Positions 1-64,000 of a stretch of 64,000 nt of DNA are shown piece by piece (the stretch's first letter is position 1; every line of letters begins with the position of its first letter). The notes under the pieces are model-generated. The model was not told the DNA's origin. It did no database searches and saw only the letters and a list, made by a program, of their open reading frames with translations. The position numbers were made by a program, and so were the translations under genes. This DNA comes from Blastococcus xanthinilyticus (GTDB taxonomy: Bacteria; Actinomycetota; Actinomycetes; Mycobacteriales; Geodermatophilaceae), in NCBI RefSeq assembly GCF_008124835.1, contig NZ_VNHW01000005.1, positions 124,001-188,000 of the forward strand. Direction: 5' to 3'.

Positions 1-2
1 GC

Positions 3-380
3 CGCGTGGTCAACATCAGCTCGGTGCACGGCCTGCGCGCCTCGCCGTACAAGTCGGCGTACGTGACGGCCAAGCACGGCCTCGAGGGCCTGTCCAAGGT
101 CGTCGCCTTGGAGGCGGCCGGTCGCGGCGTCACGTCGAACTGCGTGAACCCCGCCTACGTGCGCACCCCGCTGGTGGAGGGGCAGATCGCCGACCAGGCC
201 CGGGCCCACGGCATGTCGGAGGACGAGGTCGTGGAGCGGGTCATGCTGGCGCCTGCGGCCCTCAAGCGGCTCATCGAGCCGGCCGAGGTAGCCGACGCGG
301 TGGCCTGGCTGTGCTCGCCCGCCGCGACGTCGGTCACCGGCACGTCCCTGGTCATGGACGGCGGGTGGAGCGCGCACTGA
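3..380 (+). CDS. Short-chain dehydrogenase, C-terminal part; 3-hydroxybutyrate dehydrogenase-like (5' end outside window)
   Basis: The window opens inside this gene, so only about 125 of the usual 250-260 residues are visible. The readable part begins at the NISS catalytic-serine strand, continues through the Tyr-x-x-x-Lys dyad (YVTAK) and the NPAYVRTPL loop, and ends with the classical SDR terminus [11 protein letters not shown]. The loop and helix composition ([13 protein letters not shown]) resembles D-3-hydroxybutyrate dehydrogenases, which oxidise 3-hydroxybutyrate to acetoacetate with NAD. The cofactor-binding half is missing, so substrate assignment is inference. An acetoacetyl-CoA synthetase lies at 48050-50029, which would be metabolically consistent but is not linked. 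Confidence 0.8.
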
Positions 381-475
381 CCCCTCCCCCGGGCGCGGGC
401 GGCCGGAGCCGCCACCGGTGGAGCTCCCCGCGCCGGCTGCGCACCGGCCCGCCCGGTCGGCGCGGCCCGGCCGCA

Positions 476-481
476 TACCCT
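476..481 (+). promoter_or_regulatory. Probable -10 hexamer of a leaderless promoter
   Basis: TACCCT lies six bases upstream of the GTG at 488 and no Shine-Dalgarno sequence precedes that codon. In actinobacteria this arrangement usually means transcription starts at or within a base or two of the start codon. The call rests on spacing and hexamer only. Confidence 0.35.
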
Positions 482-487
482 GGCCCC

Positions 488-1420
488 GTGCACCCGGCCC
501 CAGCTTCCGGACGGCTGCTCGCGGCCGACGAGTGGAGGGCACGGGCCGCCGCCCACGAGGCCCGCGTCGACCGGTGGGTCGCGCCGCACCGGGAGCGCCG
601 CCGCCGTGGGCAGCCGCACCCGGTCCTGGACTTCCTCTTCACCTACTACTCCGAGACGCCCGGCCGGCTGCGCCGCTGGCACCCCGGCCCCGGAGTGGCC
701 CTGGCACCCGCGGCCGGCGAGCCGGCACCGCACGCCGGCCGGCGCTGGTACGCCGTCGACGGGCAGGGCGTCGTCCGACTGGACACCGCAGCCTTCCTGA
801 CCGGGCGGACCGACACCGTCCGGTTCGTCCGCCGGCTGCTCGTGGCGACCGCCTCCCGGCCCGCGTTCACCGGCTGCTTCGGGCTGCACGAGTGGGCGAT
901 GGTCTACCGCGACCGCGCGACCCGGCACGCGCTGCCGCTGCGGCTGGGCCCGGAGGGCACCGACGCCGTCGTCGAGGCGCACCCCATCCGCTGCAGCCAC
1001 ATCGACGCGTTCCGCTTCTTCACGCCGGAGGCCGCGCCCCGCAACCGGCTGCGGCCGACCCGCGAGAACCAGCACGAGCTGGAGCAGCCGGGCTGCCTGC
1101 ACGCCGGGATGGACCTCTACAAGTGGGCCTACAAGCTCGCCCCCGCAACGCCCGGTGACCTCGTGGCGGACTGCTTCGAGCTGGCGGTGGACATCCGCGC
1201 GCTGGACATGCGCGCCTCCCCGTACGACCTCGCCGGCCACGGCTACCCCGCCGTCCCCATCGAGACCCCCGAGGGGAAGGCCGAGTACGTGGCGGCCCAG
1301 CGCGGGTTCGCCCAGCGCGGCGCCGGTCTCCGGCAGCGGCTCGTGGAGCTCTGCGACCAGCTGCTGGGCCCGGCCGGCGCGTCGACGGAGGTGCCCCAGG
1401 CCGTACGGTCGGAGCCGTGA
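488..1420 (+). CDS. Conserved actinobacterial protein, often labelled 3-methyladenine DNA glycosylase; function unproven
   Basis: The protein has 310 residues. It carries the blocks HEARVDRWVAPHRERRRRG, HPVLDFLFTYYSETPGRLRRWHPG and ENQHELEQPGCLHA-MDLYKW, which I recognise as a widespread actinobacterial family. Databases often call it 3-methyladenine DNA glycosylase, but I see no helix-hairpin-helix or AAG fold signature that would support that name. The GTG at 488 is chosen because it follows a leaderless -10 hexamer and matches the usual start just before the conserved region. The stop codon overlaps the next start by four bases (GTGA), so the gene is translationally coupled to the phosphatase downstream. 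Confidence 0.75.
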   Translation: MHPAPASGRLLAADEWRARAAAHEARVDRWVAPHRERRRRGQPHPVLDFLFTYYSETPGRLRRWHPGPGVALAPAAGEPAPHAGRRWYAVDGQGVVRLDTAAFLTGRTDTVRFVRRLLVATASRPAFTGCFGLHEWAMVYRDRATRHALPLRLGPEGTDAVVEAHPIRCSHIDAFRFFTPEAAPRNRLRPTRENQHELEQPGCLHAGMDLYKWAYKLAPATPGDLVADCFELAVDIRALDMRASPYDLAGHGYPAVPIETPEGKAEYVAAQRGFAQRGAGLRQRLVELCDQLLGPAGASTEVPQAVRSEP

Positions 1421-2253
1421 CCGCGACGAGCACCGACCGCTGGATCCGCCTGGACGGCACCACGAACACCCGCGACCTCGGCGGCCTCCCCACGACCGAC
1501 GGCGGGCGCACGCTGCCGGGACGGATCCTGCGCAGCGACAACCTGCAGACGCTCAGCGACGCGGACATCGCGCGGCTGGTCGACGAGATCGGCCTGCGCC
1601 AGGTCATCGACCTGCGCACCACGGCGGAGATCCTGCTGGAGGGCCGCGGTCCGCTGCGGGGCCTGCCGGACGTCGTCCACCGGCACTTCACCCTGCTCCC
1701 CGAGCGCGGCCACCACACCGACGTGTTCGCGGTGGAGGAGGACGACCCGCAGGTCGAGCTCCCGGCCGCCGGGTGGGCCGAGTCGCTGCTGCCGCGCCAG
1801 GTGGCCGCGCACGACGAGGGCGAGCCGCCGGCGGTGCGCTCCTACCTCGGCTACCTCGGCCAGCGGGGAGAGAACGTCGTCGCGGCGCTGCGGGCGCTCA
1901 CCGAGGCCGGGGACGGCGCCTCGGTGGTCCACTGCGCCGCGGGCAAGGACCGCACCGGCGTGGTCTGCGCCCTCGCGCTGGCCGTCGCCGGCGTCCCGAA
2001 CGAGGAGATCGTCGCCGACTACGCGCTCACGGCCGAGATCATCGACGCACTGGTCGCCAAGCTGGCCGCATCCCCGACCTACGCCGAGGACATGGAGACC
2101 CGCGACGTGGCCAGCCACACCCCGCGGGCGGAGACCATGGAGCGGGTCCTGTCGCTGCTGGACGAGCGCTTCGGTGGCCCGGCCGGCTGGCTGACGACGC
2201 ACGGTTTCGGGGCCGAGGAGCAGGCGGCGCTGCGCGCCCGCCTGCGCGACTGA
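1417..2253 (+). CDS. Tyrosine/serine protein phosphatase, PtpB/Y_phosphatase3-like
   Basis: This 278-residue protein contains the P-loop signature HCAAGKDRTG at about 172-181, which gives the Cys-x5-Arg catalytic pair (Cys173, Arg179) with the Lys-Asp typical of PtpB-like and lipid-phosphatase-like enzymes. The N-terminal NTRDLGGL and RSDNLQTL blocks are the usual entry strands of the Y_phosphatase3 family. It probably removes phosphate from protein tyrosine or serine, or from phosphoinositides; the substrate cannot be read from sequence. There is no signal peptide. It overlaps the upstream gene by four bases and is followed by a perfect hairpin terminator. Confidence 0.85.
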   Translation: MTATSTDRWIRLDGTTNTRDLGGLPTTDGGRTLPGRILRSDNLQTLSDADIARLVDEIGLRQVIDLRTTAEILLEGRGPLRGLPDVVHRHFTLLPERGHHTDVFAVEEDDPQVELPAAGWAESLLPRQVAAHDEGEPPAVRSYLGYLGQRGENVVAALRALTEAGDGASVVHCAAGKDRTGVVCALALAVAGVPNEEIVADYALTAEIIDALVAKLAASPTYAEDMETRDVASHTPRAETMERVLSLLDERFGGPAGWLTTHGFGAEEQAALRARLRD

Positions 2254-2304
2254 GGACCGACGCCCGGCCGCGGTACCCCCGCGGCGCAGGTGCCGAACGT
2301 GGAC

Positions 2305-2332
2305 GACCCCGGTCTCGGCAGAGACCGGGGTC
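2305..2332 (+). terminator. Hairpin terminator, 12-bp perfect stem
   Basis: GACCCCGGTCTC and GAGACCGGGGTC form a perfect 12-bp stem around a four-base loop (GGCA), 51 bases after the phosphatase stop. There is no U-tract, as is common for actinobacterial hairpins. It lies between convergent genes and could stop transcription from both sides. Confidence 0.75.
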
Positions 2333-2364
2333 GGGAGTCGCGGACCGCACGGGGCGGCCGGAGG

Positions 2365-2514
2365 TCAGCGGCCCAGGAAGGCGCTGCCGTTCGCAATCGT
2401 CAGGAGCTCGTCCCGCATGGCCGGGCTGCTGCTGCGCGCCAGGGCGCGGTCGAGCGCCCGGCGGGTACGCGCCACCTGCCGACGCTGCCGCCAGCTGGTC
2501 GTCACGCTGCTCAT
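2365..2514 (-). CDS. Small basic hypothetical protein, 49 aa
   Basis: An ATG at 2514 opens a 49-residue frame preceded at good distance by AAAGAGG. The peptide starts MSSVTTSWRQRRQVARTRRA, is rich in Arg and Gln, and ends LTIANGSAFLGR. There is no membrane segment or cysteine. Short Arg-rich proteins of this shape are common in actinobacterial genomes and generally uncharacterised. Support comes from the ribosome-binding site, the convergent layout with a terminator in front, and codon use matching its neighbours. I infer no function. Confidence 0.6.
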   Translation of the reverse strand: MSSVTTSWRQRRQVARTRRALDRALARSSSPAMRDELLTIANGSAFLGR

Positions 2515-2582
2515 CGTTGGTGCCTCTTTCGTCGGAGTTGATCGCCTACAGCCGTAGTAACGCAGGCGTACACCACTCTAAT

Positions 2583-2601
2583 CCGACGAAACGTCGGTCA
2601 A
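2583..2601 (-). promoter_or_regulatory. Inverted repeat overlapping a TTGACC hexamer upstream of the 49-aa gene
   Basis: CCGACG-AAA-CGTCGG is a perfect six-base inverted repeat (2583-2597). On the minus strand it runs straight on from a TTGACC -35-like hexamer (2596-2601). A repressor site overlapping a promoter is plausible, but the matching -10 element is weak and no regulator is adjacent. Confidence 0.3.
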
Positions 2602-2681
2602 CCTGAGGCATTGCCGAAGGTTCCTCATCCGTTCGGGTGAGAGTCGTCACGCCGGCACCGGCGCGCCACCCCGGGAACGAC

Positions 2682-2717
2682 GACGGCGCCCGCCCCCCGG
2701 AGAGGACGAGCGCCGTC
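2682..2717 (-). terminator. Hairpin terminator after the SRPBCC gene
   Basis: GACGGCGC and GCGCCGTC form an eight-base stem around a 20-base loop, 15 bases past the stop codon at 2733 read on the minus strand. The long loop lowers confidence. Confidence 0.45.
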
Positions 2718-2732
2718 ATCGGCTGCGGAGGC

Positions 2733-3194
2733 CTAGCTGGGACGCTGCACGTCCCCGCGCCAGGCACCGGTCTCGGTGCCCCGGCTCTCGATGAACTCCT
2801 TGAACTTCTTGGCGTCGGCCTTGACCTGGCGGTCGTCGACGCCGAGCGCCGCGCCGGCCTTCTCGACCAGGCCCTCGGGCTCCCAGTCGATCTGGATCAT
2901 CACGCGGGTCTTGGCGTCGTCGAGCCGGTGGAAGGTGACCACACCGGCGTGCTTGGCCTCGCCGCTCGTGCTGGTCCAGGCCACCCGCTCCTCGGGGTGC
3001 TGCTCGGTGATCTCGGCGTCGAACTCCCGCTTCACCCCGTCGATGCTGGTGACCCAGTGGGTGTGGGTCGCGTCGATCTGGGTGATCTTCTCGACCCCGC
3101 CCATGAACTGGGGAAAGCTCTCGAACTGCGTCCACTGGTCGTAGGCGACCCGGATCGGGACGTCGACGTCGACGGACTCCTGCACGCTGGCCAC
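2733..3194 (-). CDS. SRPBCC (START-like) polyketide cyclase/dehydrase family protein
   Basis: The 153-residue protein begins MASVQESVDVDVPIRVAYDQWTQF, the standard first strand and helix of COG5637/SRPBCC proteins (VDVPxxxAYxxWTxFExFPxFM). The following VEKITQIDATHTHWV block and the TRVMIQIDWEPEG strand complete the helix-grip fold, a hydrophobic ligand pocket. The ligand is unknown. The GTG at 3194 is chosen because GAGGAGC lies seven bases ahead; the frame stays open far upstream but shows no homology there. It is followed by a possible hairpin and preceded by an 82-base gap. Confidence 0.8.
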   Translation of the reverse strand: MASVQESVDVDVPIRVAYDQWTQFESFPQFMGGVEKITQIDATHTHWVTSIDGVKREFDAEITEQHPEERVAWTSTSGEAKHAGVVTFHRLDDAKTRVMIQIDWEPEGLVEKAGAALGVDDRQVKADAKKFKEFIESRGTETGAWRGDVQRPS

Positions 3195-3276
3195 GATCTC
3201 AGCTCCTCGGTCTCGCTCGTTCGGTCGCGCACCACCTACCCGCGACGGGCGCGCGCGACACCTCGGTAGCCGCAGG

Positions 3277-3642
3277 TCAGCGCCGCACCGGCCGCGGTCG
3301 CGTGACGAGCTGGAGCGCCGCGCCCGCGAGCACGGCGAGGCACACGACCCGGAGCAGGCCCAGCCCGATGTTCGCCCCGCCGTCGTCCCAGGTGACGGCG
3401 TCGACGAGCACCAGCACCACGAGGGCGCCGAGGACGACGAAGCCGGTCCAGCGCTCGCCGTCCCGGCCGTGCGCGGCCAGCCGCACGCCCGCGGCGAGGG
3501 CGAACAGGTAGCCCACGACCTGGAGGAGCCACGGCTCCGCACCCTGGTCGGCGCCCGAGCGGGAGCCGCTGACCACGATCGAGGCGCCGGTGAGCACGAC
3601 GAAGGCGAGCAGCGCGTACAGGGCGAGCCGGCGCGGTTCCAC
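3277..3642 (-). CDS. Small integral membrane protein, four predicted TM segments
   Basis: This 121-residue protein has hydrophobic stretches near residues 7-25 (LALYALLAFVVLTGASIVV), 40-57, 68-86 and 95-113, separated by short charged loops, with a basic C-terminus (TRPRPVRR). I do not recognise the family. The GTG at 3642 has GGGAAG upstream at acceptable distance. It lies 25 bases downstream of the bkd E2 stop on the same strand and could be the last gene of that operon, or independent. Confidence 0.6.
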   Translation of the reverse strand: MEPRRLALYALLAFVVLTGASIVVSGSRSGADQGAEPWLLQVVGYLFALAAGVRLAAHGRDGERWTGFVVLGALVVLVLVDAVTWDDGGANIGLGLLRVVCLAVLAGAALQLVTRPRPVRR

Positions 3643-3667
3643 GGCGGTCAGCTTCCCGGGCGTCCGG

Positions 3668-5161
3668 TCAGAACGCCAGGGCGCTCCCCGGGTCGTGCAG
3701 CAGCGCGCCGACGTCGGCGAGGAACCGGCTGCCCAGCTCGCCGTCGATGATCCGGTGGTCGAAGGAGAGCGCGAGCTGGGTCACCTGCCGCACCCGCACC
3801 TTCCCCTTGTGCACCCACGGCATCTCCCGGACGGCGCCGAAGGCGAGGATCGCCGACTCCCCCGGGTTGAGGATCGGCGTCCCGGTGTCCACCCCGAACA
3901 CCCCGACGTTGGTGATCGTCAGCGTGCCGCCGGTCATGTCGGCGGGCGAGGTGCGCCCGGCGCGCGCGGTCTCGGTGAGCTCGGCCAGCGCGCCCGCGAG
4001 CTCGGCCAGCGAGAGCCGGCCGGCGTCCTTGACGTTGGGCACGACGAGCCCCCGCGGGGTGGCCGCGGCGATGCCGAGGTTCACCTGCCCGTGGACGACG
4101 ATCTCCTGCGCCGCCTCGTCCCAGGAACTGTTCACCATCGGGTGCCGCGCAGCGGCCAGCAGCACGGCCTTCGCCACGAACAGCAGCGGGCTGACCTTCA
4201 CGCCGGCGAGCTCGGGCCGGGCGGCCAGCCGGGCCCGCAGCTTCATCATGCGGGTGACGTCGACGGTGAGGAACTCCGTCACGTGCGGCGCGGTGAAGGC
4301 GCTGGCCACCATGGCGGCCGCGGTCGCCTTGCGCACTCCCTTGACCGGGATCCGCTGCTCCGTGCCGGCGCCGGCCGGGGCGGCCGGCTGCGCCGGGGCG
4401 GCGGTGCGGGCGGCGACGGCGGCGTCGACGTCGGCCCGGGTGATGCAGCCGTCGGTGCCCGAGCCGGTCAGCGTGGTGAGGTCGACCCCGAGGTCCTTGG
4501 CGTACTTGCGCACCGGCGGCTTGGCCAGCGGGCGCGGGCCGCGACGGCCGGGCGCGACGCCCCGTGCGGGCGCGGCGTCGTCCCGGAGGGCGGCCGCCTC
4601 GGCCTGCCGGCCGACCTCGAGCCCGCCGTGGCGCACCGGCTTGCTGCGCATGTCCGGCGCGGTGGCCAGCAGCGGCGGCTGGTCGGTGCCACCGGAGCCG
4701 TAGTCGGCCCCGGGCAGCGCGGTGGCCCGGGCGGCGGCGGCGCTGCCCGAGCGCCGCGGCCGGCGGCGCGCCTCGGTGGTGCGCGGGCCGTAGCCGACGA
4801 GCACCGCGGTCCGCCCGCCCGGGGCGGAGCCGCCGATCAGGCCGGCGGCGGGTTCGCCGTCGGCGGCCTCCGCCGGCTCGGCGTCCGCGGCCGGCGCGCT
4901 GCCTCCGGCGCCTCCGGCGTCGGTGTCGATGGTGATGATCGGCGTGCCGACGTCGACCATCGTCCCGGCCTCGAAGAGCAGCTCGGTCACCGTGCCCGCG
5001 AACGGCGAGGGCAGCTCGACGGCGGCCTTGGCCGTCTCCACCTCGCACAGCGGCTGGTTGACCGTGACCGTGTCGCCGACGGCGACCAGCCACTGCAGGA
5101 TCTCGCCCTCGGTGAGGCCCTCACCGACGTCGGGGAGCTTGAACTGGCGCAGGGTCGGCAT
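3668..5161 (-). CDS. bkdC: Branched-chain 2-oxoacid dehydrogenase E2, dihydrolipoyl acyltransferase
   Basis: The 497-residue core subunit has three parts. The N-terminal lipoyl domain carries the lipoylated lysine in VETAKAAVEL (Lys45). A peripheral-subunit-binding domain lies around residues 215-255 (KPPVRKYAKDLGVDLTTLTG). The C-terminal catalytic acyltransferase domain has the motif HRIIDG at about 469-474. It transfers the acyl group from E1 to CoA in the cytoplasm. The Ala/Gly/Arg-rich linker between the first two domains is long (about residues 80-215) and poorly conserved in appearance. It lies three bases downstream of E1beta. Branched-chain rather than pyruvate specificity is inferred from the separate E1alpha/E1beta subunits and the Lrp regulator next door. 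Confidence 0.92.
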   Translation of the reverse strand: MPTLRQFKLPDVGEGLTEGEILQWLVAVGDTVTVNQPLCEVETAKAAVELPSPFAGTVTELLFEAGTMVDVGTPIITIDTDAGGAGGSAPAADAEPAEAADGEPAAGLIGGSAPGGRTAVLVGYGPRTTEARRRPRRSGSAAAARATALPGADYGSGGTDQPPLLATAPDMRSKPVRHGGLEVGRQAEAAALRDDAAPARGVAPGRRGPRPLAKPPVRKYAKDLGVDLTTLTGSGTDGCITRADVDAAVAARTAAPAQPAAPAGAGTEQRIPVKGVRKATAAAMVASAFTAPHVTEFLTVDVTRMMKLRARLAARPELAGVKVSPLLFVAKAVLLAAARHPMVNSSWDEAAQEIVVHGQVNLGIAAATPRGLVVPNVKDAGRLSLAELAGALAELTETARAGRTSPADMTGGTLTITNVGVFGVDTGTPILNPGESAILAFGAVREMPWVHKGKVRVRQVTQLALSFDHRIIDGELGSRFLADVGALLHDPGSALAF

Positions 5162-5164
5162 CGG

Positions 5165-6145
5165 TCAGAACTCCATCGCGCGGTCGACGGCGTCCAGCAC
5201 CCGGTCGAGGTCGGGGAGGTACTCCTCCTCCAGCTTCGACGGCGGGTAGGGGGTGTCGTAGCCCCCGACCCGCAGCACCGGCGCCTCCAGGGAGTGGAAG
5301 CAGGTCTCGGTCACCCGGGCGGCGATCTCGGCACCGAGGCCGAGGGTCACCGGGGCCTCGTGCACCACGACGCACCGGCCGGTGCGCCGCACCGACTCGT
5401 ACACGGGGTCGAGGTCCAGCGGCGAGACGGTGCGCAGGTCGACGACCTCCACCGACCGCCCCTCCTCCGCCGCGGCCTCGGCGGCCTGCAGGGCCGTCTT
5501 CACCATCGGGCCGTAGGCGAGCACGGTGACGTCGTCGCCGCCGCGGACCACCCGGGAGGCGAACAGCGGGTCGGGGGTGGCGTCGACGTCGACCTCGGCC
5601 TTCTCCCAGTACCGGCGCTTGGGCTCGAGGAAGACGATCGGGTCGGGAGCGGCGATCGCCTGCTGGATGCCCCAGTAGGCGTCGACCGGGTTGCTGACGG
5701 CGACCACCTTGAGCCCGGCCGTGTGTGCGAAGTAGGCCTCCGGGCTCTCGCTGTGGTGCTCGACCGCGCCGATGCCGCCGCCGAAGGGGATGCGGATGAC
5801 GATCGGCATCGGCAGCGTGCCGCGGGACCGGGCGTGCATCTTGGCGACCTGGGTGACGATCTGGTTGTAGGCCGGGAACACGAAGCCGTCGAACTGGATC
5901 TCGCAGACCGGCCGGTAGCCGCGCATGGCCAGGCCCACAGCGGTGCCGAGGATGCCGGCCTCGGCGAGGGGAGTGTCGACGACGCGGGCCTCGCCGAAGT
6001 CCTTCTGCAGGCCGTCGGTGATCCGGAAGACCCCGCCCAGCTTGCCGATGTCCTCGCCCATGAGGACGACCTTCGCGTCGTCCTCCATGGCCTTGCGCAG
6101 GCCCAGGTTGAGCGCCTTGCCGATGGTGAGCGTCTGGGCGGTCAC
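5165..6145 (-). CDS. bkdB: 2-oxoacid dehydrogenase E1 beta subunit
   Basis: This 326-residue transketolase-like subunit starts MTAQTLTIGKALNLGLRKAM and contains the conserved VLMGEDIGKLGGVFR, EIQFDGFVFPAYNQI and the histidine-containing GAVEHHSESPEAYF block that contacts the lipoyl arm. The C-terminal half (DVTVLAYGPMVKTAL, VVDLRTVSPLDLD) is the transketolase C domain. Together with E1alpha it decarboxylates branched 2-oxoacids using thiamine diphosphate. The GTG start overlaps the E1alpha stop by four bases, so expression is tightly coupled. Confidence 0.93.
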   Translation of the reverse strand: MTAQTLTIGKALNLGLRKAMEDDAKVVLMGEDIGKLGGVFRITDGLQKDFGEARVVDTPLAEAGILGTAVGLAMRGYRPVCEIQFDGFVFPAYNQIVTQVAKMHARSRGTLPMPIVIRIPFGGGIGAVEHHSESPEAYFAHTAGLKVVAVSNPVDAYWGIQQAIAAPDPIVFLEPKRRYWEKAEVDVDATPDPLFASRVVRGGDDVTVLAYGPMVKTALQAAEAAAEEGRSVEVVDLRTVSPLDLDPVYESVRRTGRCVVVHEAPVTLGLGAEIAARVTETCFHSLEAPVLRVGGYDTPYPPSKLEEEYLPDLDRVLDAVDRAMEF

Positions 6146-7281
6146 TCGCCGTCCTCCTCGAACGATGCCCGGTAGGCGACGAAGTCGGCCCGCTGCTGCG
6201 CCAGCTGCGGGGTCTGCTCGGCGTAGACGGAGTCGAACATCGACGTCGGGGTCGGATCGGGCATCTCCAGCGTGCCGCTGCGGATGCGGGCGGCCAGCTC
6301 GTCGGCCTCGGCCTCGACCGAGTCGAAGAACGCGGCGTCGGCGATCGAGCTGCGCGACAGGTGGGCCTTGAGCCGGGCGATCGGATCCCGCAGCTTCCAC
6401 TCCTCCAGCTCGCTGGCCAGCCGGTAGCGGGTGGGGTCGTCGGAGGTGGTGTGCGCGCCCATGCGGTAGGTGAACGCCTCGATGAACGTCGGGCCCTGGC
6501 CCTCGCGGGCGGCCTGCAGGGCCTGCCGCGTCACTGCCAGGACGGCGAGGACGTCGTTGCCGTCGACCCGGACGCCGGGGAAGCCGAAGCCGGCTGCCCG
6601 CTGGTACAGCGGCACCCGCGACTGGCGCTCCAGGGGGACGCTGATCGCGTACTGGTTGTTCTGGCAGAAGAAGACCACGGGCGCGGAGAAGCTGGCCGCC
6701 CAGATCATCGCCTCGTTGACCTCGCCCTGGCTGGTGGCGCCGTCGCCGAGGAAGGCGAGCACCGCCTGCTCGGCGCCGTCGCGCTGGACGCCCATGGCGT
6801 AGCCGGTGGCGTGCAGGGTCTGCGCGCCGATGACCACGGTGTAGAGGTTGAAGCCCCGGGCCACCGGGTCCCAGCCGCCGTTGTCCACGCCCCGGAACAG
6901 GCTGATCACGTGCAGCGGGTCGACGCCTCGGGCCCAGGCGACGCCGTGCTCCCGGTACGTCGGGAAGGCCATGTCGGTCTCGGCCATCGCGCGCCCGGCG
7001 CCGATCTGCGCGGCCTCCTGGCCCAGCAGCGAGGCCCAGATGCCCAGCTCGCCCTGGCGCTGCAGGGCGGTGGCCTCGACGTCCCAGCGCCGGACCAGGG
7101 CGAGGTCGCGGTACAGCCCGCGCAGCTCCTCGTCGGAGATCTCCAGCGAGTACTCCGGGTGCTCGACCCGGTCGCCCTCGGGGGTGAGCAGCTGGACCAG
7201 CTGCGTGCGCTGCGGCAGGTGGGGCGCTCCGGCCCCCGGTACCGGGTCGACCATCTCCCTGGTCTCGGGCAACGCTGTCAC
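6142..7281 (-). CDS. bkdA: 2-oxoacid dehydrogenase E1 alpha subunit
   Basis: The 379-residue E1alpha carries the thiamine diphosphate motif that starts GDGATSQGEVNEAMIWAA and ends in NNQ. It also has TFPTYREHG-type entry sequence (AFPTYREHGVAWARGVD), YAISVPLERQ and the phosphorylation-loop-like YRMGAHTTSDDPTRYR. Start choice: the GTG at 7281 has GGCGAGGAG six bases ahead, and the frame upstream lacks homology. It is the first gene of a three-gene operon read toward E1beta and E2; no E3 lipoamide dehydrogenase is encoded here. The divergent Lrp/AsnC gene at 7497 is its likely regulator. Confidence 0.92.
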   Translation of the reverse strand: MTALPETREMVDPVPGAGAPHLPQRTQLVQLLTPEGDRVEHPEYSLEISDEELRGLYRDLALVRRWDVEATALQRQGELGIWASLLGQEAAQIGAGRAMAETDMAFPTYREHGVAWARGVDPLHVISLFRGVDNGGWDPVARGFNLYTVVIGAQTLHATGYAMGVQRDGAEQAVLAFLGDGATSQGEVNEAMIWAASFSAPVVFFCQNNQYAISVPLERQSRVPLYQRAAGFGFPGVRVDGNDVLAVLAVTRQALQAAREGQGPTFIEAFTYRMGAHTTSDDPTRYRLASELEEWKLRDPIARLKAHLSRSSIADAAFFDSVEAEADELAARIRSGTLEMPDPTPTSMFDSVYAEQTPQLAQQRADFVAYRASFEEDGE

Positions 7282-7448
7282 GGGGCGCTCCTCGCCGTCG
7301 GCCACCGCCGCGGGGTCACCGCCGGATCGGTGGGGCTGGACGTGGGCGCCGCCGGGTGTGGCGGCGCTCACAACCATCCTGGCACGCCGGACGGGCCGGT
7401 GACCAGCCCCGTCGGGCCACGATCTGCTCAGGGCCGGAAGTCCACGCT

Positions 7449-7464
7449 GTGCAGATAGCTGTAC
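7449..7464. promoter_or_regulatory. Dyad operator candidate for the Lrp/AsnC regulator
   Basis: GTGCAGATAGCTGTAC has the symmetric form GTnCAGnTAnCTGnAC (12 of 16 positions paired), and CCAC/GTGG flanks extend the symmetry. It lies 33 bases upstream of the regulator start, in the divergent region shared with the bkd operon. Lrp/AsnC proteins bind imperfect dyads of about this length and often regulate themselves and a divergent target. Confidence 0.45.
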
Positions 7465-7496
7465 GCGGTGGGCCTGGAGCTGCCAGACTGCCCAAC

Positions 7497-7979
7497 GTGC
7501 CCGAGCTCGACGCCACCGACGCCCGGCTCCTGCTCGCCCTGACCGAGGACCCCCGCGCGAGCGTGATGGCGCTGTCGCAGCGGCTCGGCCTCGCCCGTGG
7601 CACGGTGCAGGCCCGCCTGACGCGGCTGGAGGGCAACGGGGTCCTGGCACCCCTGGACCAGCGGGTCCGCCCCGAGGCGCTCGGCTACCGCCTCGGCGCC
7701 TACATGTCGGTGCAGGTGGCCCAGCGCGGGCTCGGCGAGGTCAGCGACGCGCTGGCCGACCTCCCGGAGGTCCTGGAGGTCACCGGCCTGTCCGGGGCCA
7801 CCGACCTCCTGGTCCACGTGGTGGCCACCGACGCCGACCACCTCTGGCGGATCACCGAGGCCGTCCTCGCCATCCCCGGCGTGCAGCGGGTGGACACCGC
7901 CCTGGCCATGCGCCGCTTCGTGGAGCGGCGTACCCGCCCGCTGCTGGCGCGGACAGCGGGGGACGACGTCCGCCGCTAG
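7497..7979 (+). CDS. Lrp/AsnC family transcriptional regulator, BkdR-like
   Basis: The 160-residue protein has an N-terminal winged helix-turn-helix (LDATDARLLLALTEDPRAS and LSQRLGLARGTVQARLTRLE) followed by the RAM ligand-binding domain. The GTG at 7497 is chosen because homology begins two residues later and a CAGACT hexamer lies ten bases upstream, suggesting a nearly leaderless mRNA. It is divergent from the bkd operon, the same arrangement as BkdR proteins that control branched-chain oxoacid dehydrogenases in response to amino acids. Its stop overlaps the convergent gene by three bases. Confidence 0.85.
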   Translation: MPELDATDARLLLALTEDPRASVMALSQRLGLARGTVQARLTRLEGNGVLAPLDQRVRPEALGYRLGAYMSVQVAQRGLGEVSDALADLPEVLEVTGLSGATDLLVHVVATDADHLWRITEAVLAIPGVQRVDTALAMRRFVERRTRPLLARTAGDDVRR

Positions 7980-8704
7980 CCCCTCGCCCGGTCCCCGGCT
8001 CCGCCCGGGTGCTCGAGGCGGCGCCCGTCGTCCGTGACGGACGCCGGCCGGCTGTCGGCCGTGCCGCGCGGTTCGGGGACGGCCGGCGCCACCCCCGACC
8101 GCCGGACCGGGACCGGCAGCGGCGGACGGACCACGAGGCTCATCGGGACGGTCCTCGGCTCCGGCGCCCACAGCGGTTCCGGCCAGCCCACGAAGGTCAG
8201 CGACGCCGTCACCGAGGCCGCCTCGCACGTCACCCGGTCGATCGCGCCGCCCCGGACCACGACCGCGGTCTCCCCGACCTCCACCACGACCTCCAGCCGG
8301 AACGCGAACGTGGCGACACGGTGTCCCTCCACGTGCAGTCCCACCTCGAACTCTTCCGTCCACGGCAACGGATGGGGCTGGAGGAGCACAGCGGTGACTT
8401 CACCGCTCCCGGTCGGGGGACCGGTCTCGCGCGCCGCGTCGGCCACCCGTTGATAGCCGGTCAGCCCTCGGAGGACGGGTGCGGCGACGTCCAGGTCGAG
8501 GATCTCGAGGGCGGCCCGGAGGATGCGGCTGTCCAGCAGCCGGAGCGTCGCGGCGGTGAGACGGTAGCGACGGGGCATGGCCGGCGCCGCCAGCCCGTCC
8601 GGCGGCAGCCGGTGCTCCATCGTGGCGACGACCGCGTCGCGGTCCGCCTCCCCGCGGGCGAGATCCCACAGCGTCGTGGGACACGTCAGCTCAACCGTCG
8701 CCAT
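7976..8704 (-). CDS. Hypothetical protein, partner of the PASTA-containing surface protein
   Basis: The 242-residue protein starts at an ATG with AGGAGGT five bases ahead and overlaps the upstream gene by 14 bases, so the two are translationally coupled. It has no signal peptide or membrane helix. The first third is helical (LTAATLRLLDSRILRAALEIL); the rest is beta-rich with many Val/Thr/Glu alternations (FAFRLEVVVEVGETAVVVRGG), and the last 60 residues are Pro/Arg-rich and look disordered. I do not recognise the family. Given the coupling it may work at the inner membrane face with the cytoplasmic tail of its partner. Confidence 0.65.
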   Translation of the reverse strand: MATVELTCPTTLWDLARGEADRDAVVATMEHRLPPDGLAAPAMPRRYRLTAATLRLLDSRILRAALEILDLDVAAPVLRGLTGYQRVADAARETGPPTGSGEVTAVLLQPHPLPWTEEFEVGLHVEGHRVATFAFRLEVVVEVGETAVVVRGGAIDRVTCEAASVTASLTFVGWPEPLWAPEPRTVPMSLVVRPPLPVPVRRSGVAPAVPEPRGTADSRPASVTDDGRRLEHPGGAGDRARG

Positions 8705-10091
8705 GCCGGACCTCCTGGAGCCGGGCCGCGGGGTCCCGACGGACCTCGAGGCGGACGCCGAAGCCGGGCGCGGTCGCGTCCGGGAAGCTGCCGTACGTGG
8801 GCGTCGGGTCGCCGAACAGCACGGCGACCTGCTGATCGACCCATCGCCGTTCCCGCCACCGCCGCCGGAGACGCGCGACCGCCGCCGCCGCGCCGCCCAC
8901 CACCAGCACGGCCAGCGGAGCGCCCACGGCCACCGGGCTGAGCGAGGAGGAGGCCGCCTGGGGTTCGGCCACCACGGCGGCTGCCAGCACGACCGCCACC
9001 GGGCTGTCCGCGGGCACCTCCGTCCCGGGGAGCGGGTCCTGCTGCACCACGGTCCCCTCCGCGCTCGACGGATTCGCCAGCCGCAACGCGGTCCCGGTGA
9101 GCGCGGCAGCCGCCTCGTCCTCGGTGAGCCCACGGAGATCGGGGACGACGACGCGCTCCTCGTCGGAGGTACCGCCCGGCGGAACCTCCTCGCCCGGGGG
9201 GGCCGGTCGGCCGGACGTCGGCCCACCCGGGACCACGGGGTCTCCCGTCGACGGGCCACCAGGCGTCAGCGCCGCCTGCCGCACCGTGAAGGTCGACCGA
9301 CCATCGCACGACGTCCTGAGGACCTGCGGACCCAGGGCCGCCGTCTCCGGCACCACGAACGTGGCCACGAACAGACCGGACCGGTCCAGCGCGCCCGCGC
9401 CGAGGGGGGCCTCCTCGTCGGCGAAGTAGACCTCCACCCGCCTCCCGTCGAAGGTGCCGAGGCAGGTGCCCGTCGCCACGCCCTCGGAGCCGGGCGATCC
9501 CGAGACGGGGTCGAGCCGGAGGTCGGGGGCGGCGAGGACCTCCAGGTCCGTGCTCACCGTGATCCCGTCGCACGTCAGCGTCACCGTGTAGGTGCCCCCG
9601 GATGCGTCGGGCGGCACCGGGAGGCGAGCGGACGCGGACTCCGCCTGCGTCTGCACCGTCGCGCCTTCCGCCTGCCACCCCGGGGGAAGGTCCAGCTCCG
9701 CCTCCCTGGTGCCCGGACTGCAGCCGCCGGAGAGCACGACGGTCGATCCGGCCACCGTCCACGGAGGGGTGACGTCGAGCGTCGGCCCGGCCGGCTCCCC
9801 GCCCTCCTGCCCAGCGCCTTCCTCGACCTCGACCTCGTCGTCCGGCTCGTCCGCGGTCGGCTCCGCGGGGTCGGGGTCGGAGTCGGCCGGGTCGGGGTCG
9901 TTCGGGTCGGGGTCGTTCGGGTCGGGGTCGTTCGGGTCGGGGTCGTTCGGGTCGGGATCGGCCGGCGCGAGCAGGGGCGCGGCCACCCCGGACGTGGCAG
10001 CAGCCCACCCGGGGACCGCCGCCCCGGGGGCAAGGGCCATGAGGACGGCTGCAGTCACCCAGGCCCCGGCGCCGATGGATCCGCTCTTCAT
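8691..10091 (-). CDS. Secreted single-pass membrane protein with NDPDP repeats, Ig-like regions and a PASTA-like domain
   Basis: The 466-residue protein starts MKSGSIGAGAWVTAAVLMALA, a signal peptide ending near residue 31. Then come an acidic Asp/Pro repeat tract (about 45-90), two beta-rich regions that each hold a cysteine pair (Cys124/Cys174 and Cys210/Cys262), a Pro/Gly linker, a PASTA-like domain at about 314-370 (VVVPDLRGLTEDEAAAAL), a membrane helix near 386-406, and a basic 60-residue cytoplasmic tail. The ATG at 10091 is preferred over a GTG 12 bases upstream because of the GGGGGA before it. PASTA domains bind peptidoglycan fragments or beta-lactams, so a cell-wall role is inferred. 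Confidence 0.75.
   Translation of the reverse strand: MKSGSIGAGAWVTAAVLMALAPGAAVPGWAAATSGVAAPLLAPADPDPNDPDPNDPDPNDPDPNDPDPADSDPDPAEPTADEPDDEVEVEEGAGQEGGEPAGPTLDVTPPWTVAGSTVVLSGGCSPGTREAELDLPPGWQAEGATVQTQAESASARLPVPPDASGGTYTVTLTCDGITVSTDLEVLAAPDLRLDPVSGSPGSEGVATGTCLGTFDGRRVEVYFADEEAPLGAGALDRSGLFVATFVVPETAALGPQVLRTSCDGRSTFTVRQAALTPGGPSTGDPVVPGGPTSGRPAPPGEEVPPGGTSDEERVVVPDLRGLTEDEAAAALTGTALRLANPSSAEGTVVQQDPLPGTEVPADSPVAVVLAAAVVAEPQAASSSLSPVAVGAPLAVLVVGGAAAAVARLRRRWRERRWVDQQVAVLFGDPTPTYGSFPDATAPGFGVRLEVRRDPAARLQEVRHGDG
9901..9960 (-). repeat. Four tandem 15-bp repeats coding Asn-Asp-Pro-Asp-Pro
   Basis: The unit TTCGGGTCGGGGTCG (plus-strand reading) occurs four times in direct succession, with one substitution in the last copy. 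It encodes NDPDP in the surface protein. Degenerate flanking units (DPAD, SDPDP) extend the tract. In-frame 15-bp units mean copy number could vary without breaking the gene. Confidence 0.9.
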
Positions 10092-10193
10092 GGCATCCCC
10101 CACCCGGAAGTGTTCGGGACTCCGGTCGAGTCCGACACCGACCTACGTCCCGAGCACCTGCGCCCCGCTGGTGGACCGGGCGGCCGGCACCAC

Positions 10194-10445
10194 CTAGCGG
10201 GGCCGGCGGATCCGCACCGGGCCCCGGGCGGTCCCGACGTCCACCACCTCGCCGCCCTGGGTCACCTCCACCACCCCCGCGTCCGCCAGCCGGCCGGCGG
10301 CGGCGCGCGCCTCGGGCATCAGCTCCCGCCAGCCGGCCGGATCGACGGCGCGGGCGGCCTCGGAGGGGCAGATCGAGGCCTCGGGACGGCGGCCGGCGAG
10401 CAGCTCGCCGATGGTGCGCTCCAGCGCGGCGGCGACGTCGTCCAC
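10194..10445 (-). CDS. DUF3253 family small protein
   Basis: The 83-residue protein carries the DUF3253 hallmark ICPSEAARAVDPAGWRELM followed by ARAAAGRLADAGVVEVTQGG and the terminal RGPVRIRRPR, a winged-helix-like fold of unknown role. The GTG at 10445 gives the usual length. It is divergent from the membrane-associated gene at 10525, with a 79-base gap. Confidence 0.8.
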   Translation of the reverse strand: MDDVAAALERTIGELLAGRRPEASICPSEAARAVDPAGWRELMPEARAAAGRLADAGVVEVTQGGEVVDVGTARGPVRIRRPR

Positions 10446-10524
10446 CCGCGCAGCGTGCCCGGACGGCGCCGGGCACGCCAGCGGTGGCGTGTGCCGCCGG
10501 GCCGGTCCCGGGTACCGCCGGAGG

Positions 10525-11040
10525 ATGAAGCGGACGAGGCTCGGCGTGGCCGGCAAGGGCAAGCGCGGGATCAGCACCCTGGGGTGGGCACTGCGCGGGG
10601 CGGCCGCGGGTGCGGCCGGGACCACGGCGCTCAACGCCGTCACGTACCTGGACATGGTGGTGCGCGGCCGGGGCGCCAGCTCCACCCCCGAGCGGACGGT
10701 GGAGCGGCTCGCCGACTCCGCGCACCTGCCCATCCCCGGGGACGACGCGACGCGCCGGAACCGCGTCGAGGGCCTCGGCCCGCTGACCGGGCTGGTGGCC
10801 GGCGTCGGGGTGGGCGTGGTCGGCGGGCTGGCCCGGGCGTCGGGCCTGCTCTCGGCGAAGCCGGTCGGGATCCTGCTGACCGGGCTGGGCGCGATGGTCG
10901 CGGCGAACGGGCCGATGACCGCGCTCGGCGTCACCGATCCGCGCACCTGGTCGGCGGCCGACTGGCTCAGCGACCTGGTGCCGCACCTGGCCTACGGCGT
11001 CGTCGTGAAGAACACCATCGACGCCTTCGACCGCCCCTGA
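10525..11040 (+). CDS. Hypothetical membrane-associated protein, 171 aa
   Basis: The protein has a basic start (MKRTRLGVAGKGKRGISTL) followed by three Gly/Ala-rich hydrophobic stretches (WALRGAAAGAAGTTALNAV, LVAGVGVGVVGGLARASGLL, ILLTGLGAMVAANGPMTALGV) and the conserved-looking ending SAADWLSDLVPHLAYGVVVK. I recognise a recurring actinobacterial hypothetical family without known function. The GGAGG immediately before the ATG is too close to act as a normal ribosome site, so the start is uncertain; a GTG at 10546 is the alternative. Confidence 0.65.
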   Translation: MKRTRLGVAGKGKRGISTLGWALRGAAAGAAGTTALNAVTYLDMVVRGRGASSTPERTVERLADSAHLPIPGDDATRRNRVEGLGPLTGLVAGVGVGVVGGLARASGLLSAKPVGILLTGLGAMVAANGPMTALGVTDPRTWSAADWLSDLVPHLAYGVVVKNTIDAFDRP

Positions 11041-11068
11041 GCGCCGCCGGACCGGGCAGACTGCCCGC

Positions 11069-11692
11069 GTGCACGAGATCACCAGCGAGGACCAGCTCCG
11101 CGAGCTGCTCGGCGACCCGGCCCCGGCGGCCCTGGCCAAGGAGCGGACGGCGCTGGCCGACCTGGACCGGGAGTGGCTGGCCGCCTCGCCGTTCTGCCTG
11201 GTCGCGACCAGCGCCGCCGACGGCAGCTGCGACGTCTCACCGAAGGGTGACCCGCCCGGGTTCACCCTCGTCCTGGACGACCGCACCATCGCGCTGCCCG
11301 AGCGGGCCGGCAACCGCAGGGCCGACGGCTACCGCAACATCCTGGCCAACCCGCACGTCGGGCTGATCTACCTGCTGCCCGGCCGCACCGACACCCTGCG
11401 GATCAACGGCCGCGCCCGCCTGGTCACCGACCCGGCGCTGCTGGACCGCATGGTCGTCAAGGGCCACCGCCCCGTCCTGGCCGTCGTGGTCGACGTCGAG
11501 CAGGTCTTCCACCACTGCGGCAAGGCATTCCTGCGGTCGCAGCTCTGGGACCCCGCCAGCTGGCGGCCCGAGGCGGTCCCGACCCGGGCGCGGATCGCGC
11601 ACGCGCTGGAGCGGAAGGACGAGCCGTTGGAGGCGCTGGAGCGCTACTACGCCGGCGCCTCCTACTCGGCCGGCCTCTACCCGACCCCCTGA
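11069..11692 (+). CDS. Pyridoxamine 5'-phosphate oxidase family, MSMEG_1061-like FMN protein
   Basis: The 207-residue split-barrel protein contains FCLVATSAADGSCDVSPKGD, the RRADGYRNILANPHVGLIYL strand-helix pair and TLRINGRARLVTD, all typical of the MSMEG_1061 branch of flavin/F420-binding PNPOx-like proteins. These usually reduce or bind small molecules rather than make PLP. The GTG start at 11069 follows CAGACT at a leaderless-type distance. It is convergent with a serine hydrolase and separated from it by a 60-base palindrome. Confidence 0.85.
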   Translation: MHEITSEDQLRELLGDPAPAALAKERTALADLDREWLAASPFCLVATSAADGSCDVSPKGDPPGFTLVLDDRTIALPERAGNRRADGYRNILANPHVGLIYLLPGRTDTLRINGRARLVTDPALLDRMVVKGHRPVLAVVVDVEQVFHHCGKAFLRSQLWDPASWRPEAVPTRARIAHALERKDEPLEALERYYAGASYSAGLYPTP

Positions 11693-11694
11693 CA

Positions 11695-11754
11695 GGCATA
11701 GGAAGCTTTACCTACGGATTCGGGCCCCGAACCGTAGGTAAAGCTTCCTATGCC
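11695..11754. terminator. 60-base near-perfect palindrome between convergent genes, probable bidirectional terminator
   Basis: The arms are 23 bases each and match perfectly (left arm begins GGCATAGGAAGC, right arm ends GCTTCCTATGCC). An inner TTCGGG/CCCGAA stem continues the pairing almost to the centre, so virtually the whole 60 bases folds on itself. It lies two bases after the stop at 11692 and four before the stop at 11759. The arms are clearly less GC-rich than the surrounding DNA. Confidence 0.8.
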
Positions 11755-11758
11755 CGGG

Positions 11759-13081
11759 TCAGCGCCAGCCGCCCTCGTCCACCCCGCCCGGCACGGGCGC
11801 CTGCGGGTCGTAGGGCGTGCGGGTGAACACGAACGTGTCCAGGTCCAGGTGGTCGGCGGCGAGGCGCAGGGTCTCCCCGGCGAAGTAGCCGTCCAGCCCC
11901 AGCCAGGTGCCGTCGTCGCGGCGGGTGAACCGGCTGGCCCGACCGCTGCGGCCGGGCAGCGGGCCGAGGTGCAGCAGGCCACCGGCCACCGAGCGCAGCA
12001 CGTACGGCGCCGGCCCCCAGAACCACACGCCCAGGCTCTCCAGCGGAACCGGCGACGGCGAGGGCGACCACGGCTCGACGACGCGCGGCTCGGCGCCCCG
12101 CAGGTCGGCCAGGAGGCCGAAGACCAGCGGGTCCAGCCCGCTGGTGGTGTTGGCCAGCGAGACGGCGCCGGTCTGCTCCTCCCGGTCGACGAAGACCCCG
12201 GCGAGGAAGCCGGGCATGGAGCCGCCGTGGCCCACCAGCGTCCGGCCCTCGACCCGCAGCACCTGCACGCCCAGCCCGTAGGCCGACCACCCGGGCGCGG
12301 AGGAGTCCACGCCGGCCGGCACGGTCATCTCCTCCAGCGTCGCCGGGTCGAGCACGCCGGCGGTGTCCCCGAGCAGGAAGGCGGCGAACCGGCCCAGGTC
12401 GGTCAGCGTCGCCCACAGCTGCCCGGCGGCGGCCATCACACCGGCGTGGTGCTCGGGCTCGGGGAGGACGACGTCGGCCCACGGGTGCACCGCGAGCCCC
12501 GCGGCCGCCGTCCCCGACGGGCGGGGCGTGGTGCGGGCCATGCCCAGCGGGGCGAGCACCTCGGCGGTCACCGCCTCCTCCCAGGAGCTCCCGCGCTGGC
12601 GGGCGACCAGCTCGCCGAGCAGGCCGAAGCCGAGGTTGGAGTAGTGGAAGCGGCGGGCCGCGCCCAGGACGACGTCGGTGTCCGCGAGCCCGAGGTCGGG
12701 CAGCGAGCCGCCCGGCGTGCGCTCCCACCAGCCGCCGGGGCTCTCCGCCGACGCGCCGGCCAGGTGGGACAGCAGCTGGCCGATCGTCCGATCGCCGAGC
12801 GGGGTGCCGGGCAGGTGGCGGTCCAGCGGGTCGTCGAGGTGCAGCCGCCCCTCGTCGCGCAGCCGCATCACCACGACCGCCGTCACGGTCTTGCTGATCG
12901 ACCCCAGCCGGTACTGGACGTCGGCGTGCGGCCCGGGGACCTCGCCCCGGCCGGTGGACCAGGCCAGGCCGCCGTCGCGCACCACGCCGGCGACCAGGCT
13001 GGGGGCGCGGCCGTCGCGCTGGACGCGCGCGGTGCGGGCGAGCAGCAGGCGGGCGGTGCTGGGCAGGACGGGTTCGGGCAT
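11759..13081 (-). CDS. Serine hydrolase, class C beta-lactamase/esterase family
   Basis: The 440-residue enzyme shows the SxxK nucleophile motif in RLGSISKTVTAVVVMRL and the second-motif tyrosine in FHYSNLGFGLLGELV, plus the GHGGSMPGF loop that replaces the KTG triad in this family. No signal peptide is evident, so it is probably cytoplasmic. Likely substrates are ester or D-amino-acid peptide bonds; a resistance role is not supported. The C-terminal quarter is a beta-rich extension (WFWGPAPYVLRSVAGGLLHLG) common in beta-lactamase-related esterases. Confidence 0.88.
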   Translation of the reverse strand: MPEPVLPSTARLLLARTARVQRDGRAPSLVAGVVRDGGLAWSTGRGEVPGPHADVQYRLGSISKTVTAVVVMRLRDEGRLHLDDPLDRHLPGTPLGDRTIGQLLSHLAGASAESPGGWWERTPGGSLPDLGLADTDVVLGAARRFHYSNLGFGLLGELVARQRGSSWEEAVTAEVLAPLGMARTTPRPSGTAAAGLAVHPWADVVLPEPEHHAGVMAAAGQLWATLTDLGRFAAFLLGDTAGVLDPATLEEMTVPAGVDSSAPGWSAYGLGVQVLRVEGRTLVGHGGSMPGFLAGVFVDREEQTGAVSLANTTSGLDPLVFGLLADLRGAEPRVVEPWSPSPSPVPLESLGVWFWGPAPYVLRSVAGGLLHLGPLPGRSGRASRFTRRDDGTWLGLDGYFAGETLRLAADHLDLDTFVFTRTPYDPQAPVPGGVDEGGWR

Positions 13082-13116
13082 GCCGGCGACCGTAGCGACC
13101 CGGACCCGCCCGTGGC

Positions 13117-13440
13117 TCAGGCGGTCAGCGCCCCGCGGGCGGGCAGCTCACCGCTGCGGGTGGCCCGCCGCTCGAACCAGATCGTGGCCAGCGGCGGGAT
13201 CGAGGCGGCGAGCGCCAGCAGCGTGGTGCCCCGTGACCAGCGCAGCGTCCGGGCGGCGGCCAGGGCGACCACGACGTAGAGCACGAAGACGCCGCCGTGG
13301 ATCGGCCCGAACACCTGGACACCGAGCTCGGAGGAGTCGAGGACCCGCTTCACGAACATCCCGGCCAGGAGGCCGAGCCAGGACAGCGCCTCGGCGACGG
13401 CGACGACGCGGAAGGCGGTGGACACGGTGCGCGGGTTCAA
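13117..13440 (-). CDS. DUF3817 integral membrane protein
   Basis: The 107-residue protein starts [22 protein letters not shown] after a short leader and has the DUF3817 signature [21 protein letters not shown] and [19 protein letters not shown], giving three membrane helices. A TTG at 13440 is the best start because GAGGA lies six bases ahead; a GTG at 13425 would remove only five residues. The family is often found near cell-envelope genes; the function is unknown. Confidence 0.8.
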
Positions 13441-13545
13441 CGGACGTCCTCGGGTCGGGTGCGGTCTCCCCATCTTCGACGATCGGGCCGCCCGCCAGGT
13501 CCCCGCCCGGCTTGTGACCTCCGCTGCAGTGGCAGGGTCGGGAGG

Positions 13546-14082
13546 GTGCGCGGACTGGCCCGGCGGGAGTTCTGCCTGGTCCTGCTGCGCCGCATGGCCG
13601 ACGTCCGCCCCGACCTGACCGCGGCGGCGCTGCCCCGGCTGGGGGCGACCCGCGCGGAGGCGCACGCCGCGCACACCCGGTGGCAGGCGCTGCAGCACTC
13701 CCCCCGGGCGCCGCGCGGGCTGGCGTTGCGCAGCGCCGTCCTCGGGCCGCCGGAGGAGCTGGAGGACCGGCGCTTCGGCGACCTGGACGTGCAGGTCCGC
13801 CGCTGGCCGCTGCCGCTGTGGCCGCACCTGTGGTGGGAGGTGCTCAGCGGTCCCGGCGGCACGGTGCTCAACGAGCACCTGGTGCGGGCGCCCGGGTCGC
13901 CGGTGCCGGCCGCGTCGGCGGGGCGGCTGCTGGTCTGGGAGCACGTCCTCGACGACGTCGTCGGCCTGCCGGGAGCCCGGGGCGTCGACCCGGGGGTGGT
14001 GACCCGCTGGGCGGTCCACCTGCCCGGCGACGTGCGCGCGCTGTTCGTCTGGGGGTTGCTCCAGCAGGTGCAGCGGCCGTGA
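13546..14082 (+). CDS. Hypothetical protein, 178 aa
   Basis: A GTG at 13546 opens a frame with actinobacterial codon use. The protein is rich in Arg, Leu and Trp and contains [21 protein letters not shown], followed by [20 protein letters not shown] and a Leu-rich C-terminus ([11 protein letters not shown]). There is no signal peptide or membrane helix of usual length. I do not recognise the family. GGGAGG abuts the start too closely to be a normal ribosome site, so the start may lie elsewhere. It is divergent from the DUF3817 gene. Confidence 0.5.
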
Positions 14083-14094
14083 CCCGGCCGGGCG

Positions 14095-15162
14095 TCAGCC
14101 GGCGATGCGGTTGAACTTCGGCGTCGCGCCCATGCTGTCGACGCTGGCCACCTTCACCACGTCGCCGGACGTCGGCGCGTGCACCATCTGCCCGTTGCCC
14201 AGGTAGATCCCGATGTGGCTGACCGGGCTGTAGAAGGCGACCAGGTCACCGGCGCGCGCTTCGCCCCGGGACACCTGCGTGCCCATCGAGGACTGGCTGC
14301 GGCTGGAGTGCGGCAGGCTGAGCCCGGCGGCCCGGTAGGCGAACTGGACCAGGCCGGAGCAGTCGAAGGATCCGGGGCCCGAGGCGGCCCACACGTAGGG
14401 CTTGCCGCGCTGGGCCATGGCGATGTCGACGGCGGTCTGCGCGGCCGCGCTGTCGGCGACGACGGGCCCGGCGGCCGCGGGGGCCTCCCGCTCGTCCCGG
14501 CTGGCGCGCTCGGGCTCGGCGCTCTCCTCGGGCGCGCCGTGGGAGGCGAGCACGGCCTGGCGCTCCTCGGCGCTGAGCCGGTCGTACTGCGCGCGGTAGT
14601 CGGCGATCTGCTGCTCGAGCTCGGCCTGCTGGCCGGAGACCCGGTCGAAGGTCGCCTGGGCGTCGGTCGCGGCCTGCTGGGCGGTGGCCTGGGCCTGCGC
14701 GGCGGCGACGCCGGCCTGCGCGGCCTGGTCGAGGACGACGGCCTGGTGCCCGGCGATGGTCTCCAGCGTGGCGACGCGGGTGACGAACTCCTCCGCGGAG
14801 CCGCTGGTCAGGAGGGCGTGGAAGCCGCCGACGCTGTCGCCGGTGTAGGCGCTGCGGGCGATGCCGCGCACCGACTCCTGCGCCTGGGCCAGCGCGGCGG
14901 TGGCCTTCTCGAGCTCGGCAGCGGCGGCGGTGGCGGCGGCCTGCTGGGTGGCGAGCGCGTCCCGCGCCTCGTTGAACTGCTCGGTCACGACCTCGAGCTG
15001 GTGGCCGCGTTCGGCGACGAGCTGCGCGGCCTCGGCCGAGGTGGCCGGCGCACCGGGCTCGGCGGAGGCGGGGACCGCGGCGAGCAGGATGCCGACGGTG
15101 CCGACGAGGGCCAGGCCGGCCCGGCGGGTGCGGCGGGCGGAGGGGCGCAGGGGGGTCGCCAT
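14095..15162 (-). CDS. Secreted NlpC/P60 peptidoglycan endopeptidase, RipA-like
   Basis: The 355-residue preprotein has a basic N-terminus and signal peptide (LALVGTVGILLAAVPASA), a long Ala/Gln/Glu-rich coiled coil (about 40-230), and a C-terminal NlpC/P60 domain. In that domain the catalytic cysteine is in GSFDCSGLVQFAYRAAG and the histidine in VSHIGIYLGNGQMVHAP. It cleaves D-Glu-mDAP bonds in the cell wall, with the coiled coil acting as docking or autoinhibitory arm as in RipA and CwlO-type hydrolases. The ATG at 15162 has GGAGAG ten bases ahead. Direct GTCAC repeats upstream suggest MtrA control. Confidence 0.9.
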   Translation of the reverse strand: MATPLRPSARRTRRAGLALVGTVGILLAAVPASAEPGAPATSAEAAQLVAERGHQLEVVTEQFNEARDALATQQAAATAAAAELEKATAALAQAQESVRGIARSAYTGDSVGGFHALLTSGSAEEFVTRVATLETIAGHQAVVLDQAAQAGVAAAQAQATAQQAATDAQATFDRVSGQQAELEQQIADYRAQYDRLSAEERQAVLASHGAPEESAEPERASRDEREAPAAAGPVVADSAAAQTAVDIAMAQRGKPYVWAASGPGSFDCSGLVQFAYRAAGLSLPHSSRSQSSMGTQVSRGEARAGDLVAFYSPVSHIGIYLGNGQMVHAPTSGDVVKVASVDSMGATPKFNRIAG

Positions 15163-15280
15163 GGTGCGGCGGCTCTCCGATCTGGTGCTGGTGCCGTCTC
15201 GATCGGCGGGCGGTTCGACGGCGCCTGGCGTCACTCGGCAGTGACGGAACGCCCCGAAGGACGTACTCACGGTAAGCGTC

Positions 15281-15296
15281 GTGACCGGCCCGTGAC
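15281..15296 (-). promoter_or_regulatory. MtrA-like direct repeat upstream of the NlpC/P60 gene
   Basis: On the minus strand GTCACGGGCCGGTCAC contains two GTCAC copies with 11-base periodicity, the form described for MtrA response-regulator boxes upstream of actinobacterial wall hydrolases. It overlaps a TTGTCA hexamer about 135 bases before the start. The assignment is by motif likeness only. Confidence 0.4.
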
Positions 15297-15454
15297 AATG
15301 CCCTGAATGACATTCGTGTAATTCCGCCCGCGGCTGTCACACCAGCCCCACCGCGGCACTCCGGCCCCGCCAGCGTACCGCCGGGCCCACCCCGCGCCCG
15401 GCCCACCGGCCGGGGTCCGGTTTCGCAGCCGCGCCGCGGGACCACTACCCATGG

Positions 15455-16339
15455 ATGGAGCGGAGCGGTCGGCTGCGGGCCGTCGCCCGCGGCGTCGTCC
15501 CGCTCGCCCGCGAGCGGCTGGTGGGCCGGGACCTCGCGCTCATCGCCGCCGGGCTCACCTTCTACGCCGGCATCGCCGTCGTGCCGCTCGTCGTGCTGGC
15601 CTTCGGGCTCACCGCGTGGCTCACCTCCCCGGAACGGGTGGCCGAGCTCGGCCGGCAGCTCGCCGGGCTGCTGCCCGGCGAGCTCGGTGCACCCGACGCG
15701 GTCGCCCGGCTGGTGGAGGCCGGCGCCGGGCTGGACGTGATCGGGGCGCTGCTGGCGCTGCTGCCCATGTCGCTCTACGGCGAGGGGCTGCGCCGGGCGC
15801 TGCTGCGCTTCAGCTCCCGCTCCGAGGGGCTCACGGGCTGGCGCGGCCGGCTGGCCGCCCTGCCGCTGCTGGTGGTCGCACCCGTCCTGCTCTACCCCCT
15901 GCTGCTGGCCACCGGCCTCATGGCCGAGCTGGCCGACCGGGGCGGGTTCGCCGCGACGGTGGGGCAGGTGGCCGTGGGCTTCTACTCGGTCCTGATCGCC
16001 CTGACGCTGCCGCTGGCCTGGGGCTTCCGGGTGGTCGGCGGTGGCCGGGTGCGCTGGCCGGCGCTGACGGTGGGCGCGCTGTTCACCGCCGCCTGCCTGT
16101 CGGGCTTCCTCCAGGGCTTCGTGCTCTTCCTGGCCCTCCCCCTGGACCTCGGCGCCCCCTTCGGCGGCCTCGACGTCGTCGGCGGGGTGGTGGCGATCGG
16201 GCTGTGGCTGTTCGTCCTGCACCTGGTGCTGCTGTGCGGCTGGCTGGTCACCCAGGCCGTGGACCAGCTCCTCGACCCGCGGTCAGCGGCCGGCCGGCCG
16301 GCCGGGGAAGCGGTCGAGCCACGAGGCGACACCCCATGA
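15455..16339 (+). CDS. YihY/BrkB family (UPF0761) membrane protein
   Basis: The 294-residue protein contains the family entry motif LIAAGLTFYAGIAVVPLVVL and about six membrane helices. These include MSLYGEGLRRALLRFS (the family's conserved Gly/Arg stretch), LPLLVVAPVLLYPLLLATG and LWLFVLHLVLLCGWLVTQA. The YihY/BrkB family was once mis-assigned as RNase BN; its role is unknown. The ATG at 15455 follows TACCCA closely, suggesting a leaderless mRNA. The last 57 bases overlap the convergent PBP gene, an unusually long tail-to-tail overlap. Confidence 0.85.
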   Translation: MERSGRLRAVARGVVPLARERLVGRDLALIAAGLTFYAGIAVVPLVVLAFGLTAWLTSPERVAELGRQLAGLLPGELGAPDAVARLVEAGAGLDVIGALLALLPMSLYGEGLRRALLRFSSRSEGLTGWRGRLAALPLLVVAPVLLYPLLLATGLMAELADRGGFAATVGQVAVGFYSVLIALTLPLAWGFRVVGGGRVRWPALTVGALFTAACLSGFLQGFVLFLALPLDLGAPFGGLDVVGGVVAIGLWLFVLHLVLLCGWLVTQAVDQLLDPRSAAGRPAGEAVEPRGDTP

Positions 16340-18688
16340 GCCCTCCGCCGGGACGGGGCCCTCGTCCGGCGGCACCGGGCCGGGATCGGGCGGCGGCGGG
16401 GCGGGAACGGGTGGTGCGACCGGCGCGGCCGGCGGAGGCGTCGGCGCGGGTGGTGGCGGAGGGGGCGGCGGCACGTACCGCGCGCCGTTGCTGACCAGCA
16501 CGGTCACCACCTGGCCGGGCACCGCCCGGGCGCCCGCCGCCGGGCTGGTCCCGACCAGCGAGCCGTCGGGCAGGTCGCTGTCGACCCGCAGCACCTGGTC
16601 GACGAAGCCGGCGTCGCCGAGCACCTGCGCGCAGTTCGCCGGCGTGCTGCACCGGGGCATGGGCACGGTGTTCCCCCGGACGACGGCCGGATCCGCCGGC
16701 GGGAACGGGGTGCTGCCCCGGGCGGTGAGGATCGGCGCCATGGCGTCGTGCCAGATGGTGGCGCCCTTGCCGCCACCGAAGCCGCCGACGTCCTCGGCCT
16801 CCTTGGGGTTGAACACCATGACGCTCGCGGCGATCTCGGGGGTGTAGCCCACGAAGGCCACCGAGACGTTCTGCTGGGTGGTCCCGGTCTTGCCGGCGAT
16901 CTGGTGGCCGGGCACGTACGCGCGCCAGCCGGTCTGCCCGCCGTAACCGGGCTCGACGTCCTGGCGGAGCATCTGGTTGAGCGTGTTCGCCACCCCGGCC
17001 GGGACGGCGTCGGGGGTGCACCGGTCGCCGTCGACCAGCGGGCGGCCGTCGTCGCCGAGCACCGGTTTCCCGGTGCGGTCCAGCAGCGCGGTCACCGGGA
17101 CGACGTCGCAGCGGGTGCCGCTCGCGCCCAGCGTCGCGTAGGCGTTGGCCAGGTCCAGCGGGCTGGTGGCCTCCGGGCCGAAGGCGAAGGAGCCGTTGTT
17201 GCCCTCGATCGTCCGCTGGGCCAGCCCCGCCGGCCCGTGCGCGAACAGGCCCATGCGCTCGGCCATCCGCACCGGCTCGGCCACGCTGCCCAGCGCATCC
17301 TCCAGCGCCAGGAAGTAGGTGTTCGAGGACTGGTAGAGCGCGGTGGTGAGGTCCAGCGTGCCGCGGTAGGTGCCGGCGTTGCGGACGTCGTAGGGCCCGC
17401 CGGCCTCCTTGTAGACCCGGGAGTAGTAGCGGCTCGGCGTCGTCAGGGTGTACCCGGTGGAGTAGCCGCGGGCCAGCGCCGCGGCGGCGACGAACACCTT
17501 GTACGTCGACCCGGCGCCGCGGCTGGGCGCGGCGTTGAGGTTGACCGACTCCTGCCGGCGGTCGTTCTCGTCGTGGCCGAACAGCCGGTTGACGCTCATC
17601 GCGAGCAGGTGCCCGGTGCCGGGCTGGACGGCGGTGAAGGTCGCGGCCAGCGAGCTCTCCAGCGGCTGGTTGGCCACCACCGCGGCGTCGCCGGCCCGCT
17701 GCAGGGCCGGGTCCAGCGTGGTCTGCACGACGTAGCCGTTGCGCTCGAGGTCCCGCTGGGTGAGCCCGAACTCCCGTTCCAGGTAGGTCTGCACGTAGTC
17801 GCAGACGTAGGCCCCGACGGGAGCCTCGGCGCAGCCGCGCGGCGGGGCGGGGGCCGGCGCCAGCCCGAGCGGCGCCGCCGACGCCTCGGCCAGCTGGACC
17901 TGGTCGATGTAGCCCTGCTCGGCCATGCGGGCCAGCACCTGGTTGCGCCGGACCGTCGCGCCCTCCGGGTCACCGAACGGGTCGTGCTCCAGGGGGTTCT
18001 GCACCAGCCCGGCCAGCAGGGCCGCCTGCGGCAGCGCCAGCGCCGCGGCGTCGACGCCGAAGAACGCCTGCGCGGCGGCCTGCACCCCGTAGGCGTTCTG
18101 GCCGAAGTAGACGATGTTGAGGTAGCGGGCGAGCAGGTCGTCCTTGCTGTAGTCGGCCTCCAGGGCCAGGGCCAGCCGGGCCTCGCGCAGCTTGCGGCCG
18201 AACGTCTTCTCGGTGGCGGCGTCGCGCTCGGCCTGGGTGGTGGCGGCCTGCAGCAGGGTCTGCTTGACCAGCTGCTGGGTGAGCGTGGAGCCGCCCTCCT
18301 CGACCTCCCCGGCGGCGAGGTTGGTGACCAGGGCCCGGGCGGTGCCCTGCACGTCCAGGCCGCCGTGGTCGTAGAAGCGGGCGTCCTCGACGGCGACCAG
18401 CGCCTGCCGCATGACCTCGGCGACCTGATCGAGCGGGACCGGCGCCCGGTTCTCCCGGTAGAAGGAGGTGATCACCTCGCCGTCGGCGGCGAGCAGGACG
18501 GTGTTGCCGGGCGGCACGTCGAGGGTGAACTCGCGCGGCGGCTCACCGAGCAGCGCGGAGGACTGCCGCGCCGCCAGCGCCGGCCCGCCCACCCAGGGCA
18601 GGAGCAGCCCGGCCAGCAGGGCGCCGGCGACCACGATCGAGCAGGCGAGGGCGAACAGCGTGCGACCCGGTGCCCTGCGCGACGCCAT
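16283..18688 (-). CDS. Bifunctional class A penicillin-binding protein (glycosyltransferase and transpeptidase) with PASTA domain
   Basis: The 801-residue protein has one N-terminal membrane anchor, then a GT51 domain with VEDARFYDHGG and GGSTLTQQLVKQ. Its transpeptidase domain has SxxK in AGSTYKVF, SxN in SSNTYF and KTG in AGKTGTTQQN. A C-terminal PASTA repeat (CAQVLGDAGFVDQVLRVDS region) and a long Pro-rich tail follow. It polymerises and cross-links peptidoglycan outside the membrane, like mycobacterial PonA1/PonA2. The ATG at 18688 has GGAGGAGGG just upstream. Its 3' end overlaps the convergent BrkB-like gene by 57 bases. Confidence 0.94.
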   Translation of the reverse strand: MASRRAPGRTLFALACSIVVAGALLAGLLLPWVGGPALAARQSSALLGEPPREFTLDVPPGNTVLLAADGEVITSFYRENRAPVPLDQVAEVMRQALVAVEDARFYDHGGLDVQGTARALVTNLAAGEVEEGGSTLTQQLVKQTLLQAATTQAERDAATEKTFGRKLREARLALALEADYSKDDLLARYLNIVYFGQNAYGVQAAAQAFFGVDAAALALPQAALLAGLVQNPLEHDPFGDPEGATVRRNQVLARMAEQGYIDQVQLAEASAAPLGLAPAPAPPRGCAEAPVGAYVCDYVQTYLEREFGLTQRDLERNGYVVQTTLDPALQRAGDAAVVANQPLESSLAATFTAVQPGTGHLLAMSVNRLFGHDENDRRQESVNLNAAPSRGAGSTYKVFVAAAALARGYSTGYTLTTPSRYYSRVYKEAGGPYDVRNAGTYRGTLDLTTALYQSSNTYFLALEDALGSVAEPVRMAERMGLFAHGPAGLAQRTIEGNNGSFAFGPEATSPLDLANAYATLGASGTRCDVVPVTALLDRTGKPVLGDDGRPLVDGDRCTPDAVPAGVANTLNQMLRQDVEPGYGGQTGWRAYVPGHQIAGKTGTTQQNVSVAFVGYTPEIAASVMVFNPKEAEDVGGFGGGKGATIWHDAMAPILTARGSTPFPPADPAVVRGNTVPMPRCSTPANCAQVLGDAGFVDQVLRVDSDLPDGSLVGTSPAAGARAVPGQVVTVLVSNGARYVPPPPPPPPAPTPPPAAPVAPPVPAPPPPDPGPVPPDEGPVPAEGSWGVASWLDRFPGRPAGR

Positions 18689-18801
18689 GACCCTCCTCCC
18701 GAGCTGGGCGGCCAGCTCAGCAGGAAAGATCACCGACCACAATCACCCGCGCGGCGGGCGGGCAACCGGAACCGCACCGTCCGTCACCGCCGACCCGCCC
18801 G

Positions 18802-20913
18802 TCACACCGGCTGTCCGGCGTCCCGCGACAGCGGTGCGGGGAGGTCGCCGCGGTGCAGGACGACCAGGGTGCTCACGGCCCGGGTCAGGACGACGTACAG
18901 CCGGTGCAGCCCGCGGCGCTCGGCGGCGACGATGGCGGCGGGGTCGGCCACGACGACCGCGTCGAACTCCAGCCCCTTGGCCAGCGTGGCGGGGACGACG
19001 GCCACCCGCCCGGGGTCCTCGCCGTCGTCGGTGAGCCGGGCGGCGGGCAGGCCGGCGGCGCCGAGCAGCGCGACCACCTCGTCGGCGACGGCGTCGGCGC
19101 AGACCACACCGATCGATCCGGGCCGCTCCACCAGGTCTGCGACCACGTCGGCCAGCGGCCCGGCGAGCGCCGCCACCGGCCGGACGGCGAGGGATCCCGG
19201 CTCGCTGCGCACCGCGGTCGCCGCCGGCAGCCCGGGCGCGATCACCGGGAGGAGCCGGTTGGCGAAGTCGAGCACCTCCGCCGGCACCCGGTAGCCGGTG
19301 GTCAGGGGGGTGACCGCGGCGGCGGGCCGGCCGAGGTCGGCCAGCGTCCGGGCCCAGTCGGCGGGCGACCAGGGGCTGGTGCCCTGGGCCAGGTCGCCGA
19401 GCACGGTGAGCGAACCGGCCCCCAGCCGCCGGGCGATCGCCCGGCACTGCATGGGCGAGAGGTCCTGCGCCTCGTCGACGACCACGTGCCCGTGGCCCGC
19501 GGTGCGCTCCAGCAGCCCGGCCAGCTCGTCGGCCAGCACCGCGTCGGCCGGCGTCCACGGCGCGCTGCGCACCGACCGGGGCACCACCGGCCAGCGCAGC
19601 AGCGCCTGCTCGTCGGCGTCCAGCACCCCCCGGGCGGCCCGGGCCAGCCGGTCGGCGTCGCTCCACAGCGCGAAGAGCAGGCCCGCGGCGTCCCAGGCCG
19701 GCCACACGCGGTCGCAGAACTCCCGCACCTCGGCGCTGCGCGCGCCGCGCCGCGTCTCGGCGTCGGTCGGGCTGCCGCCGGCGGCCTCCTTCTGCCGCCG
19801 CGCGTCCTCGGCGAGCAGCATGGCCAGGCGCTCGCGGCCGGCCGCGTAGTGCAGCAGCTGCTGGTCCTCGGCCGCCCGGCCGCGCCGGCGCAGGTCGTCG
19901 ACGGCGCGCTTGAGCCGCTCCACGGGCACCCGGTACCGCCGCCCGGCCAGCGGGACCAGGACGTCGTCGACGGGCTTCGCGATCTCCCCCCACAGCGCCC
20001 GGCGCAGCACCTCCGCCAGGCGCGCGTCGCCCTTGAGCTCGCCCGCGGCGGCGGAGTCCGCCGCCCGCACCGGCACCCGGGCGGTCAGCTCGGCGACGGT
20101 GGCCTGCGCGACGTCGACCTCGCCCAGGGTCGGCAGCACCTGCTCGATGTACCGCAGGAAGGCCCGGTTCGGCCCGACGACCAGGACGCCGGTGCGGGCG
20201 AGCTGCCCGCCGTGGGTGTAGAGCAGGTACGCCGCCCGGTGCAGGCCGACCGCGGTCTTCCCCGTGCCCGGCGCGCCCTGCACGCACAGGGACGCCGCCA
20301 GGGGCGCGCGCACGATGTCGTCCTGGTCGGGCTGGATGGTGGCGACGATGTCGCGCATCGGACCGCTGCGCGGTCGCTCGATCTCACGGAGCAGGACTCG
20401 GCTCGAATGTTCCTCCCGGAGGAACTCCCCCGGTCCGTCGCCGGCCTCGAGCACCTCGTCCTCGTAGCCGGTGAGCTCGCCGCCGGAGAACCCGAACCGG
20501 CGGCGGCGCGCGAGGCCGTGCGGATCGGTGGCGCTGGCCTGGTAGAACGGCCGGCTCATGGGCGCCCGCCAGTCGATGACCACCGGGTCGCCGGCGGCGT
20601 CGCGGACGTGCCGGCGGCCGATGTGGAACGTCTCGCCGGCGCCGGCGCCGGCGGCGGGCAGCGCGTCGGTGCGCCCGAAGAACGGCGGGACGCCGGGGTC
20701 GGCGGCCAGGGCGGCCAGCCGTCGGGCACGGGCGGCGCCGAGGCGCTCGGAGGCCCAGGAGTCGACGCCGGCATCGGTCACGGCGGAGGCGGCGACGCGC
20801 ATCTCGGCCAGGCAGCCGGCCGCGCGGTCCAGGTGGGCGCGCTCGGCGGCGAGCACGGGGTCCGCAGGGGTGGGATCGGGGACGGTGGTCTCGGAGGGTG
20901 TGGAGGGAGACAC
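18802..20913 (-). CDS. HelD/HelR-type RNA polymerase recycling ATPase (UvrD-like)
   Basis: The 703-residue protein is a superfamily 1 ATPase with Walker A GAPGTGKTAVGLHRAAYLLY and Walker B VVVDEAQDLSPMQCRAIARR. Unlike true helicases it has an N-terminal coiled segment and the DWRAPMSRPFYQAS block typical of HelD. In actinobacteria, class II HelD/HelR proteins pull stalled or rifampicin-bound RNA polymerase off DNA, which can give tolerance to rifamycins. The GTG at 20913 lacks a Shine-Dalgarno sequence but follows TAACGT by nine bases, so a leaderless mRNA is likely. It is divergent from the alcohol dehydrogenase 57 bases away. Confidence 0.85.
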   Translation of the reverse strand: MSPSTPSETTVPDPTPADPVLAAERAHLDRAAGCLAEMRVAASAVTDAGVDSWASERLGAARARRLAALAADPGVPPFFGRTDALPAAGAGAGETFHIGRRHVRDAAGDPVVIDWRAPMSRPFYQASATDPHGLARRRRFGFSGGELTGYEDEVLEAGDGPGEFLREEHSSRVLLREIERPRSGPMRDIVATIQPDQDDIVRAPLAASLCVQGAPGTGKTAVGLHRAAYLLYTHGGQLARTGVLVVGPNRAFLRYIEQVLPTLGEVDVAQATVAELTARVPVRAADSAAAGELKGDARLAEVLRRALWGEIAKPVDDVLVPLAGRRYRVPVERLKRAVDDLRRRGRAAEDQQLLHYAAGRERLAMLLAEDARRQKEAAGGSPTDAETRRGARSAEVREFCDRVWPAWDAAGLLFALWSDADRLARAARGVLDADEQALLRWPVVPRSVRSAPWTPADAVLADELAGLLERTAGHGHVVVDEAQDLSPMQCRAIARRLGAGSLTVLGDLAQGTSPWSPADWARTLADLGRPAAAVTPLTTGYRVPAEVLDFANRLLPVIAPGLPAATAVRSEPGSLAVRPVAALAGPLADVVADLVERPGSIGVVCADAVADEVVALLGAAGLPAARLTDDGEDPGRVAVVPATLAKGLEFDAVVVADPAAIVAAERRGLHRLYVVLTRAVSTLVVLHRGDLPAPLSRDAGQPV

Positions 20914-20970
20914 GGTCGGGAGACGTTACGCCGGGTGCCGGGCCCGCGTCGACGGGTTTGGATGGGGGGG

Positions 20971-21981
20971 ATGCCTGACTCGATGCTGGCCGGCCGGCTG
21001 AACGTGCGCACCCGTGAGTTCGTCGTGAAGGAGGTGCCGAAGCCGGCGCCCGGACCGGGCGAGGTGCTGATCGAGGTGAAGGCGGCGGGCATCTGCCTCT
21101 CCGACGTGCACCTCATCGAGGGGCAGCTCTCCCCGCTGTTCCTCGCCGGCGACGAGGTGACCCTCGGCCACGAGGTGGCGGGCGTCGTCGCCGAGCTGGG
21201 CGACGGCGTGCCCAGCCTGGCCGAGGGGCAGCGGGTGCTGCTGCAGGCCGGGGAGGAGAAGGGCGGCTGGGTGCACACCCGTGGCGTCGACTACGACGGC
21301 GGCTGGGCGCAGTACGCCCTCGCCACGGCCGGCACCGTCGTCCCGGTCCCCGACGACCTGCCGCTGGAGCAGGCCTGCATCGTGCCCGACGCGGTGTCCA
21401 CCCCGTGGGCCTCGATCGTCCGGACGGCGCAGGTGCGGGCCGCCCAGCCCGTCGGCGTCTGGGGCATCGGCGGCCTCGGCGCGCACGCGGTGCAGCTGCT
21501 GCGCCTGGCCGGTGCCGCGCCGATCGTCGCCGTCGACCCGGTGCCGGCCGCCCGGCAGCGGGCGCTGGACTTCGGCGCCGACCTCGCGCTCGACCCGGCC
21601 GACGACATCGCCGCCCGCGTCCGCGAGCTGACCGGCGGCGCCGGCCTGGCCTTCGCCTTCGACTTCGCCGGGGTCGCGCCGGTGCGCGAGCAGGCGGTGC
21701 GCTGCCTGGAGCGCGACGGCGCCCTCGTGCTGGTGGGGCTCACCGACCAGCCGCTGGAGATCCGCAACGGCACCCAGTTCAGCTACTTCGGCCAGCGGAT
21801 CCTCGGCCACTACGGCTCCGAGCCCGCCCACGTGGTGGAGCTGGTGGACCTGATCCGGCACCACCGGCTGGACCTGTCGCGGTCGATCTCGGGCACGCTG
21901 CCGCTCGCCGACGCCGCGGAAGGCGTGGAGCGACTGGCGCACAAGACGGGCGACCCCATCCGGCTGGTGATCACGCCCTGA
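20971..21981 (+). CDS. Medium-chain alcohol dehydrogenase family, zinc-type
   Basis: The 336-residue protein has the GroES-like N-terminal domain with the catalytic zinc ligands in AGICLSDVHLIEG and TLGHEVAGVV, and the Rossmann motif GVWGIGGLGAHAVQLLRLAG. The four-cysteine structural zinc lobe is absent, as in shorter secondary-alcohol or quinone-oxidoreductase-like members. The substrate is unknown. An ATG at 20983 is an alternative start and removes only four residues. It is divergent from the HelR-like gene. Confidence 0.85.
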   Translation: MPDSMLAGRLNVRTREFVVKEVPKPAPGPGEVLIEVKAAGICLSDVHLIEGQLSPLFLAGDEVTLGHEVAGVVAELGDGVPSLAEGQRVLLQAGEEKGGWVHTRGVDYDGGWAQYALATAGTVVPVPDDLPLEQACIVPDAVSTPWASIVRTAQVRAAQPVGVWGIGGLGAHAVQLLRLAGAAPIVAVDPVPAARQRALDFGADLALDPADDIAARVRELTGGAGLAFAFDFAGVAPVREQAVRCLERDGALVLVGLTDQPLEIRNGTQFSYFGQRILGHYGSEPAHVVELVDLIRHHRLDLSRSISGTLPLADAAEGVERLAHKTGDPIRLVITP

Positions 21982-22021
21982 CCCCTTGCGCCGCGGGTGG
22001 CCCGCGGGCGAACCTGCCCGC

Positions 22022-22651
22022 ATGAGTTCCGGACGGGCCGCCCGCGGCGCCCTGCTCGTCGCCCTCGTCGGCGTCCTGGCGGCGTGCGCCGGGGCGCAGG
22101 CGGGCGAGGCGCCGGTGCCGGAGGGCGGGATGCGCGTCGAGCTCGTGCCCCCGGGCGAGCCACCGGTCCTCCCCGAACCGCTGCCTCAGCCGGTCCCGGA
22201 GGAGATGCTCTCGCTGCCGCCGGTCACCGAGGAGATGACGGTGCTCCTCGAGGAGGTCCGGGTGCGCTGGGGCGAGCACCGCGACCTGGGGCAGTCCGAG
22301 ATCACCCTGGACCGGTCGGCGGTGATCCTGCGCTGGTACGGGGCACCACCGGCCGAGCTGGTGGCACTCGCCGAGGCGTCCGGCGGCGCGGGTTTCGACG
22401 TGCGGATCGAGCAGACCCGCTTCCGCACCACGGAGCTCGTCGAGGAGGCCGGCCGCCTGGTCCGCGAGCACGCCGGTGTGGTCCACAGCGCCTGGCCCGG
22501 GAACGACGGCGGCGGCGTCGGGATCGGGCTGGACCCCGCGGTGGCCGGCGACGGCGGCGCCGAAGACCTGGCCCGGCTCGGGATCAGCAGCCGTTTCCCG
22601 CTGTTCCCCGAGGTGACGGGCGCACCGGTGGCCGTGAGCGCCGTCGGCTGA
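22022..22651 (+). CDS. Putative lipoprotein
   Basis: The 209-residue protein starts with a signal peptide ending in the lipobox LAAC (ALVGVLAACAGAQAG), so the mature protein is probably lipid-anchored outside the membrane. The remainder is Pro/Glu-rich (PVLPEPLPQPVPEEML), followed by an alpha/beta region with alternating hydrophobic residues (ITLDRSAVILRWYGAPPAEL; FDVRIEQTRFRTTELVEEA) that resembles a small ferredoxin-like or BON-like fold. The family is not recognised. It is convergent with the Vms1-like gene, six bases apart. Confidence 0.7.
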   Translation: MSSGRAARGALLVALVGVLAACAGAQAGEAPVPEGGMRVELVPPGEPPVLPEPLPQPVPEEMLSLPPVTEEMTVLLEEVRVRWGEHRDLGQSEITLDRSAVILRWYGAPPAELVALAEASGGAGFDVRIEQTRFRTTELVEEAGRLVREHAGVVHSAWPGNDGGGVGIGLDPAVAGDGGAEDLARLGISSRFPLFPEVTGAPVAVSAVG

Positions 22652-22657
22652 CGCCGG

Positions 22658-23323
22658 TCAGGTCCGGTCGCCGGGCTCCACGATGTGGACGTCCACGGCG
22701 CGGAACTGCTTCGGCGTCTCCAGCAGGACGACCTTGGTCGGCTCCCCGACCTCCAGCGCCGGGCCGCGGCGCAGGGCGGCCAGCAGGCGCATCCGGGCGT
22801 CGGCCAGCACCTCGTCCACCAGCCCCCGGTCGCCGCCGGCGAAGAGCGCGACCACCTCGCCGGCGTGCGGCAGCAGCACCCGGGCGGCGGTCTCCACCGC
22901 GTGGTCGACGACGGCGTCGGTCTGGTTGGCGCGGCGCCGGGCGAACCGCTGCTGCGACCAGCCGCCGGCCGCCGTCCGGCCCTGGACCTGCCGGGCGTCG
23001 ACCTTGGAGACGACCAGCTGGTCGCCGTCGAAGACGCCGACCGCCCACCGGCCGCGGCGGACCAGCAGCACCGCGGCCCTGCGGGGCCGGCCCGCGGCGG
23101 CGGTGAAGCTGCCGAGCAGCGGCGTCTCCGGGGTCCAGCCGAAGGGGGCGCGCAGCGCGACGGTGGTCGTGTCGGCGCAGGTGATCCGGAGCCCGTCGGG
23201 GGCCGGCGCCACCTCGGTGAAGGCGCCGTGCCGCCCGGCGACGCCGTCCAGCCAGCGGCCCAGCCGCTCCGGCGCCACCCCGAGCTGCCGCCCGCCGCCG
23301 GCGGCGGGCCGGGGGCGGGTCAC
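22658..23323 (-). CDS. acVLRF1 family peptidyl-tRNA hydrolase (Vms1/eRF1-like release factor)
   Basis: The 221-residue protein matches the actinobacterial Vms1-like release factor family. It has an N-terminal DNA/RNA-binding-like region and a strand block RRAAVLLVRRGRWAVGVFDG. The catalytic loop GGWSQQRFARRRANQ at about 120-134 corresponds to the eRF1 GGQ loop. Such proteins cleave peptidyl-tRNA on obstructed large ribosomal subunits. The GTG start overlaps the iminopeptidase stop by four bases, so it is the last gene of a three-gene unit with an MFS transporter and a peptidase. Confidence 0.85.
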   Translation of the reverse strand: MTRPRPAAGGGRQLGVAPERLGRWLDGVAGRHGAFTEVAPAPDGLRITCADTTTVALRAPFGWTPETPLLGSFTAAAGRPRRAAVLLVRRGRWAVGVFDGDQLVVSKVDARQVQGRTAAGGWSQQRFARRRANQTDAVVDHAVETAARVLLPHAGEVVALFAGGDRGLVDEVLADARMRLLAALRRGPALEVGEPTKVVLLETPKQFRAVDVHIVEPGDRT

Positions 23324-24573
23324 CGGGACCGGAGGGTCAGCAGCCGGTCGAGGACGTCGCCGACCCGCAGGCCGTCGTGCTCGTACTCGTTGGTCACCCA
23401 GGTCCGCACGTTGCCGACGGCCTCGGCCGTCTCCAGCGACAGCCCGGCGTCGACGTACATGTCGTCGAAGTAGACCGCGGCGTCCACCGGCACCTCGTTC
23501 GCGGCCAGCCGCGCGGGGTCGTACAGCGCGGGGAACTCCGCGTGCTCCGCGAGCGCGTGCGCGGCGGGGCCGAAGGGCCGCAGCGCGGCGATCTCCTCGA
23601 ACATCCAGGGGTAGATCATCTCGCCGGTGAACGGCAGCGGCCGGCGGCTCCCGTCGAACCCGGGGCCGCGCTCGTCCTGCGCCGCCCACCCGATCGGGCC
23701 GGGGCCGGCGGCGTAGATGCTCTCGTGCAGCGCGGCGTAGAGCGGGTTGTCCCAGAAGGAGGTCCGCCGGGCGACCTGGTCGAGGAAGGTGTCGGTCAGC
23801 TCGCCGTCGTCGTCCAGCGCCTCCTCGAACAGCCAGTGCAGCTCCTCCGCGCCGGCCTGCGTGCCCAGGACCTGGCCGGTGGTCTGCAGCCGGCGCACCG
23901 AGAGCCGGTCCCCGTCGGGCAGCACGGCCTCCCCGGAAGCCAGCCGGTCGGCGACGGCGGCGACCCGCGCCACGTCGCCGGGGTAGCGCTCGTAGAAGCG
24001 GCGGGTCTTGGCGGCCACCCGCGGATAGGTGCGCCGGTAGACCTCCCGGCCGTCGGCCGCCAGCCCCGCCAGCCCACCGGTGACGAGGCACCGGTCCAGC
24101 CCCTCGGGTGCCCGGGACAGGTACGTGAGGGTGATGAAGCCGCCGTAGCTCTGGCCCAGGGTGGTCCAGCGCCGGCCGCCGTAGAAGGTGGCCCGCACGT
24201 GCTCGGCGTCGGCGACGATCGAGTCCGCCCGGAAGGCCAGCAGGTGCGCCGCGGCGGCGGCGGGGTCGGCGAAGGTGCCCATCTGCCGGCCGGTCACCCG
24301 CGAGCTGCGCCCGGTGCCGCGCTGGTCGAGCAGCACCACCCGGAACTGGCGGAGCGCGCGCTCGATCCAGTCGCCGCGGGTGGGCCGCGGCGACTTCCCG
24401 CCCGGGCCGCCCTGCAGGAAGAGCAGCAGCGGGAGGTCCTCGTCGCGCCGCTCCGGATCGACCAGCTCCCGCACGAACACCGAGATCGTCCCGCCGTCGC
24501 CGCCGTCCCAGTGCAGCGGCACGGGCACCGACCGGTCGCGGACGTGCGCGCCCGGGATCGTGTACTCCTGCAC
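23320..24573 (-). CDS. Alpha/beta hydrolase, proline iminopeptidase-like
   Basis: The 417-residue enzyme has the oxyanion block FLQGGPGGKSPRP (the HGGPG motif with Gln instead of His), LLDQRGTGRSS and the nucleophile elbow LGQSYGGFITLTYLS. These are the marks of S33 peptidases that remove N-terminal proline. The large cap domain follows. It lies 11 bases downstream of the MFS gene and overlaps the Vms1-like gene, so all three are likely one transcript. GTG start; no strong ribosome site, consistent with coupling. Confidence 0.88.
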   Translation of the reverse strand: MQEYTIPGAHVRDRSVPVPLHWDGGDGGTISVFVRELVDPERRDEDLPLLLFLQGGPGGKSPRPTRGDWIERALRQFRVVLLDQRGTGRSSRVTGRQMGTFADPAAAAAHLLAFRADSIVADAEHVRATFYGGRRWTTLGQSYGGFITLTYLSRAPEGLDRCLVTGGLAGLAADGREVYRRTYPRVAAKTRRFYERYPGDVARVAAVADRLASGEAVLPDGDRLSVRRLQTTGQVLGTQAGAEELHWLFEEALDDDGELTDTFLDQVARRTSFWDNPLYAALHESIYAAGPGPIGWAAQDERGPGFDGSRRPLPFTGEMIYPWMFEEIAALRPFGPAAHALAEHAEFPALYDPARLAANEVPVDAAVYFDDMYVDAGLSLETAEAVGNVRTWVTNEYEHDGLRVGDVLDRLLTLRSR

Positions 24574-24584
24574 GGGCCGGCCGC

Positions 24585-25799
24585 TCAGCCGGCGAGCGCG
24601 GGCTCGGCGGCGTGCTCGGCGGGCACGTGCAGCAGCCGCTGGAACACGGCGACGACGATCGCGGCGACCCCGGCGGCGACGACCGCCACGACGAACGCCA
24701 TGTTGGCCCCGGCGACGTCGACGATCTTGCCCGCGGCCGAGGCGCCCACCGCCACGCCCAGGCCCAGCGCGGTGCCGATCCAGGTGAACGCCTCCGTCAC
24801 CGCCGACCGGGGGACCAGCAGCTCGGCCAGGGTGAACGAGCTGATCAGCGACGGCGAGACCGCGATCCCCGCGACGATCACGAACGGCACCATCACCCAG
24901 ATGTCGTCGATGAGCAGCAGCGGGACCACCAGCACGGTGAGCAGGCTCAGCGCCCCGACCAGCCGCAGCCGGAGCGGCAGCCGCCAGTGGATGGCCCCCC
25001 AGCCGATGCCGCTGGCCATCGACCCGACCGCCAGGCTGGCGATGAGGACGCCGGAGAGCGGCATGGCGTCACGCTCGTCCGCGAACGCGACCAGCGCGAT
25101 CTCCAGCGTGCCGAGGATGGCGCCCACGGCGGCCCCGACGACGAACAGCACGCGCAGACCGGCGGTGCGGATCGCCGAGGGGCCCTGCCGGCTCGCGTGC
25201 CCGTGCGGCTCCGGCTCGGTGCGGCGCTGGGCGGCGAACAGCAGGCTGCCCACGGTGGCGAGGGTGAACGCCGTGACCACCCCGGAGGTGGCGTGGCCGG
25301 TGGTGGACAGGAACGTGACCAGCACCGGGCCGACGATGAAGACGAACTCGTCGACCACCGACTCCATCGACAGCGCGGTGTGCAGGCGGTGGCTGCCGCG
25401 CAGCAGGTGGGTCCAGCGGACGCGGATCATCGAGGAGACCGGCGGGATGCAGGCCCCGGCCAGGCCGGCCGAGGCGAAGACGATCCACAGCGGCCAGGCC
25501 TCGCGCACGGAGAAGAGGAAGACCACGCCGGAGGCGACGAAGACGGCCAGCACCGGCAGCAGCACCCGCCGCTGGCCGTGCGTGTCGGCCCACCGCCCCA
25601 GCAGCGGCCCCGCGATCGCCGTCGTCACCGCACCCATGGCGGCCACGGCGCCGCCGAGTCCGTAGGAGCCGGTCTCCGACGCGACCAGGAGGACCGAGCC
25701 GAGCCCGACCATCGAGAGGGGCAGCCGGCCGACGAACGCGGCGAGCACCATCGGCAGGGCATGCGGGGTCCGGAGGACCTGCACGTAGGGATTCGCCAC
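24585..25799 (-). CDS. Major facilitator superfamily transporter
   Basis: The 404-residue protein has 12 predicted membrane helices and the loop 2-3 motif GRWADTHGQRRVLLP characteristic of MFS transporters. Substrate and direction are not evident. It is the first gene of the unit with the iminopeptidase and release factor. The GTG start at 25799 lies about 85 bases from a large inverted repeat. Confidence 0.85.
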   Translation of the reverse strand: MANPYVQVLRTPHALPMVLAAFVGRLPLSMVGLGSVLLVASETGSYGLGGAVAAMGAVTTAIAGPLLGRWADTHGQRRVLLPVLAVFVASGVVFLFSVREAWPLWIVFASAGLAGACIPPVSSMIRVRWTHLLRGSHRLHTALSMESVVDEFVFIVGPVLVTFLSTTGHATSGVVTAFTLATVGSLLFAAQRRTEPEPHGHASRQGPSAIRTAGLRVLFVVGAAVGAILGTLEIALVAFADERDAMPLSGVLIASLAVGSMASGIGWGAIHWRLPLRLRLVGALSLLTVLVVPLLLIDDIWVMVPFVIVAGIAVSPSLISSFTLAELLVPRSAVTEAFTWIGTALGLGVAVGASAAGKIVDVAGANMAFVVAVVAAGVAAIVVAVFQRLLHVPAEHAAEPALAG

Positions 25800-25884
25800 G
25801 GACGGAGATGCCTCCGGAAGTCAGGAAGGGCCGTCGCCACGCTAACCGACACCGTCGCGTCCCGCCGTGACCGCGGACCACGCG

Positions 25885-25980
25885 CCCCATCGTGATCAGG
25901 CCACCTGATCGACAGAGGTCCTGGCTCAGCACCGGTGGTGAGCCAGGACCCGTGACGACCAGGTCGCCTGATCATCGGGG
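25885..25980. repeat. 96-base imperfect inverted repeat (large hairpin)
   Basis: The outer arms of about 43 bases pair at roughly 80% around a 10-base centre. The inner 11 bases (GTCCTGGCTCA / TGAGCCAGGAC) pair perfectly, and the left arm holds its own palindrome GATCAGGCCACCTGATC. It lies between the MFS gene and pckG, both on the minus strand. It may be a second terminator for pckG, an operator region for the MFS unit, or a palindromic repeat element. Confidence 0.7.
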
Positions 25981-25997
25981 GGCTGGGACCGACGGGG

Positions 25998-26029
25998 AGG
26001 GCCCGCACCGAGGCTGCGGTGCGAGCCCT
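25998..26029 (-). terminator. Hairpin terminator of pckG
   Basis: AGGGC and CGCACCG pair with CGGTGCG and GCCCT around a six-base loop with a single mismatch. It lies 11 bases after the pckG stop, read on the minus strand. Confidence 0.7.
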
Positions 26030-26039
26030 CGACGTCGGT

Positions 26040-27854
26040 TCAGCTGAGGCGGCTCTTCAGGATCTCCAGTTCGTCCCACATGGTGCTGGGCAGCTTGTCC
26101 CCGAACTTCTCGAACCACTCGGTGATCTGCGGGATCTCCTCGCGCCACTCCTCGGGCTCGACCGCGAGCGCCTTCTCCACCTGCTCGGGGGTCATGTCCA
26201 GCCCCGAGACGTCGAGCGCGTCGGGGGTGGGCACGTGCCCGACCGGCGTCTCGACGGCGGCGGCGGTGCCCTCGATGCGCTCGATGACCCACTTGAGCAC
26301 CCGGCTGTTCTCGCCGAAGCCCGGCCACAGGAAGCCGCCGTCGGAGTCCCGCCGGAACCAGTTCACGTAGAAGATCTTCGGCAGCTTGGTGGCGTCGGCC
26401 TGCTTGCCGGTGTTCACCCAGTGGCCGAAGTAGTCACCGGCGTTGTAGCCGATGAACGGCAGCATCGCGAAGGGGTCGCGGCGGACGACACCGACGGCGC
26501 CGGTCGCGGCGGCGGTGGTCTCCGAGGAGAGCGTGGCCCCCATGAAGACGCCGTGGTTCCAGTCCCGCGCCTCGCTGACCAGCGGGATCGTGGTCTTGCG
26601 ACGGCCGCCGAACAGGATCGCCGAGATCGGCACGCCCTTCGGGTCGTCGTACTCCGGCGCCAGGATCGGGCACTGGGTGATCGGCGTGCAGAACCGGCTG
26701 TTCGGGTGGCTGGAGAGCTCGTCGGACTCCGGCGTCCAGTCCCGGCCCTTCCAGTCGGTCAGGTGGGCCGGCGGCTCGTCGGTCATGCCCTCCCACCAGA
26801 TGTCGCCGTCGTCGGTGAGCGCGACGTTGGTGAAGACCGAGTTGCCCTTGTCGATCGTGCGCATGGCGTTGGGGTTGGTGTCCCAGCCGGTGCCCGGCGC
26901 GACGCCGAACAGGCCGTACTCCGGGTTCAGCGCGTAGAGCCGCCCGTCCTCGCCGAAGCGCATCCAGGCGATGTCGTCGCCGAGGGTCTCGACCTTCCAG
27001 CCGGGGATGGTCGGCTCGAGCATCGCCAGGTTGGTCTTCCCGCAGGCCGAGGGGAAGGCGGCGGCGATGTAGTAGACCTTCTGCTGCGGGTTGGTGAGCT
27101 TGAGGATGAGCATGTGCTCGGCCAGCCAGCCCTCGTCGCGGGCCATGGCCGAGGCGATGCGCAGGGAGTAGCACTTCTTGCCCAGCAGCGCGTTGCCGCC
27201 GTATCCGGAGCCGTAGGACCAGATGGCCCGCTCCTCGGGGAAGTGCACGATGTACTTGGTGTCGCTGCACGGCCAGGGGACGTCGGCCCGACCGTCCTCG
27301 AGCGGGGCGCCGAGGGAGTGCATGGCGGGCACGAACGGGCGGTCGGTGCCCATGGCCTCGAGGATGGCGCTGCCGATGCGGGCCATGACCCGCATGGAGA
27401 CCACGACGTACTCGGAGTCGGTGAGCTCCACGCCGAACATGGGGTTCTCGGCCTCGACCGGGCCCATGCAGAACGGGATGACGTACATCGTGCGGCCGCG
27501 CATGGAGCCGCGGTACAGGCCCGTCATGATCGACTTCATCTCGTCCGGGGCCATCCAGTTGTTCGTGGGCCCCGCGTCGGCCTCGTGGACCGAGCAGATG
27601 AAGGTGCGGTCCTCGACGCGCGCCACGTCACTGGGGTCGGAGGCGCACCAGAAGGAGTTGGGCTTCTTCTCCAGCCGGGTGAACGTGCCGGCGTCGACCA
27701 GCTTCTGGGTGAGCCGCTCCCACTCCTCGTCGCTGCCGTCGACCCACACCACCTGGTCCGGCGTCGTCAGCTCGGCCATCTCCCGCACCCAGGCGAGCAG
27801 CCGGGCGTGCGTCGTGGGGGCGTTCTCCAGACCTGGGGTGGCCACGGAAGTCAC
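26040..27854 (-). CDS. pckG: Phosphoenolpyruvate carboxykinase (GTP)
   Basis: The 604-residue enzyme matches the GTP-type family in length. It carries the kinase P-loop [15 protein letters not shown] with the hyper-reactive cysteine near residue 270, the oxaloacetate-binding region ([16 protein letters not shown]) and [12 protein letters not shown]. It converts oxaloacetate to PEP in gluconeogenesis and, in actinobacteria, can also run in reverse. The GTG at 27854 has GGAGA four bases upstream. It is monocistronic, with a hairpin after its stop. Confidence 0.95.
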
Positions 27855-27972
27855 GGCGTCTCCATCCTCATGGGGTGCCGGGCGGAGTCCGCTCCGGCGG
27901 TGGTGCGTACGTACCGCGGTCGCGGGGGCGGCCGACCGGGATCGGGCCAGGCTACAAGCGCGGCATGCGTCT

Positions 27973-29687
<1,715 letters not shown>

Positions 29688-29703
<16 letters not shown>

Positions 29704-30197
29704 GCGGGGCCGACCTCGGCGAGAAAGGCGTCCCAGTCCGGCGGCGGGGGCGGGTCGCCCAGCTCGGCACCGAGCTTCGCCAGGTACCAGTGCCAGCCCA
29801 TGGCGAAGTCGGTGACGTCGGCATCCGCGGGGAAGACCTGGACGAACCGGAGGTGGGTCCGCCCGTCCTCGCTCCGGAGGTCGAGGTCCACCCGCCAGTC
29901 CTCGGTCTCCTGCTGGGTCCACTCGACCACCAGCCGGCGGGGCGGGTCGCACTCGAGGATCGTCATCGGCTCGCCGACCGGCTCGCCCTCCTCGTGGGTC
30001 ATGACGAAGGTCCCGGTCGCGCCGACGGCCCGTACGCCGTCGTACCGGCCGATCCAGCGGGCCAGGCGGTCGGGCTCGGTGAGGGCCGCCCACACGTCCT
30101 CGATCGGATCGGGCCAGGAGCGGCGGAACTCCAGCCGCTGCCGCCCGTCCGCCTCCGTGGTGACGGTTCCCCGCCGGGTGTCCAGGTCTTCGGTCAT
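29688..30197 (-). CDS. SRPBCC/AHSA1-type domain protein
   Basis: The 169-residue protein has the AHSA1-like signature RRSWPDPIEDVWAALTEPDRLARWIG followed by GTFVMTHEEGEPVGEPMTILE and the terminal TDFAMGWHWYLAKLGAEL. The fold binds hydrophobic ligands; these proteins are very often paired with ArsR repressors, as here. The ATG overlaps the ArsR stop by four bases, so the pair is one translational unit. Confidence 0.85.
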
Positions 30198-30523
30198 GCC
30201 GGGTCTCCCTTGCGTCGCGCCCGCCGACCGCGGGCGATCTCGGTGTCCAGTGCGTCCAGGCGCTGGGCCCACAGGTCGCGGTAGGGCTCCAGCCACTCGT
30301 CGAGCTCGCGCAGCGGCCGGGGATCCAGCGCGTAGAGCCGCTGCCGGCCGTCGCTGCGCACCCGGACCAGGCCCGCCTCCCGCAGCACCCGCAGGTGCCG
30401 GCTGATGGCCGGCCGGCTCACCGGGAAGCGGGCCGCCAGCTCACCGGCGGGCACCTCCCCCGCCGCGAGCAGGGCGACCAGCTCCCGACGGGTCTCGTCC
30501 CCGAGCACCTGCAGCGCCTCCAC
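30194..30523 (-). CDS. ArsR family transcriptional regulator
   Basis: The 109-residue winged-helix protein has LGDETRRELVALLAAGEVPAG, the recognition helix VSRPAISRHLRVLREAGLV and the wing VRSDGRQRLYALD. It lacks the metal-binding cysteine motif (ELCVC) of classical ArsR, so it is probably of the non-metal type. It belongs to the ArsR-AHSA1 pair arrangement. The GTG at 30523 lies six bases from a perfect palindrome, and no Shine-Dalgarno sequence is present, which fits a leaderless, autorepressed transcript. Confidence 0.88.
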   Translation of the reverse strand: MEALQVLGDETRRELVALLAAGEVPAGELAARFPVSRPAISRHLRVLREAGLVRVRSDGRQRLYALDPRPLRELDEWLEPYRDLWAQRLDALDTEIARGRRARRKGDPA

Positions 30524-30528
30524 GGGTA

Positions 30529-30552
30529 ATGCGTAACACCTGGGTTACGCAT
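30529..30552. promoter_or_regulatory. Probable ArsR operator, perfect 9-bp inverted repeat
   Basis: ATGCGTAAC and GTTACGCAT pair perfectly with a six-base spacer. The repeat ends six bases from the ArsR start and lies in the divergent region. ArsR proteins bind such palindromes at their own promoters. Confidence 0.7.
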
Positions 30553-30596
30553 TCGTCCAGGGGTTCGGGCGCCGCGCGACGGGAAAGGAGTGCGGC

Positions 30597-30815
30597 ATGA
30601 CCGTCACCGACCCCGACGTGCCCGACCCGCTGAACGATCCGCGCACCACCCAGGCCGACCCCGGCGCCTACGGCGAGGGCGCCGACCTGGCGTCGACCGT
30701 GGACGACCCGGCCGCCACCGGCGAGGAGGAGCTGGCCACCAGCCGGACGCTCTCCGACGAGGCCGGGGGCGGCGACGTCACCGGCGGCGCGTTCTCCGAG
30801 GGCCCGAAACCCTGA
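30597..30815 (+). CDS. Small acidic hypothetical protein, 72 aa
   Basis: The ATG has AAAGGAG six bases upstream. The peptide (MTVTDPDVPDPLNDPRTTQA...) is rich in Asp, Glu, Gly and Pro, has no cysteine or membrane segment, and appears intrinsically disordered. It lies divergent to ArsR, so its promoter could fall under the same operator. No function can be assigned. Confidence 0.6.
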   Translation: MTVTDPDVPDPLNDPRTTQADPGAYGEGADLASTVDDPAATGEEELATSRTLSDEAGGGDVTGGAFSEGPKP

Positions 30816-30888
30816 ACCGTCATGTGACGGATCGGTCCGACCCGGGTAGCGGGCAGGGCGACCGCACCACCCGACGCGAGGAGGCACC

Positions 30889-31131
30889 ATGGCCACCGGT
30901 GAGACCGGCTTCGAGGACGTCTACTACGACCTCATCTCCGTCCAGTACCACTCGCTGAAGGCCGGGCACGACTACGGCCAGTACGTCCGGGACGCCGAGA
31001 ACGCGGGGCTGGACGACGTGGCGAGCTTCTTCCGCGAGGTCATGGAGCAGGACTCCGCCCGCGCCCGGCGCTGCCACGAGTTCCTCGGCCGCCTGCAGGG
31101 CACCGAGCAGGGGGGCCCGGCGGCCCAGTAG
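30889..31131 (+). CDS. Small helical hypothetical protein, 80 aa
   Basis: The ATG follows GAGGAGGCACC. The peptide contains YYDLISVQYHSLKAGHDYGQ and AENAGLDDVASFFREVMEQD, an antiparallel helical pair that resembles a short ferritin-like or four-helix protein, with several His and Glu residues. I recognise the type as a conserved actinobacterial hypothetical. A hairpin terminator follows. Confidence 0.7.
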   Translation: MATGETGFEDVYYDLISVQYHSLKAGHDYGQYVRDAENAGLDDVASFFREVMEQDSARARRCHEFLGRLQGTEQGGPAAQ

Positions 31132-31139
31132 GACCCAGG

Positions 31140-31169
31140 CTCCGGATGCCGCGCCCGCGTCATCCGGAG
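31140..31169 (+). terminator. Hairpin terminator after the 80-aa gene
   Basis: CTCCGGATG and CATCCGGAG form a perfect nine-base stem with a 12-base loop, eight bases past the stop. Confidence 0.65.
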
Positions 31170-31172
31170 CCA

Positions 31173-31200
31173 CCTCCCGTCCGACCTGTCGGGCGGGAGG
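31173..31200 (-). terminator. Hairpin terminator after the TetR gene
   Basis: CCTCCCGTCCGAC pairs with GTCGGGCGGGAGG (one wobble position) around a minimal loop, six bases past the TetR stop on the minus strand. Together with the preceding hairpin it separates two convergent transcripts. Confidence 0.7.
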
Positions 31201-31206
31201 ACCGGC

Positions 31207-31770
31207 TCAGCTGGTGAGCAGGCGCATCATGGAGTCGACGAACGCCGCGGCCTGCTCTCCCCGGGGAAGCGCGCCCGGAGTGCTCCGCACGAGCGTCGAG
31301 TACCCGAGGTACGACGTGTACGCCAGGACCGCGCGGTGCCGGGCCTCCCCCTCGCCGAGGCCGGCGGCCACCAGCTCCTCGGCGAGGTAGTCGATGCGGC
31401 GGCGCGTCACCCTCTCGAGGACTTCCTCCACCGCTGGATGACCGGCGGCGGCAGCCAGCCCGATGCTGCGGTCGGGCACTTCCCCATGCGTCACGAAGAT
31501 CGCCGTGATGAGCTCCCGCAGGCGGGAGCGACCGCCGGCCAGCGGCCCCAGCATGGCGATGACGGCGTCGGTCTCCTCGTTCTCCCACCGTTCGAGCGCC
31601 GCGCTGATGAGCTCCTCGCGGTCGCGGAAGTGCCAGTAGAAGCTGCCCTTCGTGGTGCCGAGCGACTTCGCCAACGGTTCGATGGCAAGCCCCGCCACGC
31701 CGCGCTCACCGAGGACCTCCAGTGCTGCTCGCGACCAGCTGTCCCGGTCGAGCCGCTGTTCCCGCACCAC
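31207..31770 (-). CDS. TetR/AcrR family transcriptional regulator
   Basis: The 187-residue protein has a TetR helix-turn-helix (ALEVLGERGVAGLAIEPLAK and SLGTTKGSFYWHFRDREELI) and a helical ligand domain. The frame stays open through both upstream palindromes to an ATG at 31800, but starting there would place the operators inside the coding region. I therefore prefer the GTG at 31770 (or 31767), just ahead of VREQRLDRDSW. It is divergent from the SRPBCC-DUF2867 gene, which is the likely target together with itself. Confidence 0.85.
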   Translation of the reverse strand: MVREQRLDRDSWSRAALEVLGERGVAGLAIEPLAKSLGTTKGSFYWHFRDREELISAALERWENEETDAVIAMLGPLAGGRSRLRELITAIFVTHGEVPDRSIGLAAAAGHPAVEEVLERVTRRRIDYLAEELVAAGLGEGEARHRAVLAYTSYLGYSTLVRSTPGALPRGEQAAAFVDSMMRLLTS

Positions 31771-31772
31771 AT

Positions 31773-31790
31773 CCGTACGGTACCGTACGG
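31773..31790. promoter_or_regulatory. TetR operator 1, perfect 18-bp palindrome
   Basis: CCGTACGGTACCGTACGG is fully symmetric and sits immediately upstream of the TetR start. Confidence 0.75.
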
Positions 31791-31796
31791 ACGGGA

Positions 31797-31814
31797 CCAT
31801 ACGGTCCCGTATGG
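31797..31814. promoter_or_regulatory. TetR operator 2, related palindrome
   Basis: CCATACGGTCCCGTATGG pairs eight bases on each side of a two-base centre. It shares the pattern CCrTACGG-n2-CCGTAyGG with operator 1, whose centre is 24 bases away (just over two helical turns), as for pairs of TetR dimers. Confidence 0.7.
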
Positions 31815-31826
31815 AAGGCGGTCGCC

Positions 31827-32804
31827 ATGCACCTCCACAACGTCCACGAACGCTTCGTCCCGGCTGCGCCCGAAGCGGTGGGAGCCGCCCTCGACACCCT
31901 CGGCGGAGCCGACGACGCGATCTGGCCCCGCGACCACTGGTGGCCGATGGAGCTCGACCGCCCGTTGAGCGAAGGCGCCGTGGGCGGGCACAGCGACATC
32001 CGCTACGCCGTCCAGACGTACGAGCCCGGCCGCCGCGTCGTGTTCCGCTTCGATCCCGCCTGCGGGATCGAAGGCACGCACACGTTCGACGTGCAGCCCC
32101 GGCCGGGCGGCGCGCTGCTGCGCCACGACCTGACGGGCCGCACCGTCGGCACGACCCGCCTGCTGTGGCCGTTGGCGATCCGCGCGGTCCACGACGCCGT
32201 CGTCGAGGACGCGTTCGACCGCGTGCACGAGCGGTTCGTGCCCGGACGGCAGCGCACACCCTGGTCGCCCTACGTCCGGCTGCTCCGCCGGATGGCCGGC
32301 CTCACCCGCGGCGCCGGCCACGTACGGGCCGTGGCACCGCCCACGGACGGCCTGCTCGCCGGGCTCGCGCCGGACGTCGCCGACTCGTTCGCCGTCGCGC
32401 TGCACCCCGGCGCACCCACCGACGTCGAGGTCTGGCGACGACGCATCTTCGCGTCCCCACCGCGGATCGTCCGACGACTGCTGCGGCTGCGCGACCTCCT
32501 GGTACGCCCCCTGGGGCTGCGCGCGGCCTCCGGGTCCGACCCGCTCGAGGGCTTCCCGGTGCTGGGCCGCCGGGAGGACGAGGTGCTCATGGGTCTCGAC
32601 GACCGGCACCTGGACTTCCGCGTCAGCGTGCGCCTGCGGCGGTCCGACGATGCGGACGACGCCCTGCTGCTCACGACGACGGTGACCTTCCACGGCCCGC
32701 TCGGCCGGCTGTACTTCGCGCTCATCCGCCCCTTCCACCGCCGGATCGTCCCGGCGATGCTGCAGTCCGCCGTCACGCAGGGGACAGGCCCCGCCGGGCA
32801 GTAG
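31827..32804 (+). CDS. SRPBCC plus DUF2867 two-domain protein
   Basis: The 325-residue protein has an N-terminal SRPBCC-like half (about 1-145, VHERFVPAAPEAVGAALDTL) and a C-terminal DUF2867 half (about 180-318) with VLMGLDDRHLDFRVSVRL and TVTFHGPLGRLYFALIRPFHR. Both halves are lipid- or small-molecule-pocket folds. The ATG has GGAAGG eight bases upstream. It is controlled, by layout, by the divergent TetR through two palindromes. The ligand and reaction are unknown. Confidence 0.8.
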   Translation: MHLHNVHERFVPAAPEAVGAALDTLGGADDAIWPRDHWWPMELDRPLSEGAVGGHSDIRYAVQTYEPGRRVVFRFDPACGIEGTHTFDVQPRPGGALLRHDLTGRTVGTTRLLWPLAIRAVHDAVVEDAFDRVHERFVPGRQRTPWSPYVRLLRRMAGLTRGAGHVRAVAPPTDGLLAGLAPDVADSFAVALHPGAPTDVEVWRRRIFASPPRIVRRLLRLRDLLVRPLGLRAASGSDPLEGFPVLGRREDEVLMGLDDRHLDFRVSVRLRRSDDADDALLLTTTVTFHGPLGRLYFALIRPFHRRIVPAMLQSAVTQGTGPAGQ

Positions 32805-32822
32805 CCGGGCCATGATGCGGGG

Positions 32823-33785
32823 ATGATCTCGACCCCGCTGACCTCGCACTTCGGCCTCACCACGCCGGTCATCGGTGCACCCATGGCCGGCGTGGGGGGA
32901 GGCGAGCTCGCCGCCGCGGTCTCGGCCGCGGGCGGCCTGGGGATGATCGGCGTCGGGAGCGCCGCGACCGCCGAGTTCGTGGAGCAGGAGTGCGCCCTCC
33001 CCCGGGGGCGGGGGCTGCGCTTCGGCGTCGGCCTGATGGCGTGGGCGCTGCCCGACCGACCCGACCTCCTGGCGGCGACGATCGCCGCCCGCCCGGACCT
33101 GGTGTCGGTGTCGTTCGGCGACCCGGCGCCCTACGTCGGCCCGCTGCGCGACGCCGGCATCGCCGTGGCCGGCCAGGTGAACACGATCGACGACGGGCAC
33201 CGCGCCCAGGCGGCGGGGGTGGACCTGCTGGTGGCCCAGGGCAGCGAGGCCGGCGGGCACACCGGGCACCGCGCCACCCTGCCGCTGCTGCAGGAGGTGC
33301 TGGCCCTCGCCGACCGGCCGGTGGTCGCCGCCGGCGGGATCGCGACCGGGCGCGGCATGGCCGCCGCCCTCGCCGCCGGGGCCGCCGGCGTGTGGATCGG
33401 CACCGCGCTGCTGGCCTGCCCGGAGGCGCTGAACTCCCCCGCCGCCCGGGCCCGGGTGCGCGCGGCCGCCGGTGAGCAGACGGTGCTGACCCGGGCGTTC
33501 GACGTGGCGCAGGGGCTGGCCTGGCCCGAGCGGTGGCCGGGGCGCGCCCTCGTCAACGACTTCTCCCGGACGTGGCACGGCCGGGAGGCGGAGCTGCGCG
33601 CCGATCCCGAGGCGTGCGCGCGGGTGGCCGAGGCGCGGCGCACCGACGACCTCGAGCAGCAGCCGCTCTACGCCGGTGAGGCCGTCGGCCTGGTCACCGT
33701 CGAGCGCTCCGCCACCGAGGTCGTCCGGGAGATGACCGCGGAGGCGGAGGGGGCGCTCCGGGCGGTGGCGACCCTGCTCGGCTAG
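32823..33785 (+). CDS. Nitronate monooxygenase
   Basis: The 320-residue FMN barrel carries TPVIGAPMAGVGGGELAAAV, the nitronate-monooxygenase histidine region in VAQGSEAGGHTGHRATLPLL, and AGGIATGRGMAAALAAGAAG (phosphate-binding loop). It oxidises alkyl nitronates such as propionate 3-nitronate. A CATGAT hexamer lies six bases before the ATG. It overlaps the convergent FrnE-like gene by four bases. Confidence 0.88.
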   Translation: MISTPLTSHFGLTTPVIGAPMAGVGGGELAAAVSAAGGLGMIGVGSAATAEFVEQECALPRGRGLRFGVGLMAWALPDRPDLLAATIAARPDLVSVSFGDPAPYVGPLRDAGIAVAGQVNTIDDGHRAQAAGVDLLVAQGSEAGGHTGHRATLPLLQEVLALADRPVVAAGGIATGRGMAAALAAGAAGVWIGTALLACPEALNSPAARARVRAAAGEQTVLTRAFDVAQGLAWPERWPGRALVNDFSRTWHGREAELRADPEACARVAEARRTDDLEQQPLYAGEAVGLVTVERSATEVVREMTAEAEGALRAVATLLG

Positions 33786-34474
33786 ACCGAGCAGGTGCCG
33801 TCGGCGCAGCCTTCGGCGGCGGGGACCGTGATCAGCGGGTTCGCGTCGGCCCAGGCCCGCTCGAGTATCTGCAGCAGCAGCTCGGCCGGCTGGGCGCCGG
33901 CGGCGCCGTACTTGCGGTCCACGACGAAGAACGGGACGCCGGTGGCGCCCAGTGCCTGCGCGGTGGCGCCGTCCTGGCGGACCGCGGCCAGGTAGCGCCG
34001 GTCGGTCAGCGCCGCGCGCACCTCGGCCTCGTCGAGCCCGACCTGGACGCCGAACGGGACGAGGGACTCGACGTCGAAGACCGGGCGACCCTCCTCGAAG
34101 TAGGCGTGCAGCAGGAGCTCCTTGAGCTCGTTCCGCCTGCCGTGCTCCGCGGCCAGGTGCAGCAGCTCGTGGGCGAGCAGCGTGTTGCCGCTGACGGCGT
34201 CGGCCAGGGAGTACTCCAGCCCCTCACCCGCGGCGACCTGCTCGACCTGCGCCATGTTCTCGCGCATCTGCTCCACGCCGCTGCCGTACTTGGCAGCCAG
34301 CGCCGGCAGCGTCGGGTGCGTCTCGCCCTCGGGGACCGACGGGTCGAGCTGGAAGGAGCGCCACACGACCTCGACCTGGTCGCGGTGCGGGAACATCTCC
34401 AACGCGGACTCCAGGCGGCGCTTGCCGATGTAGCACCACGGGCACACGACGTCGGACCACACCTCTACCTGCAT
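33782..34474 (-). CDS. DsbA family oxidoreductase, FrnE-like
   Basis: The 230-residue thioredoxin-fold protein has the CPWC active site in WSDVVCPWCYIGKRRLESAL (Cys11, Cys14) and the cis-proline loop ATGVPFFVVDRKYG. It ends with a cysteine pair (AEGCADGTCSV), another mark of FrnE-type proteins. There is no signal peptide, so it acts in the cytoplasm on disulfides. It is convergent with the nitronate monooxygenase and follows the MerR gene on the same strand. Confidence 0.88.
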   Translation of the reverse strand: MQVEVWSDVVCPWCYIGKRRLESALEMFPHRDQVEVVWRSFQLDPSVPEGETHPTLPALAAKYGSGVEQMRENMAQVEQVAAGEGLEYSLADAVSGNTLLAHELLHLAAEHGRRNELKELLLHAYFEEGRPVFDVESLVPFGVQVGLDEAEVRAALTDRRYLAAVRQDGATAQALGATGVPFFVVDRKYGAAGAQPAELLLQILERAWADANPLITVPAAEGCADGTCSV

Positions 34475-34515
34475 GCCGCGCGACAACCTCCATGCTCTCT
34501 CGAGCATTCCGGGCG

Positions 34516-34878
34516 TCAGGAAGCGTCGGCGACGACGTGCTCGCGGCCGACGCGGATGACCTCGTCCAGCCGCTCCCGGGCCCGGGTGAGCTCGGCGATC
34601 TGCCCGTCGATCCGGTCCCGCTGCTCCAGCAGCCGGGCCATCATCGCGGGCGTGGCGGTGCCCGTGTGCACGCACGGCAGGAGTTCGAGGACGTCCTTGC
34701 TGGTCAACCCGGCGGCATAGAGCAGCTGGATGAAGTGCACCCGGTCGACGGCGTCCTCGGGGTACCTGCGCTGCCCGCTCGGGCTGCGCGGCGCCGCCAG
34801 GAGCCCCTGCTCCTCGTAGTAGCGCAGCGCCCGGACGCTCACGCCCGAACGCGCGGCCACCTCACCGATGCGCAGCAC
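34516..34878 (-). CDS. MerR family transcriptional regulator
   Basis: The 120-residue protein begins VLRIGEVAARSGVSVRALRY, the MerR helix-turn-helix, followed by the wing RSPSGQRRYPEDAVDRVHFI and a dimerisation helix. There is no metal-binding cysteine loop at the C-terminus beyond a single Cys, so a drug- or redox-type ligand is more likely. The GTG at 34878 is chosen because AGGAGG lies four bases ahead; an upstream TTG (34923) would run through the operator. It is divergent from the dehydrogenase it probably controls. Confidence 0.85.
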   Translation of the reverse strand: MLRIGEVAARSGVSVRALRYYEEQGLLAAPRSPSGQRRYPEDAVDRVHFIQLLYAAGLTSKDVLELLPCVHTGTATPAMMARLLEQRDRIDGQIAELTRARERLDEVIRVGREHVVADAS

Positions 34879-34907
34879 CGGACCTCCTCGGGTCATGGGG
34901 CTCACAC

Positions 34908-34939
34908 TTGCCTCTGACGTCAACGTCAGGTCCTAGCGT
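34908..34939 (+). promoter_or_regulatory. MerR-type operator-promoter of the short-chain dehydrogenase
   Basis: TTGCCT (-35) and TAGCGT (-10) are separated by 20 bases, the overlong spacer characteristic of MerR-activated promoters. The spacer holds the perfect dyad CTGACGT-CA-ACGTCAG. This is the textbook MerR architecture, so the regulator probably twists this promoter into an active form. Confidence 0.75.
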
Positions 34940-34974
34940 CCTCGCCGACCCGCCAGGACACAAGGAGAACAACC

Positions 34975-35679
34975 ATGGACATCACCGGATCGGTCGCTCT
35001 CGTCACCGGCGCGAACCGCGGCCTGGGCCGCGCCTTCGCCCAGCAGCTGCTCGAGCGCGGGGCGGCGAAGGTCTACGCGACCTCCCGCCGTCCCGAGCTC
35101 GTCGACGTCCCCGGGGTGGCGGTGCTGCCGCTGGACGTCACCGACCCGGAGTCGGTCGCCGCCGCGGTCGCGGCCGCCGGTGACGTGACCCTGCTGGTCA
35201 ACAACGCCGGCATCACCACCGGCTCGAACCTGGTCACCGGCGACCTGACCGAGATCCGGCGGGAGATGGAGACGCACTTCTTCGGCACGCTGGGCGTCAT
35301 CCGGGCGTTCGCGCCGGTGCTCGCCCGCAACGGCGGGGGCGCGATCGCCAACGTGCTGTCCGCGCTGTCCTGGTTCTCCACCGCCGGCGCCAACGCCTAC
35401 GCCGCGGCCAAGGCGGCGGAGTGGAGCCTGACCAACGGCGTCCGGATCGAGCTCACCGGGCAGGGCACGTCGGTCACCGGGATCGTGCTGGGCGCGGCCG
35501 ACACCGACATGATGGCCGGCTACACCGGCCCGATGACCGCCCCGGCCGACGTCGTCCGGGCCGCGCTCGACGGCGTCGAGGCCGGCGCGTGGGAGGTGCT
35601 GGTCGACGACTGGAGCCGGGGCGTCAAGGCCGCACTGGCCGCCGACCCCCGCGAGTTCTACGCCCCGACGACCGCCTGA
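34975..35679 (+). CDS. Short-chain dehydrogenase/reductase
   Basis: The 234-residue Rossmann enzyme has TGANRGLGRAF for cofactor binding, NNAGITTG, the serine strand NVLSALSWFS and the YAAAKAA catalytic Tyr/Lys. The arginines after the first strand (TSRRPELV) suggest NADPH preference. The ATG has AAGGAG seven bases upstream. The substrate is unknown; control by the adjacent MerR suggests a stress or detoxification role. Confidence 0.88.
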   Translation: MDITGSVALVTGANRGLGRAFAQQLLERGAAKVYATSRRPELVDVPGVAVLPLDVTDPESVAAAVAAAGDVTLLVNNAGITTGSNLVTGDLTEIRREMETHFFGTLGVIRAFAPVLARNGGGAIANVLSALSWFSTAGANAYAAAKAAEWSLTNGVRIELTGQGTSVTGIVLGAADTDMMAGYTGPMTAPADVVRAALDGVEAGAWEVLVDDWSRGVKAALAADPREFYAPTTA

Positions 35680-35758
35680 CGCCGGCGGTCGGCGTCACCT
35701 GACCGGCGGGTGGACGCCGACGCGGGCCCGGCCGTCGCCGGGCGTCGCGGCGGGCTCA

Positions 35759-35790
35759 TGCGCCGGGGACGGCGTGCCGTCCCCGGCGCA
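35759..35790. terminator. 14-bp perfect-stem hairpin, bidirectional terminator
   Basis: TGCGCCGGGGACGG pairs perfectly with CCGTCCCCGGCGCA around a CGTG loop. It lies five bases after the FKBP stop (minus strand) and about 80 bases after the dehydrogenase stop (plus strand). Confidence 0.8.
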
Positions 35791-35795
35791 GGGGA

Positions 35796-36173
35796 TCAGC
35801 GGACGCCGACGAGGTCGACGACGAAGACCAGCGTCGCGCCGGGCTTGATGACGCCACCGGCGCCGCGCTCGCCGTAGGCCTTGTGCGACGGGATGGTGAG
35901 CCGGCGACGGCCGCCGACCTTCATGCCGACGATGCCCTCGTCCCAGCCCTGGATGACCATGCCGACGCCGACCCGGAACTCCAGCGGGTCGCCGCGGTCC
36001 CAGGAGGCGTCGAACTGCTCGCCGCCGTCGTGGGTGACGCCGACGTAGTGGGCGCTCACCAGGTCGCCGGCCTTCGCCTCCGCGCCGTCGCCGACGACGA
36101 GGTCCTCGATCACCAGGTCGTCGGGTGCCGGCCCGGTGGGCGGCTCGACGTCCGGTCGGGTCAACTCGGCCAC
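35796..36173 (-). CDS. FKBP-type peptidyl-prolyl cis-trans isomerase
   Basis: The 125-residue single-domain FKBP has the order typical of the family: VSAHYVGVTHDGGEQFDASW, VGVGMVIQGWDEGIVGMKVG, RRRLTIPSHKAYGERGAGG and TLVFVVDLVGV. The aromatic pocket residues (Tyr, Phe, Trp, Tyr) are all present. There is no signal peptide, so it is cytoplasmic. The GTG has GGAGGAG four bases upstream. Confidence 0.93.
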   Translation of the reverse strand: MAELTRPDVEPPTGPAPDDLVIEDLVVGDGAEAKAGDLVSAHYVGVTHDGGEQFDASWDRGDPLEFRVGVGMVIQGWDEGIVGMKVGGRRRLTIPSHKAYGERGAGGVIKPGATLVFVVDLVGVR

Positions 36174-36241
36174 GGTTCTCCTCCCCGCGCCGGGGCTCTC
36201 CCGGCACCGCACCCATCCAAGCAGCGGCCGGCGGAGCCCGC

Positions 36242-37549
36242 TCAGACGAGGTCGAGCCGCTCTCCGGCCGACGGCGCGAGCGGCGGCGCCTCCGGGAGGA
36301 CGTCCAGCGGGTGGGCGAGCTCGTCGGCCGGCATCCGCGCCACCACGATGGTGACGACGGCGAGCACCGCCGGTGCGAGGCCGCCGACGACGAAGGTGGC
36401 GGTGAGCCCGATCAGCTCGCTGACCGGCCCGGCCAGCGCCATGGACAGCGGCATGAAGGACAGCGACAGGAAGAAGTCCAGGCTCGAGACCCGCCCCAGC
36501 AGGCCGGCCGGCACCCGCCGCTGCAGCAGCGTGCCCCAGATGACCATGCCGGCCTGGAACGTGGCGCCCATGACCGCACCGGCCACGAGCATGACCCAGA
36601 GGTCGGTGGTGAACCCGAAGACCACCAGCGGGACGCAACCCAGCCCCCACAGCAGGACCATCACCGTGAGGTAGCGGCGCGGCAGCCGGAGCGAGGCCAC
36701 GACCAGCGAGCCCACCGCGCCGCCGATCCCGAAGGCGGCGAGCACGTAGGCGTGCTGGGTCGGCCCGCCACCGGCCGCCTGGATGGCGAACGGGACGAGC
36801 ACCTCGAAGGGCCCGATGAAGGCGAGCAGCATCGTGGCGGCGAACAGCAGGGTGGCCAGCAGCCACGGCGTCCGCACCATGTAGCCGAACCCCTCGCGGA
36901 CGTCGGCCAGGAGGCCGGTCACGGGCGAGCGGGCTCCCCCGTCGCGCGGCACGGCCGCGCGGACCGGGAGGCCCGTCACGCACACGGCCGCACCGAACGC
37001 CGCGAGCGCGGCCGCCGCCAGCGCGGCGCCCGGCGAGATCGCGGCGACCAGGAAACCGGCCGCGGCCGGCCCGGCGGCATGGGCGAGCACCGGCCGGACG
37101 ACGCCCTCCAGCCCGTTGGCGGCCAGCAGGTCGCCGGGCGGGACGAGCACCGGCACCAGCGCGGAGTACGCCGGGTAGTAGAAGCCCAGGGCGATGCCGC
37201 CGGCGAGCCCGACCGCCGCCAGGTGCCCGAGCGCCAGGACGCCGGTGAGCGACAGCACCGCGACGGCCCCGACGGTGACGCCCTCGGTGAGCGTCACCCC
37301 CAGCAGGATGTGCCGCTGCGGGAGCCGGTCGGCCAGCGCCCCGCCGACCAGCGTGCTCACCAGCATGCCGCCCGCCGAGAGGGCGGTGACCAGCGACAGC
37401 GCCGCCGGGCCGCCACCGAGGGCCACCACCTGCCACACCACCGCGACCGCCCAGAGCCCGTGGCCGAACAGCGACAGGGCCAGCGAGGTGGCCAGCCACC
37501 GGTAGTGGGGGTGCCGCAGCGGCGACAGTGCCCGCGGCACGGCGGTCAT
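36242..37549 (-). CDS. MFS exporter (MFS_3, enterobactin/macrolide-exporter-like)
   Basis: The 435-residue protein has about 12 membrane helices, the loop motif [16 protein letters not shown] and the later [17 protein letters not shown], which are typical of MFS_3 exporters. The ATG has GGGAGGAG four bases ahead. It is divergent from the alpha-glucosidase with 142 bases between. The substrate is unknown. Confidence 0.87.
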
Positions 37550-37691
37550 GGAACTCCTCCCAGGTCTCGTACCGCCATCCTCGACGACGGGTACGACGAT
37601 CCGCTCCCGGTTTTCCCGAGGGCGTAGCCGCGCCGTCCGTCGATGGCGCCCTGACCGTGCGGGGGCTGCCCCGGCGTGCTGGGCTGGGGCC

Positions 37692-39416
37692 ATGCCCGTC
37701 GAACAGCCCGCGTGGTGGACCCGCGCCGTCGTCTACCAGGTCTACCCGCGCTCCTTCATGGACTCCGACGGCGACGGGATCGGCGACCTCGGCGGCCTCC
37801 TGCTCCGGCTGGACCACCTGGCCGACCTCGGCGTCGACGTCGTCTGGCTCTCGCCGGTCTACCCCTCGCCGCAGGCCGACAACGGCTACGACATCAGCGA
37901 CTACCAGGACATCGACCCGCTGTTCGGCTCGCTGGCGCAGCTCGACGAGCTGGTCGAGGCGCTGCACGCCCGCGGGATGAAGCTGCTCATGGACCTGGTC
38001 GTGAACCACACCAGCGACGCGCACCCCTGGTTCGTCGAGTCGCGGTCGTCGACGGACGACCCCAAGCGGGACTGGTACTGGTGGCGGCCGCCGCGCGGGG
38101 GCATGGCGCCCGGCGATCCGGGCGCGGAGCCGACGAACTGGCAGTCGTTCTTCTCCGGCCCGGTCTGGGAGCTCGACCAGGCCAGCGGCGAGTACTACCT
38201 GCACCTGTTCGACCGCCGCCAGCCCGATCTCAACTGGGAGAACCCGCAGGTCAGGCAGGCGGTGTACGAGATGATGCGGTGGTGGCTCGACCGCGGGGTC
38301 GACGGCTTCCGCATGGACGTCATCAACATGATCAGCAAGGACCTCCGAGGCAGGGACGGGGCCGAGGACGGCCACCTGCACGACGGGCCGCCGCTGCCGG
38401 GCTCCGCGCTGGGCGACGGCTCGGCGTCCTACCTGTGCGGGCCGCGGATCCACGAGTTCCTGCAGGAGATGCACCGCGAGGTCTTCGCCGGCCGCGACGG
38501 CGCCCTGCTCACCGTGGGCGAGATGCCCGGCGTGACCGTGGAGCAGGCCCGGCTGTTCACCGACCCGGCCCGCGGCGAGGTGGACATGGTGTTCCAGTTC
38601 GAGCACGTCGGCCTGGACCAGGGGACGTCGAAGTGGGATCTGCACCCGCTGCGGCTGCGCGACCTCAAGGCGTCGTTCAACCGCTGGCAGGCCGGGCTGG
38701 CCGACGTCGGCTGGAACTCCCTCTACTGGGACAACCACGACCAGCCGCGCGCGGTCTCCCGCTTCGGCGACGACTCCCCCGAGTTCCGCCGGGACTCCGC
38801 CACCTGCCTGGCCACGCTGCTGCACCTGCACCGGGGAACGCCGTACGTGTACCAGGGCGAGGAGATCGGGATGGCGAACTTCCCGTTCGAGGCGCTGGAG
38901 CAGTTCCGGGACGTCGAGTCGCTGAACCACCACGTGCAGGCGGTCTCCGCGGGGGCGGACGGTGCCTCCGTGCTGGCCGGCCTGCGGGCGATGAGCCGGG
39001 ACAACGCCCGCACCCCGGTCCAGTGGGACGACTCGCCGCACGCCGGCTTCACCACCGGCACCCCGTGGATCGCGGTCAACCCCGACCACGCCGAGTGGAA
39101 CGTCGCCGCCCAGCGGGACGACGAGACCTCGGTGCTCGCCCACCACCGGCGGCTGATCGCCCTGCGGCACACCGACGACGTCGTGGCGCTGGGCGACTTC
39201 ACGATGCTGCTCCCCGACCACGACGAGGTCTACGCGTTCACCCGCTCGCTCGCCGGGGAGACGCTGCTGGTCGTCTGCAACGTCGGCCGGACGACGTACC
39301 GGCTGGCCGAGCTGCTCCCCGAGGCGCCGGCGGCGGAGCTGGTGCTGGGCAACCTGCCCGACGACGACCCGGCCGAGCTGCGCCCGTGGGAGGCCCGGGT
39401 CCTGCGCCTGCCGTGA
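37692..39416 (+). CDS. GH13 alpha-glucosidase / oligo-1,6-glucosidase
   Basis: The 574-residue enzyme starts WWTRAVVYQVYPRSFMDSDG, the signature of GH13 alpha-glucosidases. The catalytic nucleophile is Asp209 (GFRMDVINM), the acid/base Glu277 (VGEMPG) and the third acidic residue Asp350 (NHDQPR). MDLVVNHTSDAHPWF is conserved region I. It releases glucose from maltose, isomaltose or short alpha-glucans in the cytoplasm. The exact linkage is not determined. A long imperfect hairpin follows the stop. Confidence 0.92.
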   Translation: MPVEQPAWWTRAVVYQVYPRSFMDSDGDGIGDLGGLLLRLDHLADLGVDVVWLSPVYPSPQADNGYDISDYQDIDPLFGSLAQLDELVEALHARGMKLLMDLVVNHTSDAHPWFVESRSSTDDPKRDWYWWRPPRGGMAPGDPGAEPTNWQSFFSGPVWELDQASGEYYLHLFDRRQPDLNWENPQVRQAVYEMMRWWLDRGVDGFRMDVINMISKDLRGRDGAEDGHLHDGPPLPGSALGDGSASYLCGPRIHEFLQEMHREVFAGRDGALLTVGEMPGVTVEQARLFTDPARGEVDMVFQFEHVGLDQGTSKWDLHPLRLRDLKASFNRWQAGLADVGWNSLYWDNHDQPRAVSRFGDDSPEFRRDSATCLATLLHLHRGTPYVYQGEEIGMANFPFEALEQFRDVESLNHHVQAVSAGADGASVLAGLRAMSRDNARTPVQWDDSPHAGFTTGTPWIAVNPDHAEWNVAAQRDDETSVLAHHRRLIALRHTDDVVALGDFTMLLPDHDEVYAFTRSLAGETLLVVCNVGRTTYRLAELLPEAPAAELVLGNLPDDDPAELRPWEARVLRLP

Positions 39417-39441
39417 GCGGGCCGCGCCCGGTCCTGACCAG

Positions 39442-39498
39442 GCGTTGCTCCTCCACCGGACATCCGGGCCGGCGAAATGTCCCCCTGAGGGGCAACGC
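39442..39498. terminator. Long imperfect hairpin after the alpha-glucosidase
   Basis: GCGTTGC at the left pairs with GCAACGC at the right, and CCTC and GGACAT blocks inside also pair, giving arms of about 24 bases at roughly 75% around a short loop. It starts 25 bases after the stop. Confidence 0.5.
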
Positions 39499-39555
39499 TC
39501 CGAATCCCCAGGCTCCTTACGCTGTACGGGTCACTCCTCCGCGGACAGGTGGTCC

Positions 39556-40248
39556 ATGGCTCCCCGTACCGACCTCGCCGCCCGCTCGGCGCTGACCCGC
39601 CGCCGGGTGCTGCTGGCCGCGGTCGACCTCGCCGACCGCGAGGGGCTGGCCGCGCTGACCATGCGCCGGCTGGCCCAGGAGCTCGAGGTGGAGGCGATGT
39701 CGCTCTACCACCACGTCGCGAACAAGGAGGCCGTCCTCGACGGCGTCGTCGAGGTGGTGGTCGGCGAGATCGTCACCGCAGTGGCGGGCGTCGGCCCGGA
39801 CCCGGCGGAGGACTGGCAGGGGGCGCTGCGGGCCCGCATCCTCACCGCCCGCCAGGTGCTGCTGCGGCACCCCTGGGCACCGGAGGTCATCGAGACGCGG
39901 ACCGCCATGAACGCCGAGATCGTCGGCTACTTCGACGGGCTGCTCGGCATCCTGCGGGCGGGCGGGTTCTCCTACGACCTGGCCCACCACGGCATGCACG
40001 CCCTCGGTTCCCGGGCCCTGGGGTTCACCCGCGAGCTGTTCTCCCCGGCCGATCCGGAGACGGGGGGCGCGGAGGCGATGGCGACGCTCGAGCAGCTGGC
40101 CGGCACCTACCCGCACCTGGCCGGCATGCTCGCCGACACCGCGCACCAGGACGACGGCGTGCTCGGCTGGTGCGACGACCAGGCGGAGTTCGAGTTCGCC
40201 CTGGACCTGCTGCTCGACGGCCTCGACCGGCGCCTCGCCCGGGGCTGA
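39556..40248 (+). CDS. TetR family transcriptional regulator with TetR_C domain
   Basis: The 230-residue protein has a TetR helix-turn-helix (AAVDLADREGLAALTMRRLA and ELEVEAMSLYHHVANKEAVL) and a C-terminal domain like that of tetracycline-type repressors (RHPWAPEVIETRTAMNAEIV; GMHALGSRALGFTRELF). It lies upstream of, and on the same strand as, the Ddn-like reductase and DUF4386 genes. The strong palindrome between them is its probable binding site; a degenerate copy (CTTACGCTGTACGG) occurs about 30 bases before its own start. Confidence 0.87.
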   Translation: MAPRTDLAARSALTRRRVLLAAVDLADREGLAALTMRRLAQELEVEAMSLYHHVANKEAVLDGVVEVVVGEIVTAVAGVGPDPAEDWQGALRARILTARQVLLRHPWAPEVIETRTAMNAEIVGYFDGLLGILRAGGFSYDLAHHGMHALGSRALGFTRELFSPADPETGGAEAMATLEQLAGTYPHLAGMLADTAHQDDGVLGWCDDQAEFEFALDLLLDGLDRRLARG

Positions 40249-40292
40249 GCGCCCGCTCCCGATGGTCTGGACACCCGTCCATCCGCCCGCTA

Positions 40293-40324
40293 CCTTACGT
40301 CGTAAGGAGCCTTACGACGTAAGG
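40293..40324. promoter_or_regulatory. TetR operator, 15-bp perfect inverted repeat made of two palindromes
   Basis: CCTTACGTCGTAAGG and its exact reverse complement CCTTACGACGTAAGG stand two bases apart. Each is itself a CTTACG-n-CGTAAG palindrome, so two repressor dimers could bind side by side. The repeat ends eight bases before the next start codon. Confidence 0.8.
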
Positions 40325-40332
40325 GAGTGGTC

Positions 40333-40800
40333 ATGCACGTCCTCGGGATCAGCGCGGCAGCGGTCGTGCTGCTGGCTGCGCTGTTCGTGCAGTCGTTCCG
40401 GGCGAAGTGGGGGCCGGTGCAGCGCGCCGTCCGCCGCTTCAACCGCGACGTCACCAACCCCCGCCAGCTCGCGACGGCCGGCCGACCGGGGGCGTACGCG
40501 GCGGTGGTGCACCACCGCGGCCGGGTCAGCGGTACCGCCTACCGGACGCCGGCCGTCGCGGTGCCCGCCGGCGACGGGTTCGTGTTCGCCCTTCCCTACG
40601 GCCCCGGCGCCGACTGGGTGCGCAACGTGCTGGCGGCCGGCACGGCCACGGTCGAGCACGAGGGCCGGTCGGTCGAGGTGCAGCGACCGCGGCTGGTCGA
40701 CGAGAGTGAGGCGAACCGGTTCTTCCCGCCGCGTGAGCAGCGGATGCACCGGGTCTTCGGCGTCGTCGACTTCCTGCACGTCGCGGAGGTCGGCCGGTGA
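40333..40800 (+). CDS. Nitroreductase/quinone reductase family, F420-dependent (Ddn-like)
   Basis: The 155-residue protein has an N-terminal hydrophobic helix (LGISAAAVVLLAALFVQSF) that may tether it to the membrane, then the Ddn-like split barrel (AAVVHHRGRVSGTAYRTPAV; FVFALPYGPGADWVRNVLAAG). The family uses deazaflavin F420 to reduce quinones or nitro compounds. The ATG at 40333 is preferred over the GTG at 40327 because AGGGAG lies five bases ahead. It is coupled to the next gene by a four-base overlap and sits directly under the TetR palindrome. Confidence 0.85.
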   Translation: MHVLGISAAAVVLLAALFVQSFRAKWGPVQRAVRRFNRDVTNPRQLATAGRPGAYAAVVHHRGRVSGTAYRTPAVAVPAGDGFVFALPYGPGADWVRNVLAAGTATVEHEGRSVEVQRPRLVDESEANRFFPPREQRMHRVFGVVDFLHVAEVGR

Positions 40801-41501
40801 CGACGACGGAGCTCCCGGTGGCGCCGCCGGAGCCGGACCGCCGCGCGGGGCTGGTCGCCGGCGCGTCCCTCCTGCTGATGGCGGCGCTCGCCGGCGTCGG
40901 TTACGGCGCAGCCGTCGGAGGCCTGGTGACCCCGGGCGACCCGGCGCGGACCGCCGCCGACGTCCTCGCCGCCGAGGGCCTGTTCCGCGCCGGCATCGTC
41001 TGCCTGGCCGGGGTGGTCGCGCTCGACGTCGTCGTCGCCTGGGCCCTCCACCGCCTCTTCGCACCGGTCGACGCCGGGCTGTCGCTGCTCGCCGCGACGT
41101 TCCGGCTGGTCTACGCGGCGGTGTTCCTCGTCGCGATCGGCCACCTGGCGGCCGCGGCCGACCTGCTCGCCACCGACCCGGTGCTCGGCGCGGCCCAGAT
41201 CGACCGGTTCGAGGCGGTGTGGAGCACCGGCCTGCTGCTGTTCGGCGTCCACCTGGTGCTCGTCGGTGTGCTGGCCGCCCGCTCGGCCTGGAGCCCGCGG
41301 CTGCTGGGCACGCTCCTCGTCGTGGCCGGCCTGGGCTACGCGTTCGACAGCGCCGGCGCGGTGCTCTCGGGAGGCTCGTGGCCCACCGTCGCGCAGTTCA
41401 CCTTCGTCGGCGAGGTGCTGCTGGCCCTGTGGCTCCTGCTCCGCGCCGGGCGGCCGGCGCGGGCAGCGGCCGGCCCCGATCCGGCCCGGTCGCTGCCATG
41501 A
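40797..41501 (+). CDS. DUF4386 integral membrane protein
   Basis: The 234-residue protein has six hydrophobic helices and the DUF4386 pattern: AGLVAGASLLLMAALAGVGY, ALDVVVAWALHRLFAP, LAATFRLVYAAVFLVAIGHL and LLFGVHLVLVGVLAARS. The function is unknown. It is the second gene of the TetR-controlled pair, so it may export or protect against the compound handled by the reductase. Confidence 0.82.
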   Translation: MTTTELPVAPPEPDRRAGLVAGASLLLMAALAGVGYGAAVGGLVTPGDPARTAADVLAAEGLFRAGIVCLAGVVALDVVVAWALHRLFAPVDAGLSLLAATFRLVYAAVFLVAIGHLAAAADLLATDPVLGAAQIDRFEAVWSTGLLLFGVHLVLVGVLAARSAWSPRLLGTLLVVAGLGYAFDSAGAVLSGGSWPTVAQFTFVGEVLLALWLLLRAGRPARAAAGPDPARSLP

Positions 41502-41508
41502 TCACCGC

Positions 41509-42126
41509 GTGGACACCTTCGCCGAGATCGCCGAGGAGCGTCGCGAGCTGGCCGCGCTGCTGTCGGGGCTGAGCGCCGAGCAGCAGGCGGCGCCCAGCCT
41601 GTGCAGCGCGTGGACCGTGCACGACGTCACCGCGCACCTGGTCGTGCCCCTGGAGGTGAGCACCCCGAAGTTCCTGCTGGCGATGCTCGCCTGCCGCGGG
41701 AACTTCGACCGGGCGAACGTCCGGGTGACCCGCGAGCAGGCCCGCCGGCCCTTCGCCGAGCTCGTCGAGGTGCTGCACCGGAAGGCCGGCTCGCGGTTCA
41801 CCCCACCCGGCGCGGGCCCGGAGGCGCCCCTCACCGACCTGCTCGTGCACGGCCTGGACATCCGCCGGCCGCTGGGCATCCCCCGCCGCATCCCGGAGGC
41901 GCGCCTGCGCACGTCGCTGACCTTCGTGGCCGCCGGCGGCTTCGTCGGCAAGGGCGCGCTCCGCGGGCTCCGGTTCGAGGCGGCCGACCTCGACTGGGCG
42001 CACGGCAGCGGCCCGCCCGTGCGCGGGGACGCCGAGGCCCTCCTGCTGGCGATGACCGGCCGCACCTCCGCCCTGGACCGCCTCGACGGCGAGGGCGTAC
42101 CGCTCCTGCGCGCCCGGCTCGCCTGA
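41509..42126 (+). CDS. Maleylpyruvate isomerase/DinB-like family protein (TIGR03083)
   Basis: The 205-residue protein starts with the family helix ELAALLSGLSAEQQAAPSLC and CSAWTVHDVTAHLVVPLEV, where the conserved His could bind metal, and has DLLVHGLDIRRPLGIP later. These mycothiol-dependent or DinB-fold proteins are common in actinobacteria, mostly with unknown substrates. The GTG at 41509 lies eight bases after the previous stop; no strong ribosome site is seen. Confidence 0.82.
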   Translation: MDTFAEIAEERRELAALLSGLSAEQQAAPSLCSAWTVHDVTAHLVVPLEVSTPKFLLAMLACRGNFDRANVRVTREQARRPFAELVEVLHRKAGSRFTPPGAGPEAPLTDLLVHGLDIRRPLGIPRRIPEARLRTSLTFVAAGGFVGKGALRGLRFEAADLDWAHGSGPPVRGDAEALLLAMTGRTSALDRLDGEGVPLLRARLA

Positions 42127-42188
42127 CCAGCCCCGGACGGGCGCGCGGCGACGCCCCGGCCGGGAACCACCCGTAAGCTCCCCTCCTC

Positions 42189-43427
42189 GTGGGCCGGGTC
42201 GTCGAGGCAGTGCTGCCGGCCCGCATGGGGACGTCGTTCCGCTGGCTGGTCGGCTCCTCGTGGGTGACCAACCTCGGCGACGGCATCGCCCTGGCCGCAG
42301 GGCCGCTGCTGGTCGCCGCGCAGACCTCCGACCCGTTCCTGGTGGCCCTCGCGGGGCTGCTCCAGCGGCTGCCGTGGCTGCTCTTCGGGCTCTACGCCGG
42401 GGTGCTCGCCGACCGGGTCGACCGCCGGCTGCTCGTCGTCGCGGTGAACCTGCTGCGCACCGCCGTCCTCGCCGTCCTCGCCGTCGTGCTGGTCGCCGGG
42501 GCGGCGGACATCGGCGTCGTCCTGGGTGCGATGTTCCTGCTGGGGACGGCGGAGGTGTTCGCCGACACCACCACCGGCACGCTGCTGCCGATGGTGGTCG
42601 GCCGCGCCGACCTCGGCATCGGCAACGCCCGGCTCATGGCCGGGGCGCTGACGATGAACCAGATGGCCGGCCCGGCGGTCGGGGCGGTGCTGTTCGCCGC
42701 CGGCACGGCCTGGCCGTTCCTCGTGCAGGCGGTCTGCGTGGCGCTGGGGGCGCTGCTCGTCTCCCGGATGGCGCTGCCGCCGCTGCCCGCCGCGGCCGGT
42801 GAGCGGCACGTCGGCCGGGAGGTCGTCGAGGGGCTGCGCTGGACGTGGGGGAACGGGCCGGTGCGCACCCTGACGCTGACGATCGTCTCGTTCAACGTCA
42901 CCTACGGGGCCGCGTGGTCGGTGCTGGTGCTCTACGCGACCGACCGGCTGGGCCTCGGCGCCGTCGGCTTCGGGCTGCTGACGACGGTGACGGCCGTGGG
43001 CGGCGTCCTCGGCACCGCCTCCTACGACTGGCTGGCCCGGCACACCAGCCTCGCCGCGCTGATGCGCGCCGGCCTGGTCATCGAGACGCTCACCCACCTC
43101 GGCCTGGCGCTCACCACGACCGCCTGGGTGGCGGCGGCGATCCTGTTCGCCTTCGGCGCGCACGCCTTCGTCTGGGGGACGACGTCGCGGACGGTGCGCA
43201 TGCGGGCGGTGCCCCTGCACCTGCAGGGCCGGGTCGGCAGCGTCTACATGATCGGCGTCGTCGGCGGCATCGTGCTCGGCCAGCTCGCCGGTGGGCTGCT
43301 CGCCGACGCGTGGGGCCTCACCGCCCCCTTCTGGTTCGCCTTCGCCGGGTCCGCGCTCATCCTCGTGCTGATCTGGCGCGAGCTGGCGCAGATCGCGCAC
43401 GCCGACGAGACCGCGCCCACCGGCTGA
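42189..43427 (+). CDS. MFS exporter (MFS_3)
   Basis: The 412-residue protein has about 12 membrane helices, the MFS loop GVLADRVDRRLLVVAVNLLR and the MFS_3 block RLMAGALTMNQMAGPAVGAV. The GTG start follows TAAGCT by nine bases with no Shine-Dalgarno sequence, so leaderless or nearly so. The substrate is unknown. It is a second exporter of the same class as the one at 36242-37549. Confidence 0.85.
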   Translation: MGRVVEAVLPARMGTSFRWLVGSSWVTNLGDGIALAAGPLLVAAQTSDPFLVALAGLLQRLPWLLFGLYAGVLADRVDRRLLVVAVNLLRTAVLAVLAVVLVAGAADIGVVLGAMFLLGTAEVFADTTTGTLLPMVVGRADLGIGNARLMAGALTMNQMAGPAVGAVLFAAGTAWPFLVQAVCVALGALLVSRMALPPLPAAAGERHVGREVVEGLRWTWGNGPVRTLTLTIVSFNVTYGAAWSVLVLYATDRLGLGAVGFGLLTTVTAVGGVLGTASYDWLARHTSLAALMRAGLVIETLTHLGLALTTTAWVAAAILFAFGAHAFVWGTTSRTVRMRAVPLHLQGRVGSVYMIGVVGGIVLGQLAGGLLADAWGLTAPFWFAFAGSALILVLIWRELAQIAHADETAPTG

Positions 43428-43515
43428 GCCGCCGGTCCCGCGCGCCCGCTCCCGGCCCGCCGTGGTGCAATGCCAGGCCGGGCGAACGGGCACCCGGGGA
43501 ACGAACAGGACGACG

Positions 43516-44658
43516 ATGCAGCACGGGACTTCCACCACCGCCGGCCACTCCCCGCGCCGGCCCCCCCGCCGCGGGTCCGCCCGCCGCATCTGGGCCCGGC
43601 ACCCCCAGATCGGGCTGGCCCTCCGCGCGGCGGTCGCCGCGACGGCGGCCTGGTGGCTGGCGCACCTGGTCCCCGCACCGCTGTCGGAGTACCCGTACTA
43701 CGCCCCGCTCGGCGCCGTCATCGCCACGACCACCTCCACCCTGGCCGGCTCGGTGCGCTCGTCGCTGCAGACGGTCGCCGCCATCGCGCTGGGCGCCGGG
43801 GTCGCGGTCGCGGGGAAGACGGTGATCGACCCGCGGCTGCTCACCCTCGCCGTGGTCATCGCCGTCGCCGTGCTGCTGTCCGGGTGGCAGCGGCTGGGCA
43901 GCGCCAGCAGCTGGGTGGCCACCTCGGCGCTGTTCGTGCTGCTCTTCGGCAGCGAGAACACGACGGCGTACGTGCTCGGCTACCTCGGCCTCACCTTCCT
44001 GGGCGGGCTCGTCGGCGTCGCGGTGACCCTGGCCTTCCCGCCGCTCCCCCTGGCGCCCGCGCAGCAGTCGCTGGCCACCCTGCGCGACGCCCTGGCCGGC
44101 CAGCTCGACGACCTCGTGGACGGGCTGCGGCAGGAGCATCCGCCGACGCAGGACGACTGGCGGGGGCGCATCCACACGATCGACCCGCTGCTGGCCCAGA
44201 TGCGTGACGCCGTCCGGCAGACCGACGAGGCCCGTCGGGGCAACCGACGGGCGGCGCGGTACCGGGAGACCGTGGACCGGCAGTACGAGCAGGGGCGCGC
44301 GCTCGAGCGCCTGACGCTGCTCGTCGAGGACCTCACCCAGCTGATCGCCGAGACCGAGGTGGCCCACCGGGATCACGTACCGCTGGGGCCGAGCCTGCGG
44401 CCCCCGGCCTCCCGGGCCCTCGCGGCGCTGGCCGACGTGCTCCGCTCGGTCGAGGGCGCGTCGGCCGATCCCGACGCGGTCCGCGAGACCGACACCGCGC
44501 TGGCCGAGTTCGCCACCGAGCTGCGCCGCGCCCGGGCGACCACCGACGACGACCTCTTCGAGGCCGGGAACATCCTGGAGAACCTCCGCCGGTCGCTGGA
44601 CTCCGTCCGGCCGGCCGAGCAGGACGAGCAGGAGGAGCAGGGGACGAGCGGCGCTTGA
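43516..44658 (+). CDS. FUSC/aromatic-acid-exporter-like membrane protein
   Basis: The 380-residue protein has an Arg-rich N-terminus, about six membrane helices between residues 30 and 175 (IGLALRAAVAATAAWWLAHL; ESEYPYY-type entry as SEYPYYAPLGAVIATT) and a long cytoplasmic helical C-terminal half. The ArAE/FUSC families export aromatic acids or hydrophobic compounds. The ATG at 43516 is preferred over upstream in-frame codons because the membrane region begins shortly after it. The MerR-clamp gene follows after 46 bases on the same strand. Confidence 0.78.
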   Translation: MQHGTSTTAGHSPRRPPRRGSARRIWARHPQIGLALRAAVAATAAWWLAHLVPAPLSEYPYYAPLGAVIATTTSTLAGSVRSSLQTVAAIALGAGVAVAGKTVIDPRLLTLAVVIAVAVLLSGWQRLGSASSWVATSALFVLLFGSENTTAYVLGYLGLTFLGGLVGVAVTLAFPPLPLAPAQQSLATLRDALAGQLDDLVDGLRQEHPPTQDDWRGRIHTIDPLLAQMRDAVRQTDEARRGNRRAARYRETVDRQYEQGRALERLTLLVEDLTQLIAETEVAHRDHVPLGPSLRPPASRALAALADVLRSVEGASADPDAVRETDTALAEFATELRRARATTDDDLFEAGNILENLRRSLDSVRPAEQDEQEEQGTSGA

Positions 44659-44704
44659 CCCTCGACCCGGTCGAGGCCGCAGGGTCGTGGACGTGGAGGG
44701 ACGC

Positions 44705-45703
44705 ATGCGCGGGATCGGCCAGATGGCCCGGGACACCGGGCTCACGGTGAGCGCGTTGCGGTTCTACGACGGCGCCGGCGTGCTCGCGCCGGCGCACGTG
44801 GACCCGCAGAGCGGCTACCGCTGGTACAGCGACGACCAGGTGCTCGTCGCCCGGCTCGTGGCCCGGCTGCGGCGGGTGGGCATGCCGCTCGCCGACATCA
44901 GCCGGGTCGTCGCGCACCGGGGTGACCCGGCCGTCGTGGACGCCGTCCTCGCAGTACACCTCGCGCGCCTGGAGGACGGTCTGGCCGACGCCCGCCGCGA
45001 GCTCTCCGCAGCCCGTTCCCTCCTCGCCCGGGAGGGCACCGTGACCAGCATCCGGACCACGACCCGCACGCTGCTCGAGGCGCTGCGCGCCGTCCGGTTC
45101 GCCGTGGGCACCGACCCCGGCCTGCCGATGCTCACCGGCGTCCTGCTCGACGCCGACGGCGACGCCGTCCGGGTGGTCGCCACCGACACCTACCGGCTGG
45201 TCGTGCGCACGCTGCCCGCCGAGCTCGCCGGCCCCCCGGTCAGCGCCATCCTCCCGCTGGAGCTGGTCGACCGGCTGCTCGCGACGGCGGGGTCCGGCCC
45301 GGCGACCGTGCGGGTGGCGGGGGCCGAGGTCGCGGTGGAGACGGACGGCGGCGTGCTGCGCGCGGATCGGGTGGACGCCGACTTCCCGGACTACCGGCGG
45401 GTGCTGCGGGACGCCGGCGCCGCGCGGGTGGAGCTCGACGTCGACCGGTTCCGCGCCGAGCTGGCCGCCCCGCCCACCCGCACCGTGCCCGTCGGCCCGG
45501 ACGGCGGCACCGGGACCGCCACGGTGCTCACCGTCGGCGGCGTCGAGCTGGGGGTGAACCGGAAGTTCCTGCTGGAGGCGCTGGACGCGCAGGACGCCGG
45601 CCAGCTCGTCCTCGACCTCGACGGGCCGATCGCGCCGCTGGTGCTCCGCGCGCCCGACCGACCCGGGGACGTCAGCCTGCTCATGCCGATGGCGCTGAGC
45701 TGA
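44705..45703 (+). CDS. MerR regulator fused to DNA polymerase III beta (sliding clamp) domains II and III
   Basis: The 332-residue protein has a MerR helix-turn-helix and wing (about 1-70, MRGIGQMARDTGLTVSALRF), a dimerisation helix (75-112), and then two clamp-like domains. Domain II-like (118-234) has GVLLDADGDAVRVVATDTYR and ends DFPDYRRVL; domain III-like (238-332) has VNRKFLLEALDA and ends LLMPMALS. These match E. coli DnaN segments VATDGHRLAV, FPDYRRVLPK and VVMPMRL. Clamp domain I is missing. The cleft between domains II and III that binds clamp-binding peptides appears kept. The ATG has GGAGGG four bases upstream. The target and ligand are unknown. Confidence 0.85.
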   Translation: MRGIGQMARDTGLTVSALRFYDGAGVLAPAHVDPQSGYRWYSDDQVLVARLVARLRRVGMPLADISRVVAHRGDPAVVDAVLAVHLARLEDGLADARRELSAARSLLAREGTVTSIRTTTRTLLEALRAVRFAVGTDPGLPMLTGVLLDADGDAVRVVATDTYRLVVRTLPAELAGPPVSAILPLELVDRLLATAGSGPATVRVAGAEVAVETDGGVLRADRVDADFPDYRRVLRDAGAARVELDVDRFRAELAAPPTRTVPVGPDGGTGTATVLTVGGVELGVNRKFLLEALDAQDAGQLVLDLDGPIAPLVLRAPDRPGDVSLLMPMALS

Positions 45704-45708
45704 CCCCG

Positions 45709-45767
45709 CCGTTCGTGCACGAACGGTGGCCACCCCGGCCGGGAGACGACCGTTCGTGCACGAACGG
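45709..45767. repeat. Palindromic 59-bp element, copy 1
   Basis: Two perfect CCGTTCGTGCACGAACGG palindromes (45709-45726 and 45750-45767) flank a 23-base spacer that contains GGCCGGG. It lies between convergent genes, five bases after the MerR-clamp stop and 12 bases from the hydrolase stop. It may act as a bidirectional terminator. A second copy lies at 46588-46646. Confidence 0.85.
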
Positions 45768-45779
45768 TGCGACCCCGGG

Positions 45780-46565
45780 TCAGCGGGACGTGCGGTCGAG
45801 CACCAGCCGGACGGTCTCCGCGGGCTCGTCCCACAGCGGGAAGTGCCCCGAGTGCGCGAACCAGTGGAGCTCGGCGTCGGGGAACGCCGCGATGGCCCGG
45901 GCGGCCTGGCGGGCGAGGGTGACCCGGTCGCGGCGGCCCCAGCCGATGGTCAGCCGCCCGGGCAGCGTGCCCGCCGGCGCGCCCTGCTGCTCCGGGCCAC
46001 GGGCCAGGTCGTCGAGCACCGCGCCGAAGGACGGCGAATCGAGGTAGCCCTCGAGCTCGGTGCGGACGACGCCGGGATCCAGGGCCCAGGGACGGGCGGA
46101 GAACTGCGGAAGCAGGGCGGTCCGGCCGGCAGGGTTGCCCAGCAGTGCGGGCAGGGCCGGGCGGATCCGGCGGAGCAGGCCGACCGACGCCGCGATGCTG
46201 GCGCGGAACACCGCCGCCTCCCGGTCGGTCCAGAACCCGCCCGGGTCGAGCGCGACGTTGTCCGCGCCCGTTCCGCGCCGGCTGAGCTCCAGCACCATCC
46301 GGGCCCCCAGCGAGCTGCCGACCAGCGGCGCATCGGCCAGCCCCTCGGCGCGCAGCCACTCCTCCAGCGCGTCGGTGAGCGCGGCGAAGGACGGGGCGGC
46401 CAGCGGTGGGGTGTCCCCGGCGAACCCCGGCAGGTCGACCGCGACGACGCTGCGCTCCGCGCTCAGCCCGGGGAGCACCGGCAGCCAGGTGCGCCAGGAG
46501 CCACCCAGCCCGTGCACGAGGACGAGCGGTGGGCCGGACCCGGTGCGGTGCGCGGAGAGCTGCAT
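45780..46565 (-). CDS. Alpha/beta hydrolase
   Basis: The 261-residue enzyme has the oxyanion block LVLVHGLGGSWRTWLPVLPG, the second-strand AVDLPGFAGDTPP and the nucleophile elbow LVGSSLGARMVLELS, with the C-terminal histidine in WFAHSGHFPLWDEPAE. The substrate is unknown; small-ester or C-C hydrolases share this fold. It is flanked on both sides by the 59-bp palindromic element. ATG start. Confidence 0.87.
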   Translation of the reverse strand: MQLSAHRTGSGPPLVLVHGLGGSWRTWLPVLPGLSAERSVVAVDLPGFAGDTPPLAAPSFAALTDALEEWLRAEGLADAPLVGSSLGARMVLELSRRGTGADNVALDPGGFWTDREAAVFRASIAASVGLLRRIRPALPALLGNPAGRTALLPQFSARPWALDPGVVRTELEGYLDSPSFGAVLDDLARGPEQQGAPAGTLPGRLTIGWGRRDRVTLARQAARAIAAFPDAELHWFAHSGHFPLWDEPAETVRLVLDRTSR

Positions 46566-46587
46566 CGACCGGCCCTACCCGCCCCCG

Positions 46588-46646
46588 CCGGATGTGCACG
46601 AACGGTGGCCACCCCGGCCGGGAGACGACCGTTCGTGCACGAACGG
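46588..46646. repeat. Palindromic 59-bp element, copy 2 (left palindrome degenerate)
   Basis: Fifty-three bases (46594-46646) are identical to copy 1 (45715-45767), in direct orientation. The outer half of the left palindrome has three changes. It lies 23 bases after the acyl-CoA dehydrogenase stop on the minus strand and upstream of the hydrolase start. Confidence 0.85.
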
Positions 46647-46669
46647 CGGGGGGCGACGGCGAGGCGGCC

Positions 46670-47926
46670 TCAGCCCAGGGGCGAGCGGGGCAGCAGGCGG
46701 TCGCTGATGATCCGCTTCTGGATCTCGCTGGTGCCCTCGAAGATCGTGGTCAGGCGGGCGTCCCGCCAGTGCCGCTCCACCTGCCGCTCGGTGGTGTAGC
46801 CGTTGCCGCCGTGCAGCTGCATCGCCTGGTTGGTCACCCGCACCGACATCTCGGTGGCCTCGAGCTTCACCATCGAGGCCTCCTTGTGCACCGGCAGGCC
46901 GAGGTCGAGCAGGTGGGCGACCTGCCGGTAGAAGGCGCGGGACTGCTCGATCTGCGCCGCCATCTCGGCGACGGCGAACCGCAGCGCCTGGAAGTCACCG
47001 ATCGGGTGGCCGAACTGCTCGCGCTCCTGCAGGTAGCGGATCGAGTCCTCGAGCGCGGCGCGGGCCAGGCCGACGGCGCGGGCGGCGGTGTGCACCCGCG
47101 CGGTGTTGAGGAACTTCTGCGCCTCGGCGAACCCGGCCTGCTTCGCCTCCTCGCCCTCGGCGGCGCTCTCCTCCCGCGCGGCGCGCGCCTCGTCGATGAC
47201 GTTCTCCGCCGGGATCCGGACGCCGTCGAAGGTGAGGTCCCAGGTGAGGAAGCCGTGGTAGCCGATCTTGTCGATCGGGGAGCCGGACAGGCCCGCGGGG
47301 AACTCGCCGCGCTCCTTCTCCAGGAGCAGGTTGACCAGGCCGGCGGACCGGGACTCCCCCGGCCCCGGGTCGCGTTCGCGCACCAGCACCTGGATGAAGT
47401 CCGCGGCCTTGGCGTTGCCGCACCAGCGCTTGCGCCCGGTGACCACCCACTCGTCGCCGTCGCGGACGGCGCGGGTGGAGACCCCGGCGAGGTCGGAGCC
47501 GGCGTCGGGCTCGGAGAGCGCGATCGCGCCGATCCAGTCGCCGCGGGCGCTGCGGGCCATCAGCTCGTGCCGGCGGTCGGCGTCGGGCACCGCCGTCCCG
47601 AGGCCCTGGGACCGGGCCAGGATGCTGGCCGTCGACATCCAGGCGCGGGCCAGCTCCTCGCTGACCATGCAGTACTCGAAGACGCCGAGGCCCAGGCCGC
47701 CCTGCTCGGCGGGCACGGTGATGCCGAAGTACCCGAGCTCGGCCAGCCGGGCGAGCAGCGACGCCGGGATCTCGCCCTTCTGCGGGTCGAGCTCGTTCGC
47801 GACCGGCAGCACCTCGTCGGTCGCGAACCGGCGGGCCTGCTCCTGCAGCGCCTCCCGCTCCGGGGTGTGCCACGGCGGCAGCAGCACCGGGGGCTGCGGC
47901 TCGAGGATGTCGTCGGTGCCGGTCAT
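46670..47926 (-). CDS. Acyl-CoA dehydrogenase
   Basis: The 418-residue flavoprotein has the FAD/substrate block ALSEPDAGSDLAGVSTRAV, the middle beta domain with VVTGRKRWCGNAKAADF, and the C-terminal QLHGGNGYTTERQVERHWRD and TIFEGTSEIQKRIISDRLL, where Glu at about 397 is the catalytic base. It oxidises acyl-CoA to enoyl-CoA. The ATG has GAGGAGG seven bases ahead. A 25-residue Glu/Ala-rich insertion (EARAAREESAAEGEEAKQAG) in the middle domain is unusual. A copy of the palindromic element follows the stop. Confidence 0.92.
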   Translation of the reverse strand: MTGTDDILEPQPPVLLPPWHTPEREALQEQARRFATDEVLPVANELDPQKGEIPASLLARLAELGYFGITVPAEQGGLGLGVFEYCMVSEELARAWMSTASILARSQGLGTAVPDADRRHELMARSARGDWIGAIALSEPDAGSDLAGVSTRAVRDGDEWVVTGRKRWCGNAKAADFIQVLVRERDPGPGESRSAGLVNLLLEKERGEFPAGLSGSPIDKIGYHGFLTWDLTFDGVRIPAENVIDEARAAREESAAEGEEAKQAGFAEAQKFLNTARVHTAARAVGLARAALEDSIRYLQEREQFGHPIGDFQALRFAVAEMAAQIEQSRAFYRQVAHLLDLGLPVHKEASMVKLEATEMSVRVTNQAMQLHGGNGYTTERQVERHWRDARLTTIFEGTSEIQKRIISDRLLPRSPLG

Positions 47927-48049
47927 GGTGCGTCCTCCTCGTCGAGGGCGGTGATCACCCACCTGGCACCTGGCTGTTCCCCCACGGTGCTCGATCACCC
48001 GCGGTCGTGACCAGCCTCACGGCCGCGCCGACCGCTGGTCCGTGACCGG

Positions 48050-50029
48050 TCAGGCGCCCCGTTCCCGCGCCAGCGCGATGTAGTGCTCCACCAGCGAGGC
48101 GTCGTCGACGGTGCCGGTGTTCACCGCCTTCGCCGGGTCGATGCCCTGGAACAGCCGCTTGAGCGGCACCTCCAGCCGCTTGCCGGTGCGGGTGTGCGGC
48201 ACCCCGGGGACGGCGATGACCTCGTCGGGCACGTGCCGCGGTGAGGCCTCGGCCCGGATCGCCGACCTCAGCCGGCCGATCAGCTCGTCGGTCAGCTCCG
48301 CCCCCGGGGCCAGCTGCACGAACAGCGGCATCCAGTAGCCGCCGTCGGGCAGCTCCACCCCGAGGACGACGCAGTCGGCCACCTCACCGAACGCCTCGAC
48401 GACGGCGTAGATGTCGGCGGTGCCCATGCGCACCCCGCCGCGGTTGAGCGTGGAGTCCGACCGCCCGGTGATCAGGCAGGTGCCGCGGTCGGTGATCTCC
48501 AGCCAGTCACCGTGCCGCCACACACCGGGCCACGGCTCGAAGTAGGCGGCGCGGTACCGGGCGCCGTCGGGGTCGTTCCAGAAGTAGAGCGGCATCGAGG
48601 GCATCGGCTCGGTGATCACCAGCTCGCCCAGCTCGCCGGTGACCGGCTCGCCGTCCTCGTCCCACGCGGCGGCGGCGACGGCGAGCATCGGGCGCTGCAG
48701 CTCCCCCGCCGTCACCGGCAGCAGCAGCGTGCTGCCGATGAACCCGGTGGCGACGTCGGTGCCGCCGGACAGCGAGCCCAGGAAGACGTCGCGGCCGACG
48801 GCGTCGTAGACCCAGCGGAACGTCGACGCCGGCAGCGGCGACCCGGTGACGCCGACCGACCGCACCGCGGAGAGGTCGTAGCGCTCCCCCGGCCGCTCGC
48901 CGGCCTTCTCGCAGGCACCCAGGTAGCCGGGGCTGACGCCGAAGAACGTGATGCCGGTGCGCGCGGCCAGGGCGAACAGCGCGTCGACGGCCGGATAGGT
49001 CGGCGCGCCGTCGTAGACGACCACCGTCGCGCCGGACAGCAGCGCGGAGGCGGAGATGTTCCACATGATCCAGGCGGTGGAGGCGTACCAGAAGAACCGG
49101 TCGCCGGGGCCGATGTCCATGTGCAGGTCGGCCTGCTTGCGCTGCTCCAGCACCACGCCGCCGTGCCCGTGCACGATGCCCTTGGGCAGCCCGGTCGTGC
49201 CGGAGGAGTAGACGATCCACAGCGGGGCGTCGAACGCCGTCGGCTCGAACTCCGGCTCCTGCTCGTCGGCGACCGCGTCGGCCCAGGCCAGCGCGCCCTC
49301 GGGGGTCTCGCCGGGGAAGACCCGCGGCAGGCTGATCGTCGTCCGGACGCTGGGCAGCGCCGCGCGCAGCTCGGCGACGACGTCCCGCCGGTCGTGCGGC
49401 CGGCCGTTCCACCGGTAGCCGTCGACGGCCACCAGCACGGTCGGCTCGATCTGGGCGAACCGGTCGAGCACCGCCCGGGTGCCGAAGTCCGGCGCGCAGG
49501 AGGACCACACCGCTCCGATCGACGCGGCGCCGAGGAAGGCGACCATCGCCTCGGGCACGTTCGGCAGGTAGCCCGCGACCCGGTCACCGGGGCGCACGCC
49601 GAGGCGGCGCAGCGTCGCGGCGAAGGCACCGACCTGGCCGCGCAGCGCGGCCCAGGAGATCTCCTCGGGCTCGAGGTCCTCGGCGACGGCGATCAGCGCC
49701 GGCCGGTCGTCGGCGGCCTGCCGGAACACCTGCTCGGCGACGTTGACGCTCGTGCCGGGGAACCAGACCGCGCCGGGCATCTCCCGGCCGGCCAGCACCT
49801 GCTCGTCCGGGACGCCGGGGAGCACGCCGGTCCACTCCGCGACGTCGGCCCAGAACTGGTCGAGGTGCTCCACCGACCAGCGCCACAGCCGGTCGTAGTC
49901 GACCGGATCGCCGAAGGAGAGCCCGCGCCGGCCGGCCACCCAGCCGGCGAACGCGGCCATCCGCGTGCCGGCGATGCTCGCCGGGGTGGGCTGCCAGAGG
50001 ACCTCGGGGGCGGACGCGTCGGCGGGCAC
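48050..50029 (-). CDS. aacS: Acetoacetate-CoA ligase (acetoacetyl-CoA synthetase)
   Basis: The 659-residue adenylate-forming enzyme has family-specific N-terminal blocks (VLWQPTPASIAGTRMAAF; LWRWSVEHLDQFW), the AMP-binding loop YSSGTTGLPKGIVHGHGG, GDWLEITDRGTCLITGRSDS and the catalytic lysine near the end in HTRTGKRLEVPLKRLF. It activates acetoacetate to acetoacetyl-CoA, linking ketone-body or leucine catabolism to lipid or polymer metabolism. The GTG at 50029 is chosen because homology starts within ten residues; the ribosome site is weak. Confidence 0.92.
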   Translation of the reverse strand: MPADASAPEVLWQPTPASIAGTRMAAFAGWVAGRRGLSFGDPVDYDRLWRWSVEHLDQFWADVAEWTGVLPGVPDEQVLAGREMPGAVWFPGTSVNVAEQVFRQAADDRPALIAVAEDLEPEEISWAALRGQVGAFAATLRRLGVRPGDRVAGYLPNVPEAMVAFLGAASIGAVWSSCAPDFGTRAVLDRFAQIEPTVLVAVDGYRWNGRPHDRRDVVAELRAALPSVRTTISLPRVFPGETPEGALAWADAVADEQEPEFEPTAFDAPLWIVYSSGTTGLPKGIVHGHGGVVLEQRKQADLHMDIGPGDRFFWYASTAWIMWNISASALLSGATVVVYDGAPTYPAVDALFALAARTGITFFGVSPGYLGACEKAGERPGERYDLSAVRSVGVTGSPLPASTFRWVYDAVGRDVFLGSLSGGTDVATGFIGSTLLLPVTAGELQRPMLAVAAAAWDEDGEPVTGELGELVITEPMPSMPLYFWNDPDGARYRAAYFEPWPGVWRHGDWLEITDRGTCLITGRSDSTLNRGGVRMGTADIYAVVEAFGEVADCVVLGVELPDGGYWMPLFVQLAPGAELTDELIGRLRSAIRAEASPRHVPDEVIAVPGVPHTRTGKRLEVPLKRLFQGIDPAKAVNTGTVDDASLVEHYIALARERGA

Positions 50030-50087
50030 GAGCGCACCCTGCCATCCCCGGCGGCGACCGGCCAGGGTCGTGCCAGGCTGCGGAGCC

Positions 50088-51062
50088 ATGGACGCCGCCC
50101 TTCCCGAGCTGCTGACCGACTTCGGCCTCTCGCTCGTGGTCACGACCGGCCGCGGCGGGCAGCTGCTGCTGGTGCGGGCCGACGAGCGCGGCGACGGGAT
50201 CCGCGCGCTGCCGTTCGAGAGCCCGACGGGCATCGCCGTCCGCCCCGACCGCTTCGCGCTGGCCACCGCCCGCCAGGTCCTCGACTACCGCAGCCAGCCG
50301 GCGGTCGCCGCCCGGCTGGACGACGACCGCCACGACACCTGCTTCGTCCCGCGCGCGGCGCACTGGACCGGCGCCATCGGCGCGACCGAGCTGGCCTGGG
50401 CCGGCGACCGGCTGTGGGTGGTCTCGTCGGCCTTCTCGTGCCTCGCGACCCTGGACGCCGACCACAGCTTCCGCCCGGAGTGGCGGCCGCCGTTCGTCTC
50501 CGCGCTGGCCCCTGACGACCGCTGCCACCTGAACGGGATCGCGGTCCGTGACGGAGCGGTCCGCTACGCCACGGCGCTGGGCCGCAGCGACACCGCGGAC
50601 GGCTGGCGGGAGCACGCCCGCGACGGCGGGCTCCTCCTGGAGGTGCCCGGTGGCGAGGTGCTGGCCGGCGGCCTCGCGCTGCCGTACTCCCCGCGCTGGC
50701 ACGACGGCCGACTCTGGCTGCTCGAGGCCGGCGCCGGCGCGCTGGTGTCGGTCGACCCGGCCTCCGGCGAGCGCACCGTGGTCGCCACGGTGCCCGGCTT
50801 CGCCCGCGGGCTGGCGCTGGCCGGGCGGTACGCCGTCATCGGGATCTCCCCCGGCGACGAGGGCCCGGCCTGCGGCCTCGAGGTGGTCGACACCCGCACG
50901 GGCGGCGCGGTGGCGTCGCTGCGCTTCGGCGGCGCCGTCGAGGAGATCACCGACGTGCAGCTGGTGCCGTTCCGGTTCCCGGAGGTGCTGGAGCCCGACG
51001 CGCCGCTGACCGCCACCTGCTTCGTGCTGCCGGTCGAGACGCTGGCCGACGTCGCCCGCTGA
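50088..51062 (+). CDS. TIGR03032 (DUF4915) family beta-propeller-like protein
   Basis: The 324-residue protein carries the family core SFRPEWRPPFVSALAPDDRC directly followed by HLNGIAVRDGAVRYATALG, preceded by VVSSAFSCLATLDADH and followed by ALPYSPRWHDGRLWLLEAGAG. Repeated strand patterns suggest a six-bladed propeller. The function is unknown; the family is often found near redox or peptide-related genes. It is divergent from aacS with 58 bases between. Confidence 0.82.
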   Translation: MDAALPELLTDFGLSLVVTTGRGGQLLLVRADERGDGIRALPFESPTGIAVRPDRFALATARQVLDYRSQPAVAARLDDDRHDTCFVPRAAHWTGAIGATELAWAGDRLWVVSSAFSCLATLDADHSFRPEWRPPFVSALAPDDRCHLNGIAVRDGAVRYATALGRSDTADGWREHARDGGLLLEVPGGEVLAGGLALPYSPRWHDGRLWLLEAGAGALVSVDPASGERTVVATVPGFARGLALAGRYAVIGISPGDEGPACGLEVVDTRTGGAVASLRFGGAVEEITDVQLVPFRFPEVLEPDAPLTATCFVLPVETLADVAR

Positions 51063-51077
51063 CGGCATCCTGAGCGC

Positions 51078-51497
51078 GTGCTCCCCGACCCCGCCCCCGA
51101 GCGCGACGACATCGAGCGGAACGTCCTGGGCGGACCGCTGCAGCCGTGCGGCACCGACCCGGTCACCGGCTTCTACCGCGACGGGCACTGCGCCTCCGGC
51201 CCGGAGGACCTCGGCCGGCACACCGTCTGCGCCGTCGTCTCAACCGAGTTCCTGGCGGCGCAGCGGGAGCTGGGCAACGACCTCACCACCCCGCGCCCGG
51301 AGTACGGCTTCCCGGGGCTGCGGCCGGGTGACCGGTGGTGCGTCGTCGCCGTCCGGTGGCTGCAGGCCTACCAGGCCGGCGCCGCGTCGGGGGTCGTGCT
51401 GGCCGCGACCAACGCCCGCGCCCTGGAGGTGGTGCCGCTAGAGGCGCTGCGCCAGCACGCCGTCGACGTGCCGGACGACGTCAGCGGCCTGGAATGA
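51078..51497 (+). CDS. DUF2237 family protein
   Basis: The 139-residue protein begins with RNVLGGPLQPCGTDPVTGFY and RDGHCASGPEDLGRHTVCAV, which define DUF2237, followed by FLAAQRELGNDLTTPRPEYG and CVVAVRWLQAYQAG. The conserved Cys and His residues could bind metal. The function is unknown. The GTG lies 15 bases after the TIGR03032 stop, so the two may be co-transcribed. Confidence 0.85.
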   Translation: MLPDPAPERDDIERNVLGGPLQPCGTDPVTGFYRDGHCASGPEDLGRHTVCAVVSTEFLAAQRELGNDLTTPRPEYGFPGLRPGDRWCVVAVRWLQAYQAGAASGVVLAATNARALEVVPLEALRQHAVDVPDDVSGLE

Positions 51498-51506
51498 GCG
51501 AGGAGC

Positions 51507-51707
51507 TCAGCCGCCGGTCCCCCCACCGCCGAGCATCCAGCTGTTCTTGTTGACCGCACCCCGGGCGTCCGGGCCGTCGAGCCGGTCGCGGTCCAGCGGG
51601 CCGTCGGGCAGCTCGTCGCGCCGGTCCCGCTGGGCGGGCCGGCGCCGGAGGTACCAGGTGGCCGCGACCACCACGAGCACCGCCGCCGCGATCAGCAGCC
51701 ACTCCAC
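51507..51707 (-). CDS. Small single-pass membrane protein, 66 aa
   Basis: The GTG at 51707 has GAGGAGG four bases ahead. The peptide starts VEWLLIAAAVLVVVAATWYL, a membrane helix, then a charged Arg/Asp-rich stretch and a Gly-rich tail (NSWMLGGGGTGG). The convergent layout with DUF2237 supports a real gene. The function is unknown. Confidence 0.6.
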   Translation of the reverse strand: MEWLLIAAAVLVVVAATWYLRRRPAQRDRRDELPDGPLDRDRLDGPDARGAVNKNSWMLGGGGTGG

Positions 51708-51797
51708 GGGACCTCCTCGGGACGGATGCCGCAACCGTAGGCGCCGCAGGCCGCGCGGCGCCGGAATGAACGCGCGGCCGGAGGCGCTGCGGGCGGC

Positions 51798-52292
51798 ATG
51801 GCCGACCTCCTCGACACGCCCCTGACCACGCTGCAGGGCAGCAGCACGACGCTGCGGGAGCTCACCGGCGGGACGCCGGCGCTGCTGGTGAACGTGGCGA
51901 GCCGGTGCGGGCTCACCCCCCAGTACGCCGCGCTGGAGGCGCTGCACGAGGAGTACGGCCCCCGCGGGTTCACCGTCGTCGGGGTGCCCTGCAACCAGTT
52001 CAAGGGCCAGGAGCCCGGCACCGCCGAGGAGATCGCGGAGTTCTGCTCGGCGACCTACGGCGTGACCTTCCCGATGACCGGGAAGCTCGAGGTGAACGGG
52101 CCCGGCGCGCACCCGCTGTTCCAGGAACTGACCGCGGTGCCCGACCTCGACGGCGCCGCGGGCGACGTGCAGTGGAACTTCGAGAAGTGGGTGCTCGACG
52201 GGACCGGCCGGGTGGTCGCCCGCTTCCGGCCGCGCACCGAGCCGGACGCCCCGGAGGTGCGGGCCGCCGTCGAGTCGGTGCTCCCGGCCTGA
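51798..52292 (+). CDS. Glutathione peroxidase family (thioredoxin-dependent type likely)
   Basis: The 164-residue protein has the peroxidatic Cys37 in NVASRCGLTPQYAALEAL, the glutamine-bearing VVGVPCNQFKGQEPG and the tryptophan/asparagine WNFEKWV of the catalytic tetrad. A second cysteine in EFCSATYG may act as resolving residue. Actinobacteria lack glutathione, so reduction by thioredoxin or mycothiol is expected. Confidence 0.9.
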   Translation: MADLLDTPLTTLQGSSTTLRELTGGTPALLVNVASRCGLTPQYAALEALHEEYGPRGFTVVGVPCNQFKGQEPGTAEEIAEFCSATYGVTFPMTGKLEVNGPGAHPLFQELTAVPDLDGAAGDVQWNFEKWVLDGTGRVVARFRPRTEPDAPEVRAAVESVLPA

Positions 52293-52309
52293 GCCGGTTA
52301 CGGTCGGGC

Positions 52310-53026
52310 ATGGCCGCTCCCGACCTCCGCTTCTGGTTCGACCCGGTGTGCCCGTTCGCGTGGCTGACCAGCACGTGGGTCCGCCAGGTGAGCGCCCAGC
52401 GGGAGTACGCCGTCGAGTGGCGGTTCATCTCGCTGCGGCTGCTCAACGCGCACATCGACTACGCCACCCACTTCCCGCCGGAGTACGAGGCCGGGCACAC
52501 CGCGGGCCTGCGGCTGCTGCGCGTGGCCGCCCACGCGCGCGACCGGCACGGGAACGAGGGCGTCGCCCGGTTCTACGAGGCCTGCGGGCAGCACGTCTTC
52601 GAACGCGGACCGGAGGGCGACCGGGCCGAGCGGGGGACGGCGGGCTTCGTCGCGCCGGTGCTCGCCGACGCGGGCCTGCCCGCCGACCTCGCCGACGCGC
52701 TGGAGGACGGCGGGCGCGACGCGCAGATCCAGGCCGAGACCGACGAGGCCCTGGCCCTGACCGGCAAGGACGTCGGGACGCCGATCCTGCACTTCCGGCC
52801 GCCGGAGGGGGTGGCCTTCTTCGGGCCGGTGATCAGCCGCCGGCCCAGCGACGAGGAGGCGGTGGCCCTCTGGGACCACGTGGTGGGCCTCGCCTCGTTC
52901 CCCGGGTTCGCCGAGCTCAAGCGCAGCCTGCGCGAGCGGCCGCAGCTGCCGGCGTTCGGCGTCCAGCCGGGAGAGGCGGGGAAGCAGGAGGACTGGCACG
53001 GCGGGAGCCGGCGGCAGAAGCGCTGA
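52310..53026 (+). CDS. Mycothiol-dependent nitroreductase Rv2466c-like (DsbA fold), CPFA active site
   Basis: The 238-residue protein aligns by eye with M. tuberculosis Rv2466c: FWFDPVCPFAWLTSTW at the N-terminus, then ADAGLPADLADAL, GKDVGTPILHF, GVAFFGPVISRRP and GFAELKRSL. The active site is CPFA instead of CPWC, so the nucleophilic Cys14 is kept and the second cysteine is alanine. The family reduces or detoxifies compounds with mycothiol. A TACGGT hexamer ends six bases before the ATG, suggesting a leaderless mRNA. Confidence 0.85.
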   Translation: MAAPDLRFWFDPVCPFAWLTSTWVRQVSAQREYAVEWRFISLRLLNAHIDYATHFPPEYEAGHTAGLRLLRVAAHARDRHGNEGVARFYEACGQHVFERGPEGDRAERGTAGFVAPVLADAGLPADLADALEDGGRDAQIQAETDEALALTGKDVGTPILHFRPPEGVAFFGPVISRRPSDEEAVALWDHVVGLASFPGFAELKRSLRERPQLPAFGVQPGEAGKQEDWHGGSRRQKR

Positions 53027-53048
53027 CCGGATGCGGCGGAGGCCCAGC

Positions 53049-53067
53049 TAAGGTTAGCCTTATCTGA
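53049..53067. promoter_or_regulatory. IdeR/DtxR-type iron box upstream of the siderophore permeases
   Basis: TAAGGTTAGCCTTATCTGA matches the 19-base consensus TTAGGTTAGGCTAACCTAA at all but about two informative positions. It lies 29 bases before the GTG of the first permease, so iron-loaded regulator would block the operon. Confidence 0.8.
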
Positions 53068-53095
53068 TTCTCGCCGTCCGTCCCGGGAGCTGCTC

Positions 53096-54142
53096 GTGGC
53101 CACCACGGTCGACGTCCCGGCCCGGGACGTGGCACGACCGCCCACCCCGCCCCGGCGGCTGGGCACGCTCGTGCTGCTGCTCGCCCTCGTGGTCGCGGCC
53201 GCGCTCGCCAGCATCGCGATCGGCAGCCGGTCCATCGGCCTGCCCGAGGTGTGGGGCGCGCTGCTCGACCCGCCGCTGGACACCGACGAGGCGGTCATCG
53301 TCCGCGAGCTGCGCCTGCCGCGCACGGCGCTGGGGCTCATGGTCGGCGCCGCCCTCGGCCTGGCCGGCGGCCTGATGCAGGGGCACACCCGCAACCCGCT
53401 GGGCGATCCCGGCCTGCTCGGCGTCACCGCCGGGGCCTCCCTCGCCGTCGTCCTGGCGATCTCGGTGCTGGGCATCAGCACGCCGGCGGGCTACGTCTGG
53501 TTCGCCTTCGCCGGCGCGCTGGCGGGCACGGTGCTGGTCTACGGGATCGGCTCGGCGGGCCCGGGCGGCGCCACCCCGGTCACCCTGGCGCTCGCCGGCG
53601 CGGCGCTCTCGGCGCTGTTGTACGCGCTGGTCCGCGCGATCCTGGTCAGCGACGAGCAGACCCTCGACAGCTTCCGCTTCTGGGTGGTCGGCTCGCTGGC
53701 CGGCCGCGACGCGAGCGTGGCCTGGCAGGTCGCCCCCTTCCTCGCGCTGGGGCTGGTGCTCGCCCTGGTCAACGCGCCCGCCCTCAACCTGCTCGGGCTC
53801 GGCGAGGACGTCGCCCGCGGGCTGGGCCAGCGCATCTGGCTGGCCCGCGCGGTGGGCCTGGCCGCCATCACGCTGCTCTGCGGCGCCGCCACCGCCGCCT
53901 GCGGCCCGATCGCCTTCGTCGGGCTGGTGGTGCCGCACGCGGTCCGCGCGCTCACCGGCCCCGACCACCGGTGGCTGCTGCCCTGCTCGGCCCTGGCCGG
54001 CGCGGCCCTGCTGCTGGTCGCCGACGTGATCGGCCGGGTCGTCGCCCACCCCGGCGAGCTCCAGGTGGGCATCGTCCTTGCCCTCGTGGGGGCGCCGTTC
54101 TTCGTCGCCCTGGTGCGCCGGCGGAAGACGGTGGCGCTGTGA
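53096..54142 (+). CDS. Iron-siderophore ABC transporter permease (FecCD family), first subunit
   Basis: The 348-residue protein has about nine membrane helices and the FecCD blocks RLPRTALGLMVGAALGLAGG, MQGHTRNPLGDPGLLGVTAG and ACGPIAFVGLVVPHAVRALT. It forms the membrane channel together with the next gene. The GTG has GGGAG six bases ahead. Overlap with the next gene is four bases. An IdeR box lies upstream. Confidence 0.92.
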   Translation: MATTVDVPARDVARPPTPPRRLGTLVLLLALVVAAALASIAIGSRSIGLPEVWGALLDPPLDTDEAVIVRELRLPRTALGLMVGAALGLAGGLMQGHTRNPLGDPGLLGVTAGASLAVVLAISVLGISTPAGYVWFAFAGALAGTVLVYGIGSAGPGGATPVTLALAGAALSALLYALVRAILVSDEQTLDSFRFWVVGSLAGRDASVAWQVAPFLALGLVLALVNAPALNLLGLGEDVARGLGQRIWLARAVGLAAITLLCGAATAACGPIAFVGLVVPHAVRALTGPDHRWLLPCSALAGAALLLVADVIGRVVAHPGELQVGIVLALVGAPFFVALVRRRKTVAL

Positions 54143-55236
54143 GCGTCGCCGCGCCGGCCCGGCCCGAACCGGCCGCCGGCCCGGTGCGCGCCGGTCGGCC
54201 CGTGCGGGTGGGGCCGGTGTCGGGGCTGCTGCGCTGGCGCGACGTGGCCGTCCCGGCGGTCGCCTTCGCCGTCCTGGTGCTGGCCGCCGCGCTCAGCATC
54301 GGCCGGGGCGACTACCCGATCGGCCTGGGCGAGGTGCTCCGCACGCTGGTGGGCCTCGGCGAGCAGACCCAGGAGTTCGTCGTCCTGCAGCTGCGCGCGC
54401 CCCGGGTGGTGGTCGGCGCGCTGGTCGGGCTGGCCCTCGGCGTCTCCGGCGCGCTGTTCCAGACCTTCGCCCGCAACCCGCTGGCCGCCCCGGACACCCT
54501 CGGCATCACCACCGGCGCCTCGGTGGGCGCCGTCGCGGCGATCGTGCTCAGCGGCGGGACGTCGACCGGGGCGATCCTCGGCGGGCTCGGCGTCCCGGTC
54601 GCCGCCCTGCTCGGCGCGCTGGCCACCGGCGCGCTGCTGTTCGGCCTGGCGTGGCGCACCGGCATCGACGGCTACCGGCTGGTCCTGGTCGGCATCGCCC
54701 TGTGGTCGGTCGGGGCGGCCCTGGTCGACTGGCTGCTCACCCGCGCCGAGATCCACGACGCCGCGTCGGCCTACGTGTGGATCACCGGCTCGCTCAACGC
54801 CCGCACCTGGGACGACGTCGTCCCCCTGGGCCTCGCCGTCGCGGTCCTCCTGCCCCTCGCGCTCGCCGCCGGCCGGGTGCTGGGCGTGCTGCAGTTCGGC
54901 GACGACACCGCCCGCGGGCTGGGGGTGCGGCTCACCGGCGCGCAGACCGCCGTGGTGCTGCTGGCCGTCTGCCTCGTCGCGTTCGCCGTGTCCGCCGCCG
55001 GGCCGATCACCTTCGTCGCCCTCGTCGTCCCGCAGATCGCGGTGCGGCTCACCGGCGGGTCGCGGCCGCCCCTGCTGGCCGCCGGCCTGCTGGGCGCGCT
55101 CCTCGTGGTCGGCGCCGACCTGGTCACCCGCACGGTTCTCCCGCAGGCGCTGCCCGTGGGCATCCTGACCGCCGTCATCGGCGCGCCCTACCTGCTCTGG
55201 CTCCTGGTCCGCGGAAGGCGGCGATCCACCGTATGA
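54139..55236 (+). CDS. Iron-siderophore ABC transporter permease (FecCD family), second subunit
   Basis: The 365-residue protein has a 35-residue cytoplasmic leader, then the same FecCD pattern: LRAPRVVVGALVGLALGVSG, FQTFARNPLAAPDTLGITTG and AGPITFVALVVPQIAVRLTG. It pairs with the first permease as a heterodimer, as in FepD/FepG. GTG start; both ends overlap neighbours by four bases. Confidence 0.92.
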   Translation: MSVAAPARPEPAAGPVRAGRPVRVGPVSGLLRWRDVAVPAVAFAVLVLAAALSIGRGDYPIGLGEVLRTLVGLGEQTQEFVVLQLRAPRVVVGALVGLALGVSGALFQTFARNPLAAPDTLGITTGASVGAVAAIVLSGGTSTGAILGGLGVPVAALLGALATGALLFGLAWRTGIDGYRLVLVGIALWSVGAALVDWLLTRAEIHDAASAYVWITGSLNARTWDDVVPLGLAVAVLLPLALAAGRVLGVLQFGDDTARGLGVRLTGAQTAVVLLAVCLVAFAVSAAGPITFVALVVPQIAVRLTGGSRPPLLAAGLLGALLVVGADLVTRTVLPQALPVGILTAVIGAPYLLWLLVRGRRRSTV

Positions 55237-56066
55237 CCGAGCTCCTGCACCGTTCCCCGACCGCGGCGCCGGATGCGGCCCGCGTCCGGCTGGCCGCCGA
55301 GCGCGTCCGCCTGGCCTACGACGAGAACGTCGTCGTCGACGACCTCGACCTGGAGCTCGCCGAGGGGTCGTTCACGGCGATCGTGGGCCCCAACGGCTGC
55401 GGCAAGTCCACCCTGCTGCGCGCACTGGGCCGGCTGCTGCGGCCCACGTCCGGGCAGGTGCTGCTCGACGGGCGGGCGATCGCGAAGACCCCGACCCGCG
55501 AGGTGGCCAAGGTGCTCGGCCTCCTCCCCCAGACCCCGGTCGCGCCCGAGGGGCTGACCGTCGCCGACCTGGTGGCCCGCGGCCGGCACCCGCACCAGAA
55601 CTGGCTGCGCCAGTGGTCGCGGGACGACGAGGCGGTGGTGGCCGAGGCGCTGTCCTGGACGAGCATGACCGACCTCGCCGGCCGTCCCGTCGACGAGCTG
55701 TCCGGCGGCCAGCGGCAGCGGGCGTGGATCTCGATGGCGCTGGCGCAGGGCACCGACCTGCTGCTGCTCGACGAGCCGACCACCTACCTCGACCTCTCCC
55801 ACCAGATCGACGTCCTGGACCTGGTGGCCCGCCTGCACGCCGAGCGCGGGCGCACCGTCGTGGTGGTGCTGCACGACCTGAACCTGGCGGCCCGCTACGC
55901 GCAGCGGCTGGTGGCCATGAAGGACGGCGCGCTGGTCGCGTCGGGCTCCCCGGCCGAGGTGCTCACCGAGCAGCTGCTGGCCGAGGTCTTCGAGCTCGAG
56001 GCGCGGGTGCTGCCCGACCCCGTCTCGGGGACGCCGATGGTCGTCCCGGTGCGCCGGCTGCGCTGA
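55233..56066 (+). CDS. Iron-siderophore ABC transporter ATP-binding protein
   Basis: The 277-residue ATPase has Walker A VGPNGCGKSTLLRAL, the Q-loop GLLPQTPVAPEGL, the signature ELSGGQRQRAWISMALAQ, Walker B LLLLDEPTTYLDL and the H-loop VVLHDLNLAARY. This belongs to the FepC class. It powers the two permeases in front of it. The ATG overlaps the permease stop. Confidence 0.94.
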   Translation: MTELLHRSPTAAPDAARVRLAAERVRLAYDENVVVDDLDLELAEGSFTAIVGPNGCGKSTLLRALGRLLRPTSGQVLLDGRAIAKTPTREVAKVLGLLPQTPVAPEGLTVADLVARGRHPHQNWLRQWSRDDEAVVAEALSWTSMTDLAGRPVDELSGGQRQRAWISMALAQGTDLLLLDEPTTYLDLSHQIDVLDLVARLHAERGRTVVVVLHDLNLAARYAQRLVAMKDGALVASGSPAEVLTEQLLAEVFELEARVLPDPVSGTPMVVPVRRLR

Positions 56067-56091
56067 GCGCCGACCCCCTGTCCCCATCGAC

Positions 56092-56110
56092 TTAGGGCAG
56101 GCTAACCTTC
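56092..56110. promoter_or_regulatory. IdeR/DtxR-type iron box upstream of the substrate-binding protein
   Basis: TTAGGGCAGGCTAACCTTC fits the 19-base consensus with three or four mismatches; the right half is nearly perfect. It lies 44 bases before the chosen start and gives this gene its own iron control, separate from the permease operon. Confidence 0.75.
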
Positions 56111-56154
56111 CTCGACCGGGATGATCATGCATCCCCGTGCCCGAGGGAGTTCCG

Positions 56155-57171
56155 TTGCACATCACCGCTCGCCGCCTGCTGGGCGGCCTCCTCGCCCTGG
56201 GCGTCGCCGCCGGCACGAGCGCCTGCGGCGCCGACGCCGAGGACGACGCCGGCACCGATCCCGCCGCCGCCACCTCCGACGAGGGCTGGACGTACACCGA
56301 CGACCTCGGCACCGAGGTGGAGCTGGACGGGACGCCGACCCGGATCGCCGGCCTCAACGACGTCATGGCCTCGCTGTGGAACTACGGCGTCGAGCCGGTC
56401 GCCACGTTCGGGCAGACGTCGGCGGCCGACGACGTCGCCTTCGAGGGCCGGGACCTCGCCGACGTCGAGATTGTCGGGGAGAGCTACGGCCAGATCGACC
56501 TGGAGCAGCTCGCGGCCGCCGAGCCCGACCTGATCATCACCTCCGTCTACCCGGTGGACTCCGAGGGGACGCTGGACCCGGCCTCGCCGCCGTACGGCAT
56601 CGAGAGCGCCGCCCAGCTCGAGCAGCTCCAGCAGATCGCGCCGGTCGTCGCGATCGCCTACCGCGGCTCGGCCGCCGAGGTGATGGCCGACGTCGCCGAG
56701 CTCGCCGAGAGCCTCGGCGCGGAGACCGGCACCATCGAGGCGGCGCGCGCGGAGTACGACGAGGCCGCCGCGGCGCTGACCGCGGCCGGGGAGAAGGGGG
56801 TCAGCGTGCTCCCCGTCTACGCCACGCCGTCGGAGGGCTGGTGGATGGCCAAGGCCGGCGACGACCCCCAGCTCGCCCTGTACGAGGAGCTGGGCGTCGA
56901 CTTCGTCGACCCGGGCGGCGACGGCTACTTCTGGCAGAGCGTCGGCTGGGAGCAGGTGCCCGACCACCCGAGCGACGTCCTCCTGTACTCCCTGCGCGGG
57001 GGCATGACGCCGGAGGAGATGGCCGAGCAGCCCACCGCGGCGCGACTGCCCGCCCTCGAAGCCGAACAGGCCCACCCGTGGAAGTACATCGGGATGGACT
57101 ACGCGGCCCAGGCCGAGTACATGGCCGAGCTCGCCGGCTGGCTCACCGCGGCCGAGGACGTCACCCCCTGA
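56155..57171 (+). CDS. Iron-siderophore substrate-binding lipoprotein
   Basis: The 338-residue protein has a signal peptide ending in a lipobox (VAAGTSAC) and the periplasmic-binding-protein III pattern: TYTDDLGTEVELDGTPTRIA, LEQLAAAEPDLIITS and VGWEQVPDHPSDVLLYSL. It captures ferric siderophore for the ABC importer encoded directly upstream. I prefer the TTG at 56155 because GAGGGAG lies five bases ahead; a GTG at 56137 would add six residues. It is separated from the ATPase by 88 bases and its own iron box. Confidence 0.9.
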   Translation: MHITARRLLGGLLALGVAAGTSACGADAEDDAGTDPAAATSDEGWTYTDDLGTEVELDGTPTRIAGLNDVMASLWNYGVEPVATFGQTSAADDVAFEGRDLADVEIVGESYGQIDLEQLAAAEPDLIITSVYPVDSEGTLDPASPPYGIESAAQLEQLQQIAPVVAIAYRGSAAEVMADVAELAESLGAETGTIEAARAEYDEAAAALTAAGEKGVSVLPVYATPSEGWWMAKAGDDPQLALYEELGVDFVDPGGDGYFWQSVGWEQVPDHPSDVLLYSLRGGMTPEEMAEQPTAARLPALEAEQAHPWKYIGMDYAAQAEYMAELAGWLTAAEDVTP

Positions 57172-57179
57172 CCCGGCGG

Positions 57180-57212
57180 CCCGGCCCCGCTCAGGACCCG
57201 AGCGGGGCCGGG
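57180..57212. terminator. 13-bp-stem hairpin, bidirectional terminator
   Basis: CCCGGCCCCGCTC pairs with GAGCGGGGCCGGG around a seven-base loop. It lies nine bases after the binding-protein stop and overlaps the stop of the convergent EamA gene. Confidence 0.75.
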
Positions 57213-58156
57213 CTCTCCGGCACCGGCGGCACCGCCGGTGCCGAGCGCGCGGTCTGGGCGAGCACGATCCCGGCGAGGACGACGGCGCCACCGAGGATCT
57301 GCCACCCGGAGAGCACCTGCTCCACCCACAGCCAGGCGACGACGGAGGCGAACACCGGCTCCGCCGTGGCCACCAGCCCCGCCGCGGTGGGCGGCAGGTG
57401 GCGCAGGGCGGAGATCGACAGCCAGAACGGCACGACCGCGCCCATCACGGCGATCCAGGCGACCAGCACCCACAGCGGCACCTCGACCGAGCCGACCGAG
57501 ATCGGGACCGTGCGCGCCAGGGTGCCGGCGTCGAAGAGCCACCACGGCGCCGCGACGGCCCAGAAGACGGCCGCGGCCACGAACGCCCAGCAGGTCAGCG
57601 TCACCGGGTCGCGGGAGACCGTCGCGCGCTCCCCGATCAGGTAGTACGTCGCCAGCGCGGCCGCGGCGGCGAACCCGGCCAGCACGCCGACCGGGTGCAG
57701 CGTTCCCCCGCCGGTCCAGACCTCAGCCACCAGGACGAGGCCGGCCAGCGACAGCCCGAGCGCCGCCCACACCCGGCGGCGCACCCGCTCGCGCCGGACC
57801 AGCCAGACGTACAGCGCGATCAGCACCGGCGCGGTGAACTCGAAGATCAGCGCGATGCCGACCGGGAGCCGGCCGATCGCCACGTAGTACAGGAACTGCG
57901 TCAGGGCGATGCCGACGACGCCGAGCACGGCCAGCATCGGGATCTCCCGCCGGCTCACCCGCAGCCGGTCGGGGGCGACGGCGAGCAGCACCGCCAGGAG
58001 CACCACCGCGGCACCGGTGCAGCGCAGGGCGGTCAGCCGGGGCGCCGAGATGCCGGCCTGCAGCGCGAGGGTGGAGACCGTGCCGTTGACCGCGAAGAAG
58101 CCGGCGGCGGCGAGGGTCAGCGCGTAGCCGACGGCGGGGCGTGGGGTGCGGGCCAC
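57191..58156 (-). CDS. EamA/DMT family transporter
   Basis: The 321-residue protein has ten membrane helices in two EamA repeats (GYALTLAAAGFFAVNGTVST and GVLAGFAAAAALATYYLIGE), with the family motif TALRCTGAAVVLLAVLLA and the terminal VATAEPVFASVVAWLWVEQ. Members export amino acids or other metabolites. The GTG at 58156 places the first helix directly after a short basic start. It is convergent with the siderophore-binding gene. Confidence 0.88.
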   Translation of the reverse strand: MARTPRPAVGYALTLAAAGFFAVNGTVSTLALQAGISAPRLTALRCTGAAVVLLAVLLAVAPDRLRVSRREIPMLAVLGVVGIALTQFLYYVAIGRLPVGIALIFEFTAPVLIALYVWLVRRERVRRRVWAALGLSLAGLVLVAEVWTGGGTLHPVGVLAGFAAAAALATYYLIGERATVSRDPVTLTCWAFVAAAVFWAVAAPWWLFDAGTLARTVPISVGSVEVPLWVLVAWIAVMGAVVPFWLSISALRHLPPTAAGLVATAEPVFASVVAWLWVEQVLSGWQILGGAVVLAGIVLAQTARSAPAVPPVPESPAPLGS

Positions 58157-58384
58157 GGGTGCACGGTAGCGGGCAACCGCCGCCGAGCCACCTACAACCC
58201 GCCCGCCGGATCCGGAGGAGGGCACCGCGCCTCGCACGTGAGGGATCTCTCCGGGGGCCATCCGCCCAGGTGAGCGGCGTGCGGGAGCACCCGGTCACCG
58301 TCCGGCCGCCGGTCCGGTTGGCATCGGCGGGCCTCCCTGCGCACTGTGGGAAGGTCGCTTCCCCACGACGACAGGAGAGTGCCC

Positions 58385-59281
58385 GTGGACGCGTTCGGTG
58401 ACGTCCTGGACTGGCTGTCCGGGCGCGGCCTGGAGGTGGTGCTGATCATCGTCGGATCGGTGCTGCTGGCCCGGTTCGTCGCCTGGGTCGGCACCAGGGT
58501 CACCGACCGGATCGACCGCAACGCCACCGAGAGCGACGCGCTCGTCCGCTCGGAGGCGGCCAAGCACCGGCACTCGCTGACCCAGGTGCTCACCTGGGCG
58601 GCGGTGGTGCTGATCTACTCGATCTCCGTCTTCTTCGTCCTCGACCGGCTCGGCGTCCCGATCACCGGCCTGGTCGCGCCCGCCACGGTGCTCGGCGTCG
58701 GCCTCGGCTTCGGGGCGCAGCGGATCGTCGGCGACGTGCTGGCCGGGTTCTTCATCATCACCGAGCGGCAGTACGGCTTCGGCGACGTCGTCGCCATCCA
58801 GGTCCTGGGCGGCATGGAGCCCGCGTCGGGCACCGTCGAGGACGTGACGCTGCGGGTCACGCGGGTCCGGTCGCCCGACGGCGAGGTGGTCACCGTGCCG
58901 AACGGCCAGATCGTCAAGGTGATCAACCTGTCCCGCGACTGGGCGCGGGCGGTCGTCGACGTGCCGGTGCCGACCAGCGCCGACGTGAACCGGGTGAACG
59001 AGGTGCTCCGCGAGGTCGGCCGCCAGGCGTTCCGCGACCCGGGGCTGCGGCCGCTGCTGCTGGACCCGCCCAGCGTGATGGGCGTGGAGAGCCTCGACCT
59101 CGAGCAGGTCAACATCCGGGTGGTCGCGCGCACGCTGCCCGGCAAGCAGTTCGAGGTGGGGCGGGACCTGCGGGCCCGGGTGGTCCAGGCCTTCCGCAGC
59201 CAGGGCATGCAGGTGCCCCAGGCGACCGCGACCGAGCCGGTCCAGGACGGCGCCACCGCCGTGCAGGAGAGGGTCCGATGA
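58385..59281 (+). CDS. Small-conductance mechanosensitive channel (MscS family)
   Basis: The 298-residue protein has three N-terminal membrane helices and the pore-lining MscS signature PATVLGVGLGFGAQRIVGDV, followed by the beta domain GDVVAIQVLGGMEPASGTVE and NGQIVKVINLSRDW and a C-terminal alpha/beta domain. It releases solutes on osmotic downshock. The GTG has AGGAG seven bases ahead. The last codons overlap the next gene by four bases. Confidence 0.92.
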   Translation: MDAFGDVLDWLSGRGLEVVLIIVGSVLLARFVAWVGTRVTDRIDRNATESDALVRSEAAKHRHSLTQVLTWAAVVLIYSISVFFVLDRLGVPITGLVAPATVLGVGLGFGAQRIVGDVLAGFFIITERQYGFGDVVAIQVLGGMEPASGTVEDVTLRVTRVRSPDGEVVTVPNGQIVKVINLSRDWARAVVDVPVPTSADVNRVNEVLREVGRQAFRDPGLRPLLLDPPSVMGVESLDLEQVNIRVVARTLPGKQFEVGRDLRARVVQAFRSQGMQVPQATATEPVQDGATAVQERVR

Positions 59282-59799
59282 GCACACCCGACCCCGGCCG
59301 CGCGCCGGACGCGGCCCCCTCGGCGCCCACCGTGAGCACCGCGCCCGCCGCCGCCGCCGGCGATCCCGCTCCGACCGACGTCGCCCCCGGCTCGCGCTGG
59401 TGGTCGAACGTCCCCCGCCACCTGGGCCGGGCACGCACCTCCACGGTCGTGCTCGCCGTGCTCTTCGTCGGGCTGTTCTTCCTCTACCTCAACGTCCGCC
59501 CGCCGGCGCCGGGCACGCCGCCGGAGACCCCGGCGTCGGACACCTCCGTCGTGGAGGAGCCGGTGCCCACCGAGACCACCGAGCCCACCGAGCCCACCGA
59601 GCCGCCGGAGACCGAGCCGACGACGACGCCCACCACGACGCCGTCCCGGCCGACCACGAGCCCGCCGACCTCCACGACCACCCCTACCGCACCGACCGGG
59701 ACCGGGACCCCGACCACGGAGCCGGGCCCCTCGGACGAGGACGGGACGACGGAGGCGCCTCCGGGCGAGCCGACGGTGACCGAACCACCGGCCGGCTGA
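59278..59799 (+). CDS. Single-pass membrane protein with Pro/Thr/Glu-rich tail
   Basis: The 173-residue protein has a Pro/Ala-rich N-terminal region, one membrane helix (TSTVVLAVLFVGLFFLYLNV) and a long extracytoplasmic tail of Thr, Pro and Glu repeats (EPTEPTEPPETEPTTTPTTT). The low-complexity tail may span the cell wall. It is translationally coupled to the MscS-like channel. Related small Pro/Thr-tailed proteins occur next to MscS genes in actinobacteria. Confidence 0.75.
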   Translation: MSTPDPGRAPDAAPSAPTVSTAPAAAAGDPAPTDVAPGSRWWSNVPRHLGRARTSTVVLAVLFVGLFFLYLNVRPPAPGTPPETPASDTSVVEEPVPTETTEPTEPTEPPETEPTTTPTTTPSRPTTSPPTSTTTPTAPTGTGTPTTEPGPSDEDGTTEAPPGEPTVTEPPAG

Positions 59800-59856
59800 G
59801 TTCGCGGCGTGTGACCGGTGTTTCACGTGGGACAACGGCGTCCTAGGATCGGGCCT

Positions 59857-59937
59857 GGCTCCTGAGAGGCAGCGCGAAGCACCTGGCTGGCTGCCCGGCA
59901 ACCTCTACTCCGTCTGAGGTGCTCCAGGGGAAGAGCC
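59857..59937 (+). ncRNA. SAM riboswitch, SAM-I/IV class
   Basis: A GGCTC/GAGCC closing stem encloses TGAGAGGCAGCGCGAAGC and GCTGGCTGCCCGGCAACC, then a TGAGGTGC segment that can pair with GCACCTGG-type sequence. This is the core of SAM-I/IV riboswitches that sit upstream of metY/metX in actinobacteria. It lies 80 bases before the metY start and would turn expression down when S-adenosylmethionine is plentiful. Confidence 0.88.
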
Positions 59938-60017
59938 GGTTCCCGCGGCGCCCGCCGTGGGGGCAAGGACGGAGCTCCCGTGCGCCGCGGGTCTCCGCGA
60001 GCGAGAGGAGACGGCGC

Positions 60018-61310
60018 ATGACCGACCCGCAGAGCTGGAGCTTCGAGACCCGGCAGATCCACGCCGGCACGAGCCCCGACCCCACGACCGGCGCCCGCGC
60101 GCTGCCGATCTACGCGACCACCGCCTACCAGTTCCGCGACAGCCAGCACGCCGCGGACCTGTTCGCGCTGGCCGAGATGGGCAACATCTACACCCGGATC
60201 ATGAACCCGACGCAGGACGCGCTGGAGCAGCGCGTGGCCTCGCTCGAGGGCGGCGTGGCCGCGCTGGCGGTGTCCAGCGGCCAGTCCGCGACGACGCTGG
60301 CGATCCTGAACCTGGCCGAGGCCGGTGACCACGTCGTGGCGTCGGCCTCCCTCTACGGCGGCACCTACAACCTGCTGCACCACTCGCTGCCGAAGATGGG
60401 CATCACCGTCTCCTTCGTGGAGGACCCGGACGACCCGGAGGCCTGGCAGGCGCTGGTGCGGGAGAACACCCGGGCGTTCTACGCCGAGACCATCGGCAAC
60501 CCCAAGGGCGACATCCTCGACATCGAGGCCGTCTCAGCGGTCGCGCACCGCAACGGCGTCCCGCTGATCGTCGACAACACGATCGCCACGCCGTTCCTGA
60601 TCCGCCCGCTGGAGTTCGGTGCCGACGTCGTCGTCCACTCGGCCACCAAGTACCTCGGCGGTCACGGCACGGTCATCGCCGGGATCATCGTCGACGGCGG
60701 GCGGTTCGACTGGACCGGCGGCCGGCACCCGATGTTCACCACCGCCGACCCCACGTACCACGGCGTGGTCTACGCCGACCTCGGTGCGCCGGCCTTCGCG
60801 CTCAAGGCCCGGGTGCAGCTGCTCCGCGACCTCGGGCCGGCGATCAGCCCGTTCAACGCCTTCCTCGTCGTCCAGGGCATCGAGACGCTGTCGCTGCGCA
60901 TGGAGCGACACGTGCAGAACGCCACCCGGGTGGCGGAGTTCCTGGAGGCCCACGACGCGGTCGAGCGGGTCAACTACCCGTCGCTGCCCTCCTCCCCCTG
61001 GCACGCGGCGCAGCAGAAGTACGCCCCGAAGGGCGCCGGCGCCGTCCTCACCTTCGAGCTGCACGGCGGCCGCGAGGCCGGCCAGAAGTTCGTCGAGGCG
61101 CTGGAGCTGCACAGCCACGTGGCGAACATCGGCGACGTCCGCAGCCTGGTCATCCACCCGGCGTCGACCACGCACTCCCAGCTGACCGCCGAGGAGCAGC
61201 TCACGACGGGCGTCACGCCGGGCCTGGTGCGCCTGGCCGTCGGCCTGGAGGGGATCGAGGACATCCTCGCCGACCTGGAGGCCGGGTTCCGCGCCGCCAA
61301 GACCGCCTGA
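60018..61310 (+). CDS. metY: O-acetylhomoserine sulfhydrylase (aminocarboxypropyltransferase)
   Basis: The 430-residue PLP enzyme begins FETRQIHAGTSPDPTTGARA and has YTRIMNPTQDALEQRVASLE, the PLP-lysine region VVHSATKYLGGHGTVIAG and the terminal VTPGLVRLAVGLEGIEDIL. It makes homocysteine from O-acetylhomoserine and sulfide. The ATG has GAGAGGAG seven bases ahead. It lies under the SAM riboswitch and one base before metX. Confidence 0.95.
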   Translation: MTDPQSWSFETRQIHAGTSPDPTTGARALPIYATTAYQFRDSQHAADLFALAEMGNIYTRIMNPTQDALEQRVASLEGGVAALAVSSGQSATTLAILNLAEAGDHVVASASLYGGTYNLLHHSLPKMGITVSFVEDPDDPEAWQALVRENTRAFYAETIGNPKGDILDIEAVSAVAHRNGVPLIVDNTIATPFLIRPLEFGADVVVHSATKYLGGHGTVIAGIIVDGGRFDWTGGRHPMFTTADPTYHGVVYADLGAPAFALKARVQLLRDLGPAISPFNAFLVVQGIETLSLRMERHVQNATRVAEFLEAHDAVERVNYPSLPSSPWHAAQQKYAPKGAGAVLTFELHGGREAGQKFVEALELHSHVANIGDVRSLVIHPASTTHSQLTAEEQLTTGVTPGLVRLAVGLEGIEDILADLEAGFRAAKTA

Positions 61311-61311
61311 G

Positions 61312-62385
61312 ATGGCCGGGTGGGTCGAGGGGGATCCGGGGGGCGACCGCCGGTTCCTCGACCTGCCCGGCCCCTTCCCCCTGGAGCGCGGCGGGAGCCT
61401 GCCCGGCGTGCGGATCGCCTACGAGACCTGGGGCGAGCTCGCGCCGGACGGCGGCAACGCCGTCCTGGTCGAGCACGCGCTCACCGGTGACAGCCACGTC
61501 GTCGGCGCGGCCGGCCCGGGGCACCCCACGGCGGGCTGGTGGGCGGGGCTGGTCGGCCCGGGCGCGGCGCTGGACACCGACCGGTTCTTCGTCGTCTGCG
61601 CGAACGTGCTGGGCGGCTGCCAGGGGACGACCGGCCCGTCGTCGGCCGCGCCGGACGGCGGCCGCTGGGGGTCGCGGTTCCCCGAGGTGACGGTGGGCGA
61701 CCAGGTGCGCGCCGAGGCCGCCCTCGCCGATGCGCTCGGCGTCGAGCGGTGGGCCGCCGTGGTGGGCGGCTCGATGGGCGGGATGCGGGCGCTGGAGTGG
61801 GCGGTGGCCGCCCCGGACCGCGTCGACGGGCTGTTCTTCCTCGCCTCGGCCGCGGTCGCCTCGGCCGACCAGATCGGCACGCAGACCACCCAGCAGGCCG
61901 CGATCCGCGCCGACCCCCGGTGGGCCGGCGGCGACTACCCGCTGGACGACCCGCCGGCCGACGGCCTGGGCGTCGCCCGGCGGATCGCCCACCTGACCTA
62001 CCGCAGCGGGCTGGAGCTGGAGGCCCGGTTCGGCTCCCTCGTGCAGGACGACGGCCGCTACGCCGTCGCCTCCTACCTCGACCACCACGCCGGGAAGCTC
62101 GCCCGCCGGTTCGACGCCGGCAGCTACGTGCTGCTGACCGAGGCCATGAACAGCTGGGACGTCGGCCGCGACCGGGGCGGGGTGGAGGCGGCGCTGGCCC
62201 GGGTCACCGCCCGCGCGGTGGTGGCCGGTGTGGACAGCGACCGGCTCTACCCGCCCGCGCAGCAGCAGCGGGTCGCCGACGCGCTCGGCGTGCCGCTGCG
62301 GCTGATCAGCTCCCCCTACGGGCACGACGGCTTCCTTCTCGAGTCCGACGCCGTGGGCGCGCTGCTGCGCGAGCTGCTGGACTGA
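61312..62385 (+). CDS. metX: Homoserine O-acetyltransferase
   Basis: The 357-residue alpha/beta hydrolase-fold enzyme has the MetX blocks VRIAYETWGEL, ALTGDSHVVG, FVVCANVLGGCQGTTGPSS and the nucleophile elbow VVGGSMGGMRALEWA, with the C-terminal His in SPYGHDGFLLE. It acetylates homoserine for MetY. It is in one transcript with metY under SAM control. Confidence 0.94.
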   Translation: MAGWVEGDPGGDRRFLDLPGPFPLERGGSLPGVRIAYETWGELAPDGGNAVLVEHALTGDSHVVGAAGPGHPTAGWWAGLVGPGAALDTDRFFVVCANVLGGCQGTTGPSSAAPDGGRWGSRFPEVTVGDQVRAEAALADALGVERWAAVVGGSMGGMRALEWAVAAPDRVDGLFFLASAAVASADQIGTQTTQQAAIRADPRWAGGDYPLDDPPADGLGVARRIAHLTYRSGLELEARFGSLVQDDGRYAVASYLDHHAGKLARRFDAGSYVLLTEAMNSWDVGRDRGGVEAALARVTARAVVAGVDSDRLYPPAQQQRVADALGVPLRLISSPYGHDGFLLESDAVGALLRELLD

Positions 62386-62389
62386 CCGG

Positions 62390-63457
62390 GTGGACGACGA
62401 CCTGCTGGCCCTGCGCGCCGGCTGCGACCGGAGCCTGGCCGGGCACGGCGAGTGGCGGGCCGACCAGTTGCTGGCCACGATCCCCGGCGACGCCGCACCG
62501 GACCGCTACGGCGACGGCGGCGTGGTCACCGAGCTGGAGGCCGAGGTGGCCGACGTGCTCGCGCTGCCCGCGGCCGTCTACCTGCCCAGCGGCGTCATGG
62601 CCCAGCAGGCCGCGCTGCGGGTGCACGCCGACCGGCGCGCGCGGCGCACCGTCGTCTGCCATCCCGAGAGCCACCTGATCCGGCACGAGGAGCAGGCGTT
62701 CGAGCGGCTGCACGGCATGGTGCTGCGCCCCGCGGGGAACCGCTACGGGCTGCTGCTGCGCGCCGACCTCGACGCGGTCGCCGAGCGGCCGGCCGCCCTG
62801 CTGGTCGAGCTGCCCCAGCGTGACCTCGGGGGCCGGCTGCCCCCGTGGGCCGACCTCGTCGAGCAGGTCGCCTGGGCGCGGGCCCGCGGGGCCGCGGCGC
62901 ACCTGGACGGCGCCCGCCTGTGGGAGGCCTCGGCCGGGTACGACCGCTCCCCCGCGGAGATCGCCGGGCTGTTCGACACCGTCTACGTCAGCTTCTACAA
63001 GGGGCTGGGGGCGCTGGCCGGCTGCTGCCTGGCCGGGCCGGAGGACGTCGTGGCCGAGGTGCGCGAGTGGCGCCGCCGCCTCGGCGGCACCCTGTTCGGC
63101 ATGTGGCCGGGCGCGGCGTCGGCGCTGGGCTGCCTCCGCCGCCGGCTGCCGCGCATGCCGGCCTACCTGGAGCGGGCCCGCGCGGTCGCCGGCGCGGTCC
63201 GCGACCTGCCGGGGGTCACCGTCGTCCCCGACCCGCCGCAGACGCCGATGCTGCACCTGCTGCTGCGCACCTCGCCGGACGCCTTCCGCGCCGCCGCCCG
63301 CGGTCTCGCGGAGGAGGGGCTGTGGACCTGGCCGCAGGCCGTGCCCACCGGCGACCCGGGCACCGTGCGGGTGGAGCTGCCGGTCGGCGACGCCACGCTG
63401 GCGCTGGACCCGGCGGAGATCCGGGCCGCGATCGCCGCCCTCTCCGGTCGCGGCTAG
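62390..63457 (+). CDS. Threonine-aldolase-like beta-eliminating lyase
   Basis: The 355-residue PLP enzyme of fold type I has EAEVADVLALPAAVYLPSGV, the aspartate strand HLDGARLWEASAGYD and the PLP lysine in YVSFYKGLGALAGCCLAG, the order found in low-specificity threonine aldolases. It may cleave threonine or related beta-hydroxy amino acids. The GTG follows metX by four bases, so it is likely part of the same SAM-controlled operon. Confidence 0.85.
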   Translation: MDDDLLALRAGCDRSLAGHGEWRADQLLATIPGDAAPDRYGDGGVVTELEAEVADVLALPAAVYLPSGVMAQQAALRVHADRRARRTVVCHPESHLIRHEEQAFERLHGMVLRPAGNRYGLLLRADLDAVAERPAALLVELPQRDLGGRLPPWADLVEQVAWARARGAAAHLDGARLWEASAGYDRSPAEIAGLFDTVYVSFYKGLGALAGCCLAGPEDVVAEVREWRRRLGGTLFGMWPGAASALGCLRRRLPRMPAYLERARAVAGAVRDLPGVTVVPDPPQTPMLHLLLRTSPDAFRAAARGLAEEGLWTWPQAVPTGDPGTVRVELPVGDATLALDPAEIRAAIAALSGRG

Positions 63458-63467
63458 CGTCGGCCGG

Positions 63468-64000
63468 GTGAGCCTCGACGTCGCCGCCCTGCGCGCCTGC
63501 TTCCCGTCCCTGGCGAGCGGGACGGCGCACTTCGACGGCCCCGGCGGCAGCCAGGTGCCCGACGCGGTGGGCCGCGCGGTCGCCGCCACCCTGACCGCGC
63601 CGATCACCAACCGCGGCTCGGTGACCACCACCGAGCGGTTCGCCGACGCGACGGTGCTGGCGGCGCGGGCAGCGATGGCCGACCTCCTGGGCGTCGACCC
63701 CGGCGGGATCGTGTTCGGGCGCAGCGCCACCGCGCTCACCTTCGACCTGGCGCGCACGCTGGCGGCCGGCTGGGGCCCGGGCGACGAGGTGGTGGTCACC
63801 CGCCTGGACCACGACGCGAACATCCGGCCGTGGGTGCTGGCCGCCGAGGCGGCCGGTGCCACGGTGCGGTGGGCCGCCTTCGACCCCGCCACCGGCGAGC
63901 TGACCGCCGACGACGTCGCCGGCGTGCTGTCCGACCGCACCCGGGTGGTGGCGGTGACCGGGGCGTCGAACCTCATCGGCACCCGCCCGCCGGTCGCCGC
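63468..64000 (+). CDS. Cysteine desulfurase-like PLP protein (TIGR01976 type), 3' end outside window
   Basis: The visible 177 residues begin VSLDVAALRACFPSLASGTA and AHFDGPGGSQVPDAV, the start of the TIGR01976/SufS-like branch, followed by IVFGRSATALTFDLARTLA and VVVTRLDHDANIRPW. The active-site lysine lies beyond the window. The GTG lies ten bases after the lyase stop. Sulfur metabolism context (metY, metX) fits, but activity is not shown. Confidence 0.82.
   Translation, partial: MSLDVAALRACFPSLASGTAHFDGPGGSQVPDAVGRAVAATLTAPITNRGSVTTTERFADATVLAARAAMADLLGVDPGGIVFGRSATALTFDLARTLAAGWGPGDEVVVTRLDHDANIRPWVLAAEAAGATVRWAAFDPATGELTADDVAGVLSDRTRVVAVTGASNLIGTRPPVA

Follow-up and report, generated by a model that had tools for sequence, protein, structure and literature searches.

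The PASTA serine/threonine kinases (PknB, Stk1 and PrkA) contain a PASTA domain outside the cell, one membrane helix and a cytoplasmic part. A second group of described proteins, the actinobacterial surface proteins with TIG-like, Ig-like or HYDIN/ASH repeats, contains secreted beta repeats and a single helix. The analysed window, a stretch of 64,000 nucleotides of Blastococcus xanthinilyticus, was found to contain a gene pair whose first product, gene 1, is like both. As in the PASTA kinases, a PASTA domain (PF03793), a membrane helix and a cytoplasmic part were present in gene 1, whereas the kinase domain was absent (Pfam gave no kinase match at E <= 1) and a separate small partner protein was encoded beside it. 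The topology of the PASTA kinases is opposite in domain order to that of gene 1, in which an N-terminal signal and the ectodomain come first. The match of gene 1 to NF033483 ran through the PASTA part only (20 bits against 450), and, unlike in the PASTA kinases, the PASTA domain was missing from many gene 1 members. In comparison with the repeat-bearing surface proteins, gene 1 adds a conserved tail and a translationally coupled gene 2. No description of the pair was found in the open-access literature, which was covered in part.

Gene 1 (8691..10091, minus strand, with ATG at 10091 and the stop ending at 8691) encodes a predicted single-pass surface protein of 466 amino acids, recognised from its open reading frame and from homologues lying directly upstream of gene 2 elsewhere. 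The N terminus was found to be hydrophobic and of signal type in the translation (about residues 1-31, 9999..10091). After it comes an acidic stretch in which NDPDP occurs four times; these units are specified by a tandem repeat of 15 bp with 5.8 copies (9874..9960). Two regions judged by eye to be TIG-like and of beta type (about residues 103-275, 9267..9785) were marked by the four cysteines of the protein, at positions 124, 174, 210 and 262, which fits two pairs (124/174 and 210/262); Pfam gave nothing above its cut-off for these regions. The PASTA domain was found at residues 314-369 (8985..9152; E 2.3e-10, 40.7 bits against a cut-off of 23.2), followed by a membrane helix predicted from hydropathy near residues 387-405 and delimited as about 384-407 (8871..8942) and a conserved basic tail of about 60 amino acids at residues 407-466 (8694..8873), delimited by alignment, a leave-one-out profile test and a profile search. 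The conserved segment of the tail was RWVRxHV..., followed by VRLEPRxDPGxQ. The topology was assigned from hydropathy and charge, and the tail is placed inside the cell because its arginine-rich start fits that location.

Gene 2 (7976..8704, minus strand, with ATG at 8704 and the stop ending at 7976) encodes a putative cytosolic partner of 242 amino acids, assigned to an unnamed family by homologue and profile searches. AlphaFold2 models, built from only four sequences and of modest confidence (pLDDT 66.7 and 68.2), had one half made of helices and another formed by an antiparallel sheet of long strands, the predicted beta half covering about residues 101-200 (8105..8404). Foldseek comparison of these models with the PDB and with viral models gave no match at E <= 1e-3, a weak negative at this model confidence. 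No credible match to gene 2 was found in Pfam, NCBIfam, PHROGs, PADLOC or, by sequence, the PDB; an NCBIfam match of 23.6 bits (cut-off 400) and a PDB sequence match at E 0.055 were set aside. No catalytic domain was recognised in the family searches. The first-pass annotation had described the layout of gene 1 as a signal N terminus, NDPDP repeats, two cysteine-paired regions, PASTA, helix and basic tail, and the open reading frame, repeat detection, Pfam and hydropathy agree with it. Its reading of gene 2 as a protein without an export signal held, none being visible by eye in the translation, as did its statement that neither full architecture matches a recognised family, gene 2 having been compared with the five libraries named above.

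The two genes overlap by 14 nucleotides (8691..8704, minus strand), a length noted earlier and exact when the coordinates of the open reading frames were checked. A gene 1-type reading frame was found directly upstream of gene 2 in 23/23 assessable, unframeshifted actinobacterial loci, gene 1 being cut by a contig end in three of these (L034, L060 and L071). This count leaves out G855 (L063), which has no upstream sequence, and G991 and G997 (L075 and L076), in which gene 1 is apparently frameshifted, possibly by a draft-assembly error. In L076, the frameshifted pair is followed directly, on its own (minus) strand, by two large genes of 912 and 1130 amino acids. An overlap of 4 nt was measured in 14 loci and one of 20 nt in G080, while G1025 shares the 14 nt of the window; short gaps separate the genes in some f104 loci, in G862 (67 nt) and in G055 (about 16 nt). 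The overlap lengths depend on start codons that were picked by hand to suit the alignment. In the other direction, a profile of the tail only gave nine strong matches (E <= 6.1e-10) in 395 genomes of the class, 9/9 of them immediately upstream of gene 2, a test of adjacency and not of finding remote tail genes, as most of the nine were in the profile or near its rows. Weak tail matches in G706, G736 and G920 (E 3e-4 to 6e-4) were without gene 2 and look like chance. The two genes thus form a real coupled pair in fixed order, and the co-occurrence check proposed in the first-pass annotation showed, in both search directions, that their homologues are not usually found apart. Both are genuine genes and not chance reading frames, since homologues in the same order were found across Actinomycetota and the dN/dS of gene 2 was below 1 in 5/5 pairs of relatives (0.29-0.85).

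A search with P0002 matched a pair in the family but outside the genus (G055, E 3e-45) and, more distantly, one within the order (G080, E 3.3e-6); 23 genomes of the same genus gave no match. Profile, contig and plasmid searches, in which the contig scan used a two-row alignment as the five-row one was too divergent, brought in members from a second class (G394, a Nitriliruptoraceae metagenome-assembled genome, and G403), from a Pseudonocardiales metagenome-assembled genome, from Isoptericola sediminis and from two Embleya replicons. A ten-row gene 2 profile matched 16/395 genomes of the class at E <= 0.001, including a probable chance match in G182 (E 3.2e-5), which gives a prevalence of about 4% of the class genomes sampled; within the family, 5/115 genomes of the sample contained gene 2. 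Genomes with weak gene 2 matches (G043, G064, G075, G182, G309 and G620; E 3e-5 to 8e-4) were left out of the membership. When 26 gene 2 proteins were placed in a tree, that of the window grouped with four other members of its family (100/100) on a long stem. The exception to the pairing was found in Caballeronia, a betaproteobacterium, where the hypothetical protein WP_165107341.1 of plasmids pSBC2-4 and pSBC1_3 is distantly homologous to gene 2 (E 2e-5 with an actinobacterial query; the reverse search reaches Embleya at E 6e-6) but has no gene 1 upstream. This lone homologue (L038, 7806-10404 on pSBC2-4, the same stretch being carried by a second Caballeronia replicon) has an ATP-binding-cassette gene on one side and a divergent DUF4157 gene on the other. 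A link to contractile injection systems, considered from the DUF4157 gene, was set aside as no such gene was seen by eye at the other loci.

In the window, an Lrp/AsnC-type regulator gene flanks the pair on one side and a DUF3253-like gene on the other, both named by eye. In G055 the pair was at the same place, and in G991 the same regulator and E1 genes adjoin it, whereas in four genomes of the same genus (G017, G015, G016 and G010) the regulator is next to the DUF3253-like gene and the pair is absent from the site. The flanking genes of the window and G055 were 75-86% identical, against 46% for gene 2 and about 34% for gene 1. Within the family, the pair therefore looks like an old resident that is often lost and diverges fast. 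Outside the family it was found in unrelated neighbourhoods, and an all-against-all comparison of neighbours across loci gave no constant third gene; apart from the two genes of the pair, what recurred were widespread gene types (transporter, ABC, SDR and deacetylase-like) and a gene order shared among members of the window's own family. The same window was also found to contain a full-length SAM-IV riboswitch at 59858-59975 (plus strand, 76.5 bits).

The ectodomains varied from locus to locus. PASTA was found in the window, G055, G1025, Isoptericola and G659, with PASTA-like segments seen by eye in G707, G772 and G895. The ectodomain of G403 contained HYDIN/ASH repeats and that of G080 sub-threshold Big_2 and filamin-like matches, followed, by eye, by TIG-like cysteine repeats in f18 and Embleya, cysteine-rich repeats in f104 and proline- or Gly/Arg-rich stretches at other loci. 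The PASTA state changed at least four times on the gene 2 tree, some states having been scored by eye. The first-pass annotation had named the protein by its PASTA domain and NDPDP repeats; they are present in the window but incidental to some lineages. In contrast, leave-one-out tail profiles over 20 loci, f104 excluded, beat all 2000 same-letter shuffles in 18/20, and the remaining tails were equalled in 1/2000 (L067) and 39/2000 (L065), so the tail is homologous throughout these loci. The f104 loci (L070, L072 and L073) contained a longer tail with several VRL-type segments; their gene 2 proteins carry a long N-terminal extension. In three f103-species pairs and one Embleya pair, dN/dS was 0.18-0.47 for the tail, 0.29-0.85 for gene 2 and 0.45-1.02 for the ectodomain plus helix, rough values from few changes, and the tail was lowest within each of the four pairs. 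On these sequence comparisons, the constant parts of the pair are the tail and gene 2, PASTA being one among several exchangeable ectodomains.

The distance between tails was found to follow that between gene 2 proteins across 17 loci with the ectodomain removed (r 0.63, permutation p 2e-4), whereas the ectodomain with the tail removed gave r 0.18 (p 0.055). When each clade was represented by a single locus (11 loci), the values were r 0.47 (p 0.019) for the tail and r 0.10 (p 0.30) for the ectodomain. As tail and ectodomain lie in one gene, the comparison partly controls for shared ancestry; it leaves room for upstream recombination that swaps ectodomains while tail and gene 2 stay linked in the DNA, and ectodomain distances saturate where the domains are unrelated. 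The tail thus co-varies with gene 2 far more than the ectodomain does, as a statistical linkage. The interpretation first suggested for the window, a sensor-like layout with an inside partner, is supported in part, for the coupling of the genes and the linkage of tail and partner, with sensing, wall binding and tail-partner contact as proposals and with the amendment that PASTA is not its constant outside part.

A receptor-like or anchor-like chassis is the most economical reading of the pair. The explanation that we favour, at somewhat less than even confidence, is an envelope-spanning receptor-adaptor module. Gene 1 would be exported and held by one helix, and its lineage-specific ectodomain, which in the window consists of PASTA and the TIG-like regions, would face the wall or the outside. 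Through its conserved segment the tail would keep the product of gene 2 docked on the cytoplasmic side of the membrane, plausibly with a strand added to the beta sheet of that protein, and gene 2, as a dedicated adaptor, would relay what state the ectodomain is in to machinery whose genes lie elsewhere. We infer the wall binding from the single PASTA domain, which is absent from many members; docking, strand addition and signalling are likewise put forward as inferences. This receptor-adaptor reading is favoured because gene 1 was upstream in 23/23 loci, the tail matches adjoined gene 2 in 9/9, ectodomains were swapped, tail and gene 2 co-varied and dN/dS was lowest in the tail. Its main weakness is the missing output, as gene 2 has no recognised catalytic domain and the loci share no constant third gene. 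The co-variation could also come from the DNA linkage of tail and gene 2, and the lone Caballeronia homologue and the differing f104 tails count against it.

That same missing output suits a structural tether, in which gene 1 would attach to the wall and gene 2 would connect or cluster the tails inside the cell, anchoring or positioning the envelope with no signal. Binding would also suit the varied Ig-, ASH- and PASTA-type modules, and several gene 2 proteins were found to contain proline-rich stretches at the C-terminal end. A structural part would not usually be so sparsely distributed, nor diverge so fast while its flanks are conserved, and we regard a tether as rather unlikely. The patchy presence, the empty sites in relatives, the fast divergence of both genes, the turnover of ectodomains and their relaxed dN/dS speak for a recognition or conflict module, with an ectodomain that reads neighbours or phages and a tail-partner unit that triggers a response through host proteins. 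Yet PADLOC matched none of ten gene 2 members among anti-phage defence systems, the neighbourhoods contained no common toxin, nuclease or other effector gene, and phage and viral-contig searches gave no match that would point to a phage or virus origin, so this module is considered improbable. A dedicated chaperone or stabiliser capturing the tail during gene 1 synthesis, with no sensing role, would fit the constant order and the overlap, the tail being made just before gene 2, but the tail of about 60 amino acids has no evident need of one and gene 2 stands alone in Caballeronia, which leaves this explanation very unlikely.

Within the receptor-adaptor reading, it is possible, although doubtful, that the pair represents a new class of cassette, with a constant chassis of tail plus adaptor onto which ectodomains reading wall or neighbour cues are grafted, and which is kept or lost as a unit. 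Gene 2 belongs to a protein family named by none of the libraries tested, and the conserved tail is short and suits immediate peptide-binding work. If the tail and its partner bind, the pair would provide actinobacteria with a non-kinase route across the membrane whose outside half is modular.
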